Assembly (NCBI GenBank): GCA_902627745.1
Contig: CACOKG010000002.1
Span: 1 to 62,623, forward strand
Direction of reading: 5' to 3'
From: an uncultured Pelagibacteraceae bacterium
GTDB taxonomy: Bacteria > Pseudomonadota > Alphaproteobacteria > Pelagibacterales > Pelagibacteraceae
DNA length: 62,623 bases
Part shown: in pieces, positions 1-62,623 of the stretch
Position numbering within the stretch: the stretch's first letter is position 1
Layout: every line of letters starts with the position of its first letter
The notes under the pieces: model-generated
Told to the model about the DNA's origin: nothing
The model's input: the letters and a program-made list of their open reading frames with translations, nothing else
The model's database searches: none
Program-made: the position numbers and the translations under genes

Positions 1-1044
1 TGGCAAACTAGTTGCTAAGGGCGCAAAAAATATACACGCTAAAAATAATATACCAATTACCAAAGAGGTCATGCCAGTCTTACCACCAGCTTTTACCCCA
101 GCTCCAGACTCAACATAACTAGTTACAGTTGTAGTTCCCATTACAGCTCCTGCAACAGTACTAACGCTGTCAGATAACATTGCTTTGTTGATGTCTTTAA
201 CTTTTCCATCTTTTCCAACTTTTCCAGCTACATTGGCAACTGAAGTTAAAGTTCCTGCAGTATCAAAAAAGTCTACAAACAATAGAGTAAATATAACCGT
301 AGACATCCCAGCTGTCATAGCTGCAGATAAATCAAATTCAAAAAGATAAGTCATTGAAGGCGGAGCACTTGCAATACCATTAAATTTTGCAAGACCCGTA
401 GCCCAAGCAATTATACTAAATACTAAAATACCAATAATGATATTACCTTTAACATTCATCTTATCTAAAACAATTATTGCAATAAAAGTTGCGCATCCTA
501 ATAAAACAAGTGGATCACTTAAATTTCCAAGTTGTACTAATGTTACAGGATTATCAACAACTACTTCCATTATCTGGAGACCAATAATTGCTAAGAACAA
601 ACCAATTCCTGCGCCAATTCCTAATTTTAAACTCTTAGGGATAGAGTTGATAAGCCATGCTCTTATTGGTGTTAATGATATAATTAAAAATAATACACCA
701 GCAACTAATACAGCACCCAAAGCTTGTTGCGGCGTATATCCCATACCTGCACAAACTCCAAAAGCTACAAAAGCATTAATCCCCATTCCTGGTGCAAGAC
801 CAATCGGCCAAGTTTTTCCATGAAATGCCATTATGAAACAAGCCAAAGCAGTTGCTAGAATAGTTGCAGTGTAAACTGCGCCGAAATCAAAGAAACCTTT
901 TTCGGGTCCAGCAAATTCACCTGATAAAATAAATGGATTTAAAAACATAATATAAGCCATGGTTAAAAAAGTAGTTGTTCCAGCTATTACTTCTGTTTTA
1001 AAATCTGTTCTGTGTTTTTTGTACTCAAAATATTTGTCTAACAT
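1..1044 (-). CDS. NCS2/AzgA-type purine (guanine/hypoxanthine/xanthine) permease, partial at the window edge
   Basis: Minus-strand reading from ATG at 1044: MLDKYFEYKKHRTDFKTEVIAGTTTFLTMAYIMFLNPFIL..., followed by multi-TM sequence and GINAFVAFGVCAGMGYT, typical of the AzgA family. Open to the window edge. Confidence 0.9.
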   Translation of the reverse strand, partial: MLDKYFEYKKHRTDFKTEVIAGTTTFLTMAYIMFLNPFILSGEFAGPEKGFFDFGAVYTATILATALACFIMAFHGKTWPIGLAPGMGINAFVAFGVCAGMGYTPQQALGAVLVAGVLFLIISLTPIRAWLINSIPKSLKLGIGAGIGLFLAIIGLQIMEVVVDNPVTLVQLGNLSDPLVLLGCATFIAIIVLDKMNVKGNIIIGILVFSIIAWATGLAKFNGIASAPPSMTYLFEFDLSAAMTAGMSTVIFTLLFVDFFDTAGTLTSVANVAGKVGKDGKVKDINKAMLSDSVSTVAGAVMGTTTVTSYVESGAGVKAGGKTGMTSLVIGILFLACIFFAPLATSLP

Positions 1045-1168
1045 TATTCCTCCTATTCTGATTAAATAGATGATTCTTTTGATAAATACCTAGCCAAATC
1101 TAATTTTATCAACATAATTCAACTAAGAAGTTTATATTTTGGTCATATTTAGAAGCTAGAATGTGAAA

Positions 1169-1474
1169 ATGAGAAATTTTAAATTAATCGTTTTGTTACT
1201 TAGTTTATTCTTAATGGTCGCTGCATGCCAGACCGTACAAGAAAAAACTGACAAAATTGTTGAGCAAGAAAATAAAAGATTGGGTAAATACATAGGACAA
1301 TTATCCAGTGAACTTAAAATTGACCTAGGAAATCCTAATGAAGATTTTAAAAATGAAAAAGGAAATCAAGTTCTTGTATATAAAACAAAAAAATATGGTA
1401 TTTCTTGTGAAAGGAAATTTGAGGTAGACACTAACTCAGTGGTGATTGGATTTTCATCAAAAGGATGTTTTTAG
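1169..1474 (+). CDS. small predicted lipoprotein of unknown function
   Basis: ORF with signal peptide and lipobox (LMVAAC). The ORF track starts at GTG 1163; ATG at 1169 is preferred. Confidence 0.65.
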   Translation: MRNFKLIVLLLSLFLMVAACQTVQEKTDKIVEQENKRLGKYIGQLSSELKIDLGNPNEDFKNEKGNQVLVYKTKKYGISCERKFEVDTNSVVIGFSSKGCF

Positions 1475-1478
1475 TTTA

Positions 1479-1503
1479 CTTGCGGAGCTAGTTACCCCGC
1501 AAG
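1479..1503. terminator. hairpin between convergent genes (CTTGCGG...CCGCAAG)
   Basis: 7-bp perfect inverted repeat with an 11-nt loop between the lipoprotein gene and hsp20. No clear U tract. Confidence 0.45.
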
Positions 1504-1515
1504 CAAGGCTTTAAC

Positions 1516-1962
1516 TTATCTAATTTCGATTAGTTTTTTCTTCTTATGCTCTGGTACAATTCTCTCGCAAGATATTGTTAAAAGTCCATCTTTAAGCTCA
1601 GCACCATTTACTTTAACGTCATCAGCAATTGTAAATGATCTAGCAAATTGTCTTTGAGATATTCCCTTATGAATGATCTCTCCATCAGCATTTTTATCTT
1701 CAGATTTATCAACTTGTTTTGTTCTTACAGTTAATAAATTATCTTCGAACTCAACCTCAACATCTTTTTTGTTGAATCCTGCTAAAGCAACCTCAATAGC
1801 GTAGTTATCTTTACCGGTCTTTCTGATGTTGTATGGCGGGTAATTGGATTGCATTGTCATTGCACCATTTCCCAACATATTCTCAAATTGATCAAACATA
1901 TCGTCGAACCCAATCGAGAATGGTCTTAATGAGTTAAATATAGATAGATCCTTACTTGTCAT
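1516..1962 (-). CDS. Hsp20/alpha-crystallin family small heat shock protein (IbpA-like)
   Basis: Alpha-crystallin domain (YAIEVALAGFNKKDVEVEFEDNLLTVRT...). Start placed at the second Met because AAAGGAGG lies just upstream of it. Confidence 0.9.
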   Translation of the reverse strand: MTSKDLSIFNSLRPFSIGFDDMFDQFENMLGNGAMTMQSNYPPYNIRKTGKDNYAIEVALAGFNKKDVEVEFEDNLLTVRTKQVDKSEDKNADGEIIHKGISQRQFARSFTIADDVKVNGAELKDGLLTISCERIVPEHKKKKLIEIR

Positions 1963-2009
1963 ATATCCTCCTTTGTTAAGCAAGTTTATTTATAAGCCCC
2001 ATTAGGCGA

Positions 2010-2028
2010 CCTACGTAATTTATGTAGG
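2010..2028. repeat. 19-bp near-perfect inverted repeat CCTACGTAATTTATGTAGG
   Basis: 9-nt arms with one mismatch around a 1-nt centre, overlapping the putative -10 of hsp20. Confidence 0.5.
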
Positions 2029-2049
2029 AACGATTTAAGTTTTTTCAAG
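2020..2049 (-). promoter_or_regulatory. putative sigma32 (RpoH)-like promoter of hsp20
   Basis: Minus strand CTTGAAA - 15 nt - CTACATAA, about 50 nt upstream of the hsp20 start. Confidence 0.4.
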
Positions 2050-2058
2050 ATTAATAAA

Positions 2059-4134
2059 TTAAATTTTTTTTGAAATTTTTAGTGCAAAAGCATAGTCTAA
2101 AGCTATTTCTTCTATGGCACCATCTCTACCTGATTTTCCACCATGACCTGCATCCATTTCTGTTTTTAAAAGTAATAAATTATTATCTGTTTTTAAGTCT
2201 CTTAGCTTGGCAGTAAATTTAGCAGGCTCATCAAACAATACTCTATTGTCACTTAAACTAGTGGTAATTAACATATGAGGGTAGTCCATTTTTTTAATAT
2301 TATTATAAGGAGCATAAGAAAATATATAATCAAAGTGATCTTTATTATCTTTAGCATTACCAAACTCATCAAATTCGCCAACTGTTAATGGTAGAGAGTG
2401 ATCAAGGTTAGTGGTTAAAGAGTCAACAAATGGAACCGCCATTATAATTCCTAAAAATAATTTTGGAGATTGGTTTACCACTGCTCCCATTAATAATCCA
2501 CCTGCAGATCCACCCATACCAATGATGTTACCAGCAGAAGAGTATTTCTTTTCAATTAAATATTTAGCTGCATAAATGTAATCCTCAAAAGTATTTTTTT
2601 TGTTTGTTAATTTTCCTTCTTTCCACCATTTCATGCCTTTTTCCATTCCACCTCTAATATGAGCTGTAGCCCAGATGATATCTCTGTTGATCAAACTCAA
2701 ACGTGTAGATGAAAAACCAGGGCTCATTGAATTTCCGTATGAACCATAACCGTACAATAAGACATTTGCAGTTCCATCAATCTTAGTTTTCTTATGTCTT
2801 GTTATTGTTAAAGGAACCATTCTTCCATCATGAGATTTATATTCAATTCTCTCTACGATATAATCTTCTGAGTCATGGCCTGATGGAATTTCCTGTTCTT
2901 TAACTAATTTTTTAGATTTATCTGAGAGATTATATGAATAAACTCTTGAAGGAGTTTTCGGCGATGAATATCCAAGGTAAATTTCGTCTGTGTTTCGATC
3001 TTTTTGTTTAAGAGAAATATTTGGTACGTATACTTTTTCATCTGAAAAAATTAATTCTTCCTCAAAATTTGTTGATATATTTCTAATGAATAACTTATCT
3101 AATGCATCAGAAGTTTCTGATCGAATTATCCAATTTTTTAAAAACACACAACCACCAATTAAAACCTCATTTTTTGAAGGCACAAAAGGTTTCCAATTTT
3201 GATTCTCTAAGCTTGAAGCGATATCAATCTTAAAATCTTCAGCACTATTATTTGTATGATTGTAAAAATTATTAGCCCAAGAATTTATAGAGTATAAAAT
3301 TCCTCTTTGTCTTTTAATAATCAATTTTGGTTTAGGAGTTATTTCATCAACGCCAAAGTAGTATTGCTCTGATGTGTTATGATCAGAAGTTGTTATTAGA
3401 TAATATTTTTCATCAGAGGTTAAGCTTATTCCAACTGTAAAAGCTTCACTTTTTTCCTCAAACACCAAATAATCCTCATTTAACTGGTCTCCAATTTTAT
3501 GTCTATATATTTTTCGAGCACGATGATTTTCATCTAATTTTGAGTAAAAAATATATCTATCGTCAAGACTAAAAGTAATACTGCCAGATGTGTCCGTAAT
3601 TTCTTTTGTGACCAACTTATTTGTGGAAATATCTCTTATGAATATTTTGTAATATTCTGACCCTTTGGTGTCCAGAGAATATGCAAGCAACTTATCGTTA
3701 TGGCTTACTTCTAAATCTCCCACTCCAAAATATTCAACACCTAATTTTTCTTTTTCTTTATCTCCGTTCCAAATTTCTTCAACATTATCTGTATTAATTT
3801 TTTTACGGAGTTTGATAGAATAATTTCCTTTTGTAGTGGTTTTTGTCCAATAATCATAAGTGTGATCTCTAAAAGGAAGAGACTCATCATCTAATTTTAT
3901 TCTTCCCTTTATTTCATTAAAGAGTTTTTTCTGTAAATCTTTTGTATCTTTAAGATGGTAGTCAGTATGATTGTTTTCTTCAATTAAGTATTTTTTTACT
4001 TCTGGATTTAATTTATTTTTGTCTTTTAAGACTTCAAGAATATCTTTTTGATGTATCCAGCTGTAATTATCTTCCCAACTTGTATTGTGACAAGATTTTA
4101 TTTCCAGTTTTTTTCTAAGTTGTGGTACCTTCAT
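2059..4134 (-). CDS. ptrB: S9 family prolyl oligopeptidase / oligopeptidase B
   Basis: 691 aa; beta-propeller N-terminus; catalytic domain with GGSAGGLLMG and C-terminal ...DAGHGGKSGR. Confidence 0.88.
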   Translation of the reverse strand: MKVPQLRKKLEIKSCHNTSWEDNYSWIHQKDILEVLKDKNKLNPEVKKYLIEENNHTDYHLKDTKDLQKKLFNEIKGRIKLDDESLPFRDHTYDYWTKTTTKGNYSIKLRKKINTDNVEEIWNGDKEKEKLGVEYFGVGDLEVSHNDKLLAYSLDTKGSEYYKIFIRDISTNKLVTKEITDTSGSITFSLDDRYIFYSKLDENHRARKIYRHKIGDQLNEDYLVFEEKSEAFTVGISLTSDEKYYLITTSDHNTSEQYYFGVDEITPKPKLIIKRQRGILYSINSWANNFYNHTNNSAEDFKIDIASSLENQNWKPFVPSKNEVLIGGCVFLKNWIIRSETSDALDKLFIRNISTNFEEELIFSDEKVYVPNISLKQKDRNTDEIYLGYSSPKTPSRVYSYNLSDKSKKLVKEQEIPSGHDSEDYIVERIEYKSHDGRMVPLTITRHKKTKIDGTANVLLYGYGSYGNSMSPGFSSTRLSLINRDIIWATAHIRGGMEKGMKWWKEGKLTNKKNTFEDYIYAAKYLIEKKYSSAGNIIGMGGSAGGLLMGAVVNQSPKLFLGIIMAVPFVDSLTTNLDHSLPLTVGEFDEFGNAKDNKDHFDYIFSYAPYNNIKKMDYPHMLITTSLSDNRVLFDEPAKFTAKLRDLKTDNNLLLLKTEMDAGHGGKSGRDGAIEEIALDYAFALKISKKI

Positions 4135-4150
4135 AAAAAAGAAGAACTAT

Positions 4151-4654
4151 ATGAATATCATAATTTATACATTAGTCATTTTGACTATTTTATACTTTCT
4201 ATTGAAATTTATAACTAAGATTTCCTCAAAAAAAATATCAAAAGGTCTAAGAATTTTATTAATACTTGGATTCATTGTATTAGCAATTTTATTTGCCATC
4301 GGTGGGCGTTTTTTATTAACTTTGCCTTTTACATTAGCTAGTCTTGCATTATTAAAATTAAAAGGTCTATCTATTTTTCAATTAATATCGCTTTATAGGT
4401 TAATTCAAACATTGAGAAGATCAGGAAGATTTTCTTTTAATCAATCGAACCTAAATAACTCATCTTCAATTTCAGTTACTGAAGCATATAAAATATTAAA
4501 TTTAGATGTGAATAAAAAAATTACAAAAGAAGATGTAAATAAAGCTTATGTAAAAATACAAAAAAAAATCCATCCAGATATTTCACCGGAGACAGCCAGA
4601 TTGTCCTCAATAGTAAATGAAGCAAAAGATATAGTTTTGAACGATATTTCTTAA
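4151..4654 (+). CDS. membrane-anchored DnaJ-domain protein
   Basis: N-terminal TM segments, C-terminal J-like domain (EAYKILNLDVNKKITKEDVNKAYVKIQKKIHPDISPETARLSSIVNEAKDIVL); HPD motif present. Confidence 0.8.
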   Translation: MNIIIYTLVILTILYFLLKFITKISSKKISKGLRILLILGFIVLAILFAIGGRFLLTLPFTLASLALLKLKGLSIFQLISLYRLIQTLRRSGRFSFNQSNLNNSSSISVTEAYKILNLDVNKKITKEDVNKAYVKIQKKIHPDISPETARLSSIVNEAKDIVLNDIS

Positions 4655-5613
4655 TTTAGAATCTCTAAAGCTTTATCAAATATTTTCTGCGGATTTATTC
4701 TATCTTTTCCAGAGGTATGATGCCTAACAGTTTCCTCACCATCTGGAATTACCGGGAACATTTTAGAGTTATAATTTCCGTAAATAATTGGCGTATCAAC
4801 CATCAAAGTAATAGTTTTAGTTCCCAATGCTGCAGATAAGTGACTAAAACTTGAGTCATTACAAATAGACAAATTACAGTTTTTTATGATCGGCAAAATT
4901 TGTTTAATTGATAAATCATCTAAAGGTAAACATGTGTCTTTAAATTTAGACTGAAGTATTTCATTAAGAATAATTTGCTCATCACTATTTTTACCAGTGG
5001 CAAGATAAAACTTACATTTTTTAATTTTTGAAATTTTTTCCATAAAATCAATAAATATTTTCGAGGGAACCCTTTTCGTAGGGCCTGAGCCACCAATTCC
5101 TAAGAGTATATTAATTTTATTTCTATCAATGTTAAATTTTTTAACTGATTGTGAAATAGTTTCATCATCAATATGTATTTCAGGATCATCAATTTCTTTA
5201 ATATTTAATTTATCTTCTAAAAATTTTTTTGGCGTATTAATAATGTGCTGGTCAGTTTTACTAAATAATGGATACTGATAAATTTCGGCTATTCCTGATA
5301 ATTTTGCTATTAAGTTAAATCTAAGAGAAGAATTAAAAATGAAAATTTTATCAAAATTTTGTTTTTTTAATTCTTTCATTAAATTTAAAGTTCCAAAAAA
5401 ACCACCATGTTTATTACTTAATTTTTTATCTCTTTCTAAGATAAGAATTTTATTAATGTAATTAGTTTGATGTAAAAACTCTTCTGCTTTAGAATTTTCT
5501 CTTACCAGGAGACTTACTGGTGAATTATATTTTTTTGATATTGCCTTAATAAAGGGTAAAAAGATTACTGTATCGCCAATACCCATTCTATTTTGGACAG
5601 CTAATATTTTCAT
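4651..5613 (-). CDS. glycosyltransferase family 9 (heptosyltransferase-like)
   Basis: GIGDTVIFLPFIKAIS N-terminus and CNDSSFSHLSAALGTKTITL C-terminal motif. Confidence 0.8.
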   Translation of the reverse strand: MKILAVQNRMGIGDTVIFLPFIKAISKKYNSPVSLLVRENSKAEEFLHQTNYINKILILERDKKLSNKHGGFFGTLNLMKELKKQNFDKIFIFNSSLRFNLIAKLSGIAEIYQYPLFSKTDQHIINTPKKFLEDKLNIKEIDDPEIHIDDETISQSVKKFNIDRNKINILLGIGGSGPTKRVPSKIFIDFMEKISKIKKCKFYLATGKNSDEQIILNEILQSKFKDTCLPLDDLSIKQILPIIKNCNLSICNDSSFSHLSAALGTKTITLMVDTPIIYGNYNSKMFPVIPDGEETVRHHTSGKDRINPQKIFDKALEILN

Positions 5614-5663
5614 ATTCGATTTATAAACTTTACTAATTTTTATATTTTATATAAATTTTTATT

Positions 5664-6548
5664 ATGACAAAAATAAGTGGGATATATGCAGCTTCAATGT
5701 CAGTTCTGAACTCTGATTTAAGCTTAAATATTGAAAAAACCATATCTCATGCTGAAAACTTAGTTGATCAAGGTTGTCATGGTACAGCAATATTTGGAAG
5801 CACTGGACAAGCACAATTAATTCCTATTGTTGAAAAGATTAAATTACTAAATCATCTTTCAGAAAGTAAATACAAAGAAAAACACTTAATTGGGACAGGT
5901 TTGAATTCTTTAAATGAAACAATTAATTTAATGAAAATTTCAGTTTCTCTAAACTTTAAAAAATTTTTAATTATGCCACCAGCTTATTATAAATATCAAG
6001 ATAAGGATGTAATAAACTTTTACACAAAAATTATTGATGCAGTACCAGAGTCTAAAATTATACTTTATAATTTTGAAAAATTGTGCGGATATAAATTTAG
6101 TATTGAATGTGTAGAAAAATTAGTTGAAAAATTTCCTGATCAAATTGTAGGTGTAAAGGATAGTTCTTACAATTTATTTGAAAAGTTAAAGTTGGAAAAT
6201 TTTTCAGTTATGCCAGGTTCAGAGTCAAAATTACTTAAAGGATTAGAAAATGGTTGTTCGGGTATTATTACTGCAACTTGCAATGCTACATCTCAATTAG
6301 CTCGAAAAGTTTACGATGATTTTCAAGAAAAAAAAGATCATTCTTTAAACCAAAAATTAGTTAATGTCAGAAATGCTTTTGAAAAATATAATTTAATTTC
6401 AGCTCTTCATACTTTGTTTTCAAAAGAGAACAAAATTTATGGAAATCTTTTACCACCTTTAAGTTTACTTAGCGAGGTTGATGAGAAAAATCTTTTGCAG
6501 AGTTTAAAAGATTTAAATTTTGAAACAAAATCACAATTGGCAGCTTGA
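5664..6548 (+). CDS. dihydrodipicolinate synthase/N-acetylneuraminate lyase family aldolase
   Basis: GSTGQAQLIPIVEK, ILYNFEK and VGVKDSS (Schiff-base Lys) motifs of the DHDPS/NAL superfamily. Confidence 0.8.
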   Translation: MTKISGIYAASMSVLNSDLSLNIEKTISHAENLVDQGCHGTAIFGSTGQAQLIPIVEKIKLLNHLSESKYKEKHLIGTGLNSLNETINLMKISVSLNFKKFLIMPPAYYKYQDKDVINFYTKIIDAVPESKIILYNFEKLCGYKFSIECVEKLVEKFPDQIVGVKDSSYNLFEKLKLENFSVMPGSESKLLKGLENGCSGIITATCNATSQLARKVYDDFQEKKDHSLNQKLVNVRNAFEKYNLISALHTLFSKENKIYGNLLPPLSLLSEVDEKNLLQSLKDLNFETKSQLAA

Positions 6549-6549
6549 G

Positions 6550-7737
6550 ATGTATTTAGCGAGATTTCTTAATAAAGTATTTAAAAAAGGAGGGTTTATC
6601 TTAACGGATGCTAACTCCAAGGATTATATTATTGGTCAGCCAACCGACGATCCTATTAAATTAAAAATTCTAAATAAGAAACTTCATTATAAATTACTAT
6701 TCCATCCAGATCTTTACTTTGGGGAGGCATACACAAATGGAGATATAGTAATCGAAAATGGATCTCTAACAGATTTTTTAGATCTAGCATTGATGAATAT
6801 TGGAAGAAAGGAGTTAAACATTTTTAGTTATCTATTAAATAAATTTAGAGGGTCATATAGATATCTTACAAATTTCAACTTTATCAAAAAATCGAAAATG
6901 AATGTTTCACATCATTATGATATCAAAGACGATCTCTATGATTTGTTTTTAGATCCAAAAAGACAATATTCGTGTGCTTATTTTAAAAATGAAAATGATA
7001 GCCTTGAAATTGCACAGAATAATAAGATTCAACATATAATTAAAAAATTAAATATTAAACCTGACCAAAAAGTTTTAGATATAGGATGTGGCTGGGGATC
7101 GTTAGCTATTGATATTGCTAAAAATGCCAAGTGCGAAGTTACAGGAATAACTCTATCAGAAAATCAACTCAACTATTGCAATCAAAAAGCAAAAGAGATG
7201 AATTTACAGAACCAAGTAAAATTTAAACTGATGGATTATAGAGAGCTTGATGAGAAATTTGATAGAATAGTGAGTGTTGGCATGTTCGAACATGTTGGAA
7301 GGAAATTTTATAAAAAATTTTTTAATCAAATTGAAAAATTGATGAAAAATGATGGTGTTTCATTAATTCACACTATTGGGTCTGTTAACCCGCCAAGAGA
7401 TCCTCATCCTTGGATTACTAAATATATTTTTCCTGGTGGTTATACACCAAGCTTAAGTGAAGTAACGAATCCTATTGAAAAAGCCGGTTTAATTGTAACC
7501 GACATTGAAGTTTTAAGACTTCATTATGCTCATACTTTAAGACACTGGAAAGAAAACTGTTTAAAAAATAAAGATAAAATAATCCAAATGTTTGATGAAA
7601 AATTTTTTAGAATGTGGGAGTTTTATCTCGCTGGTTGTGAAATGGCATTTAAGTGGGGTGATCAAGTTGTTTATCAATTTCAACTCACTAAAAATTATAG
7701 ATCAACACCTGTGACTAGAGACTATATTTATCAATAA
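6550..7737 (+). CDS. cfa: cyclopropane-fatty-acyl-phospholipid synthase family SAM methyltransferase
   Basis: VLDIGCGWGSLAIDIAK, VSHHYDIKDDLYDLFLD, YSCAYF motifs. ATG at 6550 avoids the 29-nt overlap implied by the ORF-track start at 6520. Confidence 0.88.
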   Translation: MYLARFLNKVFKKGGFILTDANSKDYIIGQPTDDPIKLKILNKKLHYKLLFHPDLYFGEAYTNGDIVIENGSLTDFLDLALMNIGRKELNIFSYLLNKFRGSYRYLTNFNFIKKSKMNVSHHYDIKDDLYDLFLDPKRQYSCAYFKNENDSLEIAQNNKIQHIIKKLNIKPDQKVLDIGCGWGSLAIDIAKNAKCEVTGITLSENQLNYCNQKAKEMNLQNQVKFKLMDYRELDEKFDRIVSVGMFEHVGRKFYKKFFNQIEKLMKNDGVSLIHTIGSVNPPRDPHPWITKYIFPGGYTPSLSEVTNPIEKAGLIVTDIEVLRLHYAHTLRHWKENCLKNKDKIIQMFDEKFFRMWEFYLAGCEMAFKWGDQVVYQFQLTKNYRSTPVTRDYIYQ

Positions 7738-7766
7738 ATTATTGATAGAATCATTTCTTCTCAGAA

Positions 7767-8960
7767 ATGAAAAAAAAACAAAAAAAATCAAAAAAAAAGA
7801 GAAAAGTATTAAAAAAAACCAAATCCTATAAATTTCGAAGAAAAGGTAAAAAAACTAAAAGGGTTGTTAAAAGATTAAAAAAAAAAAAAATTATCAAAAA
7901 AAGGAAAAATAAGGTTAAAAAATTAAAAAAAACTAATTATTTAAAACAAATTAAAACCCAAAACGAAAGTATAGTTTTAAAATTAGTTAAATTACAACTA
8001 TCCCTGAAACCTCAATTCAATTTAAAATTTAATTTTAGTTTAGAAAAACATATTCAAGGTTTTTTTGACAAAATTTCAGAGACAATTTCAAGTTATAAAG
8101 TTTTAAAACGTGATGAAAAAAGAAGAATTAAGATAGAAAAAATTGAAAGAGAGAGGGCAGAAAAAATTGAGTTGGCTAAACAAAAAGAGGAAGAACAAGC
8201 TCTCAGAGTTAAACTAAAAGAACAAACACTTAAAGAAGAAGCTAGATTGGAAAAACAACGAGTAAAAGATATAAAATTATTCCTAAGAAAAGAACAAGCA
8301 CTTTTGAGAATTGAGCAAGCTGAAAAACAAAAACAGTTTTTAAAACAATTAAGACTAGATAAACAAATTGAAAAATTCAGAATTAGAGAAGTCAAGGAAC
8401 TAGAAAAACTTGAGAAAATTTCTTTAAAAGAAAAAAGAGAAGACTATGCAGGTTTACAAGAAAGAATTGATAAACTTAAGGAAAAATATCGATTACTTCG
8501 AGATCAAAAAATTAAAGAAAGGGTTGAAGCATTAGGAGTTAAACTTCAAGGTGATGAAGATAGAGAAACCTTATTAGAAAAAGAAAAAGAATATACTTTA
8601 GCAAGACAAAAAATTGAATTTGCATTAGAAAGTTTTTACAGAAGTGCAAGTAGCCTAGTATTTCAGTTAAATAAAAGACATATTACCCGCGACATGTCTA
8701 TTTTTCGTTGTATAGACAGAAGATTTGAAACAGGTGAAGTTTTTATTAAATGGGATGAATCACAAGATGATGAATGGTTATTATTAATTTATATTAAAAA
8801 TAATTCTCCAGATGAAGGGATTGTTATTGAAGATAAAACTAATCCTGAAAAAAATCTTTCTCATGAGTTTAGAAATGTAGATATTTTCAAAGCCTCAGAT
8901 ACAATGGTAGACTCTTTAACGCAACTCATTGCTAGGAAAAGAGCCAAAAAAAATAATTAA
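7767..8960 (+). CDS. extremely lysine-rich N-terminus plus charged coiled coil plus small C-terminal domain; unknown function
   Basis: 397-aa ORF; 38 of the first 65 residues are K/R; heptad-like E/K/R/L region around aa 100-270; compact C-terminal domain (SLVFQLNKRHITRDMSIFRCIDRRFETGEVFIKWDESQDDEWLLLIYIK). Confidence 0.75.
   Translation: MKKKQKKSKKKRKVLKKTKSYKFRRKGKKTKRVVKRLKKKKIIKKRKNKVKKLKKTNYLKQIKTQNESIVLKLVKLQLSLKPQFNLKFNFSLEKHIQGFFDKISETISSYKVLKRDEKRRIKIEKIERERAEKIELAKQKEEEQALRVKLKEQTLKEEARLEKQRVKDIKLFLRKEQALLRIEQAEKQKQFLKQLRLDKQIEKFRIREVKELEKLEKISLKEKREDYAGLQERIDKLKEKYRLLRDQKIKERVEALGVKLQGDEDRETLLEKEKEYTLARQKIEFALESFYRSASSLVFQLNKRHITRDMSIFRCIDRRFETGEVFIKWDESQDDEWLLLIYIKNNSPDEGIVIEDKTNPEKNLSHEFRNVDIFKASDTMVDSLTQLIARKRAKKNN
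7877..7890 (+). repeat. A14 homopolymer inside the lysine-rich CDS
   Basis: Direct reading: agatt-AAAAAAAAAAAAAA-ttatc. Confidence 0.9.
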
Positions 8961-8990
8961 ACATTTATATTAAATTAGGTATTATCTCTA

Positions 8991-9284
8991 ATGATTATAG
9001 GATCTGCCTTTCTAATAATTTTATATTTAATTTTCAGATATATTATTGCTTGGATCACATATTTTAATAATTTGGACCCAAGACTTGGTGATAGTACATG
9101 GCGGTTTACGTATGATTATCCAGTAGTTGGTGAGAGAGATATCTCTGATTTGGATGATAAGGACTTTGTCAGATTAAGAAGAAAAAAGAATAAAATTATT
9201 TTATTAATGTACTCAATAGTCTTAGTGATGTTTGTATCTTCTATGTCTCTATTAAGTAAATTTTTATTATTTTTTACAAGTTAG
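8991..9284 (+). CDS. small two-TM membrane protein, unknown function
   Basis: 97 aa, N- and C-terminal hydrophobic segments flanking a basic/acidic middle; same strand, 30 nt after the lysine-rich ORF. Confidence 0.65.
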   Translation: MIIGSAFLIILYLIFRYIIAWITYFNNLDPRLGDSTWRFTYDYPVVGERDISDLDDKDFVRLRRKKNKIILLMYSIVLVMFVSSMSLLSKFLLFFTS

Positions 9285-9630
9285 ATTTTTTAAGTTGCTT
9301 TTTATTTTTTAAGTAAAGAAAAAAAGCTACTATTTCATATACAATTGTAAAAATATTAAAGATGATTGGTAATTTAAAAAATTTATAAAGAAATTTATAT
9401 TTTGGCATTTTTTTCCATAATAATAAAAAAGCTTCTGCACCTCCAAAAACTTTTTCACCATCTTTGACATGCAGTCTTCTCAAAAGTTGTTTACTATCTT
9501 TAGAGGTTTCTTGTTCAGCTAATTCATTATCTGTGATATCAACCCAGTCAATTTCTTCTATTTTTTCCTTTTTATAGAGATCAATTTCTGCCTTACAAAT
9601 TTTACAAGAATTATTAAAATAAACTTTCAT
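9274..9630 (-). CDS. DCC/DUF393 family thiol-disulfide oxidoreductase-like protein
   Basis: MKVYFNNSCKICKAEIDLYKK (CxxC at N-terminus), typical DUF393 architecture. Confidence 0.75.
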   Translation of the reverse strand: MKVYFNNSCKICKAEIDLYKKEKIEEIDWVDITDNELAEQETSKDSKQLLRRLHVKDGEKVFGGAEAFLLLWKKMPKYKFLYKFFKLPIIFNIFTIVYEIVAFFLYLKNKKQLKKSNL

Positions 9631-9715
9631 AATTAGATGTTTTATTACTAATTTGTCCCATATATGTACATGCGTAAAATACTCTAGTTGAAAAATCTTT
9701 GAAACAATCTATTTA

Positions 9716-11137
9716 ATGTCTCTTATGAGTAATTTCTTTGAAAAATCTGACATATCAAGAAGTGAGGCTGAAAATATTATTTCGGATACTCTTCAAAAAT
9801 GTGATGATGGTGAGTTGTACATAGAAAATTCTAAATCTGAGTCAATTTTACTGGATGATAACAAGATAAAAAATTCTAGTTATAATTCAGATTTAGGATT
9901 CGGGTTTAGAGCTATTTCTGACGAAGTAGTTGCTTATTCTCACTCTAACGAAATTTCAAAAAACTCCTTAAAGCAATCTTCAGAAAATTTAAAATCGACA
10001 CTTAAATCTGTTAAAGGTACCTACAATCATGAAATTCCTAAATCTAATAAGAAATATTATGAAAATATTAACCCTATTGAACAAAAATCTCTTAATGAAA
10101 AGATTAAAATACTTAATGAAGTAAATAATTATTTACGTTCAAAAGATGACAACATTAAACAAGTTACAGCTAATTTTTTGGGAGAACAGAAATCGGTTGA
10201 AATAATTAGATCTGGAGGAGAAACTTTAACTGATGTTCGTCCTTTAATAAGATTCAATGTATCCGTTATGCTTGAGAAAAATGGGAGAAAAGAGACGGGT
10301 GTTTATGGTGTTGGGGGAAGACAATCTTATGACTCTTATTTAAAAGATGATAATTGGAAAAGTGTTTGTGATGAGGCTTTGAGAATAGCTTCAGTAAATT
10401 TAGAGAGTAAACCTGCACCAGCTGGTGAAATGAAAGTTGTGCTAGGACCTGGTTGGCCAGCAATACTAATTCATGAGGCTGTTGGTCATGGTTTAGAAGG
10501 AGATTTTAACAGAAAAAAAACCTCAGCTTTTCATAATTTAATGGGCCAAAAAGTTGCAAGTGAGGGAGTTACAATTGTTGATGATGGTACTATTGATAAC
10601 AGAAGAGGTAGTCTTACGATTGATGATGAGGGAACTCCGACAGAAAAAACTGTTTTAATTGAGAATGGGATTTTAAAAAATTTCATGCAAGATCGTCTAA
10701 ATGCTCGTTTAATGAAAACCAAATCTACTGGAAGTGGAAGAAGAGAAAACTATAGGCATATCGTTCTTCCAAGAATGAGAAATACGATGATGCTAAGTGG
10801 TAATCAGACTCAAGATGAGATGATTAAATCTGTCGATAAAGGTATTTTTGCCGTGAGTTTTGGTGGTGGACAGGTTGATATTACCTCTGGAAAATTTGTA
10901 TTCAATTGTACTGAAGCTTATGAGATTGTTAATGGTAAAATTGGATCCCCAATTAAAGGTGCAACACTTATTGGAGATGGTCCATCAATTCTTAAAGAAG
11001 TTTCTATGGTAGGGAATGATATGATGATGGATCCTGGTATTGGAACATGTGGAAAAGCTGGCCAAGGTGTTCCCGTAGGCGTTGCTCAACCATCTATACT
11101 AATTAATAAAATGACTGTTGGTGGCACAAAACTTTAA
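9716..11137 (+). CDS. tldD: metalloprotease TldD
   Basis: IHEAVGHGLEGDFNRKKTSAF motif and GVPVGVAQPSILINKMTVGGT C-terminus. Confidence 0.93.
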   Translation: MSLMSNFFEKSDISRSEAENIISDTLQKCDDGELYIENSKSESILLDDNKIKNSSYNSDLGFGFRAISDEVVAYSHSNEISKNSLKQSSENLKSTLKSVKGTYNHEIPKSNKKYYENINPIEQKSLNEKIKILNEVNNYLRSKDDNIKQVTANFLGEQKSVEIIRSGGETLTDVRPLIRFNVSVMLEKNGRKETGVYGVGGRQSYDSYLKDDNWKSVCDEALRIASVNLESKPAPAGEMKVVLGPGWPAILIHEAVGHGLEGDFNRKKTSAFHNLMGQKVASEGVTIVDDGTIDNRRGSLTIDDEGTPTEKTVLIENGILKNFMQDRLNARLMKTKSTGSGRRENYRHIVLPRMRNTMMLSGNQTQDEMIKSVDKGIFAVSFGGGQVDITSGKFVFNCTEAYEIVNGKIGSPIKGATLIGDGPSILKEVSMVGNDMMMDPGIGTCGKAGQGVPVGVAQPSILINKMTVGGTKL

Positions 11138-12454
11138 ATGGTCAAAGATCAAGAATTTTTAGAAAAAAAAGCATCATATTGTTTAGGTTTAGCTAAGAAA
11201 TTAGGCGCAACCGAGTCTAGTGTGATTGTTAATAACTCTGTATCTGAAACTGTTAATTTTAGAAATAAAAAACTAGACGAGTCTAACAGGTCAGATGATC
11301 TTGGAATAAGCATTACTACTTACATTGGAAAAAAAAAGTCATCAATATCTTCCTCTAATTTAATTGATGATAATCTAAACATTTTGATTGAAAAATGTGT
11401 TGAGACAACAAAAAATACTCCTGAAGATGAATTTAATTCATTACCAGATAAAGATTTATTGGCCAAAGAGGTTAAGGATTTGAATCTTTATGACGATACT
11501 CATATAGAAAATGATCAAAAAATTGACTATTTAAAAAAATTAGAATCTGCTGCTTCCAATGATAAAAAGATTGTAAATACAGAATCTAGTTTTACTCAAA
11601 ATAAATCAAATTTTATTTTAGCCAATAGTGGAGGTTTTTGTGCTGGTTACAAAACATCTTCATTTACAGCTTCGAGCGTTACAGTTGCAAAAGATGAAAA
11701 AAGTATGGAGAGAGATTATGAATACTCTAGTAAATGTTTTCTTAAAGACTTAGATGACGCAGAAGAATTAGGTAAACAAGCCGCTGATCAAACAATTAAA
11801 AAATTAAGCCCTAAAAAAATAGGTAGTGAAAAAATTGCTATAATTTTTGACAAAAGAATAGCCAAGGGAATGCTTAGCACTTTTGCAAGTGCGATTTCAT
11901 CTTCAGCGATATCAAGAGGAACCTCTTTTTTGAAAGATAAAGTTAACCAAAAAATATTTTCTGATACAATTAATGTCTTAGATAAACCAGATATACTCAA
12001 AGGTTTAGGCTCAAGAAATTTTGATAGCGAGGGGGTTAAAACTGATACTCTTAAATTAGTGGAACAGGGGATTTTAAAACATTATCTGATTGATACTTAC
12101 AATGGAAAAAAATTAAACCTTAAATCAAATGGAAGATGCGGAGGGACAAGCAATCTCTATTTTGAAAATGGAAATATTAGTTTTAAAGATTTATTGAATT
12201 CAAAATCAAAAAGTCTCTATATTACAGAAACTATAGGTCATGGAAGTAATATTGTAACTGGTGATTATTCTGTAGGTGCAACAGGGTTTCTGGTGGAAAA
12301 TGGAGAGTTTAAGTATCCTATAAATGAAATTACTATTGCAGGTAATTTTAAAGACATGTTTCAGAATATTACACTCGCAAATGATTTAGAGTTTAAATAT
12401 GTAACCAATTCACCAACTATGATGATTGAGGGAATGGTTGTTGCTGGTAAATGA
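11138..12454 (+). CDS. pmbA: TldD/PmbA family protein (TldE/PmbA)
   Basis: 438 aa; GHGSNIVTGDYSVGATGFLVENGEFKYPINEITIAGN typical of PmbA; directly abuts tldD. Confidence 0.92.
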   Translation: MVKDQEFLEKKASYCLGLAKKLGATESSVIVNNSVSETVNFRNKKLDESNRSDDLGISITTYIGKKKSSISSSNLIDDNLNILIEKCVETTKNTPEDEFNSLPDKDLLAKEVKDLNLYDDTHIENDQKIDYLKKLESAASNDKKIVNTESSFTQNKSNFILANSGGFCAGYKTSSFTASSVTVAKDEKSMERDYEYSSKCFLKDLDDAEELGKQAADQTIKKLSPKKIGSEKIAIIFDKRIAKGMLSTFASAISSSAISRGTSFLKDKVNQKIFSDTINVLDKPDILKGLGSRNFDSEGVKTDTLKLVEQGILKHYLIDTYNGKKLNLKSNGRCGGTSNLYFENGNISFKDLLNSKSKSLYITETIGHGSNIVTGDYSVGATGFLVENGEFKYPINEITIAGNFKDMFQNITLANDLEFKYVTNSPTMMIEGMVVAGK

Positions 12455-13422
12455 GTGAATTCTGTGTAATCGGCTCAGGTATTTCCGGAGCTACAATTGC
12501 GAGTCTTCTTCATAAAAAAAATTCAGTAATCCTATTTGACAAAGCAAGAGGTCCAGGAGGTCGTGCATCTTTCAAAAGAATGAGAGGTAATATAGGCTTT
12601 GATCATGGCACTCAATACTTTTCGCCAAAAACCCCAGAATTTAAAAAATTTATCAAAGATTTAATTAAAAAAAGAATTTTAAAGGTTTGGGGTGGTAAAC
12701 ACATTTTTCTTAACTCCAAAAAAAAAGAAAATAAAAAACATCTGAAAATTATAGGTAAAAATGGAAACAATGATATTAGCAAGTACTTATTAAAAAAAAT
12801 CAATTGTAACTTTCAAAGTGAATTAAAAAAAATTCATTATAAAAACAAACTTTGGCATTTATCATTTGCTGATGGAAAATTGAGATCTTTTAAAAGTATT
12901 ATTTTGACCTGTCCTTTTCCGCAATTAAAAAAACTCTCTAAAAGATTCATAAATAATTCTTTTTTAAAAAAATCAATTAAAATGGATGCAAATATAACCA
13001 CTATGATTGCTATAAAAAAAAATAAGAAATCAAATAGTAGCTATCTTTTCGAAGATCCAATACTTGGTTGGGCGGGTAATGAAAACTCGAAAAAAAGATT
13101 TAAATCAAAATATGATTTATGGACACTACAAAGTACTTTTAAGTGGGCAAATAAAAAGATCAATCAAAATAAAAATAATAAGAAAAAGAATTCAAAAATT
13201 ATGATTGATAAGTTCTTTCAACTTTCAAATATTAAAAAAACGAAAATTAACTTCTGTCTTAATCATGGTTGGAAATACTCTTCTAATTCAAAACCTTTCA
13301 AAATTAAAAGTTTTTGGGATCCAAAGAAAAAAATAGGTATTTGTGCTGATTGGTTTGTAGGACCAAGACTAGAGTCGGGATGGATAAGTGCCCAGGACCT
13401 TTTTAAAAAAATTTCAAGATAA
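12451..13422 (+). CDS. FAD-dependent NAD(P)/amine-oxidase-type flavoprotein (renalase-like)
   Basis: CVIGSGISGATIASLLHKKNSVILFDKARGPGGRASFKRMRG; GICADWFVGPRLESGWISAQDL C-terminus. Confidence 0.82.
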   Translation: MSEFCVIGSGISGATIASLLHKKNSVILFDKARGPGGRASFKRMRGNIGFDHGTQYFSPKTPEFKKFIKDLIKKRILKVWGGKHIFLNSKKKENKKHLKIIGKNGNNDISKYLLKKINCNFQSELKKIHYKNKLWHLSFADGKLRSFKSIILTCPFPQLKKLSKRFINNSFLKKSIKMDANITTMIAIKKNKKSNSSYLFEDPILGWAGNENSKKRFKSKYDLWTLQSTFKWANKKINQNKNNKKKNSKIMIDKFFQLSNIKKTKINFCLNHGWKYSSNSKPFKIKSFWDPKKKIGICADWFVGPRLESGWISAQDLFKKISR

Positions 13423-13423
13423 A

Positions 13424-14104
13424 TTACTCAAAGCTTTTCAATCTGTATTCCCAATTACCCATTCTCGAGTAAGTCACTTTTAAAATTCTTAAATTTTCTT
13501 GATCGTACCAAATATTAAAGTCTAATCGTCTATCTTTAGGAATATTCATATCTTTAGATTTAAGTGTAAAATGATCTGCATCATAAATTTTTCCATAAAG
13601 ATCAATTTTTTCTTTTCCTATAAAAGTAACAACCTGTTCTTTAATACTTCCTGATATTGGACTTATTTGAGATCCTGCTTGTAAAATTTTATGATTCCAC
13701 CAATTTCCAATAACATTATTTATGGATGCCTCGCCATTGAATGAGGAGCCTTTAATATCAAATTTTTTACTATTTTTATTTAATTCTAAATTTACAAATT
13801 TTTCTTTATCATTTTGAAGAGTTTTAGAATTATAGGATATCAATTGATCTTTGATATATTTTTCTTCACCATATGACTCAACTTGAAAAATTGTAGTTCC
13901 TAATAGATCAACAGAAAATTTAAATTGATTTGTAATAATAGTTTCTTCACCATTTCTTTCAAAAAAATAATAATTGTATCCAATTAGTTCACCATTTCTA
14001 TAAATCTCCATTTCAATTTTGTTATATTTATTGTAGTGACCTATATGCGCCATAGAAATAACTGGAAAAATAACAATAAACAAAATGGCTATAAATTTTC
14101 TCAT
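13424..14104 (-). CDS. DUF6134-like secreted protein
   Basis: Signal peptide; lipocalin-like beta pattern with NWWNHKILQAGSQISPISG...YDADHFTLKS and LDFNIWYD. Confidence 0.55.
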   Translation of the reverse strand: MRKFIAILFIVIFPVISMAHIGHYNKYNKIEMEIYRNGELIGYNYYFFERNGEETIITNQFKFSVDLLGTTIFQVESYGEEKYIKDQLISYNSKTLQNDKEKFVNLELNKNSKKFDIKGSSFNGEASINNVIGNWWNHKILQAGSQISPISGSIKEQVVTFIGKEKIDLYGKIYDADHFTLKSKDMNIPKDRRLDFNIWYDQENLRILKVTYSRMGNWEYRLKSFE

Positions 14105-14154
14105 TTAGTAATTACATTAGTGGACTTTATCTATAATAGAAATAACTTATTAAA

Positions 14155-14802
14155 ATGTTTTTAAAAATAAAGAAAATACCAAAAGTAAATTGGAGTTCTG
14201 ATAAGCCATATAATTTCAAACCAAAATTTTCTACTTTCTTTTTTTTATGTTTTGGTCTGACGTTGTTTGGTCTTGGTGAAGGTTTGCTAATTGTTTCCTT
14301 TACAGGCGCTTCTCCGTGGAGTGTTTTGGCTCAAGGTATTTCTTTAAATGTTAATTTAAGTATTGGCACAATTACTCTTTTAATAAGTATTGCTGTCTTA
14401 ATTTTGTGGATACCTCTGGGCCAAAAACCAGGAATGGGCACAATATTTAATGCCTTAATAATAGCCTTCATGATTGATCTTTGTATAAAGTTTGTACCAA
14501 CCCCGTCTAATTATCTTAATCAATTAATCCTAGCAGTAATTTCTGTAATGATGGTTGGAATAGGAGGGGGGATCTATCTAGTTTCAAACCTTGGTGCGGG
14601 ACCAAGAGATGGATTAATGATTGGTTTACAAAAAATAACTAACTTACCAGTAGCAGCTGTTAGAGCTTTTTTAGAAATTTCTGTTGTAAGTATTGGTTGG
14701 TATTTAGGTGGAACAGTAGGTGTCGGAACTCTTTTATTCGCTTTTGGTATTGGTCCGTGCGTTGCTCTAGGTTTATTTTTAGTTGATAAAATTTTTGATT
14801 AA
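14155..14802 (+). CDS. YczE/YitT-like integral membrane protein
   Basis: Multi-TM with GASPWSVLAQGIS and GAGPRDGLMIGL motifs. Confidence 0.75.
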   Translation: MFLKIKKIPKVNWSSDKPYNFKPKFSTFFFLCFGLTLFGLGEGLLIVSFTGASPWSVLAQGISLNVNLSIGTITLLISIAVLILWIPLGQKPGMGTIFNALIIAFMIDLCIKFVPTPSNYLNQLILAVISVMMVGIGGGIYLVSNLGAGPRDGLMIGLQKITNLPVAAVRAFLEISVVSIGWYLGGTVGVGTLLFAFGIGPCVALGLFLVDKIFD

Positions 14803-16625
14803 GCAGCAGCGCCTGATTTTTCACTTTTTTTTCTTTCATGAGGGTCAAGAATAGCTTTTCTTAATCTACAAGATTCCGGAGTAATTTCTAAAGCTTCATC
14901 TGTATTTAACATACTTAATTGTTCAGCAATCGACATTTTTCTTACAGGAGTTAAGACAACATTTTCGTCAGTACCTTGCGTCCTCATATTAGTTAATTTT
15001 TTTCCCTTCATGACATTAATAATCATATCTCCTGGCTTAGGTGATAGTCCTACAATCATTCCTGGATAAACAGGATCGTTATGAGTTACAAACATTTCTC
15101 CTCTTGCCTGTAAATTAAAGATTGCAAAAGCAACTGCTTTTCCTTGTTCCATAGAAATTAGAGCACCATTTCTTCTGCCTTCCATTTCACCTTCAAATGG
15201 ACCATATTCATGAAAAATTCTATTGATCACACCATTTCCTTTTGTCAGTGTTAGAAATCTACTTGTATATCCCATTAAACCTCTTGTTGGTGCATGAAAT
15301 ATAAGTCTCTTTTTATTTTTACCAGTATCTTTTAATTCTATTAATTTACCCTTTCTTCTGTTCATCGAGTCAATTATTTTTGATGAATGCTCTTCATCAA
15401 GATCCATAGTAATTTCTTCTATTGGTTCAAGCTTGTTGCCATTTTCATCTTTTTTATAAAGAACTTTTGGGGGGCTCACTGTCATTTCAAAACCTTCTCG
15501 TCTCATTTGAGTAAGTAAAATTTCCAACATTAATTCACCCCGACCACTAACAACAAAAGAGTCATTTCCCTCATTTTCAGTGAATGTAATTCCAACGTTA
15601 TTTTGTGCCTCTTGAACTAATCGATCTCTAATCTGAGTACTTGTAAGTTTTTTACCTTCTGTACCAGCTAAAGGTGATGTATTTACAGTAATTGTAATTG
15701 ACATAGTTGGAGGATCTATTGGAGTAGCTTCTATTGGCTCTTTAACCTCAAGATCACAAATAGTATCTGCAACGTTAGCTTTTTCTAAACCTGCAACAAC
15801 AACAATATCTCCAGCTTCACCAACCTCAATTGGAACTTTTTTGGTTCCTTCGTATCTAAAAATTTTAGTTAATCTACCTTCATCAACTTTTTCTCCATTT
15901 AAGTTGATCGCTTTAATTGCCTGATTAGCTTTTGCTGTTCCTTGAGAGATTCTACCTACTAAACTTCTTCCTAAAAAACTATCAGCATAAAGAAGTGTAG
16001 AAAGCATAGCAAAAGGTTTTGATTTATCTAATTCAGCTGGTTTAACATGGTCTATTATTTTATCTAAAAGTGGATTAAGATTCTCTCTTGGACCATCAAC
16101 TTCAAGATCAGCCCATCCAGATCTTCCACTGGCATATAAAACTGGGAAATCTAGTTGTTCCTCATTAGCATCTAAACTTACAAATAAGTCGAATGTTTCA
16201 TCTAGAACTTCATTAGCTCTTTGATCTGCTTTATCTAGTTTATTTATAACTACAATTGGTTTTAAACCTTGTTTTAATGCTTTTGCTAAAACGAATTTTG
16301 TTTGAGGCATTACTCCCTCAGCAGAGTCAATTAATAATAAAGCTCCGTCAGCCATACTAAGTACTCTTTCAACCTCAGCTGCAAAATCTCTGTGGCCAGG
16401 CGTATCAATAATATTTATTCTAGAATCTTTCCAATTAATTGAGGCAGGTTTAGCTAATATTGTAATTCCTCTTTCTTTTTCTAATTCTCCAGAATCCATC
16501 AATCTTTCATCAACAACTTCATTTTCCCTAAATGAACCACTTTGTTTCATTAGGTTGTCAATTAGGGTTGTCTTACCATGATCAACATGGGCAATTATGG
16601 TGATGTTTCTTATAGTGTTATTCAT
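14799..16625 (-). CDS. typA: translational GTPase BipA/TypA
   Basis: IAHVDHGKTTLIDNLMKQSG, DTPGHRDFAAEVER, NKLDKADQR; 608 aa full length. Confidence 0.95.
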   Translation of the reverse strand: MNNTIRNITIIAHVDHGKTTLIDNLMKQSGSFRENEVVDERLMDSGELEKERGITILAKPASINWKDSRINIIDTPGHRDFAAEVERVLSMADGALLLIDSAEGVMPQTKFVLAKALKQGLKPIVVINKLDKADQRANEVLDETFDLFVSLDANEEQLDFPVLYASGRSGWADLEVDGPRENLNPLLDKIIDHVKPAELDKSKPFAMLSTLLYADSFLGRSLVGRISQGTAKANQAIKAINLNGEKVDEGRLTKIFRYEGTKKVPIEVGEAGDIVVVAGLEKANVADTICDLEVKEPIEATPIDPPTMSITITVNTSPLAGTEGKKLTSTQIRDRLVQEAQNNVGITFTENEGNDSFVVSGRGELMLEILLTQMRREGFEMTVSPPKVLYKKDENGNKLEPIEEITMDLDEEHSSKIIDSMNRRKGKLIELKDTGKNKKRLIFHAPTRGLMGYTSRFLTLTKGNGVINRIFHEYGPFEGEMEGRRNGALISMEQGKAVAFAIFNLQARGEMFVTHNDPVYPGMIVGLSPKPGDMIINVMKGKKLTNMRTQGTDENVVLTPVRKMSIAEQLSMLNTDEALEITPESCRLRKAILDPHERKKSEKSGAAA

Positions 16626-16751
16626 AAATCTGGGTTCTTATACATATTTAAACACTTTTGAAAACTTAAAAAAAACTACACTAGGCTTGAATAAATTAAG
16701 TGTTTTTTTTTTAATTTGTATTTTTTCCCCATCTTAATTTTTTAGGTAAAA

Positions 16752-16779
16752 AAAAAGGGCAGTAAAAACTGCCCTTTTT
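16752..16779. terminator. rho-independent terminator downstream of groEL (AAAGGGCAGT-TTTT-ACTGCCCTTT then T-run)
   Basis: Perfect GGGCAGT/ACTGCCC stem flanked by A/T runs on both sides, so possibly bidirectional. Confidence 0.85.
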
Positions 16780-16805
16780 GAATTTTTGTTTGAGAGTGGG
16801 GGGGA

Positions 16806-18485
<1,680 letters not shown>

Positions 18486-18490
18486 TTATA

Positions 18491-18781
18491 TTATTTACTT
18501 GAAATACCCATAATGTCTGACTCTTTCATTATGCTGTATTCTTTACCATCAATTTTGACTTCAGTTCCTGACCATTTGCCAAATAAAACTTTGTCTCCAA
18601 CTTTAACATCCATTGGAATTTTTTTTCCATCTTCAGTTTTTGCACCACCACCAACAGCAACAACTTTTCCTTCTTGAGGCTTCTCTTGTGCAGTATCTGG
18701 TATAATTATTCCTCCAGCAGTTTTTTCGCTGCTATCTAAAACTTCTATTAAAACTCTGTCATGTAACGGTCTAAATTTCAT
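18491..18781 (-). CDS. groS: co-chaperonin GroES
   Basis: [44 protein letters not shown]. Confidence 0.98.
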
Positions 18782-18808
18782 ATATTCTCCTATATAAATA
18801 TGGAGTTC

Positions 18809-18836
18809 ATATAGAGATTGGTAATACTATTTCAAG
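18809..18836 (-). promoter_or_regulatory. putative sigma32 (RpoH)-like promoter of groESL
   Basis: Minus strand CTTGAAA - 13 nt - CTCTATAT, about 28 nt upstream of the groES start; no CIRCE element seen. Confidence 0.6.
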
Positions 18837-18905
18837 ATATACTTGATATTTAGTTTATTAAAAAAGGTAGGAAATTGTGGATTTTTTGGGTTATAGATTA
18901 TTTTG

Positions 18906-19724
18906 ATGACTAAAAATTTAGACAAAGATGGTTTCTGCTCCATCGTTGATAATTATCAGCTTTTTTATATCGATTTATGGGGTGTTATTCATAATGGAAT
19001 AAACCTTCACAAAGAAGCAATCAACGTTTTAAAAGAAATCACAAAAAAAGGCAAAGAATACATTCTACTCACTAATGCCCCAAGACCTAATGATGTTGTT
19101 AAATCTTTTTTAGAAAAAATGGGCATGGAAAAAGAAATTAGAGATCATGTTTTTACATCTGGCCAAGCATCATTAAATTATCTCAAAAAAAATTTGTCCA
19201 CCAAAAAATTTTTTCATGTTGGACCACCACGTGATTTTGATTTGTTTAATGACTTTGCAAAAATGAAGTCAGACAAAATTGATGATGGAGAGTACATATT
19301 GTGCACAGGGTTATTTGAAAAATTTGATAAAGATTTGAATTATTATAAAGATTTATTTGAAAAAAATTTAGATAAAGAAATGGTTTGTACTAATCCTGAC
19401 TTAATTGTGGATAGAGGTGACAAAAGAGAGCTTTGTGCAGGATCAGTTGCTATGGTTTTTGAAAAAATGGGTGGCAACGTGGTATATTTTGGCAAACCAT
19501 ATCCTGAGGTTTATAATTTATCAATTAACAACAAAGGTAAAAAGATTCTTTCTGTTGGTGATAATTTAAATACTGATATTAAAGGTGCAAATCTTTTAAA
19601 TTATGACTCATTAATTATTTCAAATGGTATTCATAAAAATGAAATCAAAGAAAAAGGAATTGAAGAAACCGCGAAATCTTATGAAACAATCTGTAATTAT
19701 ATACAATCAGATTTAAAATGGTGA
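18906..19724 (+). CDS. HAD-superfamily class IIA hydrolase
   Basis: FYIDLWGVIHNG, LLTNAPRP, GKPYPEVYNL, SVGDNLNTDIKGA motifs. Confidence 0.85.
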   Translation: MTKNLDKDGFCSIVDNYQLFYIDLWGVIHNGINLHKEAINVLKEITKKGKEYILLTNAPRPNDVVKSFLEKMGMEKEIRDHVFTSGQASLNYLKKNLSTKKFFHVGPPRDFDLFNDFAKMKSDKIDDGEYILCTGLFEKFDKDLNYYKDLFEKNLDKEMVCTNPDLIVDRGDKRELCAGSVAMVFEKMGGNVVYFGKPYPEVYNLSINNKGKKILSVGDNLNTDIKGANLLNYDSLIISNGIHKNEIKEKGIEETAKSYETICNYIQSDLKW

Positions 19725-20647
19725 AAATGAAATTATATAATACTTTTAATATTAAAAAAAATCATAAAAATTCAATTATTTTAATTGGTAATTTTGACGG
19801 TCTCCATCTAGGACATCAAAAATTATTTAGATTAGCGAAAAAATATAAAAAAAAATATTCTTCAAAGATCGGTGTTTTGACCTTTGAGCCGATGCCAAAA
19901 ATGTTTTTTAACTCTAATTTAAAGAATTTTAGATTATCTAATTTGAACCAAAAAATTGAAAATTTAGGTAAGCTTAATGTTGATTTTGTTATTACTAAGA
20001 AATTTAATCGTAAATTTTCAAAAACAAAATCAATTTCATTTATTAAAGAAACTTTAGGTAGAAAACTTAATCCTAAATTTATTTTCGTAAGTAATAATTT
20101 TAGATTTGGAAACAAAAGAGAAGGAAACGTAAAACAATTAATTCATCACGAGAAATTATGTAATTATAAAATTGTTAAACCACAACCTTTATCAATTACA
20201 AAACAAATTATTTCATCTTCATTATTAAGAAAATATTTGCAGAGTGGGAAACTTAATAAAGTTAATAAACTTTTAGATAGAAAATGGTCAATTGATGGAA
20301 AAGTTCAAAAAGGAAGACAACTAGGAAAAAAGATTGGTTTTCCAACAGCCAACATAGATATCAAAGATTATGTTTTAGCAAAACCAGGTGTTTATGCTGT
20401 AAAAGCTAAGAAAATAAAAAGTTCAAAATATATTAAAGGAATAGCAAATTTAGGATATCGACCTACATTTAATGGAAAAAAAATATTATTAGAAGTTCAT
20501 TTATTTAATTTTTCTGGAAATTTATATAATAAGTATTTAAGAGTAGAATTTTTAAAATTTATAAGAGCTGAAAAAAAATTCAAAAATATAGATCAATTAA
20601 AAAAACAAATTAAAATTGATTTAGTAACTGCAAAAAAAACAAAATGA
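19718..20647 (+). CDS. ribF: bifunctional riboflavin kinase/FAD synthetase
   Basis: IGNFDGLHLGHQKLF, SSSLLRKYLQSG, GRQLGKKIGFPTANI. Confidence 0.92.
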   Translation: MVKMKLYNTFNIKKNHKNSIILIGNFDGLHLGHQKLFRLAKKYKKKYSSKIGVLTFEPMPKMFFNSNLKNFRLSNLNQKIENLGKLNVDFVITKKFNRKFSKTKSISFIKETLGRKLNPKFIFVSNNFRFGNKREGNVKQLIHHEKLCNYKIVKPQPLSITKQIISSSLLRKYLQSGKLNKVNKLLDRKWSIDGKVQKGRQLGKKIGFPTANIDIKDYVLAKPGVYAVKAKKIKSSKYIKGIANLGYRPTFNGKKILLEVHLFNFSGNLYNKYLRVEFLKFIRAEKKFKNIDQLKKQIKIDLVTAKKTK

Positions 20648-23361
20648 GTAAAAACCAAATTAATTTACCTAAAACAGCTTTTTCAATGAAAGCTAATTTA
20701 CCAATTAGAGAGCCAGAAATTCTAAAACTTTGGAAAAAAATTGATCTTTACAAAGAATTAAGGAACTCAAGAAAAGGAGAGGAAAAATTTGTTCTCCACG
20801 ATGGCCCCCCATATGCAAATGGAAATATACATATGGGTACTGCGTTAAATAAAATATTAAAAGATATTATCGTAAAGTTTCATCAAATGGATGGCAAAGA
20901 CTCTGTTTATGTTCCAGGTTGGGATTGTCATGGTTTACCTATCGAATGGAAAATTGAGGAACAATACAAAAAAAATAAAAAAAATAAGAACGATGTTCCG
21001 ATTGTAGAATTTAGAAAAGAATGCCGAACGTTTGCTGAAAAATGGATAGAGGTTCATAAAGACCAGTTTAAAAGACTAGGTGTTGTTGGTGATTGGGAAA
21101 ACTATTATTCAACAATGAGTTATGATGCAGAGGCACAAATTGTAAGAGAACTTGGAAAATTTTTAAAAGAAGGAAGTCTTTACAGAGGATTTAAACCAGT
21201 TTTATGGTCAACTGTAGAAAAAACCGCCTTAGCCGATGCTGAGGTTGAATATCAAGACCATAAATCTGATACGATCTACACTTGTTTTCCAGTTAAATCG
21301 TCAAAAATAAAAGAACTTGATGACTGTAATATTGTTATATGGACAACTACTCCTTGGACGATACCAGCAAATAAAGCATTAGCTTATAATGAAAGCTTAG
21401 ATTACTTAATCATTCAAATTAATGATGAAGGAAATTTTAAAAATAAAAAAATTGTTATTGCAGAAGCATTATTGGAGTCAGTTTTAAAAGATTGTGAGAT
21501 TAAAGAATTTGAAAACCTTAAAAAATTTAAAGGTAAAGATTTGAAAGATACTATCTGTAAGCATCCATTTTTTGATTTAGGGTATGATTACGATATTCCA
21601 ATGTTAGAAGCACGTTTTGTAACCACTGAACAAGGAACAGGAATTGTTCATTGTGCGCCAAGTCATGGACCTGACGATTTTAATCTTTGTTTAAATAACG
21701 GAATAAAGGCAATAGAGACGGTGGATGATGATGGAAAATATACAAATAATGTTTATCTGTTCGAAGGTTTACATATTTTTAAAGCTAACCCAGTAGTGAT
21801 CGAAAAACTGAAAGATCAAAATAAACTTCTTTCAAATGGTGTATTGGTTCATTCATATCCTCATTCTTGGAGATCAAAAGCACCTTTAGTTCATAGAGCA
21901 ACACCACAATGGTTTATTTCTATGGAAAGTCATAAACTAAGAAGCAAGGCTTTAAAAGCAATAGATGATACAACTTTTTATCCAAGCAAAGGTAAAGAAA
22001 GATTAAAATCAATGATTGAAACAAGGCCAGATTGGTGTGTATCAAGACAAAGAGTTTGGGGTGTGCCACTTCCTATTTTTGTAAATAAAAAGTCTAATGA
22101 AATTTTAATAGACGATGAAGTATTTGAAAATATTGCTAATATTTATGAGAAAGAAGGTTCGGATTGTTGGTTTTCAGATGAACCTCAAAAATTTTTAGGA
22201 GATAAATATAAAGCAGTAGATTTTGAGAAGCTTAGTGATATTGTTGAAGTTTGGTTTGATAGTGGATCAACCCATTCTTTTGTGTTAGAGAAAAGAAAAG
22301 ACCTTAAATGGCCAGCATCAATGTATTTAGAGGGTTCCGATCAACATAGGGGTTGGTTTCATTCCTCTCTATTAGAGTCGTGTGGAACAAGAGGTAAGGC
22401 ACCTTTCGAGTCTATATTATCTCATGGGTTTGTTGTTGATGGGAAAGGTCTTAAAATGTCCAAATCTCTTGGGAATGTAATTGCCCCTGAGGATATTTTG
22501 AAAAAATATGGTGCCGATATATTAAGAATTTGGGTTGCCGCATCAAATTATGCTGAGGATTTAAGAATAGATTATTCTATTTTGGATCAGCACTCGGAGT
22601 CTTATCGTAAAATTAGAAATACATTTAGATATTTATTGGGAAATATTAATGACAAATTTGAAGATATTGATTTAGATAAAATCGATATCGAAAACTTGCC
22701 GGAGTTGGAGAAATTTATGTTAAGTAAGATACATTCTCTAAACAAAAAATTTAAAAATTATTTTAAAAAATATGATTTTCACAATCTTTATAAAGAATTA
22801 TTGAATTTCTGTACAATAGATTTGTCAGCATTTTATTTTGATATAAGAAAAGACACCTTATATTGTGATCCAATAGATTCTGAGAAAAGAAAATCCTGTG
22901 TTACAATTTTAAATGTTTTATTAAAATCTTTACTCAGATGGTTCGCTCCGATATTGTCTTTTACAACTGAGGAAATTCATCAACTGATATCAAAGAATAG
23001 TAAAAGCATCCATCTAGAAAAATTTTTAACTTTTCCAGAAAAATTTAAAAATGAGAAGCTTACTGAAAGATGGTCTAAATTAATTAAAATTAGAGATATA
23101 TGTAACATTAGTATTGAGGAAAAAAGAGCTAGTAAAGAAATTGGTTCAAGCTTAGAGGCAGAACTGAAAATTAAATTAGACGAGAAATATAAAGATATAA
23201 TTACAAAAATTGATTTATCAGAGCTTTGCATTGTTTCAAAAACTCAAATAAATTTTGATGAGGGTTCGGATATTTTGGTTGAAGCTATAAAAGCCTCAGG
23301 TGACAAATGCCCCGTGTGTTGGAAAATAAGTACTGAGCCTTGTGAGCGACATTCTCAATAA
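20644..23361 (+). CDS. ileS: isoleucyl-tRNA synthetase
   Basis: HDGPPYANGNIHMGTALNKILKDI, DWCVSRQRVWGVPLP, KMSKSLGNV, C-terminal CPVCW zinc motif. Confidence 0.97.
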   Translation: MSKNQINLPKTAFSMKANLPIREPEILKLWKKIDLYKELRNSRKGEEKFVLHDGPPYANGNIHMGTALNKILKDIIVKFHQMDGKDSVYVPGWDCHGLPIEWKIEEQYKKNKKNKNDVPIVEFRKECRTFAEKWIEVHKDQFKRLGVVGDWENYYSTMSYDAEAQIVRELGKFLKEGSLYRGFKPVLWSTVEKTALADAEVEYQDHKSDTIYTCFPVKSSKIKELDDCNIVIWTTTPWTIPANKALAYNESLDYLIIQINDEGNFKNKKIVIAEALLESVLKDCEIKEFENLKKFKGKDLKDTICKHPFFDLGYDYDIPMLEARFVTTEQGTGIVHCAPSHGPDDFNLCLNNGIKAIETVDDDGKYTNNVYLFEGLHIFKANPVVIEKLKDQNKLLSNGVLVHSYPHSWRSKAPLVHRATPQWFISMESHKLRSKALKAIDDTTFYPSKGKERLKSMIETRPDWCVSRQRVWGVPLPIFVNKKSNEILIDDEVFENIANIYEKEGSDCWFSDEPQKFLGDKYKAVDFEKLSDIVEVWFDSGSTHSFVLEKRKDLKWPASMYLEGSDQHRGWFHSSLLESCGTRGKAPFESILSHGFVVDGKGLKMSKSLGNVIAPEDILKKYGADILRIWVAASNYAEDLRIDYSILDQHSESYRKIRNTFRYLLGNINDKFEDIDLDKIDIENLPELEKFMLSKIHSLNKKFKNYFKKYDFHNLYKELLNFCTIDLSAFYFDIRKDTLYCDPIDSEKRKSCVTILNVLLKSLLRWFAPILSFTTEEIHQLISKNSKSIHLEKFLTFPEKFKNEKLTERWSKLIKIRDICNISIEEKRASKEIGSSLEAELKIKLDEKYKDIITKIDLSELCIVSKTQINFDEGSDILVEAIKASGDKCPVCWKISTEPCERHSQ

Positions 23362-23867
23362 TGTCTAAATATTTTAATAAAAGTTTTATCGTTAAACTTT
23401 TTATAATTTTAAGTATTTTTGGCCTTGATAGATTTACTAAAGTCTATGTGATTTCTGAAAATGAAAAAAATTTGTCATCTGAATTATTTGTATCAAAATA
23501 TTTGAATATTAATTTAATTTACAATGAAGGAATTGCATTTGGGCTATTGTCATTTGATCAAAGTCATATGTACAACATTTTAACGATTTTAATCGCAGCC
23601 TTAATTTTAATTATCTTTTTTATGACTTTAAAAAGTGATGGTCTTAAAAAATATTCACTTTTAGTGATATTTGGTGGGGCTTTAGGTAATTTATACGATA
23701 GAATTTTTTTTAAGGCAGTGCCAGATTTTATAGATTTTCATATCGGAAATTTTCATTGGTTTATTTTTAATGTATCAGATATATTCATTTCACTAGGAGT
23801 AATATTTTTAATTATCTTTGAGATAATTGATAATCAAAAAAATAAAATTGATGAAAAAAATATTTAA
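23361..23867 (+). CDS. lspA: signal peptidase II
   Basis: DRFTKVYV, GGALGNLYDRI, VPDFIDFHIGNFHWFIFNVSDIFISLGV. Confidence 0.93.
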   Translation: MSKYFNKSFIVKLFIILSIFGLDRFTKVYVISENEKNLSSELFVSKYLNINLIYNEGIAFGLLSFDQSHMYNILTILIAALILIIFFMTLKSDGLKKYSLLVIFGGALGNLYDRIFFKAVPDFIDFHIGNFHWFIFNVSDIFISLGVIFLIIFEIIDNQKNKIDEKNI

Positions 23868-24174
23868 ATTAATTACAATTATAATTTCGATTATAGCCTT
23901 AAATTCATGCGGAACTTTAAAAGATGGTTTTACATCACAGAAAAAAAACAGCATAGATGAATTTTTAGTTGAAAAAAAATCACCTTTAGTGATGCCACCA
24001 GATTTTAATGAATTACCATTACCACAACAGCCTAATCAATTAACTGAGAATGAGGAGGAAACAGATATTAAATTATTAATGACTAACAATAATGATGTAG
24101 GTCAAGATAATCAGAATGTAAATCAAAACACAGATTTTGAAAATTCTATTATAGAGAAAATTAAAAACAATTAA
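23851..24174 (+). CDS. DUF3035/BamF-like lipoprotein
   Basis: Lipobox (LNSCG), KKSPLVMPPDFNELPLPQ core of the DUF3035 family. Start moved to the internal ATG at 23851. Confidence 0.72.
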   Translation: MKKIFKLITIIISIIALNSCGTLKDGFTSQKKNSIDEFLVEKKSPLVMPPDFNELPLPQQPNQLTENEEETDIKLLMTNNNDVGQDNQNVNQNTDFENSIIEKIKNN

Positions 24175-25328
24175 TGATAACATCGGGAATTTTTTTTAAA
24201 AATTTTAGAAATAGTAAACAAAATTCTAAAATTAAAAAAAATTTAAAAAAGTTAATTAGAGAAAATAATCAAATACTTCAATCTTTCAGTAAAAATTATA
24301 AAGATAAATTTAAGATAAGAAATCTAAGAATTTTTAAGAGATTTAATGATATTCGTATAATTGGAATTGGTGGTTCATCATTAGGTACAAAAACTATTTA
24401 TAGTTTTCTTAAAGATAAAATTAAAAAAAATGTGTTATTTTTTGATAATTTATCAGCTCTCAACAAAAAATCTGGTAATAAAACACATTTAAATTTAATC
24501 ATTTCTAAATCAGGAAATACTTTAGAGACAATTGTTAATTCTAATATTTTTATAAAAAAGAATGATAAGAATATTTTTATTACAGAAAATAAAAAAAATT
24601 ATCTTAATTTATTAGCTCAAAAATTAAAATCGGAGATTGTTTATCACAATAATTATATAGGCGGTCGATACTCAGTTTTATCAGAAGTTGGAATGTTACC
24701 TGCAGAATTATTGGGTCTCAATTCAAAAAGTTTTAGACAATTTAATAATTTAATTAAAAATCAAAAGTATTTAAATGCGCTAGTATCTAACGTAGGATCT
24801 ACAATTAATTTAATTAAAAAAAAAAAATTTAATTCAATTATTATAAATTATGATGAAAAATCTCAAAACTTTTTTTCTTGGTATCAACAATTGATTGCTG
24901 AAAGCTTAGGTAAAAAAGGAAAAGGTTTATTGCCAATAGTATCTAACATGCCCAGAGATAATCACAGCGTTATGCAGCTTTATTTGGATGGTTTTAAAAA
25001 TAATTTTTATACTTTCTTTTATGTCCATGACAATAATACTAATAAAATAGATAATAAATTTATTTTACCCTCACAAAAATTTCTTAAAAACAAAAATATT
25101 CAAAAAATCATTTACGCTCAAAAAAAAGCTACAGAAAATGTTTTTACAAAAAAAAAAATACCCTTTAGAAGCTTTGAAATTAAAAAAAGGGATGAAAAAA
25201 CTTTAGGTGAATTATTTTGTTTTTTTATGTTGGAAACTATTTTAATTGGAAGAGCTTTAAAAATAAACCCTTACAATCAACCTGCTGTTGAGTTAATTAA
25301 AAAAGAGACTAAGAAAATTTTAGTTTAA
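24174..25328 (+). CDS. pgi: glucose-6-phosphate isomerase (compact form)
   Basis: IGIGGSSLGTKTIY, LIISKSGNTLETI, VLSEVGMLPAEL, NQPAVELIKK. Confidence 0.85.
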   Translation: MITSGIFFKNFRNSKQNSKIKKNLKKLIRENNQILQSFSKNYKDKFKIRNLRIFKRFNDIRIIGIGGSSLGTKTIYSFLKDKIKKNVLFFDNLSALNKKSGNKTHLNLIISKSGNTLETIVNSNIFIKKNDKNIFITENKKNYLNLLAQKLKSEIVYHNNYIGGRYSVLSEVGMLPAELLGLNSKSFRQFNNLIKNQKYLNALVSNVGSTINLIKKKKFNSIIINYDEKSQNFFSWYQQLIAESLGKKGKGLLPIVSNMPRDNHSVMQLYLDGFKNNFYTFFYVHDNNTNKIDNKFILPSQKFLKNKNIQKIIYAQKKATENVFTKKKIPFRSFEIKKRDEKTLGELFCFFMLETILIGRALKINPYNQPAVELIKKETKKILV

Positions 25329-25883
25329 ATTTCCAAATATAATTTTTGATATTCCATATTTCTTCTCATCTAGAATTCTAAAATTTTTTGAAAATTCATC
25401 ATTTTCTTTTTTATGCCTATGTACAATAATCACCCCATCTTTATTGAGAATTTTTTCTTGAAAAATATTATCAATAATATTTGACAATCTTTTTTCTTTA
25501 TAGGGAGGATCCAAAAAAATGATATTGAATTTAAGCTGAATTTTTTTCAAAAAGTAATTAGATATTAAGTCTTCCTCTATAATCTCATATTTTTCTCTCA
25601 TATTTAAATTATTAAGATTATTTTTTAAAATTGATAAAACACCACTATACTTTTCTACAAAAGTAACATGTTTAGCTCCTCTTGAGAGACACTCTAAACC
25701 AAATGAGCCAACACCTGCAAATAGATCTAAAACTATTGAATTTTCAATATTGATCTTAAATTTATTTGAGTGATCAATAATATTAAAAATAGATTCTTTT
25801 GCTAAGTCTTTTAAGGGTCTTGTCTCTTTGTCCTTTGGTTGTAAAATTTTTTTCCCTTTAAATTTTCCACCAATTATTCTCAT
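25320..25883 (-). CDS. rsmD: 16S rRNA (guanine966-N2)-methyltransferase RsmD
   Basis: MRIIGGKFKGKKI, VLDLFAGVGSFGLECLSRGA, IIFLDPPYK. Confidence 0.92.
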   Translation of the reverse strand: MRIIGGKFKGKKILQPKDKETRPLKDLAKESIFNIIDHSNKFKINIENSIVLDLFAGVGSFGLECLSRGAKHVTFVEKYSGVLSILKNNLNNLNMREKYEIIEEDLISNYFLKKIQLKFNIIFLDPPYKEKRLSNIIDNIFQEKILNKDGVIIVHRHKKENDEFSKNFRILDEKKYGISKIIFGNLN

Positions 25884-27145
25884 TTTTTTATTACTTTATA
25901 ACCAATATCTTTTCTAAAAAAACCATCTGACCAATTTAGATTGTTGAGAAGTTGATGAATCCTATTTCTTGATTCTTCAAAACTATCTGATAAAGAAACA
26001 AAATTTAAAACTCGTCCACCAACCGCTAAAGTAACATCGCCTTTTTTAATAGTGCCGGCATGAAATAAGTGATCATCAGTGCTTAATTCAATTTTATTGA
26101 TATTTTTGATTTCAACATTTTTTTGGTAGGTTTCAGGGTAACCTTTTGAGCACAGGACAACACATATACTTTTTTTATCATTCCAATTAATTTCATTTTC
26201 ATTTAATTTTCCATTACAACATGCGTTAATAATTTCTCCGAAATCTGTATTTAGCTTGGGAAGAATAGTTTGACACTCTGGATCACCCATTCTAACATTA
26301 TACTCAATTAAATAAGGTTCATTATTTTTTATCATGAGCCCCGCATATAAAAACCCTTTATATGATGATTTTAAATCTTTAAGTGCTTTTAAGGTTGGAT
26401 CAATTATATTATTCAAAATCTTTTTTTCGAGCTCTTCATTTATCAATCTTGATGGTGAATAAGCACCCATACCACCAGTATTTTTTCCTTTATCACCTTC
26501 CTGAACTCTTTTATGATCTTGAGCTGTCCCAAAATTTTTGTAAGTAATACCATCACTTAAAATGAAAAAGCTCATTTCTTCACCTTCTAAAAATTCTTCA
26601 ATAAGAACATTTTTAGCAACACCAAACTTACCATCAAATATTTCCTTAACTGCTTGATAGGACTCTTGTTCATTTTCACAAATATAAACACCTTTCCCTG
26701 CAGCCAAATTGTCTGCTTTAATAACTATTGGAAAATTTGATTTATCTAAAAAATTTTTAGCTTGATCAATATCATTAAATACACCGAAATTCGCAGTCGG
26801 AATATTATATTTTTTACAGATGTTTTTTGTAAATATTTTAGACCCTTCTAATTGTGAAGCGACTTTACTAGGTCCAAAAACCTTAATATCAAAACTTTCC
26901 AAGTAATCTGTTAGTCCATCAACCAGAGGTTTTTCTGGGCCGATGAATACTAATTCTATTTTTTTTAAAAAAATGAAATTTTTAATTTCCTTAAATTTAT
27001 TTATATCTAGGTTAATGTTCTCAGCTATTACATCAGTGCCAGCGTTACCAGGAAAACAATAAATCTTCTTAATTTTTTTTGACTTATTTAATGCATGACA
27101 AATGGCATGCTCTCTTCCTCCGCTTCCTATAATCCCAACAATCAT
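25880..27145 (-). CDS. purD: phosphoribosylamine-glycine ligase
   Basis: GSGGREHAICHAL, PIVIKADNLAAGKGVYI, NVRMGDPECQTILP. Confidence 0.96.
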   Translation of the reverse strand: MIVGIIGSGGREHAICHALNKSKKIKKIYCFPGNAGTDVIAENINLDINKFKEIKNFIFLKKIELVFIGPEKPLVDGLTDYLESFDIKVFGPSKVASQLEGSKIFTKNICKKYNIPTANFGVFNDIDQAKNFLDKSNFPIVIKADNLAAGKGVYICENEQESYQAVKEIFDGKFGVAKNVLIEEFLEGEEMSFFILSDGITYKNFGTAQDHKRVQEGDKGKNTGGMGAYSPSRLINEELEKKILNNIIDPTLKALKDLKSSYKGFLYAGLMIKNNEPYLIEYNVRMGDPECQTILPKLNTDFGEIINACCNGKLNENEINWNDKKSICVVLCSKGYPETYQKNVEIKNINKIELSTDDHLFHAGTIKKGDVTLAVGGRVLNFVSLSDSFEESRNRIHQLLNNLNWSDGFFRKDIGYKVIKK

Positions 27146-27166
27146 GTATAAACATATAAACTATAA

Positions 27167-27364
27167 ATGAATAAAAAATTAGCAAAAGTAAAATATTTAC
27201 CAAATAATTTTCAAGTAATTGAAGAAGGTGACCATGTAATTTGTGCAGTTTCGGGTAAAGCAATCAGTCTTGAAAATTTGACTTACTGGAATGTGGAACT
27301 TCAAGAACCGTATTATTCATATGTTGAAGCTTCTAAAAAAAAAGAGGAATTAGACAATAAATAG
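27167..27364 (+). CDS. DUF2093 family small protein
   Basis: 65 aa; AKVKYLPNNFQVIEEGDHVICAVSGKAISLENLTYWNVELQEPYYS. Confidence 0.75.
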   Translation: MNKKLAKVKYLPNNFQVIEEGDHVICAVSGKAISLENLTYWNVELQEPYYSYVEASKKKEELDNK

Positions 27365-27366
27365 CA

Positions 27367-28245
27367 TTATTTCCAGCGATTATGGGACCATATCCAGTTA
27401 TTAGGATTAGCAAGTATCATTTTCTCAAGAGTCTTATTTAATTCGTTTGTAATATTTTCAATAGTCTCTTCGTTTGAGAAGTGAATTGGTTTATGAACTT
27501 TCATTTTAAATTTGATACCCTCATATCTTTCTATAAAAATAGGCACAACTGGCATATTGAATTTTTTTATCAATTGTGCTGGAATTGTAGTAGTAAACGC
27601 TTTCTCATTAAAAAAATTTGATTTAATACCCTGAGAAACTCTTTGATCTATCATAAGTGCCGTTGAAAAACCTTGGTTATTAAGTTTTATTAATTCTTTT
27701 AATCCACCGATACCTTTTTTAATTTGATTGTTGCAGATATATTTCTTTCTTATTCGTTCCATGAATTTATTTAAAAAAATATTATTTAGCGGTCTATAGA
27801 TTGCTCCAATTTTAATACCTATTTTGTCTATCTGCATTGCCATAAGCTCAAAGTTACTGAAATGTCCTGATATAAATACAACTTTTTGATTTTGATTTTT
27901 AATATTTAAAAGTATATTTTCACCATCTATAGAAATATTTTTACTAAGATTACCATTTCTAAAATTTTTCATATAAAGATATTCTGCAAAAACTCTCCCA
28001 TAATTATTCCACATTGAAGATTCTATTTTATTTGATTCTTTAGAATTACAATCTGGAAAAGCTTTTTTAATATTATTATTGATTATTTTTTTTGATCTAA
28101 AAATTGGACCAACAATTTCAAATAATTTTCCGCTTAGAAAAGACGAAAGTTTAACTCCAATAATTTTGAATATCACATAAAAAAAACAAATTATAATAAA
28201 TTGTATTAAATATTTAATTATTTTCATAAACCTTTGAAATATCAT
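27367..28245 (-). CDS. lipid A biosynthesis / lysophospholipid acyltransferase (LpxL/HtrB family)
   Basis: SGHFSNFELMAMQIDKIG, IYRPLNN, DQRVSQGI, NWIWSHNRWK. Confidence 0.85.
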   Translation of the reverse strand: MIFQRFMKIIKYLIQFIIICFFYVIFKIIGVKLSSFLSGKLFEIVGPIFRSKKIINNNIKKAFPDCNSKESNKIESSMWNNYGRVFAEYLYMKNFRNGNLSKNISIDGENILLNIKNQNQKVVFISGHFSNFELMAMQIDKIGIKIGAIYRPLNNIFLNKFMERIRKKYICNNQIKKGIGGLKELIKLNNQGFSTALMIDQRVSQGIKSNFFNEKAFTTTIPAQLIKKFNMPVVPIFIERYEGIKFKMKVHKPIHFSNEETIENITNELNKTLEKMILANPNNWIWSHNRWK

Positions 28246-29155
28246 TAATAAAAGATTCTTGATTTAAAATTTTTAATTCTGATTTAACATAAAAAATTTT
28301 ATCGTTGTTGTTTAGTCTCATGTAATCTTTTTCAGTTGTCATTATTTTACAATTTAATTTTTCTGACATTGAAATGATATCGTCAATCTCTTTTTGTAAG
28401 TATCTGTAATGATCGGGAAATTCTATTTCTTTGATAATGTTTATATTATTTTTTCTTAACATTGATATAAATGTCTTATGATTTCCTATACCTGAGAAAA
28501 CTAAATATTTATCGCTCTTATCAAACTCATTGATATTCAGTGGAACATATTCCCCTTGATAGATATTTATATTAGGATCTATTTTATGAATATATTCTAT
28601 AATATTATCAATATTTTCATTATTTCCATTTAGAAAAACATTCTTATATTTTTTTAAATTTTTAATATTTTCTCTAAGCGGTCCAGCTGGAATAGTAAAA
28701 CTATTACCAATCCAATTATCAATATTAAAACAAGCAATATGATAATCATAATCTATTGATGGATCCTGCAAACCATCATCAAAAATTGCAAGTTCAAAAT
28801 TTTCGTCAATTGCTTGTTTAATCGAGGAAGATCTATCTTCAAATTTAAATAATTTTCCGTGATTTGATAAAATTTTTTGTTCATCAATTTGATCTGAATA
28901 ATATTTTTTAATAAAACAAGTTTTTATTTTATCTTTTAAAATTTCATTAATCTTTAAGCTTAAAGAGGTTTTGCCTGTTCCACCTAGATAAATATTCCCC
29001 ACACAAATAGTTTTAATTTTTGAATATTTCTTTTTTTTTGTTGTTAAGTTTTTGAAAGATTTCAAAATTATGATTAATAATGATATGGGGAAAAATAAAT
29101 AAGAAAGAATGTTAGGTTTATTGTAATCCCAAAACTTGGGTTTTTTAAATTTCAT
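28214..29155 (-). CDS. lpxK: tetraacyldisaccharide 4'-kinase
   Basis: KTICVGNIYLGGTGKTSLSLKI, AIFDDGLQDPSI, PAGPLRE. Confidence 0.9.
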   Translation of the reverse strand: MKFKKPKFWDYNKPNILSYLFFPISLLIIILKSFKNLTTKKKKYSKIKTICVGNIYLGGTGKTSLSLKINEILKDKIKTCFIKKYYSDQIDEQKILSNHGKLFKFEDRSSSIKQAIDENFELAIFDDGLQDPSIDYDYHIACFNIDNWIGNSFTIPAGPLRENIKNLKKYKNVFLNGNNENIDNIIEYIHKIDPNINIYQGEYVPLNINEFDKSDKYLVFSGIGNHKTFISMLRKNNINIIKEIEFPDHYRYLQKEIDDIISMSEKLNCKIMTTEKDYMRLNNNDKIFYVKSELKILNQESFINDISKVYENN

Positions 29156-30389
29156 TATGTATTGATTTATCTAACTCATTTAAAGTTTTTTTAAGTATTG
29201 TTGTACCAAGATATTTCATTTTTTTTACTTTTTTCATATTTTTTTTAAAAATTATTGAATTTGAACATTGTTTAGGAGTGTTAATTGTAGATGATATTTT
29301 TAAATGATTTAAATATTTGTAAACATCTCTAAAATTATCAATGTTAGGTCCATGTAATATTTTTGCACCAAATCGAGCAGGTTCCAATGGATTTTGTCCA
29401 CCTCTTTTAATAATTGACCCACCTAAAAAAACTGTTGTCGCAAATTTGTAAAATTTTTTAGACTCCCCAAATGTATCAACAAGGTAAATGTCTATATTAT
29501 CTAATTTTTTTTTATTTGATCTACGAGATATTACATTTAACCCAAGCTCATTAATTTGTGAAATAATCTGGTCAACCCTATTAACATGTCTTGGTATTAT
29601 AATTGTAATGATATTTTTTAATTTTTTTTTTAATAGAATGTGTGTTTTTACTGCGAATAATTCCTCAGTGTTATGTGTGCTTGCTGCTACAAAAGTTTTA
29701 TATTTTTTAAATTGTGAGAATAATTTCTTATCTGCCCTATTGGCAACAAAGCTATCGTGTCCAATAAATTTTAGATTACCAGTAGAAGTTATTTCTTTTA
29801 CTTTTAATTTTTTTAAAAAATAATTAGTCTCAGAATTTTGTGAGTAGGCTTTATCTATTAAACTAAAAATTGAGTAAGAAAATTTCTTAATTATTGACCA
29901 ACGATTAAAAGATTTTTTTGTAATTCTAGCATTGAGCAGGATTAAACGAATACCTCTTTTTTTGATTGACTGAAACATACTTGGCCAGATTTCTGATTCT
30001 AAAAAAATTGCTATATCTGGTTTCCAATGGTCCAAAAATTTTTTTGAAAATAATATGTGATCTATCGGGTAGAATTGATGAATTGTTTTTTTGAATTTGA
30101 TTTTTTCTAATATTTTCGATGAGCTTAATGTACTAGATGTTACCAATATTTTATTTATTAACTTGTCATTATCATACTTTTTTATAATTGGGACAGCACT
30201 TAATATTTCGCCAACACTAGATCCATGAAACCAGATTAGCTTACCAGACCCCCTTTTTTTGGAGATAAAACAAAATTTTTCTTTAAATCTAAATTTATCC
30301 TCTTTATTTTTAAAAATCCTGAAGATAATTATGAGCGGAGAGAAAAATATTATGATTGAAAGTAAAAATTGGTAAATAAAAAAAATCAT
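29145..30389 (-). CDS. waaA: 3-deoxy-D-manno-octulosonic acid transferase
   Basis: IWFHGSSVGEILSAVPIIKKY, FLESEIWPSMFQSIKKRGIRLILLNARIT, GGQNPLEPARFGAKILHGPN. Confidence 0.92.
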   Translation of the reverse strand: MIFFIYQFLLSIIIFFSPLIIIFRIFKNKEDKFRFKEKFCFISKKRGSGKLIWFHGSSVGEILSAVPIIKKYDNDKLINKILVTSSTLSSSKILEKIKFKKTIHQFYPIDHILFSKKFLDHWKPDIAIFLESEIWPSMFQSIKKRGIRLILLNARITKKSFNRWSIIKKFSYSIFSLIDKAYSQNSETNYFLKKLKVKEITSTGNLKFIGHDSFVANRADKKLFSQFKKYKTFVAASTHNTEELFAVKTHILLKKKLKNIITIIIPRHVNRVDQIISQINELGLNVISRRSNKKKLDNIDIYLVDTFGESKKFYKFATTVFLGGSIIKRGGQNPLEPARFGAKILHGPNIDNFRDVYKYLNHLKISSTINTPKQCSNSIIFKKNMKKVKKMKYLGTTILKKTLNELDKSIHNEI

Positions 30390-32125
30390 TACCTCTGAAA
30401 TTGTTTATCATGAAAATTTCTATAAGTCTTGGAATTGATTAATAAATCTGCATGTTTACCATTATCAATTATTTTTCCAGCGTCTATAATGTAAATCTTA
30501 TTAGAGTTTAAAATAGTTGAAAGTCTGTGAGCAATAACAATGGTGGTTTTATCTTTTGTTAAAATTTTCAATGCATCTTGAATTTTTGTTTCTGTGTCTG
30601 AGTCTAAAGATGATGTCGCTTCATCTAAAAGAATAATAGAACTTTTTTTAAGCATAGCTCGAGCTATTGAAATTCTTTGTTTTTCCCCTCCAGATAATCT
30701 CACACCATCCTCACCTATTAATGTTTCATATTTTTCAGGTAAATTTTCAATAAATTCTTTACAGTGAGATAGTTTAGCTGCTTCATAAATTTCTTCGTCA
30801 CTCGCATCTAAATTTGCATATTTGATATTATTTTTAATGGTATCATCAAAAAGAGTAGTTTCTTGACTTACTAAAGAGATATTTTTTCTTAATGAATGTA
30901 ATGTTACATTATAAATTGATTGATCATCTATTAAGATATCGCCTGATTTACAATCGTAAAATCTTGGGATTAGATTCAATATAGTAGATTTACCAGAGCC
31001 ACTATGTCCAACCAAAGAAGTCATTTTTCCACCCTCAAAATCTAAGCTTACTTCTTTTAAAACATCACCATCTGATTTTTTATAACTAAATAATACGTTT
31101 TCAAATTTAATGTTTGCTTGATGTATGTTAATTTCTTTTGCATTCTCTCTATTTTTGATTAAATTTTTAGTGTCAACTACTGGTAAAATTCTATTAGCTG
31201 CTGACAATCCTTGATTAACTATAATATTTAAAGTTGATAAAGATCTTACCGGTTGATATGCAAGCATCATCGCTGCAAGAAACGAGAAGAAATTGTTAAC
31301 ACTTAATTCGTTATTGACAATTAATTTTCCTGAGTAAAAGATTAAAATTGCAATCATGAATCCAGTAAGAATTTCCATTATTGGAGAGATTCTGACAATA
31401 ACAATTGCCATCTTTTTACTTTTTTCTTTTAGTTGATCTAAGTGTTCATTCGCTCGATTTTTCTCATACTTTTCTTTTTGAAAGATTTTAGTTAATTTGT
31501 GATTTTTAAAAAGTTCGACTAAATATCTTGTTAAGAAACCAGACTTTATTTGAGCCTCAGTTGTAACTTTACCCATTCTCTTACCCAGTGATCTGGCGGC
31601 AGTACTGGCTATAGGGATCAAAATTATCGCAATTAAAGAAAGCTTCCAATTTTGTAAAAACATTACAATTAATAAACCAATTAAAGTTAAGCTGTCTTTG
31701 AAAAGATTTAGAATTCCATTACTTAATAGATTGGTAATATGCGCAACATCATAAGTTAGGTTAGAAATGAATTTTCCTGAGTGTTTTTCATCTATAGATT
31801 GTGTATCAGCATTTATCAGAGTACCCAACATATCTATTTGAAGTTTTTTTTTAATCTCTTCAGCAACATTTATCATCATTATTTTTGCTAAATACAATGA
31901 GATACCCTTTGTTGCAAAAGCTAAAATAATTAGCAAAGGAATAAAAAGTAATAATGATTGGTCTTTTTGAATAAAAATTTTATCTATTGCAGGATCCAAT
32001 AGCCAAGCAATCGCCGATGTACTTCCAGCAACCAATAACGAAAAAAATATAGCTAAAATAATTTGTTTAAGATATTTTTTTGTATAATCATTATATAGTC
32101 TTCTGAATGTTTGAATTCTATTCAT
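30389..32125 (-). CDS. msbA: MsbA-type ABC transporter (permease-ATPase fusion)
   Basis: 6-TM domain; VGHSGSGKSTILNLIPRFYD, RLSGGEKQRISIARAML, ILLDEATSSLDSDTE. Confidence 0.85.
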   Translation of the reverse strand: MNRIQTFRRLYNDYTKKYLKQIILAIFFSLLVAGSTSAIAWLLDPAIDKIFIQKDQSLLLFIPLLIILAFATKGISLYLAKIMMINVAEEIKKKLQIDMLGTLINADTQSIDEKHSGKFISNLTYDVAHITNLLSNGILNLFKDSLTLIGLLIVMFLQNWKLSLIAIILIPIASTAARSLGKRMGKVTTEAQIKSGFLTRYLVELFKNHKLTKIFQKEKYEKNRANEHLDQLKEKSKKMAIVIVRISPIMEILTGFMIAILIFYSGKLIVNNELSVNNFFSFLAAMMLAYQPVRSLSTLNIIVNQGLSAANRILPVVDTKNLIKNRENAKEINIHQANIKFENVLFSYKKSDGDVLKEVSLDFEGGKMTSLVGHSGSGKSTILNLIPRFYDCKSGDILIDDQSIYNVTLHSLRKNISLVSQETTLFDDTIKNNIKYANLDASDEEIYEAAKLSHCKEFIENLPEKYETLIGEDGVRLSGGEKQRISIARAMLKKSSIILLDEATSSLDSDTETKIQDALKILTKDKTTIVIAHRLSTILNSNKIYIIDAGKIIDNGKHADLLINSKTYRNFHDKQFQR

Positions 32126-32991
32126 TATATGAATTTTCCTATAAGAATGTTACAAAATACAATAATCCCTAAATAATTATTACTTTTAAAAACTTTTAAA
32201 CATGAGGAAGGATTTTGAGTATCAAAATTTTTTATCTGATAAAAAAATAAATGTGTAATTGGAATTATAATGAATAAAAAATATAATTGATTAAAACTCA
32301 TTACAAACCCTCCAATTAAAAGCGATGCAGTTAAAAATAAATAACATAATATTAAAAAAATTTTTGCTGATCCCTTAAATTTTATTGAAGTTGATTTTAC
32401 ACCGATAATTTCATCATCTTTAATATCTTGGAATCCATAAATTGTATCGTATCCTAATGTCCAAAATATGGCTCCAACATAAAAAATGAGGGGTATTATG
32501 TCTAACTTTTCTGAAATTGAAGTCCAACCAAGTAACAGACCATAATTAAAAGTTATTCCTAGAAAAAGTTGCGGCCAATATGTAAATCTTTTCATGAGAG
32601 GATAAGTAAATGCTAAAGGCATTGAGGCAAGCGCAAGAAAAATTGTCAAATTATTAAAATTTATTAGAACTAAAAAAGCTAGTGAACACAGAATTAATGT
32701 ATAAAACATTCCAACTTTAACTGAAATTTTTCCTGATGCAATTGGTCTATCTTTAGTCCTAGAAACTTCTTTATCATATTTTCTATCCAAAATATCGTTT
32801 ACTATACATCCTGCAGATCTCATCAGGACCGAGCCAAGAAAAAAAAGTAAAAGATAGTAAAAATAAATTTGTAGACCATCGTTAAAATTATAGACAAGAG
32901 TCAACCCCCAGGCACATGGCCAAAAAAGCAACATGTAACCGATTGGTTTTTTTAGCCTTGTAAGTTCAATAAATAAATTTAATTGGTTCAT
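32125..32991 (-). CDS. ubiA: 4-hydroxybenzoate polyprenyltransferase
   Basis: RSAGCIVNDILDRKYDKEVSRTKDRPIASG; GYDTIYGFQDIKDDEIIGVKST. Confidence 0.92.
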   Translation of the reverse strand: MNQLNLFIELTRLKKPIGYMLLFWPCAWGLTLVYNFNDGLQIYFYYLLLFFLGSVLMRSAGCIVNDILDRKYDKEVSRTKDRPIASGKISVKVGMFYTLILCSLAFLVLINFNNLTIFLALASMPLAFTYPLMKRFTYWPQLFLGITFNYGLLLGWTSISEKLDIIPLIFYVGAIFWTLGYDTIYGFQDIKDDEIIGVKSTSIKFKGSAKIFLILCYLFLTASLLIGGFVMSFNQLYFLFIIIPITHLFFYQIKNFDTQNPSSCLKVFKSNNYLGIIVFCNILIGKFI

Positions 32992-33043
32992 AAAATTTTA
33001 CTTGTAAATAACAAAGGCAAGATTGATAATCAAATTGATTCGC

Positions 33044-33451
33044 ATGAATATAGATTACACAGTAACTGCATTAATGTTTCCTGCTATCCCATTAATAATG
33101 GGGGTATATTCTAACAGATTTCATACTTTAAGTTCCTTGATAAGAAAAATACATGATGAGTATGTATTTGAAAAACACACACCGCCTGAATGGAAAGATC
33201 AATTGATTAATTTAGAGAAAAGAATAGGCGTTTTAAAATTAAGTATCTTGTTTGCTGCTTTCGGATTTCTGTTCAATATGTTGACTGTTTTTGGGCTTTA
33301 CTTACAAGAACTTTTTATTGCGAGAATAATTTTTGGTTCGTGTTGCTTATCAATGATGATTTCAATCATATTTTTTATTATTGAAATTCAGATCTCAACT
33401 AAAGCTCTTAGACTTCATCTTTCTGATATGGATATTCAATTTAAGGAATGA
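33044..33451 (+). CDS. DUF2721-like membrane protein
   Basis: 135 aa; 3 TM; MFPAIPLIMGVYSNRFHTLSSLIRKIH. ATG at 33044 preferred to TTG 33023. Confidence 0.6.
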   Translation: MNIDYTVTALMFPAIPLIMGVYSNRFHTLSSLIRKIHDEYVFEKHTPPEWKDQLINLEKRIGVLKLSILFAAFGFLFNMLTVFGLYLQELFIARIIFGSCCLSMMISIIFFIIEIQISTKALRLHLSDMDIQFKE

Positions 33452-34412
33452 TTACTGCTGGACCAGTTAATAATCTTGCCTCTAAATCTTTGTGAGCTTG
33501 AACAGCATCTTTCAAAGAATATTTTTTTGAAATTTCTACTTTAAATTTATTAGATAAAATGGCATCAAAAACTTTTCTTGCTGACTCAACTAACTCTTCT
33601 CTTTTAATTGTATAATGTGCGATAGATGGTCTAGTAAAAAATAATCCTTTAGCATTTATATCTTTTTTAACATCAATCGTGTCAACATATCCAGATGCAT
33701 TACCAAATGCCACCATCATTCCTCTTATTTTTAATGTTTCAATTGAACCTTTAAATGTTTCAATTCCAACACCATCATAAACAACATCAACACTATTTTT
33801 TCCTATAATTTTTTCAATTTCTTCTGAGAAATTTTTTTCAGAATAATTAATTACGTGGTGACAGCCATTTTTTTTTGCGATTTCTTCCTTAGCTTTTGAG
33901 CCAACTGTTCCAATTACTTCTGCACCTAAAGAATTAGCCCAAGGACATAAAATTTGACCAAGAGCTCCAGCTGCAGCATGATAAAGTACTTTATCACCTT
34001 TTTTTAATGGATAAGCTCTATGTAATAGATACTCTGCAGTGATACCTTTTAGAGTTATACAAGATGCCACCTCATCAGAAATACCATCTGGAACAGAAAT
34101 TAATTTTTCCTCAGGCATAATTTGTTTTTCTGAATATGCTCCGATTGGCATTGATGCATGAGTAACTCTATCACCAACTTTAAATAATTTTACTTCAGAT
34201 CCTATTTCTTCAATAACACCACTTGCTTCGAGGCCAATACCACTTGGTAATGGAATAGGGTAGAGACCAGTCCTGTGATAAATATCTATAAAATTTAGAC
34301 CTATTGATTTATTTTTAATTAAGACTTCTTTTGGACCCGGTTTTCCTAAGTCTATATCCTTAATAATTAAAACCTCTGGTCCACCAAATTTCTCAATTTG
34401 TATCGATTTCAT
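33441..34412 (-). CDS. NADPH:quinone reductase (zinc-independent MDR family)
   Basis: GLNFIDIYHRTGLYPIPLPSGIGLEASGVIEEIG; VLYHAAAGALGQILCPWA. Confidence 0.88.
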   Translation of the reverse strand: MKSIQIEKFGGPEVLIIKDIDLGKPGPKEVLIKNKSIGLNFIDIYHRTGLYPIPLPSGIGLEASGVIEEIGSEVKLFKVGDRVTHASMPIGAYSEKQIMPEEKLISVPDGISDEVASCITLKGITAEYLLHRAYPLKKGDKVLYHAAAGALGQILCPWANSLGAEVIGTVGSKAKEEIAKKNGCHHVINYSEKNFSEEIEKIIGKNSVDVVYDGVGIETFKGSIETLKIRGMMVAFGNASGYVDTIDVKKDINAKGLFFTRPSIAHYTIKREELVESARKVFDAILSNKFKVEISKKYSLKDAVQAHKDLEARLLTGPAVIIP

Positions 34413-34415
34413 TTT

Positions 34416-35255
34416 TTATTTTACAAATGTGCCTTTATGATAATCTTGAACAGCCTGTAATATCTCTGCTTTAGTGTTCATTACAAAAGGACCACCTCTT
34501 GCGATTTCTTCATTTATTGGTTTTCCAGAAATAACTAAGAATTTTGCTTTTGATTTTGCTTTTACTTGTAAGCTTTCACCTTTAGAAAGTAATATTAAGG
34601 TACTATCCTTCACATTATCATGTTTTTTAGTACCTATTTCCACTTCTCCATCAATCAAATAAATAAAACTATTATGTGTAGAAGGAATGACAAAGTTAAA
34701 ATTTTTATCTTTATTTAGCTCAACATCAAAATAAACAGGCTCAACATTATGCCCTTTGACTGGACCCTCTGCTTTTTCAAACTTACCAGCTATAACTTTT
34801 ACTTTTTTATCATGATCTTCATGTACACTCATTTTATCTGCATCAATATAAATATACTCAGGTTTACTCATCTTTAATTTTGCTGGCATATTAATCCACA
34901 ATTGAAACCCATGTAACTTTCCTTCTTTCATCGCTGGCATTTCAGAGTGAATAATGCCACTACCTGTTTTCATCCATTGAACATCACCTGCTGTCATTTT
35001 ACCTTCACCTCCAGTGCTATCTTTATGCTCAAAATCACCTGCGAGCATATAAGTGACAGTTTCAATGCCTCTATGCGGATGTGGTGGAAAACCAGCTACA
35101 TAATCTTCACTATTTTCAGATCCAAATTCATCTAGCATCAAAAAAGGATCAAAGTAATTGGGTTCAACTCCAATACTTCTTTTTAACTTCACTCCAGCAC
35201 CATCTGAAGCTGGGATTGGATCAATAATTTGTTTAACTTCAATATTTTTCATCAA
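34416..35255 (-). CDS. pirin family protein
   Basis: PNYFDPFLMLDEFG, FPPHPHRGIETVTYMLAGDFEHKDSTGGEGKMTAGDVQWMKTGSGIIHSEMP. Confidence 0.94.
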   Translation of the reverse strand: MMKNIEVKQIIDPIPASDGAGVKLKRSIGVEPNYFDPFLMLDEFGSENSEDYVAGFPPHPHRGIETVTYMLAGDFEHKDSTGGEGKMTAGDVQWMKTGSGIIHSEMPAMKEGKLHGFQLWINMPAKLKMSKPEYIYIDADKMSVHEDHDKKVKVIAGKFEKAEGPVKGHNVEPVYFDVELNKDKNFNFVIPSTHNSFIYLIDGEVEIGTKKHDNVKDSTLILLSKGESLQVKAKSKAKFLVISGKPINEEIARGGPFVMNTKAEILQAVQDYHKGTFVK

Positions 35256-35288
35256 CTTTAATTAACGAATTAATTATTAATTTCAAGA

Positions 35289-35657
35289 TCACTTTTTATC
35301 TAAACAAAAACCTTTAGCACCATTAACTACCAAGAATAAAAAACCACCAGCTAAAGCGATGTTTTTAAGAAAAGCAGTAAGCTGTACCTGATCAGTAAAA
35401 TCATTATGAAAAATAATAGCTGTTGCAAAACAAAATAAACTTAAAGCTGCAGCAGCAATTCTAGTTTGATAGCCAATTACAATAAGAATGGGTCCAATAA
35501 TTTCAAGGGCAATTGCAGGTATAAGTAAAATACCTGGCAAACCAAAACTTTCCATCCAACCTATGGTGCCCTCGTAATTATTTATTTTAAAAATTCCATT
35601 TAAAAAAAATAATGCAGATATTAAAATTCTGCCAAATAGATCTAATACTTTCATCAT
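35289..35657 (-). CDS. DoxX family membrane protein
   Basis: GRILISALFFLNGIFKI, 4 TM, IALEIIGPILIVIGYQTRIAA. Confidence 0.88.
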   Translation of the reverse strand: MMKVLDLFGRILISALFFLNGIFKINNYEGTIGWMESFGLPGILLIPAIALEIIGPILIVIGYQTRIAAAALSLFCFATAIIFHNDFTDQVQLTAFLKNIALAGGFLFLVVNGAKGFCLDKK

Positions 35658-35754
35658 GTTATATTAATCTTTATAAATACAATGGCGGATAATACCCTTG
35701 TTTGCAAGTACAAAAAAAAATATTTTGTCACCTTAGGCCTTTATTATTCAAATA

Positions 35755-36417
35755 TTAAACTAATTGAATTAATTTATTAAGGTTTGTAATTTGATATTTT
35801 GGTTTAAAATCTAATTTATCAAAAATATTATTATTTCTATTTACCCAAATAGATTGGTAACCATAATTTCCACCACCAGAAACATCCCAAGTATTAGCAC
35901 TTAAAAATGCAACTTCACTTTTACTTATATTATATTTTTTAATAGGCATATCATAAACTCTAGAACTTGGTTTATAAACGCCAACTTGTTCTATAGAAAA
36001 TATATCATCAAATAAATTTTCCAAATCATTACTTTTTACTAATTCATCTAGAAGAGATGGAGTGCCATTTGATAAAATAGCTAATTTAAATTTTTTTTCT
36101 TTTAAAGCTTTCAAGGTATCCGGAACTTCTTTGAAAGGTGATAGTACTTTATATAAATTTAATAATTCATTTCTCATTGAAGGATCAATATCAAAAGTTT
36201 TCATTGATTTATCTAAACTATCTTCCGTAATTTGCCAAAAATCTTTGTGTCTGTTCATTAAACTCCTAAGCCAAGTATATTCTAATTGAGTGGTCCTCCA
36301 AAAATTTGCAAATCTCTCCCATTTATCTCCAATTTTATCTCTGCATTTTTCAGCAGCTGAGTTGACATCAAACAATGTTCCATATGCATCAAAAATTATT
36401 GCTTTAATATTTTTCAT
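35755..36417 (-). CDS. type II (L-2-)haloacid dehalogenase
   Basis: FDAYGTLFDVNSA, WRTTQLEYTWLRSLM, LSNGTPSLLDEL, SANTWDVSGGGNYG. Confidence 0.87.
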   Translation of the reverse strand: MKNIKAIIFDAYGTLFDVNSAAEKCRDKIGDKWERFANFWRTTQLEYTWLRSLMNRHKDFWQITEDSLDKSMKTFDIDPSMRNELLNLYKVLSPFKEVPDTLKALKEKKFKLAILSNGTPSLLDELVKSNDLENLFDDIFSIEQVGVYKPSSRVYDMPIKKYNISKSEVAFLSANTWDVSGGGNYGYQSIWVNRNNNIFDKLDFKPKYQITNLNKLIQLV

Positions 36418-36434
36418 AAATTAATTTAACATAT

Positions 36435-37136
36435 ATGAGTAATATAAGATTATTTTTTTCGAATACATTATCAAAAAATATGATTGATAAATTAGATAAA
36501 TCTCAATCTCATTATTTGACGAAAGTAATGAGATTAAAAAAAAATGATATTTTTTCTTTATTTAATAAAACTGGTGAATGGGAAGCAAAAATTTTGAATA
36601 TTACAAAAGATTTTGTTGAGTTTAAATCAATCAAACAATTAAGACAAAAAGAAAATAAAAAAGAATTATGGTTAGCTTTTTCTCCTATCAAATCAAATTA
36701 CCAAAACTTTATGATTCAAAAAGCAACTGAATTAGGTATTTCAAAATTTTTACCAATCATTTTTGATCGAACTATTGTAAGAAAAATAAATAAAGACCGA
36801 TTAGAAAAAATAGTTATAGAAGCATGTGAGCAATCAAATCGAATTAGTGTTCCAGCCATCGAGCAAGCGCAAAATTTAAAAAGTTTTCTAAATTCTAATT
36901 CAATGAATTTAATTTTCACAGATTTAAATTCAGAAAATAAAAAGATTGAAAAAAAAAATTTTTCAGATGAACCTATTTGTATCGTTATAGGCCCAGAGGG
37001 AGACTTCTCAGAACATGAAAGGCAGGAGATTCTCTCTTTTAAACGAGTACAAGCACTAAAAATTAATGACAATATTTTAAGATCAGAAACCGCAGTGATA
37101 TCTGCAATTTCGATCATAAATTATGTGATAAATTGA
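36435..37136 (+). CDS. rsmE: 16S rRNA (uracil1498-N3)-methyltransferase
   Basis: HYLTKVMRLKKND, QKATELGISKFLPI, IVIGPEGDFSEHE, LKINDNILRSETAVISAI. Confidence 0.93.
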   Translation: MSNIRLFFSNTLSKNMIDKLDKSQSHYLTKVMRLKKNDIFSLFNKTGEWEAKILNITKDFVEFKSIKQLRQKENKKELWLAFSPIKSNYQNFMIQKATELGISKFLPIIFDRTIVRKINKDRLEKIVIEACEQSNRISVPAIEQAQNLKSFLNSNSMNLIFTDLNSENKKIEKKNFSDEPICIVIGPEGDFSEHERQEILSFKRVQALKINDNILRSETAVISAISIINYVIN

Positions 37137-37196
37137 TAAATTGTCGCGAAAACTAAAGTGTAATTTTTACAAAAGGGCTTTATATAGCTAGTAAAA

Positions 37197-38009
37197 ATGA
37201 AAAAAATTTTATTTATATTTTCAAGTATTCTTATCTCTCAAAATGCTTTTGCAAATCAACCAGCTGAATGGCAATTAGGTTTCCAAAAAGCGGCATCAGA
37301 ATCGATGAGAGATATTGTAGCTTTTCACAATAATTTGTTATTACCAATAATAATTGCAATAAGTGTATTTGTTTTATTTTTAATGCTTTATGCTTGTGTA
37401 AGATTTAGAGCTTCAGCAAACCCTAATCCTTCAAAGAGAACACACAATGTTACTGTTGAAGTTTTATGGACTTTAATTCCTTGCTTAATTTTAATTGTAA
37501 TGGCGGTCCCATCGTTTAAAATTTTATATAAGCAAGACACGATTCCAAAAGCAGATTTAACAATCAAAGCAATTGGCTATCAATGGTATTGGGGTTATGA
37601 ATATCCAGACGAAAATTTGGAATTTGACTCATATATGATTGAGGAAAAAGATTTAAAAGCAAATCAACCAAGATTGTTAGCTGTTGATAATGAAGTTGTA
37701 GTTCCAGTTGGCAAAGTAGTAAAAGTTTTAATCACAGCAAATGATGTTTTACATGCTTGGGCTTTACCCTCATTTGGGGTAAAAAGGGATGCGGTACCTG
37801 GAAGGATTAATGAAACGTGGTTTAAGGCTGAAAAAGTTGGTACTTATTATGGTCAATGTTCAGAACTTTGTGGTATAAAACATGCATTTATGCCTATAGC
37901 AGTAAAAGTAGTAAGTGAAGATGAATATCAAGAATGGTTATCTGAGGCGCGCGTGAAATTTGCAAAAGAAGAAATTGAAAATGATAAACTTAAATTAGCA
38001 AGTAAATAA
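37197..38009 (+). CDS. ctaC: cytochrome c oxidase subunit II
   Basis: QWYWGYEYPD, HAWALPSFGVKRDAVPGRINE, GQCSELCGIKHAFMPI CuA motif. Confidence 0.97.
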   Translation: MKKILFIFSSILISQNAFANQPAEWQLGFQKAASESMRDIVAFHNNLLLPIIIAISVFVLFLMLYACVRFRASANPNPSKRTHNVTVEVLWTLIPCLILIVMAVPSFKILYKQDTIPKADLTIKAIGYQWYWGYEYPDENLEFDSYMIEEKDLKANQPRLLAVDNEVVVPVGKVVKVLITANDVLHAWALPSFGVKRDAVPGRINETWFKAEKVGTYYGQCSELCGIKHAFMPIAVKVVSEDEYQEWLSEARVKFAKEEIENDKLKLASK

Positions 38010-39644
<1,635 letters not shown>

Positions 39645-39667
39645 TAAAATAAGAGCAATAAGAACTG

Positions 39668-40579
39668 ATGGACAATTCAAGGCTAAAAAAAAGAAGCTTA
39701 AGCCAAGAAGATTTATTTAATCTTTCAGAGTTATTTAAGTTGATGAAGCCAAGAGTTATGTCATTGGTAATTTTTACTTGTGCAGTGGGTTTATTAACAG
39801 CACCCAACATTGTTTCAACTAAAGATGCAATTATTGGAATTCTTCTTGTTTCATTAGGTGCCGGAGCAGCTGGTGCTTTAAATATGTGGTATGAGTCTGA
39901 TCTCGATGCTTTAATGACCAGAACCTGTTTAAGACCAATCCCGACAGGGAAAGTTAATAGAAATCAGGCTTTGATATTTGGTGTTACATTATCAATAGTT
40001 TCGGTTGTAGCTTTAGATTATTTTACAAACAGAGTTTCTGCTGCAATATTATTATTAACAATATTGTTTTATGTTTTTGTTTATACAATTTGGTTAAAAA
40101 GAAGAACTCCGCAAAATATAGTTATTGGTGGAGCGGCTGGTGCTTTTCCTCCAGTTATTGGATGGACTATTGCTACAGGCTCAATATCACTTGAACCATT
40201 GACATTTTTTTTAATAATATTTTTTTGGACACCCTCTCATTTTTGGGCACTCAGTTTATACAAATCTGATGATTATAAAAAAGCCAAAATACCAATGTTG
40301 CCACTAACCAATGGAATAGAAAGTACCAAAATCAATATATTTATTTATTCTTTATTGATGATACCGGTAATTATTTTTCCATATTTGATTAACTTTGTTG
40401 GCTTAACATTTTTAATTCCAACATTGCTATTAACTTTTTATTACAATTTTTTATGTTATGAATTATTTAATTTTAAAAAAAATAGATTTGACTCTAAGAA
40501 AGCAAAAGCTATCTTTGGATATTCAATATTGTATTTATTCTTAGTTTTTGTTTTCTTTTTGATTGATAAAATAATATGA
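39668..40579 (+). CDS. ctaB: protoheme IX farnesyltransferase (heme O synthase)
   Basis: LMKPRVMSLVIFTCAVGLL, AAGALNMWYESDLDALMTRTCLRPIPTG, TPSHFWALSL. Confidence 0.95.
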   Translation: MDNSRLKKRSLSQEDLFNLSELFKLMKPRVMSLVIFTCAVGLLTAPNIVSTKDAIIGILLVSLGAGAAGALNMWYESDLDALMTRTCLRPIPTGKVNRNQALIFGVTLSIVSVVALDYFTNRVSAAILLLTILFYVFVYTIWLKRRTPQNIVIGGAAGAFPPVIGWTIATGSISLEPLTFFLIIFFWTPSHFWALSLYKSDDYKKAKIPMLPLTNGIESTKINIFIYSLLMIPVIIFPYLINFVGLTFLIPTLLLTFYYNFLCYELFNFKKNRFDSKKAKAIFGYSILYLFLVFVFFLIDKII

Positions 40580-40701
40580 TTACACCAGACAAAAAAACAA
40601 AAAGAAAAAATCTTATTACCGCCCTAGCAATTATTGCGTTCATGATTTTTCTTTTCTTTTTTACTTTATACAACACAGGGGTATTTGATAGGTCGATATG
40701 A
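40576..40701 (+). CDS. 41-aa single-TM protein in cox operon (CoxF-like); not in the supplied ORF track
   Basis: ATG overlapping the ctaB stop: MITPDKKTKRKNLITALAIIAFMIFLFFFTLYNTGVFDRSI*, ending in a 4-nt ATGA overlap with ctaG. Confidence 0.75.
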   Translation: MITPDKKTKRKNLITALAIIAFMIFLFFFTLYNTGVFDRSI

Positions 40702-41231
40702 TAGAAAAAAAGAAATTAACACCATTAGTTCTAGCTGGGATTTTTGTTTTGATGTTAGGTTTATCATATGCATCAGTTCCTCTTTATGAAATTTTTTGTA
40801 GAGTTACTGGTTTTGGAGGAACTACTCAAGTAGCAGACAAAGCGCCAAAAATTGTTTTAGATAAAGTAGTTAGTGTGAGATTTGATACCAATGTTAATAA
40901 TTTACCATGGGATTTTAAAGCAAAATCAAATGTGATGGATGTTAAAGTGGGTCAAGTAAACAAAATTGAGTTTGAAGTAACCAATAATAGCAATGAACCA
41001 ACTGCAGGTGTAGCAAGTTTTAACGTTTCACCCTCAAGCTTTGGAAAATATTATAGTAAACTTGGTTGTTTTTGCTTTGAAAAACAGGAATTAAAAGCTG
41101 GTGAAACTGCAACCTATGTGATGACTTTTTATTTAGACCCAGAAATGGTCAACGATGCTACTGTAAAAAATTTACAGGATGTAACTATGTCGTATACTTT
41201 TTTCTCGACAGATTACTATAAACAATCATAA
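40698..41231 (+). CDS. ctaG: cytochrome c oxidase assembly protein CtaG/Cox11
   Basis: YASVPLYEIFCRVTGFGGTTQVAD; SKLGCFCFEKQELKAGE Cu-binding CxCF. Confidence 0.96.
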   Translation: MIEKKKLTPLVLAGIFVLMLGLSYASVPLYEIFCRVTGFGGTTQVADKAPKIVLDKVVSVRFDTNVNNLPWDFKAKSNVMDVKVGQVNKIEFEVTNNSNEPTAGVASFNVSPSSFGKYYSKLGCFCFEKQELKAGETATYVMTFYLDPEMVNDATVKNLQDVTMSYTFFSTDYYKQS

Positions 41232-41240
41232 TCCAAAAAA

Positions 41241-42029
41241 ATGTCAGCTGAAAAAAAACACGATTACCATTTAGTAGACCCAAGTCCTTGGCCTATCTAT
41301 GTTTCATTCTCATGTTTAATTTTAGCTGTTGGCGCTGTTTACTACATGCATTATGAGGTTTCATGGGGAATGTACCTTGGATTTGCTTTATTAATTTATG
41401 GAGCATACATGTGGTTTAGAGATGTAGTAATTGAAGCTGAGCATCAAGGACATCATACACCTGTGGTTCAAATACATCATCGTTACGGAATGACTTTATT
41501 CATTGCCTCTGAGGTAATGTTTTTTGTTGCTTGGTTTTGGGCATACTTTGATGTGAGTCTTTTCCCAAATGACTTTGTTGGAAATGCATGGCCACCAAAA
41601 GATATAGAAACTTTTGACCCTTGGGATATACCATTAATAAACACATTGGTTCTTTTGTTGTCTGGAACTACTGTGACTTGGTCTCATCATGCTCTTTTAG
41701 AGGATGATAGAAAAGGATTTATTCAAGGATTAGTTTTAACAGTTATATTAGGAGTTTGTTTTACTGCTTTACAAGCTTACGAATATCATCATGCAACATT
41801 TGCATTTTCAGATCACATATATGGTTCAGTATTTTACATGGCAACAGGATTTCATGGTTTTCATGTGATCGTAGGTACAATTTTCTTAGCTGTATGTTTG
41901 TGGAGAGGAAAGTTAGGTCATTTCAACAAAGATCATCACTTTGGTTTTGAGGCAGCAGCCTGGTACTGGCACTTTGTTGACGTAGTTTGGCTATTCTTAT
42001 TTGCCGCGATCTATATTTGGGGAAGCTAA
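41241..42029 (+). CDS. ctaE: cytochrome c oxidase subunit III
   Basis: HDYHLVDPSPWPI, FIASEVMFFVAWFWAYFD, GFHGFHVIVG, WYWHFVDVVWLFLF. Confidence 0.97.
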   Translation: MSAEKKHDYHLVDPSPWPIYVSFSCLILAVGAVYYMHYEVSWGMYLGFALLIYGAYMWFRDVVIEAEHQGHHTPVVQIHHRYGMTLFIASEVMFFVAWFWAYFDVSLFPNDFVGNAWPPKDIETFDPWDIPLINTLVLLLSGTTVTWSHHALLEDDRKGFIQGLVLTVILGVCFTALQAYEYHHATFAFSDHIYGSVFYMATGFHGFHVIVGTIFLAVCLWRGKLGHFNKDHHFGFEAAAWYWHFVDVVWLFLFAAIYIWGS

Positions 42030-42037
42030 TTTGAACC

Positions 42038-42691
42038 TTGAGACATAAGTTTTTATTTTCAGTTTTTATCATATTTTTTATCTTTGTTTTTATTGCTTTA
42101 GGTACTTGGCAAGTAATTCGTTTAAATTGGAAGAATAATCTTATCCTAGAAATTGAAAATTCATTGAAAAATCCTCCAGTTCAACTTTCACAATCTAATC
42201 AACAAAATTATCTTAAAATCAAAACATCAGGTCGCGTTGATTTTGAGAAACAGATTTATTTATATAATTTAAATGACTCTGGAACACCTGGGTTTGAAGT
42301 TTTAAATCCAATTCTAATAGATGGTGAAAACTATTTACTCAATAGAGGATGGATACCATTTGAAAAAAAAGATACACCAGAGATAAATATATTGGATCAA
42401 AACAATATAGAAGGAACTCTTAAAACACAGGGAAGAAAAAATATATTTAAACCAGATAATGATATAAAAGAAAATTACTGGTTTAGTTTGAATAGAGAAG
42501 ATATCTCAAAATTTACTGGTAAAGAATTTTCTAAATACATAATATATTTAGATGGAAATTATCAGTTTCCTAGACCAAAAAAAATTACTGCTAATATTTC
42601 CAACAATCATAAAAAATATGCAATGACATGGTTTTCATTAGCGATTTCAATTCTTTTGCTATATCTATATTTTAGAAAAAAGAATTATTAA
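42038..42691 (+). CDS. SURF1 family protein
   Basis: LGTWQVIRLNWKNNL, LNRGWIPFEKK, two TM; likely TTG start. Confidence 0.85.
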   Translation: MRHKFLFSVFIIFFIFVFIALGTWQVIRLNWKNNLILEIENSLKNPPVQLSQSNQQNYLKIKTSGRVDFEKQIYLYNLNDSGTPGFEVLNPILIDGENYLLNRGWIPFEKKDTPEINILDQNNIEGTLKTQGRKNIFKPDNDIKENYWFSLNREDISKFTGKEFSKYIIYLDGNYQFPRPKKITANISNNHKKYAMTWFSLAISILLLYLYFRKKNY

Positions 42692-44065
42692 ATGAATTAT
42701 ATAAGTACAAGAAATAATCAGAAAAACTTTACTTTTAAAGATGTTTTCCTCAAAGGTTTAGCAGATGATGGGGGACTATTTGTTCCCAAGTCAATTAAAC
42801 CCTTTAAAAAGGAAGAATTAGATAATCTAAAAAACCTGAGTTACAATGATTTGGCTGCTGAAATAATTTATCCATTTATAGGAGATTTCATGTCTAAAGA
42901 TGATCTAATCTCTTTGATTTCAAAATCATATTCAAATTTCAGATCCGACGATGTTGTAAAAATATCAGATCTAGGAGATTTAAAAGTATTAGAATTATTT
43001 CATGGACCTACACTTGCATTTAAAGATATCGCAATGCAATTAATAGGTAATTTTTATCAATATCACTTAGGCCGTGATCAAAAAAAAATTAATATAATTG
43101 TTGCAACTTCAGGCGATACAGGTGCTGCTGCCATAGACGCTTTAAAGGGAAAAAACAATTTAAATGTTTTTGTATTGCACCCTAATAATAAGATTTCACC
43201 AGTACAAAGAAGACTAATGACAATACATGAGGAGAATAACGTATTTAACATTGCGGTAGAGGGCAATTTTGACGATTGCCAAAATTTAGTAAAAGCAATG
43301 TTTAATGACGAAAAATTTTCCAAAGCAATTAATATGTCGGGTGTAAATTCAATTAATTGGGCAAGAATAGTTGCTCAATCGGTGTATTATTTTTACGCTT
43401 ACTTTAAAATTGGAAACGGCCAACCACTATCTTTTTCTGTTCCAACAGGAAACTTTGGTGATATTTACGCTGGTTATTTAGCGAAAAAACTAGGTCTTCC
43501 TATTGATAAACTAATCGTAGCTACAAATAAAAATGACATACTCCACAGGGCTATATCTGGTGGTGATTATAGTCAAAAGAAAGTTGAGGAAACAAATACT
43601 CCAAGCATGGATATACAAATAGCAAGTAATTTTGAAAGACTTTTATATGACGTCAAAGATTGTAACTCAGAAGTTACAAAAGATGTAATGGCTGAAATAA
43701 AAAATAATACTTATAAAATTGATAAAAACGACTTAGACAAAATCAAAAAGAATTTTATATCTGAAATGCTTGATGAAAACGAAACTGTTGAAATGATAAA
43801 AACTATCAATGATGAGCATCAGATGGTAGTTGACCCGCATACTGCGGTAGGGATTGGTGCTGTAAGAAAATTAGGATTGGAAAAAAATTGTGTTGTATTA
43901 TCAACTGCACACCCATGTAAATTTCCAAAAGCAATAGAAGATGCAATTTCAAAAACTGAAAATTTACCAGATAGTCTTAAATACGTTAATGACAGAAAAG
44001 AAAAATTTGAACTTCTGGCTAATGATATTGAAAAAGTTAAGAAATATGTAATGAATTCGATATGA
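42692..44065 (+). CDS. thrC: threonine synthase
   Basis: MNYISTRNNQKNFTFKDVFLKGLADDGGLFVP; GPTLAFKDIAMQLIG; VATSGDTGAAAIDALKG. Confidence 0.96.
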   Translation: MNYISTRNNQKNFTFKDVFLKGLADDGGLFVPKSIKPFKKEELDNLKNLSYNDLAAEIIYPFIGDFMSKDDLISLISKSYSNFRSDDVVKISDLGDLKVLELFHGPTLAFKDIAMQLIGNFYQYHLGRDQKKINIIVATSGDTGAAAIDALKGKNNLNVFVLHPNNKISPVQRRLMTIHEENNVFNIAVEGNFDDCQNLVKAMFNDEKFSKAINMSGVNSINWARIVAQSVYYFYAYFKIGNGQPLSFSVPTGNFGDIYAGYLAKKLGLPIDKLIVATNKNDILHRAISGGDYSQKKVEETNTPSMDIQIASNFERLLYDVKDCNSEVTKDVMAEIKNNTYKIDKNDLDKIKKNFISEMLDENETVEMIKTINDEHQMVVDPHTAVGIGAVRKLGLEKNCVVLSTAHPCKFPKAIEDAISKTENLPDSLKYVNDRKEKFELLANDIEKVKKYVMNSI

Positions 44066-44550
44066 AAATTAAAATAAAAGATCAACTCCCAGATACAGAG
44101 ATTTTTCAACTTGTTGATGGAGAGCCTCAAAAAAGTAGATTAAGAGAAACTATCGGTAATGGTAAAGTTGTTTTGTTTGGTTTACCTGGGGCGTTTACAT
44201 CAACTTGCTCTAAGCTTCATCTTCCCGGATTTGTGGCCAATGCAGATAAGATAAAAGCAAAAGGAATAGAAAATATATTTTGTTTATCAGTAAATGATCC
44301 TTACGTAATGAATGGTTGGGGAGAGATGAATAATACTGGAGATAAAATAAAAATGTTATCTGACCCATATTTATTATTTACGAAAGCAATTGGCGCAGAA
44401 GTTGATCGTAATGCAAAAGGAATGGGAATTAGATCAAATCGTTATTTAATGGTGATTGAAAATTTCATAGTTGTAAATATCCATGTTGAAAAAGAAACTA
44501 AAGAATGTGGGTTAACCTCAGCAGAAAACTTATTAAATAATCTAATCTAG
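44062..44550 (+). CDS. peroxiredoxin (Prx5/AhpE-type, atypical 2-Cys family)
   Basis: GLPGAFTSTCSKLHLPGF; SVNDPYVMNGWG. Confidence 0.93.
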   Translation: MKIKIKDQLPDTEIFQLVDGEPQKSRLRETIGNGKVVLFGLPGAFTSTCSKLHLPGFVANADKIKAKGIENIFCLSVNDPYVMNGWGEMNNTGDKIKMLSDPYLLFTKAIGAEVDRNAKGMGIRSNRYLMVIENFIVVNIHVEKETKECGLTSAENLLNNLI

Positions 44551-44553
44551 GAA

Positions 44554-44577
44554 GGGCAGTTCTGTTGCCAGGTGCCC
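44554..44577. other. GC-rich hairpin between convergent peroxiredoxin and rnhA
   Basis: GGGCA-GTTCTGTTGCCAGG-TGCCC; 17 of 29 intergenic bases are G/C; no U tract. Confidence 0.45.
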
Positions 44578-44579
44578 AA

Positions 44580-45002
44580 TTACAAGTTGGCAGCATCTCT
44601 AGCAAGTAAATCTACTTCATTATTTAATTCATCCGTTGAATGGGCTTTTACCCAGTTCCAACTTATTTCAAACTCATTATTCAATAGATCTAATTCTGTC
44701 CAAAGTGCTTTATTGCTTACTTCTTTTTTGTTTGCAGTTTTCCATCCGTTTTTTTTCCAATTGTGTATCCATTCTGTTATTCCGGACTTTACATATTTAG
44801 AGTCTGTAAAAATTTGAACTTTACTTCCTTTTGGAATTTTTTTAAGCGCCTCTATAGGTGCTAATAATTCCATCTGATTATTTGTCGTATCTTTTTTACT
44901 TCCTTTGAGTTCAGTTTTTTCCCCATCATTTAATATTATCGCTGCCCAACCACCATTACCTGGATTACCAAGACATGAACCATCGGTATAAATTTTAATC
45001 AT
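44580..45002 (-). CDS. rnhA: ribonuclease HI
   Basis: IYTDGSCLGNPGNGGWAAI, NNQMELLAPIEAL, VKAHSTDELNNEVDLLARDAA. Confidence 0.95.
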   Translation of the reverse strand: MIKIYTDGSCLGNPGNGGWAAIILNDGEKTELKGSKKDTTNNQMELLAPIEALKKIPKGSKVQIFTDSKYVKSGITEWIHNWKKNGWKTANKKEVSNKALWTELDLLNNEFEISWNWVKAHSTDELNNEVDLLARDAANL

Positions 45003-45967
45003 TAAATTAAATAATCCCTATAGTTTTTTAGATTATTATGAATTATCAGTTTTTGATAATATTCTCTTGGATCCTTAATTTTTATCAAAGCAGTTTTTGG
45101 AGTATTTGTATAGTCGTAAAGTCTTGTAAGAAAATATCTTATCGCAGCAGCTCGGCATAAAATATTCAATGATTTTTTCTCGATAATAGAGAATTTCTTA
45201 ATACCCTCATATCCTCTAATTAAATTCTTAACCTTTTTTTTATTTAATTTAAATTGCGATTTTTTCTTATCAAAACAAAGAGCGTTGATACATATTGCTA
45301 TTTCATACATAAAATAATCATTTGCAGCAAAATAAAAATCAATAATTCCAGAGATCTTATTTCTTTTAAAAAATATATTATCTATAAAAAGATCACCATG
45401 TATTATTCCATTTGGCAATTTTTTAGGCCATTTATTTTTAATTTCTCTAAAATTACTTTTTAGAAATTTTTCTAAATTAATAAATTTTTTTGATTTAAAT
45501 TTAATACTTTTTAATAATGGATTTAAATTTTTTATGTTCATTGAATTTTTTCTAAACAATTTTATTTTTTTTGAGGATGAGTGCATTTGAGCTACAGTTT
45601 TTCCAATATCATAACAATTTTTCAAAGTGAGATTTTTTTTATCTTTTCCATCAAGAAATGAAACAACACAAGCTACCTTATTCTTGATTTTAAATAGATA
45701 TTTCCCATCACGATTTTTCAATGGTTTTGGACATCTTATCTTTAGATCATTTAGTTGATCCATCAATTTCATAAAAAAAGGTATTTCTTTTTTTAATACT
45801 CTTTTTTCAAAAATAGTGAGAATATACTTTTTATTTTTTGATTTGAGTAAATAATTCGTATTCTCAATACCTTGTTTTATTCCTTTGAAATATTGAAAAT
45901 TTTCAATATCAAATTTTTTATTTATAAAGGATAAATCCTTTTTATTAATCTTGGTATAGACGGCCAT
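45002..45967 (-). CDS. thrB: homoserine kinase (aminoglycoside-phosphotransferase fold)
   Basis: GIENTNYLLKSKNKKYILTIFEKR; IIHGDLFIDNIFF; ISGIIDFYFAANDYFMYEIAI. Confidence 0.9.
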   Translation of the reverse strand: MAVYTKINKKDLSFINKKFDIENFQYFKGIKQGIENTNYLLKSKNKKYILTIFEKRVLKKEIPFFMKLMDQLNDLKIRCPKPLKNRDGKYLFKIKNKVACVVSFLDGKDKKNLTLKNCYDIGKTVAQMHSSSKKIKLFRKNSMNIKNLNPLLKSIKFKSKKFINLEKFLKSNFREIKNKWPKKLPNGIIHGDLFIDNIFFKRNKISGIIDFYFAANDYFMYEIAICINALCFDKKKSQFKLNKKKVKNLIRGYEGIKKFSIIEKKSLNILCRAAAIRYFLTRLYDYTNTPKTALIKIKDPREYYQKLIIHNNLKNYRDYLI

Positions 45968-46912
45968 CTAATTTAATTTTTTAGGAACTTTGAAAACAAC
46001 ATCTTCTTTAATTATTTCCACTTCATCTATGGAGACACTAAATTTCTTTTTTAGGTTCTCTATGAAGTTTTCTACAAGTATTTCAGGCGCAGAGGCCCCA
46101 GAAGAAATTCCAATAGTGTTTGAATTTTCAATTAAATCATATGGTATTTCACTTTGAGAGTGAATAAGGTGAGCGTTAAGACAACCTGATTTTTTTGCAA
46201 CTTCTACAAGCCTTACTGAATTTGAGGAATTTCTACTTCCTATTACAAAAAACATATCACAATTTTTCGCAATATTTTTTACTGCCATTTGTCTATTTGT
46301 TGTAGCGTAACATATGTCTTCCTTTTGTGGCTCACGAATGCCAGGAAACCTTTCTTTTAGAACCTCAATTATATCTCTTGTATCATCAACAGATAAAGTT
46401 GTTTGAGTAACAAATGCTAAATTTTTATTTTTTTCAAATTTATATTTTTTAGCTTCCTCTTCATTTTGAATGAGATCTATTGATCCCTCTGGTAATTGTC
46501 CCATTGTGCCAATTACTTCGGGATGATTTTGATGTCCAATAAGAATTAAGTGATAACCCATCTTATAAAGATTTTCAGCTTCTCTATGAACTTTAGATAC
46601 TAATGGACAGGTAGCATCAACGTATGTCATCTTAAAATTTTCAGCTTCAGAGGGAACTTTTTTTGGAACGCCATGTGCAGAAAAAATCACAGGTCTTGTT
46701 TTATCTTTTATTTCCTCTAGTTCTTCGACAAATATGGCACCTTTTTTTTTTAAGTCATCAACAACAAATTTATTATGAACAATCTCGTGGCGTACATAAA
46801 CTGGAACACCATATTTTTGTATAGCTTTTTCTACAATTTCTATTGCCCTTTCAACACCAGCACAAAAACCTCTTGGAGCAGATAATAGTATTTTAATTTC
46901 TTTGTTTTTCAT
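45968..46912 (-). CDS. ispH: 4-hydroxy-3-methylbut-2-enyl diphosphate reductase
   Basis: LSAPRGFCAGVERAIEIVEKAI; YVDATCPLVSKVH; VIGSRNSSNSVRLVEVA. Confidence 0.96.
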   Translation of the reverse strand: MKNKEIKILLSAPRGFCAGVERAIEIVEKAIQKYGVPVYVRHEIVHNKFVVDDLKKKGAIFVEELEEIKDKTRPVIFSAHGVPKKVPSEAENFKMTYVDATCPLVSKVHREAENLYKMGYHLILIGHQNHPEVIGTMGQLPEGSIDLIQNEEEAKKYKFEKNKNLAFVTQTTLSVDDTRDIIEVLKERFPGIREPQKEDICYATTNRQMAVKNIAKNCDMFFVIGSRNSSNSVRLVEVAKKSGCLNAHLIHSQSEIPYDLIENSNTIGISSGASAPEILVENFIENLKKKFSVSIDEVEIIKEDVVFKVPKKLN

Positions 46913-47837
46913 TTTTTTCAATTAAATATTCCAGCAATATATGCGGAAAAGTTAAAGACGCCAAACCTATAAAAATGATTTTAATAATTGAACTATTAAA
47001 ATCAAATTTATAATTAAGCAAATATAGACATATTAAACAAAAAGAAGCAGTTAAAATAGTTAGAGGTAGTGCTTTCTTTATAAAAATTTTCAAGCCATTT
47101 TTAATATTATCACCATCCAATTCATCTATTAATGAAATGCTATGTCTTATTGAATGTAAAAAACAAAAATAGGCAGTAAACGCGACTAAAGGTGATAGAT
47201 AATAATTTAGGATCAAAATAGAAAAATAATCAAAAAAAATAGTTAAATTCTTAAAATTGAATTCTTTTACGAACAAAATAATACTTGCAATAGAACTTAT
47301 AATTATTCCTAAGAGTATTAATTTGTTATTTTCTATATACCCCAAACTTGAGTAAAAATTTTCATTATCAACAAGTAATAATTTAAACAAAGATATGGTT
47401 TCGTCAAAATGAAAAAAAATAGGTGCTAAAATTATTAGACTTCCTTTTAAAAAATATAATATTTGAATTGAAAATGTTTCATTAATAATTAAAAATTGAG
47501 TATCTTCTTTTCCAAAATGGTATGAGGCAACAAATAAAAATATTATTAATGAAATAGAAGGAATTAAAATCCAAAAGACTATCACAATCGATGCTATTAA
47601 TGTGTATGTAAAATAAAAAAGAGAAACATTACTTATTTTTAAAATTTTAAAAAGTTTCTCTCCTTTTAAGTGGTCTAAAGAGCCGTGTGATACGCCGATA
47701 ACTAAAATTAAAAATAAACACAATAGCGGTGATAGTGTAAAATTACTGAATTTAAATATAATTAGAGAAAAAATATTACAAAATAAAAAAAAAATGAAAG
47801 AATGATTAAGATTAATTTTTTTTAAGTTAATATTCAT
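46893..47837 (-). CDS. blh: Brp/Blh family beta-carotene 15,15'-dioxygenase
   Basis: Polytopic; conserved His motifs GVSHGSLDHLKGEK, ASYHFGKEDTQF, FCFLHSIRHSISLI; next to crtY. Confidence 0.85.
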   Translation of the reverse strand: MNINLKKINLNHSFIFFLFCNIFSLIIFKFSNFTLSPLLCLFLILVIGVSHGSLDHLKGEKLFKILKISNVSLFYFTYTLIASIVIVFWILIPSISLIIFLFVASYHFGKEDTQFLIINETFSIQILYFLKGSLIILAPIFFHFDETISLFKLLLVDNENFYSSLGYIENNKLILLGIIISSIASIILFVKEFNFKNLTIFFDYFSILILNYYLSPLVAFTAYFCFLHSIRHSISLIDELDGDNIKNGLKIFIKKALPLTILTASFCLICLYLLNYKFDFNSSIIKIIFIGLASLTFPHILLEYLIEKNEKQRN

Positions 47838-47843
47838 TCAGGT

Positions 47844-48914
47844 CTAGTAAAATAAAGCTTTGATAAAAATCCATTTTGGCATTTTTAAAATTATAGTCAA
47901 ATCTTCAAGGAAATTACTCTTATTTGATAGAAATTTGATAATTGTTTTAGGTGAACTTTGAAACATTTTAAAAAAAATTTCCGACATTCTTTGTGGATGT
48001 TTTTCAAGAACACGTAAAAATATTTCATCCAAAAATTGATACTTTTTACCGATTTCAAATTTTTTAGCATTATGAATATTTTCAATATTTTTTCTAATAA
48101 ATTTACTATGTTCTTGTATATTCAAAAAGGTATATCCTGTACTTAATCTTGTCATACCACCAGCAGTTCCAATATTAATTTTATTTTTTTCATTTTTAAA
48201 TGATGGATAAAAAAGTGGAATTGCACCTATTTCTTTATATGTAATTTTATAATTTTTAAAATTTAATTTCTTTTCGATATATTCTTTAATTTGTTGATCA
48301 TAATCTTTTTGAGAATCATCATTTATTTTTGAGAGCCAGGTACTTTCAATCAATGCCTTATTTTTCGAAAAGGGAAGTGTGTAAAAAAAATGGACACTTT
48401 CCCTTTGATCACAATCAAAATCCATAAGATTAAAAATGTTTTCATCGAAATAATTGTTCTCTGTCTCTATCTCAACTCCACAAAAGTGTTGCCATAAATT
48501 TCTAAAATCTTTTTTGATAGAAGGAACACTATTGAATATAAATGAATTTTTGATGTTGATGTCTTTCAGTTCTTTTAAAAAAAAGATATTTTTATTTTTC
48601 TTTAATGAATTATTTATTTTCTCATAAAACAAACCACTATCGATGCTTTGATATGGATAATTTTCACATTCAAGAAAATTAGTTTTATTTGGCGCATTAA
48701 CTGAAAAATTTTTCCAATTTTTTATGACACAATCCTCAAAATTATGTTCAGATACCTTCCAAAAAGACCAGGTCTTATCTCTTTTGTATTCATGTCGAGG
48801 TTCGATAATTGCTAAGGTTTTATTTTCTAATTTATTATGGATCTCCAATTCATAAGCTAGAGATAAGCCAGCACAACCACCACCAATAATTATGTAATCA
48901 AATTCTTTCATCAA
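47844..48914 (-). CDS. crtY: lycopene beta-cyclase
   Basis: DYIIIGGGCAGLSLAYEL; KTWSFWKV; GTAGGMTRLSTGYTFLNIQ. Confidence 0.92.
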   Translation of the reverse strand: MMKEFDYIIIGGGCAGLSLAYELEIHNKLENKTLAIIEPRHEYKRDKTWSFWKVSEHNFEDCVIKNWKNFSVNAPNKTNFLECENYPYQSIDSGLFYEKINNSLKKNKNIFFLKELKDINIKNSFIFNSVPSIKKDFRNLWQHFCGVEIETENNYFDENIFNLMDFDCDQRESVHFFYTLPFSKNKALIESTWLSKINDDSQKDYDQQIKEYIEKKLNFKNYKITYKEIGAIPLFYPSFKNEKNKINIGTAGGMTRLSTGYTFLNIQEHSKFIRKNIENIHNAKKFEIGKKYQFLDEIFLRVLEKHPQRMSEIFFKMFQSSPKTIIKFLSNKSNFLEDLTIILKMPKWIFIKALFY

Positions 48915-49749
48915 GATTAATTTCTTTATTAATCAATAAATGATCATGTTCAATTTGGTCATCATTTTTATTTAATAAAGAAAGTATAATTAGATCATAA
49001 ATTGATAAAATCGTCTCTAATGCTTTTTCAAAGTTTGAAACGTAAATTTTTCCAGATTTACTATAATTTTCAAAGGTTTTCTTTTTCAAAATTTTATATC
49101 CAATTTTTCTGTATATTCTTCTAGCAACCAAAATACTAAATCTTAAGCTTAGTGGGATTTCTCTTATGGAATAAAATGAATTTTTATAAAATGTATCTGC
49201 AAGTTTAATAGTTGAATTAATTTCCTCAAAATTTCCGTTTATATAAGATCTATTTTTTTTTGAGTCCTCAATTACATCTCTTGATATATTGGTGAGTTGC
49301 ATTGCTATACCAAGATCGATTGCAGATTTAAGAGATTGTTTTTTGCTCACATTTAAAATTTTTGCCATCATCAGCCCGACTGTTCCAGCTACTCTATAAC
49401 AATAAATTAAAAGATCTTTTCTAGTATCTATTTTTACATTTTGTTTTATGTCCGACTCTATCCCGTCAAATAAATCATAAATTATTTCCAGAGAAATATT
49501 GAATTCATTAATAATATTCCACATATTTTGAATAACAGGATTCTCAAAATTTTTTTGTTTAAAATCACTTACAAATTTTTGGAATTTTATTTTTTTTATT
49601 TCTATTTCATCTTCATCATCTGCAATATTGTCTACAACTCTACAAAAATCGTATAAATAAGAACAATTTTTATAGGTTTTTTTTGGTAAAAAAAAACCAG
49701 CCCAATTAAATGATTTTGCGTAAATAGATAAATAATTTTTAGAGGACAT
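48898..49749 (-). CDS. crtB: phytoene synthase
   Basis: YLYDFCRVVDNIADDED; YCYRVAGTVGLMMAKIL; AMQLTNISRDVIEDSKKNRSYI. Confidence 0.94.
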   Translation of the reverse strand: MSSKNYLSIYAKSFNWAGFFLPKKTYKNCSYLYDFCRVVDNIADDEDEIEIKKIKFQKFVSDFKQKNFENPVIQNMWNIINEFNISLEIIYDLFDGIESDIKQNVKIDTRKDLLIYCYRVAGTVGLMMAKILNVSKKQSLKSAIDLGIAMQLTNISRDVIEDSKKNRSYINGNFEEINSTIKLADTFYKNSFYSIREIPLSLRFSILVARRIYRKIGYKILKKKTFENYSKSGKIYVSNFEKALETILSIYDLIILSLLNKNDDQIEHDHLLINKEINLDERI

Positions 49750-51212
49750 TATAAAATTTTATCTAAAACCTTTGCTGAGGAAAGTACTCCAGGTACACCT
49801 GCCCCAGGATGAGTGCCCGCGCCAACAAAATATAAATTGTTATAAATTTCAGATTTATTGTGAAATCTAAAGTAAGCAGATTGTGAGAATTTTGGTTGTA
49901 TAGAAAAACCAGAACCATATTTTGTATTGAGATCTTTTTCAAAGTAGTCTGGAGTTAAATAAAAATCTTCGACAATATTTTCTTTTAGGTTTGGCATTAA
50001 ATCTTTCTCCATTTTATCTACCACTAAATTTTTCATTTTTTCACCTTCTAACGACCAATCAATTTTTGATTGGTTATTGGGAACAGGAACTAGGACATAG
50101 AAACAATCATGTCCATCTGGTGCCATGGATTTATCTGTGGCAGTGGGTCTATGTAGATAATAACTTATATCGTTGTTTAATTTTTTATTATTAAAAATGT
50201 CATCAAGGTGTTCTTTATATTTATCGCCAAATTTAATGGTATGATGTTCAACGTTATCGTAAATTTTCTTGGTTCCAAAATAATAAACAAATAAACCCAT
50301 TGAATATTCCATTCTATTTTTTTTCCATTTAAACATAAAAGAATTATTACTCTGGCCGTTTAACATTTTTTCATAAACACCTGGTGGATCTGCGTTACAG
50401 ACAACTTTGTTAGCGTTTATTTTTTTTGAGTTGTCTAATTGAACCCCAGTAATCTCATTTTGATTTGAAATTATTTGAGTTACTTCAGATCCTTTTATTA
50501 CCTCGATACCTTCTTCGTTCATTAATTTTTCAAAACCACTTATGATATTTCCTGTTCCACCCATAGAATAGTGAATGCCCCATTTTTTTTCTAAGTATAA
50601 AATCAATCCATATATGGAGGTTGTGGTAAATGGATTTCCACCAACTAAAAGAGGATGCATGCTCAACATTCTTCTTAATTTTTCATTTTTAATATAAGAT
50701 GATACCAGTGAATATACTGACTTATAACTTTTAAGTTTGAGTAATGAGGGTAATTGTTTCATCATCACTGAAGGCTTGTCAAAGGGAACGTCAGCTAGTT
50801 CTGTAAAACCTTTGTCAAAAATTTTTTTAGTGAAATTAACAAGTTTTTCATATCCTTGAGCATCCTCTTTATTTATAAGCTCAATTTGTCTTTTCATTTC
50901 ACTTTCGTCACCAGAGTAATTGAACTTTGATTTATCCTCAAAAATGAATTGATACCAAACTTTAAGAGGTGTTAATTTAATATAATCATTTGGATTTTTT
51001 TTAAATAATTCAAACAATTCGTTAATTAAGTATGGAGCCGTAATTACTGTTGGACCACCATCATAAATGAACCCATTCCTTTTAAAAACTCTTGCTCTAC
51101 CACCCAGGTCTTTGTGTTTTTCAATTAATGTAACATTGTGACCCTTAGCTTTAAGACGAAGAGCGGCCGCTATACCACCAAAACCAGAACCTATAACTAC
51201 AGAATTCATCAT
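49749..51212 (-). CDS. crtI: phytoene desaturase
   Basis: VIGSGFGGIAAALRLKAKGHNVTLIEKHKDLGGRA; LYFVGAGTHPGAGVPGVLSSAKV. Confidence 0.96.
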   Translation of the reverse strand: MMNSVVIGSGFGGIAAALRLKAKGHNVTLIEKHKDLGGRARVFKRNGFIYDGGPTVITAPYLINELFELFKKNPNDYIKLTPLKVWYQFIFEDKSKFNYSGDESEMKRQIELINKEDAQGYEKLVNFTKKIFDKGFTELADVPFDKPSVMMKQLPSLLKLKSYKSVYSLVSSYIKNEKLRRMLSMHPLLVGGNPFTTTSIYGLILYLEKKWGIHYSMGGTGNIISGFEKLMNEEGIEVIKGSEVTQIISNQNEITGVQLDNSKKINANKVVCNADPPGVYEKMLNGQSNNSFMFKWKKNRMEYSMGLFVYYFGTKKIYDNVEHHTIKFGDKYKEHLDDIFNNKKLNNDISYYLHRPTATDKSMAPDGHDCFYVLVPVPNNQSKIDWSLEGEKMKNLVVDKMEKDLMPNLKENIVEDFYLTPDYFEKDLNTKYGSGFSIQPKFSQSAYFRFHNKSEIYNNLYFVGAGTHPGAGVPGVLSSAKVLDKIL

Positions 51213-51249
51213 GATAATTTATATTTTTTTGGATAAATTGTAAAAAGTA

Positions 51250-51747
51250 TTATGAGTTAATTTTTTTTAACTCTTCTTTAGTTTCTTCTAAATTTTTCTG
51301 AAACAACGTATCAAGTTTAGATTTATCGACTGAGGTTGTTATTATTTTTTTTACAGAGTCTATAGCTATTTTAACAGATGCATCTTTAATCTCTTTAATC
51401 GCCACTTCTCTCATTTGATTAATTTTATTTTTAGCCAAATTTTTCTTAATTTCTGACGATTTATGAAATTTATCATTAAGCTCGATGATTAATTTATCTG
51501 CATCTTTCTTTGCTTGATCAAGTATTTCTTTACTTTCAGATTGAGCTGTATCTAATTTTTTCTGAGCATTATCCAACAATTTTTTTGCTTCCCCCCTTAA
51601 TTTTTCACTTTCATCTATCTCATTTTTTATGTCTAAGATTAATCTATTAAGAATATTATTAATTTTTTGAGGAACCTTTAAATATATCAGACCACCAAAA
51701 AATATTACAAAAGAGACCGCTACCCAAAAAGTTGAATCAATGACCAT
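51250..51747 (-). CDS. atpF: ATP synthase F0 subunit b
   Basis: N-terminal TM then long charged helix; directly after b' gene. Start moved to internal ATG. Confidence 0.88.
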   Translation of the reverse strand: MVIDSTFWVAVSFVIFFGGLIYLKVPQKINNILNRLILDIKNEIDESEKLRGEAKKLLDNAQKKLDTAQSESKEILDQAKKDADKLIIELNDKFHKSSEIKKNLAKNKINQMREVAIKEIKDASVKIAIDSVKKIITTSVDKSKLDTLFQKNLEETKEELKKINS

Positions 51748-52327
51748 AATATTTATCTCCATTTTTTTTTACTAGATCATTAACAATTGCAGAGATACTG
51801 CTATTATTAATTTCTGCCCCAATTAATTTTTTCAAAATTTCATTAGATGTTACAACGGCAATTTTATTAATTTTTTCTGGAGCACTTTGTCTTAAAGTTT
51901 CTATTTCTGCTTCAGCTTTTTTAATTTCATCATCAATTTGTTTATCTAAAATCTCTTTTTTAGAATTAATATTTTTGATTACTTTTTCTCTAGCGTCTTT
52001 AAAAATGTTCTTTGCTTCAATTTTACTTTTAAGAACGATCCCATCAAATTCTTTTAGTTTAGCTTCACTACTCTCCCTTTGTTTTTCAGCTGCCTCAATA
52101 TTTTCTTGGATTTGTGATTTTCTTAATTCTAAGTTTGCACTTATTTTTGGTAGTATAAGTTTAGATAAAACAATATACAAAACTCCAAAAGTGAGTACGA
52201 GCCAGAAAATTTGTGAAATCCAAAACTCTGGATCTAATTGAGGCATTCCTCCACTCTCCGCCGCAAAAATCTTTTTTATAAAAAAGAAATTTGCAATTAA
52301 TGAGTATAAAAATAGTTTTTTAAACAT
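51737..52327 (-). CDS. atpG: ATP synthase F0 subunit b'
   Basis: GGMPQLDPEFWISQIFWLVLTFGVLYIVLSKLILPKI, typical alphaproteobacterial b'. Confidence 0.9.
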   Translation of the reverse strand: MFKKLFLYSLIANFFFIKKIFAAESGGMPQLDPEFWISQIFWLVLTFGVLYIVLSKLILPKISANLELRKSQIQENIEAAEKQRESSEAKLKEFDGIVLKSKIEAKNIFKDAREKVIKNINSKKEILDKQIDDEIKKAEAEIETLRQSAPEKINKIAVVTSNEILKKLIGAEINNSSISAIVNDLVKKNGDKYYGH

Positions 52328-52330
52328 TAA

Positions 52331-52558
52331 TTAAAACGCGAAAAGAATAATCAATGCAACAACTAGTCCAAATAGTCCTGTTGCTTCTGCAAGAGCAAAT
52401 CCTAAAAGTAAATTAGGAAATTGTTTTTGGGCTGCAGATGGATTTCTCATTGCACCAGATAAATAATTACCAAAAATTATTCCGATACCTACTCCAGCTC
52501 CAGCTAAAGCTATAGCTGCAAGTCCTGCTCCAATCATTTTTGCTGCTTCTAATTCCAT
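52331..52558 (-). CDS. atpE: ATP synthase F0 subunit c
   Basis: 75 aa; GAGLAAIALAGAGVGIGIIFGNYLSGAMRNPSA; FALAEATGLFGLVVALIILFAF. Confidence 0.97.
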   Translation of the reverse strand: MELEAAKMIGAGLAAIALAGAGVGIGIIFGNYLSGAMRNPSAAQKQFPNLLLGFALAEATGLFGLVVALIILFAF

Positions 52559-52575
52559 TATATCCTCCTTATAAG

Positions 52576-53310
52576 TTAATGGTGTAAATTTAATGCATCA
52601 TTCAAATAAATGCATGTTAAAATTGCAAAAACATAAGCTTGAAGAAAAGCAACTAGTATCTCCAAACCAGTTAAAGCAACTGAAAAACTCAGTGGAAGCC
52701 ATCCACCAACAATTCCGAGGCTTACGACAAAGCCCCCGAAAACCTTCATCATAGTGTGTCCAGCCATCATGTTTGCAAACAATCTTACTGATAAGCTGAT
52801 AGGTCTACTTAAATATGAAATAATTTCAATGACCACAATTAACGGTAAAAGAACGATTGGGACACCACTTGGAACAAATAGTTTTAAGTAACCAAAGCCA
52901 TGTTTTATAAAACCAATAACTGTAACTCCAATAAAAATAAAAGCTGCTAATATGAAAGTCACAATGATATGACTAGTCACTGTAAAAGTGTAAGGTATCA
53001 TGCCGAACATATTACAAAACAAAACAAACATAAATAATGAAAAGATAAATGAAAAATATGGCTTAGCTTTTGAACCAGCGGTATCGCTGATCATTTTTGA
53101 TACAAATGAGTAGCTTAATTCAGCTAAGAGTTGGATCTTATTTGGAAGTATTGAATTTTTCTTTGAACCAAGGTTGAATATTATTAAAATCGCAAGAGAA
53201 CTTATGACCATGAATAAACTAGCGTTGGTAAAAGAAATATCAAATGCGCCTACTTTTATTTCTGGACCAATTCTATAAACTTCGAATTGTGTCATTGGGT
53301 TAGCTGCCAT
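52576..53310 (-). CDS. atpB: ATP synthase F0 subunit a
   Basis: LSRPISLSVRLFANMMAGHTMMKVF; GLEILVAFLQAYVFAILTCIYLNDA. Confidence 0.97.
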   Translation of the reverse strand: MAANPMTQFEVYRIGPEIKVGAFDISFTNASLFMVISSLAILIIFNLGSKKNSILPNKIQLLAELSYSFVSKMISDTAGSKAKPYFSFIFSLFMFVLFCNMFGMIPYTFTVTSHIIVTFILAAFIFIGVTVIGFIKHGFGYLKLFVPSGVPIVLLPLIVVIEIISYLSRPISLSVRLFANMMAGHTMMKVFGGFVVSLGIVGGWLPLSFSVALTGLEILVAFLQAYVFAILTCIYLNDALNLHH

Positions 53311-53320
53311 AAATCCTTAT

Positions 53321-53596
53321 CTATTTTTGCATTTTTTTTGCGGATCTAATCACATTAATTATCCCTGCAACTACACCTACAAAAAAAAATATTAAAATTA
53401 ACCAGGGTTTAGTACCAAAGGTCTTGTCCAAAAGAAACCCAATAATTGTCCCTACGGCGACTGCCGAAACTAGCTCAGTACTTAGCTTAAAAGCAGTGCC
53501 AATTGGAGATTGATTATCTTTTTTATTTTCTATATCTCTTTTTGAAACTTTTTTCTTTGCAATCTCTAAGCGAGTTTTAAATGGATCTTTCGACAT
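53321..53596 (-). CDS. atpI: AtpZ/AtpI family F0F1 assembly protein
   Basis: 91 aa, two TM, upstream of atpB; VGTIIGFLLDKTFGTKPWLILIFFFVGVVAGIINVIR. Confidence 0.85.
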   Translation of the reverse strand: MSKDPFKTRLEIAKKKVSKRDIENKKDNQSPIGTAFKLSTELVSAVAVGTIIGFLLDKTFGTKPWLILIFFFVGVVAGIINVIRSAKKMQK

Positions 53597-53609
53597 TTTA
53601 ATTAATTAT

Positions 53610-56006
53610 TTAAGCAACCATGCTTTCTGCTTTTTGTAAATCAACAGCCACAAGCTGACTTATTCCCTTTTCAGGCATGGTGACGCCATAAAGTCTGTTC
53701 ATTTTTGACATTGTCAAAGCATGGTGAGTAACAATGATGAATTTAGTATTTGTAATTTTTATTAGTTCCTCAAGCAAGCCACAAAATCTTGTTACGTTGG
53801 CATCATCTAAAGGTGCATCAACCTCGTCTAAAACACATATAGGTGAGGGGTTAGTTAAAAAAACAGCAAAAATCAAAGATAGTGCAGTCAAAGCCTGCTC
53901 ACCTCCAGACAATAAAGTTATTGATTGGAGTCTTTTTCCAGGAGGACTTACCAACATTTCCAAACCAGCTTCTAAAGGATCATCAGAGTCAACTAATTCA
54001 AGCTTAGCATTTCCACCATTAAATAATTTTGTATAAACCTCATTAAATTTTCTATTTACCTTATCAAATGCCTCAATTAGTCTTTCCCTTCCTTTTTGAT
54101 TTAATTCATTAATACTATCTTTAAGTTTTATAATTGCTGTAACTAAGTCTGCTCTATCTTGTTCCATTTTCTTAATTTCTGTTTCATATTTTAAAGTTTC
54201 TTCGTCAGCCTTAAGATTAACCGAGCCTAATTTTTCTCTTTCTTGTTTTTTTTTATCTAATAAGTCTTCTTGATTAACAGCATCAGGTAGTTCTTCGACA
54301 CCAAATAAATTTGAATTTTCTAAAATGTTTTCCTCTGTAAGATTTAGCTCAGAAATAACTCTATCAACTAAATCATTTTTTCTTTTTTTTAGTCCTTCAA
54401 TTGTTGCCCCTGAACTTGCTTTTCGTTCTCGTATCTGAATAGATTGTTCTTGAATATCGTTTAGTTGATTTCTAAGAGTATCAATTTTTTCATCTGTGGT
54501 ACTAATAATTTGCTCATTCTCATTTTTTTCACTCTCAGAAATTCTTAAATTTTCAGAAATTTGCCCCTTTTTTTCAGCCTGAAATTTTGGTTGATTGTCA
54601 AGTTTATCTCGTTGCACATTAAGTTTATTTTTTCTATCACTTAATTCTGCTACCATTTTTTCCGAATTAGATAATAGATTTTTCCAACTCTCGATCTCCT
54701 TATCAATTATTGCAATTCTCTCATTTCTTTTGACAGACTCTCTTTTGATATTTTGATTTTTACTATAACTATCTGCGTATTCTTCTATGACGAACTGGCA
54801 ATGATCTAGTGATTTAATTGCATCATCATTTTTTTGTGAATTAATCAATTGTTTAATTTTATCAATTTCTGATTTTAATTTATTCTTACTATTTTCTAAA
54901 TCTTCATTCGATTGTTTCTCAGTTTGATAATATTTTGTGTCGATTTCAATAAGCTCACTTTTTTCTTCTTTCAGTCTTTTTTCATTTGAGTTTGCATCAA
55001 TCACTATTCCTCTTTCCCTACTAATATCATCATCTATTGTTTGTAGAGATTTTTTTACGTTTTCTATTTCGTCTTGAATTCTACTATTTTCCTCATCTAG
55101 ACTTTTAAGCTCTAAGTTTAGCCTTTGTATCTTTGATAAATTTTCAATATTTTTTTCTCGTAGAGGAGTTATTTTATCAACCTCAGTTTTAATCAGTTTT
55201 TCTAATTCGTTAATTCTATTGTTAAAACCACTGACTTCACTTTCTGCCTCTGTATTAATTTCATTTTCTATTTTAATTTCTTTATCGATCTCTAGTAATT
55301 TTAGATAATATAATCCTGCTTCAATTTTTTTTATTTCATCAGAAATATTTTTGTATTTTGTAGCCTCCTCAGCCTGTTTTTGTAAATTTGCTAATTGCCT
55401 TTCCTGTTGCCTTCTTAATTCATCAGCTCTCTTTAGATTATTTTCTGCAGCGCTTAATCTTAGTTCAGCTTCATGTCTTCTGACATGTAATCCAGAAATT
55501 CCCGCAGCCTCCTCTAAAATTGCTCTTCTATCAGTAGGTTTTGCAGTAACAAGGGCACCAATTCTACCCTGACTAATCATTGATGGAGAGTGAGCTCCAG
55601 TTGATAAATCTGCAAAAAACATTTGAGCATCCCTTGCTCTGACTTCTTTGTCATTGATATAAAACTTCGAACCTTTATCTTTTTCTATTTTTCTTCTAAC
55701 ATTTATTTCATCTAACTCTCTAAATTGCACTGGACCCTCGTTATTTTCATTGGCAACTGTTACTGAAACTTCAGCAATATTTTTAGAAGGTTTGTTTGAT
55801 GTTCCTGAAAATATAACATCTTCCATGCCTGATCCTCGCATGCTTTTTGCAGATGTTTCACCCATTACCCATCTCAAAGACTCAACAATATTTGATTTAC
55901 CGCAACCATTTGGGCCAACAATACCTGTCAAACCATTTTCAATTAAGAAATTAGTTTTATCTGCAAATGACTTAAATCCATTGAGTTGGATTTTTTTAAA
56001 CTCCAT
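53610..56006 (-). CDS. smc: SMC-family chromosome segregation ATPase (compact, apparently hinge-less)
   Basis: Walker A GPNGCGKSNIVESLRWVMGE; signature LLSGGEQALTALSLIFAVF; Walker B PICVLDEVDAPLDDANV; 798 aa, single frame. Confidence 0.92.
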   Translation of the reverse strand: MEFKKIQLNGFKSFADKTNFLIENGLTGIVGPNGCGKSNIVESLRWVMGETSAKSMRGSGMEDVIFSGTSNKPSKNIAEVSVTVANENNEGPVQFRELDEINVRRKIEKDKGSKFYINDKEVRARDAQMFFADLSTGAHSPSMISQGRIGALVTAKPTDRRAILEEAAGISGLHVRRHEAELRLSAAENNLKRADELRRQQERQLANLQKQAEEATKYKNISDEIKKIEAGLYYLKLLEIDKEIKIENEINTEAESEVSGFNNRINELEKLIKTEVDKITPLREKNIENLSKIQRLNLELKSLDEENSRIQDEIENVKKSLQTIDDDISRERGIVIDANSNEKRLKEEKSELIEIDTKYYQTEKQSNEDLENSKNKLKSEIDKIKQLINSQKNDDAIKSLDHCQFVIEEYADSYSKNQNIKRESVKRNERIAIIDKEIESWKNLLSNSEKMVAELSDRKNKLNVQRDKLDNQPKFQAEKKGQISENLRISESEKNENEQIISTTDEKIDTLRNQLNDIQEQSIQIRERKASSGATIEGLKKRKNDLVDRVISELNLTEENILENSNLFGVEELPDAVNQEDLLDKKKQEREKLGSVNLKADEETLKYETEIKKMEQDRADLVTAIIKLKDSINELNQKGRERLIEAFDKVNRKFNEVYTKLFNGGNAKLELVDSDDPLEAGLEMLVSPPGKRLQSITLLSGGEQALTALSLIFAVFLTNPSPICVLDEVDAPLDDANVTRFCGLLEELIKITNTKFIIVTHHALTMSKMNRLYGVTMPEKGISQLVAVDLQKAESMVA

Positions 56007-56014
56007 GGATTAAC

Positions 56015-56590
56015 TTATATCAGTTTTTCTAATGTTTTTTTTAAATTTTTATAATTAAGAGATTTTTCAAACTTTTCGTTATTAATTATTATCGTAGGAG
56101 TAGAATTAACTTTAAAATTTTTTGTCCCCTCGATTCGATCATTTAAAACATAATCTTCTATTTCTTTATTGTTAATACATTTTTCAAAATCAATATCGAA
56201 CCCAGCGTTTTTAAGAAATTCTTTTAAATTATTATTTACATCTTCTATTTCCTTACCTTTTACCCAAGCTTGTTGATTAGAGTAAAGTTTTTCCAAAATT
56301 TCTAGGCTTTGATCTTGTTTACAAAGAGAAATTTTTGAAGCATTTAAAGCAGCAATATCTAAAGGAAAGTGTCGAAATTCTATTTTGACCAGTCCTTTAT
56401 CTATGAAATCTTTTTTAAGAGAGGGGTAAACATCTTTATGAAAATTTGCACAGTGACTACATGTTAGAGACTCGTAGGCAATTATGGTAATCTTTGCATT
56501 TTGATTTCCTGAAACTATCCTCTTTATTTCTGCGCTAGCAACAGTATTTAATCCAAAAATTAGTGTTAAAAATAGAAATAATTTTTTCAT
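56015..56590 (-). CDS. DsbA-family thiol:disulfide oxidoreductase
   Basis: Signal peptide; YESLTCSHCANFHKDVYPSLKK; STPTIIINNEKF. Confidence 0.88.
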   Translation of the reverse strand: MKKLFLFLTLIFGLNTVASAEIKRIVSGNQNAKITIIAYESLTCSHCANFHKDVYPSLKKDFIDKGLVKIEFRHFPLDIAALNASKISLCKQDQSLEILEKLYSNQQAWVKGKEIEDVNNNLKEFLKNAGFDIDFEKCINNKEIEDYVLNDRIEGTKNFKVNSTPTIIINNEKFEKSLNYKNLKKTLEKLI

Positions 56591-57075
56591 TTTTCTTTAA
56601 AAACTTTTGTTAATTCAATCAATGAATTTTTGATTTGCTCATTTTTAACATCATTAAGTTTATTTTTATATTTATTGTTTGTCACAGGTTTATTCTGAAT
56701 TATTTTTAGATTATCTATTTTATTTTCATCGTTAAAACTTGTAAATTTAATCCGTTTTACAACTTCATCTTTAAAAAAAGCATTCATTCTATCCATAATT
56801 TCTTTTTTTGAATATTCTAACTCAACTTCATGACCTCTCTGCACCATTATTAAGAGCGTGCTTACACTGAACTTGTTGGTATTCTTAAAAGATTTTGGAT
56901 AACAAACTTTAAATAATTTTTCACCCGCTATATATCTCCAATTATTAAGCGTTTCAGAATAAATTTGGCCTCTTTTATTTATTACTCTCCTAACGTTTGT
57001 TGGTAAAGTGTCTTTAAGAGATCTTAATCCTTGAATGCTACTACCTCTCTGCTTAGAATATTTTTTAAATTGCAT
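56587..57075 (-). CDS. DUF721/DciA-like protein
   Basis: NWRYIAGEKLFKVCYPKSF; small basic protein in the mutY-DUF721-dsbA-smc arrangement typical of alphaproteobacteria. Confidence 0.7.
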   Translation of the reverse strand: MQFKKYSKQRGSSIQGLRSLKDTLPTNVRRVINKRGQIYSETLNNWRYIAGEKLFKVCYPKSFKNTNKFSVSTLLIMVQRGHEVELEYSKKEIMDRMNAFFKDEVVKRIKFTSFNDENKIDNLKIIQNKPVTNNKYKNKLNDVKNEQIKNSLIELTKVFKEK

Positions 57076-58056
57076 ATGAAAGAACAAATATTAACAAAAA
57101 AAATTCTTAATTGGTATGATTTTAATAAGAGAAAATTGCCTTGGCGAAAAAAAATCTCACCCTCAAAAAAACAATATTATACGTTGTTAAGTGAATTTAT
57201 GTTGCAACAAACTCAAGTTGCTACAGTCATTCCATATTTCAATAAATTTATAAAACAAATTCCAAATTTTCATAGTCTTGCAAAAGTTGAAAATAGAAAA
57301 CTTTTAAAACTTTGGGAGGGACTTGGTTATTATTCTAGAGCAAGAAATTTAAAAAAAACTGGAAAAGTTGTAATCAAAAATTTTAATGGAAAACTTCCAG
57401 ATAATTTTGAGGAATTAATTACATTACCTGGAGTAGGAAATTACACTGCAAGTGCTATTTTAGCAATTGTTTTCAACAAACCATACATCCCACTAGATGG
57501 AAATATCGAAAGAGTTTTAAAAAGATATCTTTATTTGAAAAAACAAAGTGAAATACAAAAAGAAAATCTTATAAAAAAAAAAGATATTTTTGGTAAATCA
57601 TTGAGGTCAAGTGATTATGCTCAAGCGCTTATGGAATTAGGAGCATTAATTTGTAAGCCAAATAATCCAGTTTGTTCTCAATGTCCTGTAGCTGAGAGTT
57701 GTAAATCTTACAAAAAAAAGGATTTTAGCATTACGAAGAACAATAAAAAAAATAAAGATAAATATTTTATACTTCAGGTTTATAAAAAAAAACAAAGATA
57801 TTTATTAATAAAAAATACTAAATTTAATTTTTTGAAAAATTTAAAGATATTTCCAATGGAGGAAACGTCCAAAACAAAAAATTTCAATAAAAATATAAAT
57901 TTCAAAATGTCTAATATGAATATGAACATTAAAATTCAATATTTAAAAAAATATGAAAAATTCAAGTCACCACATTGGATAGATGAAAAAAAATTAGACA
58001 ATTACATGTTGCCGTCATTTACAAAAAAAATTGTAAAATTTTTAGAGAAAAATTAA
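57076..58056 (+). CDS. mutY: A/G-specific adenine glycosylase
   Basis: FMLQQTQVATVIPYFNKF; LPGVGNYTASAILAIVF; Fe-S motif CKPNNPVCSQCPVAESC. Confidence 0.95.
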   Translation: MKEQILTKKILNWYDFNKRKLPWRKKISPSKKQYYTLLSEFMLQQTQVATVIPYFNKFIKQIPNFHSLAKVENRKLLKLWEGLGYYSRARNLKKTGKVVIKNFNGKLPDNFEELITLPGVGNYTASAILAIVFNKPYIPLDGNIERVLKRYLYLKKQSEIQKENLIKKKDIFGKSLRSSDYAQALMELGALICKPNNPVCSQCPVAESCKSYKKKDFSITKNNKKNKDKYFILQVYKKKQRYLLIKNTKFNFLKNLKIFPMEETSKTKNFNKNINFKMSNMNMNIKIQYLKKYEKFKSPHWIDEKKLDNYMLPSFTKKIVKFLEKN

Positions 58057-59198
58057 TGAAGAAAGTAGCTATTATTGGAGCTGGTATTTCAGGATTATTT
58101 ATTGCTAATTTATTCAAAAAAAACTCAGGTTATCAAGTAGTAATTTATGAGAAGAATAATTCGATTAATCTTGAGGAAGGTTATGGAATTCAATTATCTG
58201 TCAATAGCGTGAAGTTTTTAAATGAAATTGAATTTAATAAATTTGAAAATGCAAGAAAGTTTAATCCAAAAAAGATTATTTTTTTTTCATCTAAAAACTT
58301 CAAAAAGATATGTGATTTAAATATCTCTGATTTTAATTCAGAGAATTGCCAGTACACTACTTTAAAAAGATCTGATTTAATAAATTTTTTGAAAAAGGAT
58401 ATAGAAAATTTAATTAAATTTAATCATAATGTTTCGAGTATAAATAAAGAAAATCAGAAAATTCAACTTACTTTTGAGAACAATGAAACTTTTGAATGTG
58501 ATTATTTAATCATTTCAGATGGAGTTTTTTCAAAAAGTAAAAGCTTGATTTCCAACAATAAAAGTCAACCAAAATACAACAACACACTAGCGATAAGAGG
58601 AAAGATAGCAAATTCTTCTAAAATCGATAATGAAAATATTTCATTATTTTTAGGCTCTGATTTTCATCAGGTAATTTATCCAGTAAATCAAAATGGAGAC
58701 TTAAATTTTATAGCAATTATGAAGTATGAACTTACTTTAGAACAACAAAAAAATTATTCTTTATTCAAAGAAAATTCTTTCATTAGAAAAGTTTTAGAAA
58801 AGGTTCCAAAAGAAAATAAAGAATTTTTTGATAAAATTAAGGAATTAAAAATATTCCCAGTATTTGTCAGTAAGGACTTTTTTAAAGCAAATAATGATAA
58901 CATTAATTTTATAGGTGATGCTTTTTTTGCTTTTCCACCTTCATTTGCTCAAGGGGCATCTCAGTCCATAGAGGGTGCTTATGAATTATATAAAAGTATA
59001 GAAAATAACTCAGAAGGTAATTTCTTTAAAAATAGAGTCATTAAAACAAAAATGGTTTATAAGAGATCTAAACTAAATCAATTCGCATTTCATTTATCTA
59101 ATCCTGTGGCTATTTTTTTTAGAAATATTTTTTTGAAAAAATTTATAAAAAACAAAAAATTTTTAGACTCTTATTTAGGTAAAATTTATAATAATTAG
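58056..59198 (+). CDS. FAD-dependent monooxygenase (UbiH/salicylate hydroxylase-like)
   Basis: VAIIGAGISGLFIANLFKKNSGYQVVIYEK; INFIGDAFFAFPPSFAQGASQSIEGAYELYK. Confidence 0.85.
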   Translation: MKKVAIIGAGISGLFIANLFKKNSGYQVVIYEKNNSINLEEGYGIQLSVNSVKFLNEIEFNKFENARKFNPKKIIFFSSKNFKKICDLNISDFNSENCQYTTLKRSDLINFLKKDIENLIKFNHNVSSINKENQKIQLTFENNETFECDYLIISDGVFSKSKSLISNNKSQPKYNNTLAIRGKIANSSKIDNENISLFLGSDFHQVIYPVNQNGDLNFIAIMKYELTLEQQKNYSLFKENSFIRKVLEKVPKENKEFFDKIKELKIFPVFVSKDFFKANNDNINFIGDAFFAFPPSFAQGASQSIEGAYELYKSIENNSEGNFFKNRVIKTKMVYKRSKLNQFAFHLSNPVAIFFRNIFLKKFIKNKKFLDSYLGKIYNN

Positions 59199-60265
59199 TT
59201 TTTTGAAATTAATCTTTGTCTTAAATTATCTATCGGCACTATTTGCCCATTAAGATTGTAATGCCAATAAGTCCAGCCATTACAACTTTCTGCTCCCAAT
59301 ATTGATGCAGCTACCTTGTGAATTGAACCTTCTTTTTTTGCATGTTTTATACTTCCATCAGCCATAATTTTTGCACTGATTTTCTTTTTATTATCAAAAA
59401 TAGTAGTGCCTGGTTTAATTATTCCTAATTCTACCAATGACCCAAAAGGTATTCTTGGCTTAGATCTACCATTTTGCAAAGTATCTAAATAATCATCTTC
59501 TATAGGTTTTGTATTTTTTATTCGTTGTTCAGCTGCCTTATAATAGGTTTTTTCTTTTTCAATTCCGTAATAATTTCTACCCAATTTTTTTGCAACTGTT
59601 GCTGTTGTTCCTGATCCTAAAAAAGGATCTAAAACTAAATCATTTTTATTTGAGGTTGCTAGTAAAATTCTGTGAAGTAAAGCCTCGGGTTTTTGAGTAG
59701 AATGCACTTTTTTACCATTCTTTTTAAGTCTTTCATAACCATTACAAATCGGTAACTCCCAGTTCGATCTCATTTGAAGATCATCATTTAAACATTTTAA
59801 AGATTGATAATTAAAAGTGTATTTTGATTTTTCTGATTTTGATGCCCAAATCAACGTTTCATGTGCATTAGTAAAACGTGTCCCCCTGAAATTTGGCATA
59901 GGATTTTTTTTATTCCAGATGACGTCATTTAAAATCCAAAAACCTAAATTCTGAATAATGGTGCCAACTCTAAAAATGTTATGGTAACTGCCAATCACCC
60001 AAATAGCTCCATTTTTTTTCAAAATTCTTTTACATTCTTTTAACCACGAGTAGGTAAATTCATCATACTTTTTAAAATTTTCAAATTGATCCCATTTATC
60101 ATTGACTGCATTTACCTTAGACCTATCAGGTCTTATAAGCTCATTTCTTAACTGTAAGTTGTAAGGAGGGTCAGCAAAAATTAAATCAAAAGTCTCATTA
60201 GGAATTTTTTTAAGTTCTTCTAAACTATCCCCATTTATTAATTTATTTTTTAAATCTAAATTCAT
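59195..60265 (-). CDS. ccrM: CcrM-like DNA adenine-N6 methyltransferase (GANTC specificity predicted)
   Basis: LIFADPPYNLQLRNEL; LDPFLGSGTTATVAKKLGRNYYGIE; C-terminal extension ending SCNGWTYWHYNLNGQIVPIDNLRQRL typical of CcrM. Confidence 0.92.
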   Translation of the reverse strand: MNLDLKNKLINGDSLEELKKIPNETFDLIFADPPYNLQLRNELIRPDRSKVNAVNDKWDQFENFKKYDEFTYSWLKECKRILKKNGAIWVIGSYHNIFRVGTIIQNLGFWILNDVIWNKKNPMPNFRGTRFTNAHETLIWASKSEKSKYTFNYQSLKCLNDDLQMRSNWELPICNGYERLKKNGKKVHSTQKPEALLHRILLATSNKNDLVLDPFLGSGTTATVAKKLGRNYYGIEKEKTYYKAAEQRIKNTKPIEDDYLDTLQNGRSKPRIPFGSLVELGIIKPGTTIFDNKKKISAKIMADGSIKHAKKEGSIHKVAASILGAESCNGWTYWHYNLNGQIVPIDNLRQRLISKN

Positions 60266-60282
60266 TTTATAAAAATAAATTA

Positions 60283-60331
60283 GACTCCAAAAAGATTCTT
60301 GGGTCAACCTAGGATTGAATTATTTGGATTC
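60283..60331. promoter_or_regulatory. cluster of three GANTC sites upstream of the ccrM-like gene
   Basis: GACTC 60283-60287, GATTC 60294-60298, GATTC 60327-60331, within the 118-nt rnhB-ccrM gap. Confidence 0.6.
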
Positions 60332-60383
60332 CATTTGTATGATGGTGGTTCACAACAACTACATCTGGTGTTTCTACGTGAAA

Positions 60384-60944
60384 CTATTTTAACTTGCTGA
60401 TCGGTGAAAAAGTTCTTCTATGGTGAGAAGTGATCCCAAATTTTTTTATAGCTTTAAGATGTTGTTTAGTTCCATATCCATAATTTTTACTCCAGTAATA
60501 ATTTTTAAATTTCTTAGCTAACTTAGAGATCATTTTATCACGTGTAACTTTTGCTATGATTGATGCTGCAGAAATAGATGGTATTTTTTGATCACCTTTA
60601 ATGACTGACTGAAGTTTATAATTTTTTAAATTTGGTGTTTTATTTCCATCGACCAAAATCAGTTTTGGTTTTTTTTTGAGTTTTTTAATCGCTCTTTCCA
60701 TAGCTAATAGGCTTGCATGAAGAATATTTATTTTTTCAATTTCTGAGACAGAAGCTTTACCTGTGGCCCAAATAGAGTTTTTTTTAATGTATTTAGCTAA
60801 AAATTCTCGTTTATTTTTTTTTAAACTTTTTGAGTCTTTCAATAACTTCTTATTTATGGTCTTATTCAATATTACGGCTGCTGCATAAACAGGTCCAATT
60901 AAGCTACCTCTGCCAACTTCATCAACTCCAGCAATAGTTTTCAT
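60384..60944 (-). CDS. rnhB: ribonuclease HII
   Basis: IAGVDEVGRGSLIGPVYAAAVIL; SAASIIAKVTRDKMI; YGYGTKQHLKAIKKFG. Confidence 0.95.
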   Translation of the reverse strand: MKTIAGVDEVGRGSLIGPVYAAAVILNKTINKKLLKDSKSLKKNKREFLAKYIKKNSIWATGKASVSEIEKINILHASLLAMERAIKKLKKKPKLILVDGNKTPNLKNYKLQSVIKGDQKIPSISAASIIAKVTRDKMISKLAKKFKNYYWSKNYGYGTKQHLKAIKKFGITSHHRRTFSPISKLK

Positions 60945-61660
60945 TAAATCCTAATATTTAAATCTTGAATTTTTTGTTTAATTTTTTTTAGATCTTCCCA
61001 TGAAAATTTTTTATTTTCTGGAAATCTAATTAGATAGGAGGGGCTAAAAGAAATCATGATAGGAATAGTTTTATTCTTTAAAATTATTTCTTTCCACTTA
61101 CCTCTCTCATTAGATATTTTGCTTAATCCTGTAATTGCCTCCATTGCTGTGCTGCCCATTAAAATTAAAATTTTTGGATCTATTATTGCAATGTGTTCTT
61201 TTAAAAATATTGCATAACGTTTTATCTCCTGTACAGTTGGTTTTCTGTCTTCTGGTGGTCTGAAATTAATTGAATAGGTAGTGTAAATATTTTCTCTTTT
61301 TATATTTATTGCTAGTAACATTCTATTTAAGAGATTGCCTATTTCTCCCTGAAAGCATAAACCTGTTTTATCTTCTATTTCGCCTGGAGTTTCTCCAATT
61401 AACATAACTTCAGCATTAACGTTGCCTTCGCCCAGGACTAAATTCTTAGAATTATTTTTTAAATTACAATTTTCAATTGAATTAATCTTTGTTTTCAGAT
61501 CATTCAGCAGTTTATTTTTATTTATTGAGGTGTTTTGATTTTCAGCTGAGTCGCCTTTAAATCTATTGATTGGTTTATCGCTAAAAATAAAATCAGTTTC
61601 AATTGTTTTCATGAATTCTTGAGCATATTTAGCATTTTGATTTAAAGTCTTTTTAATCAT
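60944..61660 (-). CDS. family-4-like uracil-DNA glycosylase
   Basis: LIGETPGEIEDKTGLCFQGEIGNLLNRML; INFRPPEDRKPTVQEI; ISFSPSYLIR. Confidence 0.85.
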   Translation of the reverse strand: MIKKTLNQNAKYAQEFMKTIETDFIFSDKPINRFKGDSAENQNTSINKNKLLNDLKTKINSIENCNLKNNSKNLVLGEGNVNAEVMLIGETPGEIEDKTGLCFQGEIGNLLNRMLLAINIKRENIYTTYSINFRPPEDRKPTVQEIKRYAIFLKEHIAIIDPKILILMGSTAMEAITGLSKISNERGKWKEIILKNKTIPIMISFSPSYLIRFPENKKFSWEDLKKIKQKIQDLNIRI

Positions 61661-61671
61661 ACAATGTAGTA

Positions 61672-62623
61672 ATGGTTCTTAAAAATATTAAATTTATACT
61701 TATTATATTATTATTTTATCAGAACACTTTGTTTACGAAAAGTAATTCTTTTGAAAAAATTGATTCTAAAAATTTATCAAAATATTTTTCAGGTGTAGTT
61801 GCTTTTGGTAATAAAAAAAATTCTGAAGCTTTAGATTTTTTTAATTCATCTAAAATTTTGATTAATGCTCATGATCCATTTTTAAAAAGGTATGTATCTT
61901 CGTTAGTATTAGAGAATAAAGTAATGCAAGCGATTCAAATTATTAAACAAAATTATGAAAATGAAAATATAGATTTTTTCGATTCTTATTTATTATTAAT
62001 AATTGATAATTTAAAAAAAAATGAGTTAGATATTGCCTATGAATATATTTCTATTGCAAATAATTTTGCAGAACAGGATAGGTTTAATTTAGCAATTTTA
62101 GAAAGCTTAAAACAATATGTTTATCTCTTTAAAGAAAAAAAATTTTTAGACGATAAGAAAAACTTTGGAAGACTATCTTATATTTCAGAAACATTTCAAA
62201 AGTGTTATTTAGATGATCCTAATACAGGGAGATATTTCTCAAAATTGATAAATGATCCTGAGTCTGATTTTACTAGGTATATTTATTTTTATATAAGTTA
62301 CTTAGTTGAAAACGATAATTTAAATGAAGCAAAAGTAATTACTGACGAAATAGAATTTTTAAATTCAACATTGCTACTATCACAAGGTAAAAGTTGGATT
62401 GACAATGGAAACTTGCAAAAATTTCAAGAGGTTTTTTCATGCAAAAATCATAATGATTTAATTGCTGAATTTTTGTTTTTAATATCAAATCTGTATTCTG
62501 CACAAGACAATTATGAGATGTCAAATTTTTACTTAAATTTGTCAAATTTTCTCAATCCTAGATTTGTATTTAATTTATCACTAGTTGCAGAAAATCATTA
62601 TTTTAATAAAGACTATGAAAAGG
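61672..62623 (+). CDS. secreted helical-repeat (TPR-like) protein, partial at window edge
   Basis: Open frame from ATG 61672: MVLKNIKFILIILLFYQNTLFTKSNSFEKIDSKNLSKYFSGVVAFGNKKNSEALDFFNSSKILINAHDPFLKRYVSSLVLEN... Signal peptide-like start and TPR-like repeats; runs off the window. Confidence 0.65.
   Translation, partial: MVLKNIKFILIILLFYQNTLFTKSNSFEKIDSKNLSKYFSGVVAFGNKKNSEALDFFNSSKILINAHDPFLKRYVSSLVLENKVMQAIQIIKQNYENENIDFFDSYLLLIIDNLKKNELDIAYEYISIANNFAEQDRFNLAILESLKQYVYLFKEKKFLDDKKNFGRLSYISETFQKCYLDDPNTGRYFSKLINDPESDFTRYIYFYISYLVENDNLNEAKVITDEIEFLNSTLLLSQGKSWIDNGNLQKFQEVFSCKNHNDLIAEFLFLISNLYSAQDNYEMSNFYLNLSNFLNPRFVFNLSLVAENHYFNKDYEK

Follow-up and report, generated by a model that had tools for sequence, protein, structure and literature searches.

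The window analysed here is a stretch of 62,623 nt from a SAR11 (Pelagibacteraceae) genome, the nearest named relatives of which are uncultured Pelagibacteraceae. Few cells on Earth are as abundant as SAR11 bacteria, the genomes of which are stripped to essentials. Two open reading frames follow each other on one strand of the window (Table 1), and both are real, as the first-pass annotation had listed them. The first encodes a protein of 397 aa, referred to here as the tailed protein, that is built from a lysine-rich N-terminal tail, a long predicted helix, and a C-terminal domain. The three layers evolve at different rates. Over its whole length the protein has a net charge of +52 and a pI of 10.1, and neither a hydrophobic signal nor a TM segment is seen in its sequence. 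One copy of the gene was found in the window's genome, the completeness of which is about 61%.

Table 1. Features of the locus and of related loci (window positions unless a locus label is given).
Feature	Position	Strand	Basis or remark
Cyclopropane-fatty-acid synthase gene	6520..7737	+	CMAS Pfam match, synteny; 29 nt upstream of the tailed gene
397-aa lysine-tailed protein, Pelagibacteraceae core gene	7767..8960	+	ORF and genome profile counts
Polycationic tail, residues 1-66 (38 K/R, 0 D/E, pI 12)	7767..7964	+	Composition counts
Linker, residues 67-89, moderate conservation	7965..8033	+	Alignments
Long charged helical rod, residues 90-255	8034..8531	+	AlphaFold2 model, periodicity tests, alignment
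C-terminal domain, residues 266-397: helix, five-strand meander, helix (predicted)	8562..8957	+	
97-aa two-TM protein, separate SAR11 family	8991..9284	+	30 nt after the tailed gene
Glyoxylate-shunt island: TPR protein, XRE-type regulator, small ORF, isocitrate lyase, TerB/DnaJ-like protein	L133:8187-12437 and equivalents		
105-bp Lys-rich tail tandem repeat, genus g281	L214:8107-8599		4.7 copies, 95%

The most distinctive part of the protein is its tail. The first reading had counted 38 K/R in residues 1-65, and this count is borne out, with D and E both absent. K and R together make up 14.2% of residues over the ORFs of the window, and the second-best 65-residue stretch in the window contains 20 of them. 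Related loci supply 1,400 ORFs of 100 aa or more for comparison: the richest 65-mer in a non-member reaches 23, while the 65-mers of members hold 26-42 and nearly all of them at least 31. A content of 38 in 65 is far from chance, even for a lysine-rich genome. Complete members from six genera carry 31-42 K/R and 0-2 D/E in the first 65 residues, with a median of about one Ala and one Pro each. The tail extends over about 47-172 residues in these members and is 30-43% identical among them. Its dN/dS is 0.33, a figure that, like the other values given for this gene, comes from 16 or 17 close strains chosen by similarity. In the same close strains, single-base changes at tail K/R codons mostly keep the charge, with K-K (141 pair counts), K-R (101), and R-R (66) as against K-N (58) and Q-R (53). 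The composition of the tail is kept; its sequence and length drift. In the complete genome G570, of genus g281, the tail consists of a tandem repeat with a lysine-rich unit of 35 aa (the copies are 95% identical; Table 1), and the repeat locus L214 is possibly length-variable in populations. A run of 14 A at positions 7877-7890, the longest homopolymer of the window, lies inside the tail coding region; together with further A-runs of 8-9 at 7770-7818, it is a possible site of polymerase slippage.

The middle of the protein is predicted by AlphaFold2 to form helices at residues 90-222 and 227-255, with pLDDT mostly 84-92 up to residue 210; the alignments behind the structure predictions are shallow (43-48 close sequences). 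This part was initially described as charged and heptad-like. The charge is there, as 50% of the residues are charged along a long predicted helix, but the heptads are not: Fourier power at 3.5 residues does not exceed that of shuffled sequences (p 0.25), and neither does a windowed count of a/d positions (p 0.85-0.98). With both measures at shuffle level, membership among coiled-coil proteins was rejected. The helix has a dN/dS of 0.07 in close strains and spans 130-199 aligned residues in different genera. Because it is half charged, has no heptad signal, and differs in length among genera, the helix looks more like a spacer than like a classical coiled coil.

The C-terminal domain, of about 125 aa, is the most constrained layer. 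Its dN/dS in close strains is 0.018, which is below every whole-gene value measured for the neighbouring genes (0.035-0.42), and 13 of its residues are invariant across six genera. Identity ranges from 73 to 98% across the genus and falls to 33-39% in comparison with the most distant genera. The last 130 residues have a pI of 6.1. The fold model is of modest confidence (pLDDT 67, pTM 0.60). That the domain belongs to no recognisable family, as first noted, is upheld by the profile and structure searches, which gave no clear match to a characterised family: searches of the tailed protein against Pfam, NCBIfam, PHROGs, and PADLOC returned only sub-threshold or non-reproduced matches, and the domain has no significant match in the PDB by sequence or by fold (Foldseek). 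Two candidates were considered and dropped. The match of the C-terminal domain to TIGR03847/DUF3090, a family of Actinobacteria, is weak and sub-threshold (E 0.0025; 17.6 bits against a cut-off of 117.25, and 15.3 against 27), was seen in none of 10 divergent members, and is treated as chance. A viral fold match to Gp643 of phage G (Foldseek, E 0.0026, TM 0.46) was set aside because it is based on the model with a pLDDT of 67.

Synonymous divergence (pS) is 0.09-0.11 for the tailed gene and its three downstream neighbours, as against 0.24-0.46 upstream. These low values were not taken for a selective sweep because the loci were chosen by similarity of the tailed gene itself.

The tailed protein is a core gene of Pelagibacteraceae. 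Profile searches detect it in 134 of the 137 high-quality Pelagibacteraceae genomes and, over Pelagibacterales as a whole, in 141 of 197 sampled genomes; these 141 belong to one family (f1) and are spread over six genera. The genomes are samples, some of them fragmentary, so that "absent" or "on another contig" in a single genome may reflect an assembly gap. Among high-quality Pelagibacterales genomes 134 of 149 have the protein, and 12 of the 15 that do not belong to another family (f2). A profile made from one genus misses the sister genera and was therefore widened with diverged versions found by synteny, after which a restriction to one genus was withdrawn. In the sister genus, diverged copies sit at the syntenic position, marked by a prolyl-oligopeptidase-like gene, DnaJ-TM, and an Hsp20 block; their first 65 residues contain 39-40 K/R, and their C-terminal motifs can still be recognised. 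A search of 385 genomes sampled from the class gave no full-domain match outside Pelagibacteraceae; the best hits there have E-values no lower than 0.002 and align over 24-47 residues, several of them in frames with stops. A viral origin was also considered and dropped, as no relative was confirmed in IMG/VR. Literature on SAR11 lysine-rich or nucleoid proteins and on locus tags SAR11_016x-018x contained nothing about the tailed gene. Essentially all good genomes of the family thus keep a 1.2-kb gene that has no name, domain entry, or known relative, and the C-terminal domain of its product is more constrained than neighbouring metabolic genes.

As a family the tailed protein is new, but the principle of its tail is already known. 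AlgP of Pseudomonas aeruginosa has a net charge of +55 and a Lys-rich tail that binds DNA, and it associates with polyP granules (PMC9239181). Like AlgP, the SAR11 protein combines a helical part with a long disordered Lys-rich tail and carries a similar charge (+52). In contrast, the tail of AlgP is C-terminal and made of KPAA repeats, whereas that of the SAR11 protein is N-terminal and poor in Ala and Pro; the latter also carries a conserved C-terminal domain that has no match by sequence, and homology between the two was not found. The phasin PhaF shares the bipartite plan and an H1-like tail, which in PhaF is a DNA anchor. Unlike PhaF, the SAR11 protein has no detected phasin domain, its tail sits at the opposite end, and the neighbourhood read around its gene contains no PHA genes. 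Hc2 of Chlamydia is a Lys-rich DNA binder that varies in length by 36-aa repeats (PMC2848022). The repeats of Hc2/HctB and of Hc2-like proteins in Chlamydia and Bordetella resemble the 35-aa repeats of the G570 tail, but Hc2 has neither the long helix of the SAR11 protein nor its strongly conserved C-terminal domain.

AlgP, PhaF, and Hc2 have in common a long Lys tail that lacks acidic residues, is free in sequence, and changes length through repeats, and the SAR11 tail is likewise long, Lys-rich, acidic-free, and variable in length. The original proposal of an H1/PhaF-type polycationic tail on an unrecognised domain, which proves to be conserved, is supported to this extent, and by analogy such a tail may bind nucleic acid. 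The tailed protein looks able to work like H1-tailed proteins; by sequence it is placed in none of their families because two further traits were tested and not found, namely a Lys/Ala/Pro composition (KPAA or similar repeats) and a phasin domain (Pfam, NCBIfam, and PHROG profiles).

Based on these properties, the tailed protein is best read as a cytoplasmic, Pelagibacteraceae-specific architectural protein that binds polyanions through an H1-like tail mounted on a new domain, and we give this reading a probability of about one half. Its backing comes from family-wide presence, a charge that is kept while the sequence is free, constraint on the C-terminal domain, and the predicted helix. The protein would act as follows. 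The disordered Lys-rich tail would bind polyanions whatever their sequence, with chromosomal DNA the likeliest ligand and RNA a possible one, and the long charged helix would keep the tail apart from the protein body. The C-terminal domain, with its predicted order of helix, five strands, and helix, would be the specific part that oligomerizes or docks on a partner, and the protein could thereby bridge or tether nucleic acid. DNA is ranked as the most likely ligand and RNA as the second because the tail shares the traits of AlgP, PhaF, and Hc2, of which AlgP and Hc2 bind DNA; judged by composition alone, the ligand could also be RNA, polyphosphate, or acidic lipid. That the ligand is DNA, that the protein bridges, and that it docks on a partner are inferences. 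Specificity probably lies in the C-terminal domain, yet oligomerization or docking is a guess because the fold model is modest and no solved structure matched it.

A bolder version of the architectural reading, offered tentatively, is that the protein is a SAR11-specific chromatin organiser in which a linker-histone-like tail on the new domain would shape or anchor the compact nucleoid of the most abundant marine bacteria. This version adds that the protein would date back to the base of Pelagibacteraceae and have been retained in every lineage examined. HU/IHF-family proteins are present in SAR11 already, at three loci in every single-contig SAR11 genome tested, so that a further nucleoid protein is not required and this one would be an addition. 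If the tail does bind DNA, SAR11, a group in which chromosome organization is little studied, would have a lineage-specific nucleoid protein.

Polycationic disordered tails serve both RNA and DNA. The tailed protein might therefore be associated with RNA or the ribosome, its tail binding rRNA or mRNA in the way of ribosomal-protein extensions and its C-terminal domain binding a ribosomal or RNA-decay partner, and the conserved helix and C-terminal domain do suggest a specific protein partner. This alternative is nevertheless doubtful, as the 35-aa tandem repeat tail resembles that of a DNA binder, Hc2, and the neighbourhoods read show no ribosomal or RNA-processing genes linked to the tailed gene, linkage being weak evidence in these genomes. 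It is unlikely that the protein organizes polyphosphate or storage granules in the manner of AlgP, with the tail holding polyP (and DNA) and the remainder positioning the granules. The plan of AlgP and its association with such granules (PMC9239181) would fit, but no phasin domain is matched in Pfam and the neighbours of the gene are not granule genes.

The upstream neighbour raises the possibility of a peripheral membrane protein that, like MARCKS, would place its tail on anionic phospholipid and be co-expressed with cyclopropane-fatty-acid synthase. The synthase gene directly adjoins the tailed gene in three genera (g1, g282, and g283); in g5, g280, g281, and G035, however, it is missing or replaced and the tailed gene stays. 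For this reason the synthase says little about function, and the membrane reading is improbable. Finally, A-runs of 8-14 nt within the tail and its weakly conserved sequence could make the tail a functionless by-product of AT-rich mutation (poly-A codons), but this is very improbable given that the next best of about 1,400 ORFs falls far short (23 K/R against 31-42), that D/E are nearly excluded, that K/R codon changes among close strains mostly keep the charge, and that the tail dN/dS of 0.33 is below 1.

It was also proposed in the first-pass annotation that the tailed protein and the 97-aa protein form a conserved two-gene module that tethers the nucleoid or ribosome to the membrane, and that missing linkage in relatives would speak against this. 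The two-TM nature of the 97-aa protein is confirmed, with hydrophobic segments at about 1-26 and 67-96. The loop between them, with basic and acidic residues in equal number (9 each), may be cytoplasmic according to the positive-inside rule; W37, R38, D42, Y43, and others are invariant in it across the family. Nothing above cut-off was found for this protein in Pfam, NCBIfam, PHROG, or PADLOC. Family members occur in g1, g282, and one g283 genome (for example, L136:8593-8886 and L141:8634-8930).

The close spacing in the window's lineage favours a tether, but the linkage is derived and not kept. In the 109 Pelagibacter genomes with both genes, they are adjacent in 65, 1.3-4.3 kb apart in 31, and on different contigs or more than 100 kb apart in 13. 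They are linked in none of the 17 genomes of g282 and g283 that have both, and the 97-aa gene was not detected in 8 genomes of g5, g280, and g281 (4 of them single-contig) that carry the tailed protein. In G510 a broken 97-aa gene adjoins an intact tailed gene; this apparent pseudogene (G510:C3:37734-38020; stops, split match) may also be an assembly error. The tether is thus unsupported and very unlikely.

In several Pelagibacter lineages an XRE-type regulator and isocitrate lyase sit between the two genes. They are part of a glyoxylate-shunt island (Table 1), the site of which corresponds to the gap between window positions 8960 and 8991 and which is missing in the window's lineage. In G009 and G034 the 97-aa gene sits after malic enzyme instead. 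In a quick tree, in which deeper forks are open, the adjacent state is nested among the lineages with the isocitrate lyase island and needs one or two changes, so that gene loss is the simplest explanation; this suggests that adjacency arose by loss of the island. The 97-aa protein beside the tailed gene is an accidental neighbour, and the two do not make up a conserved unit. In two close relatives of the window (L072 and L109), the DCC-tldD-pmbA segment downstream of the pair is missing and both genes are kept.
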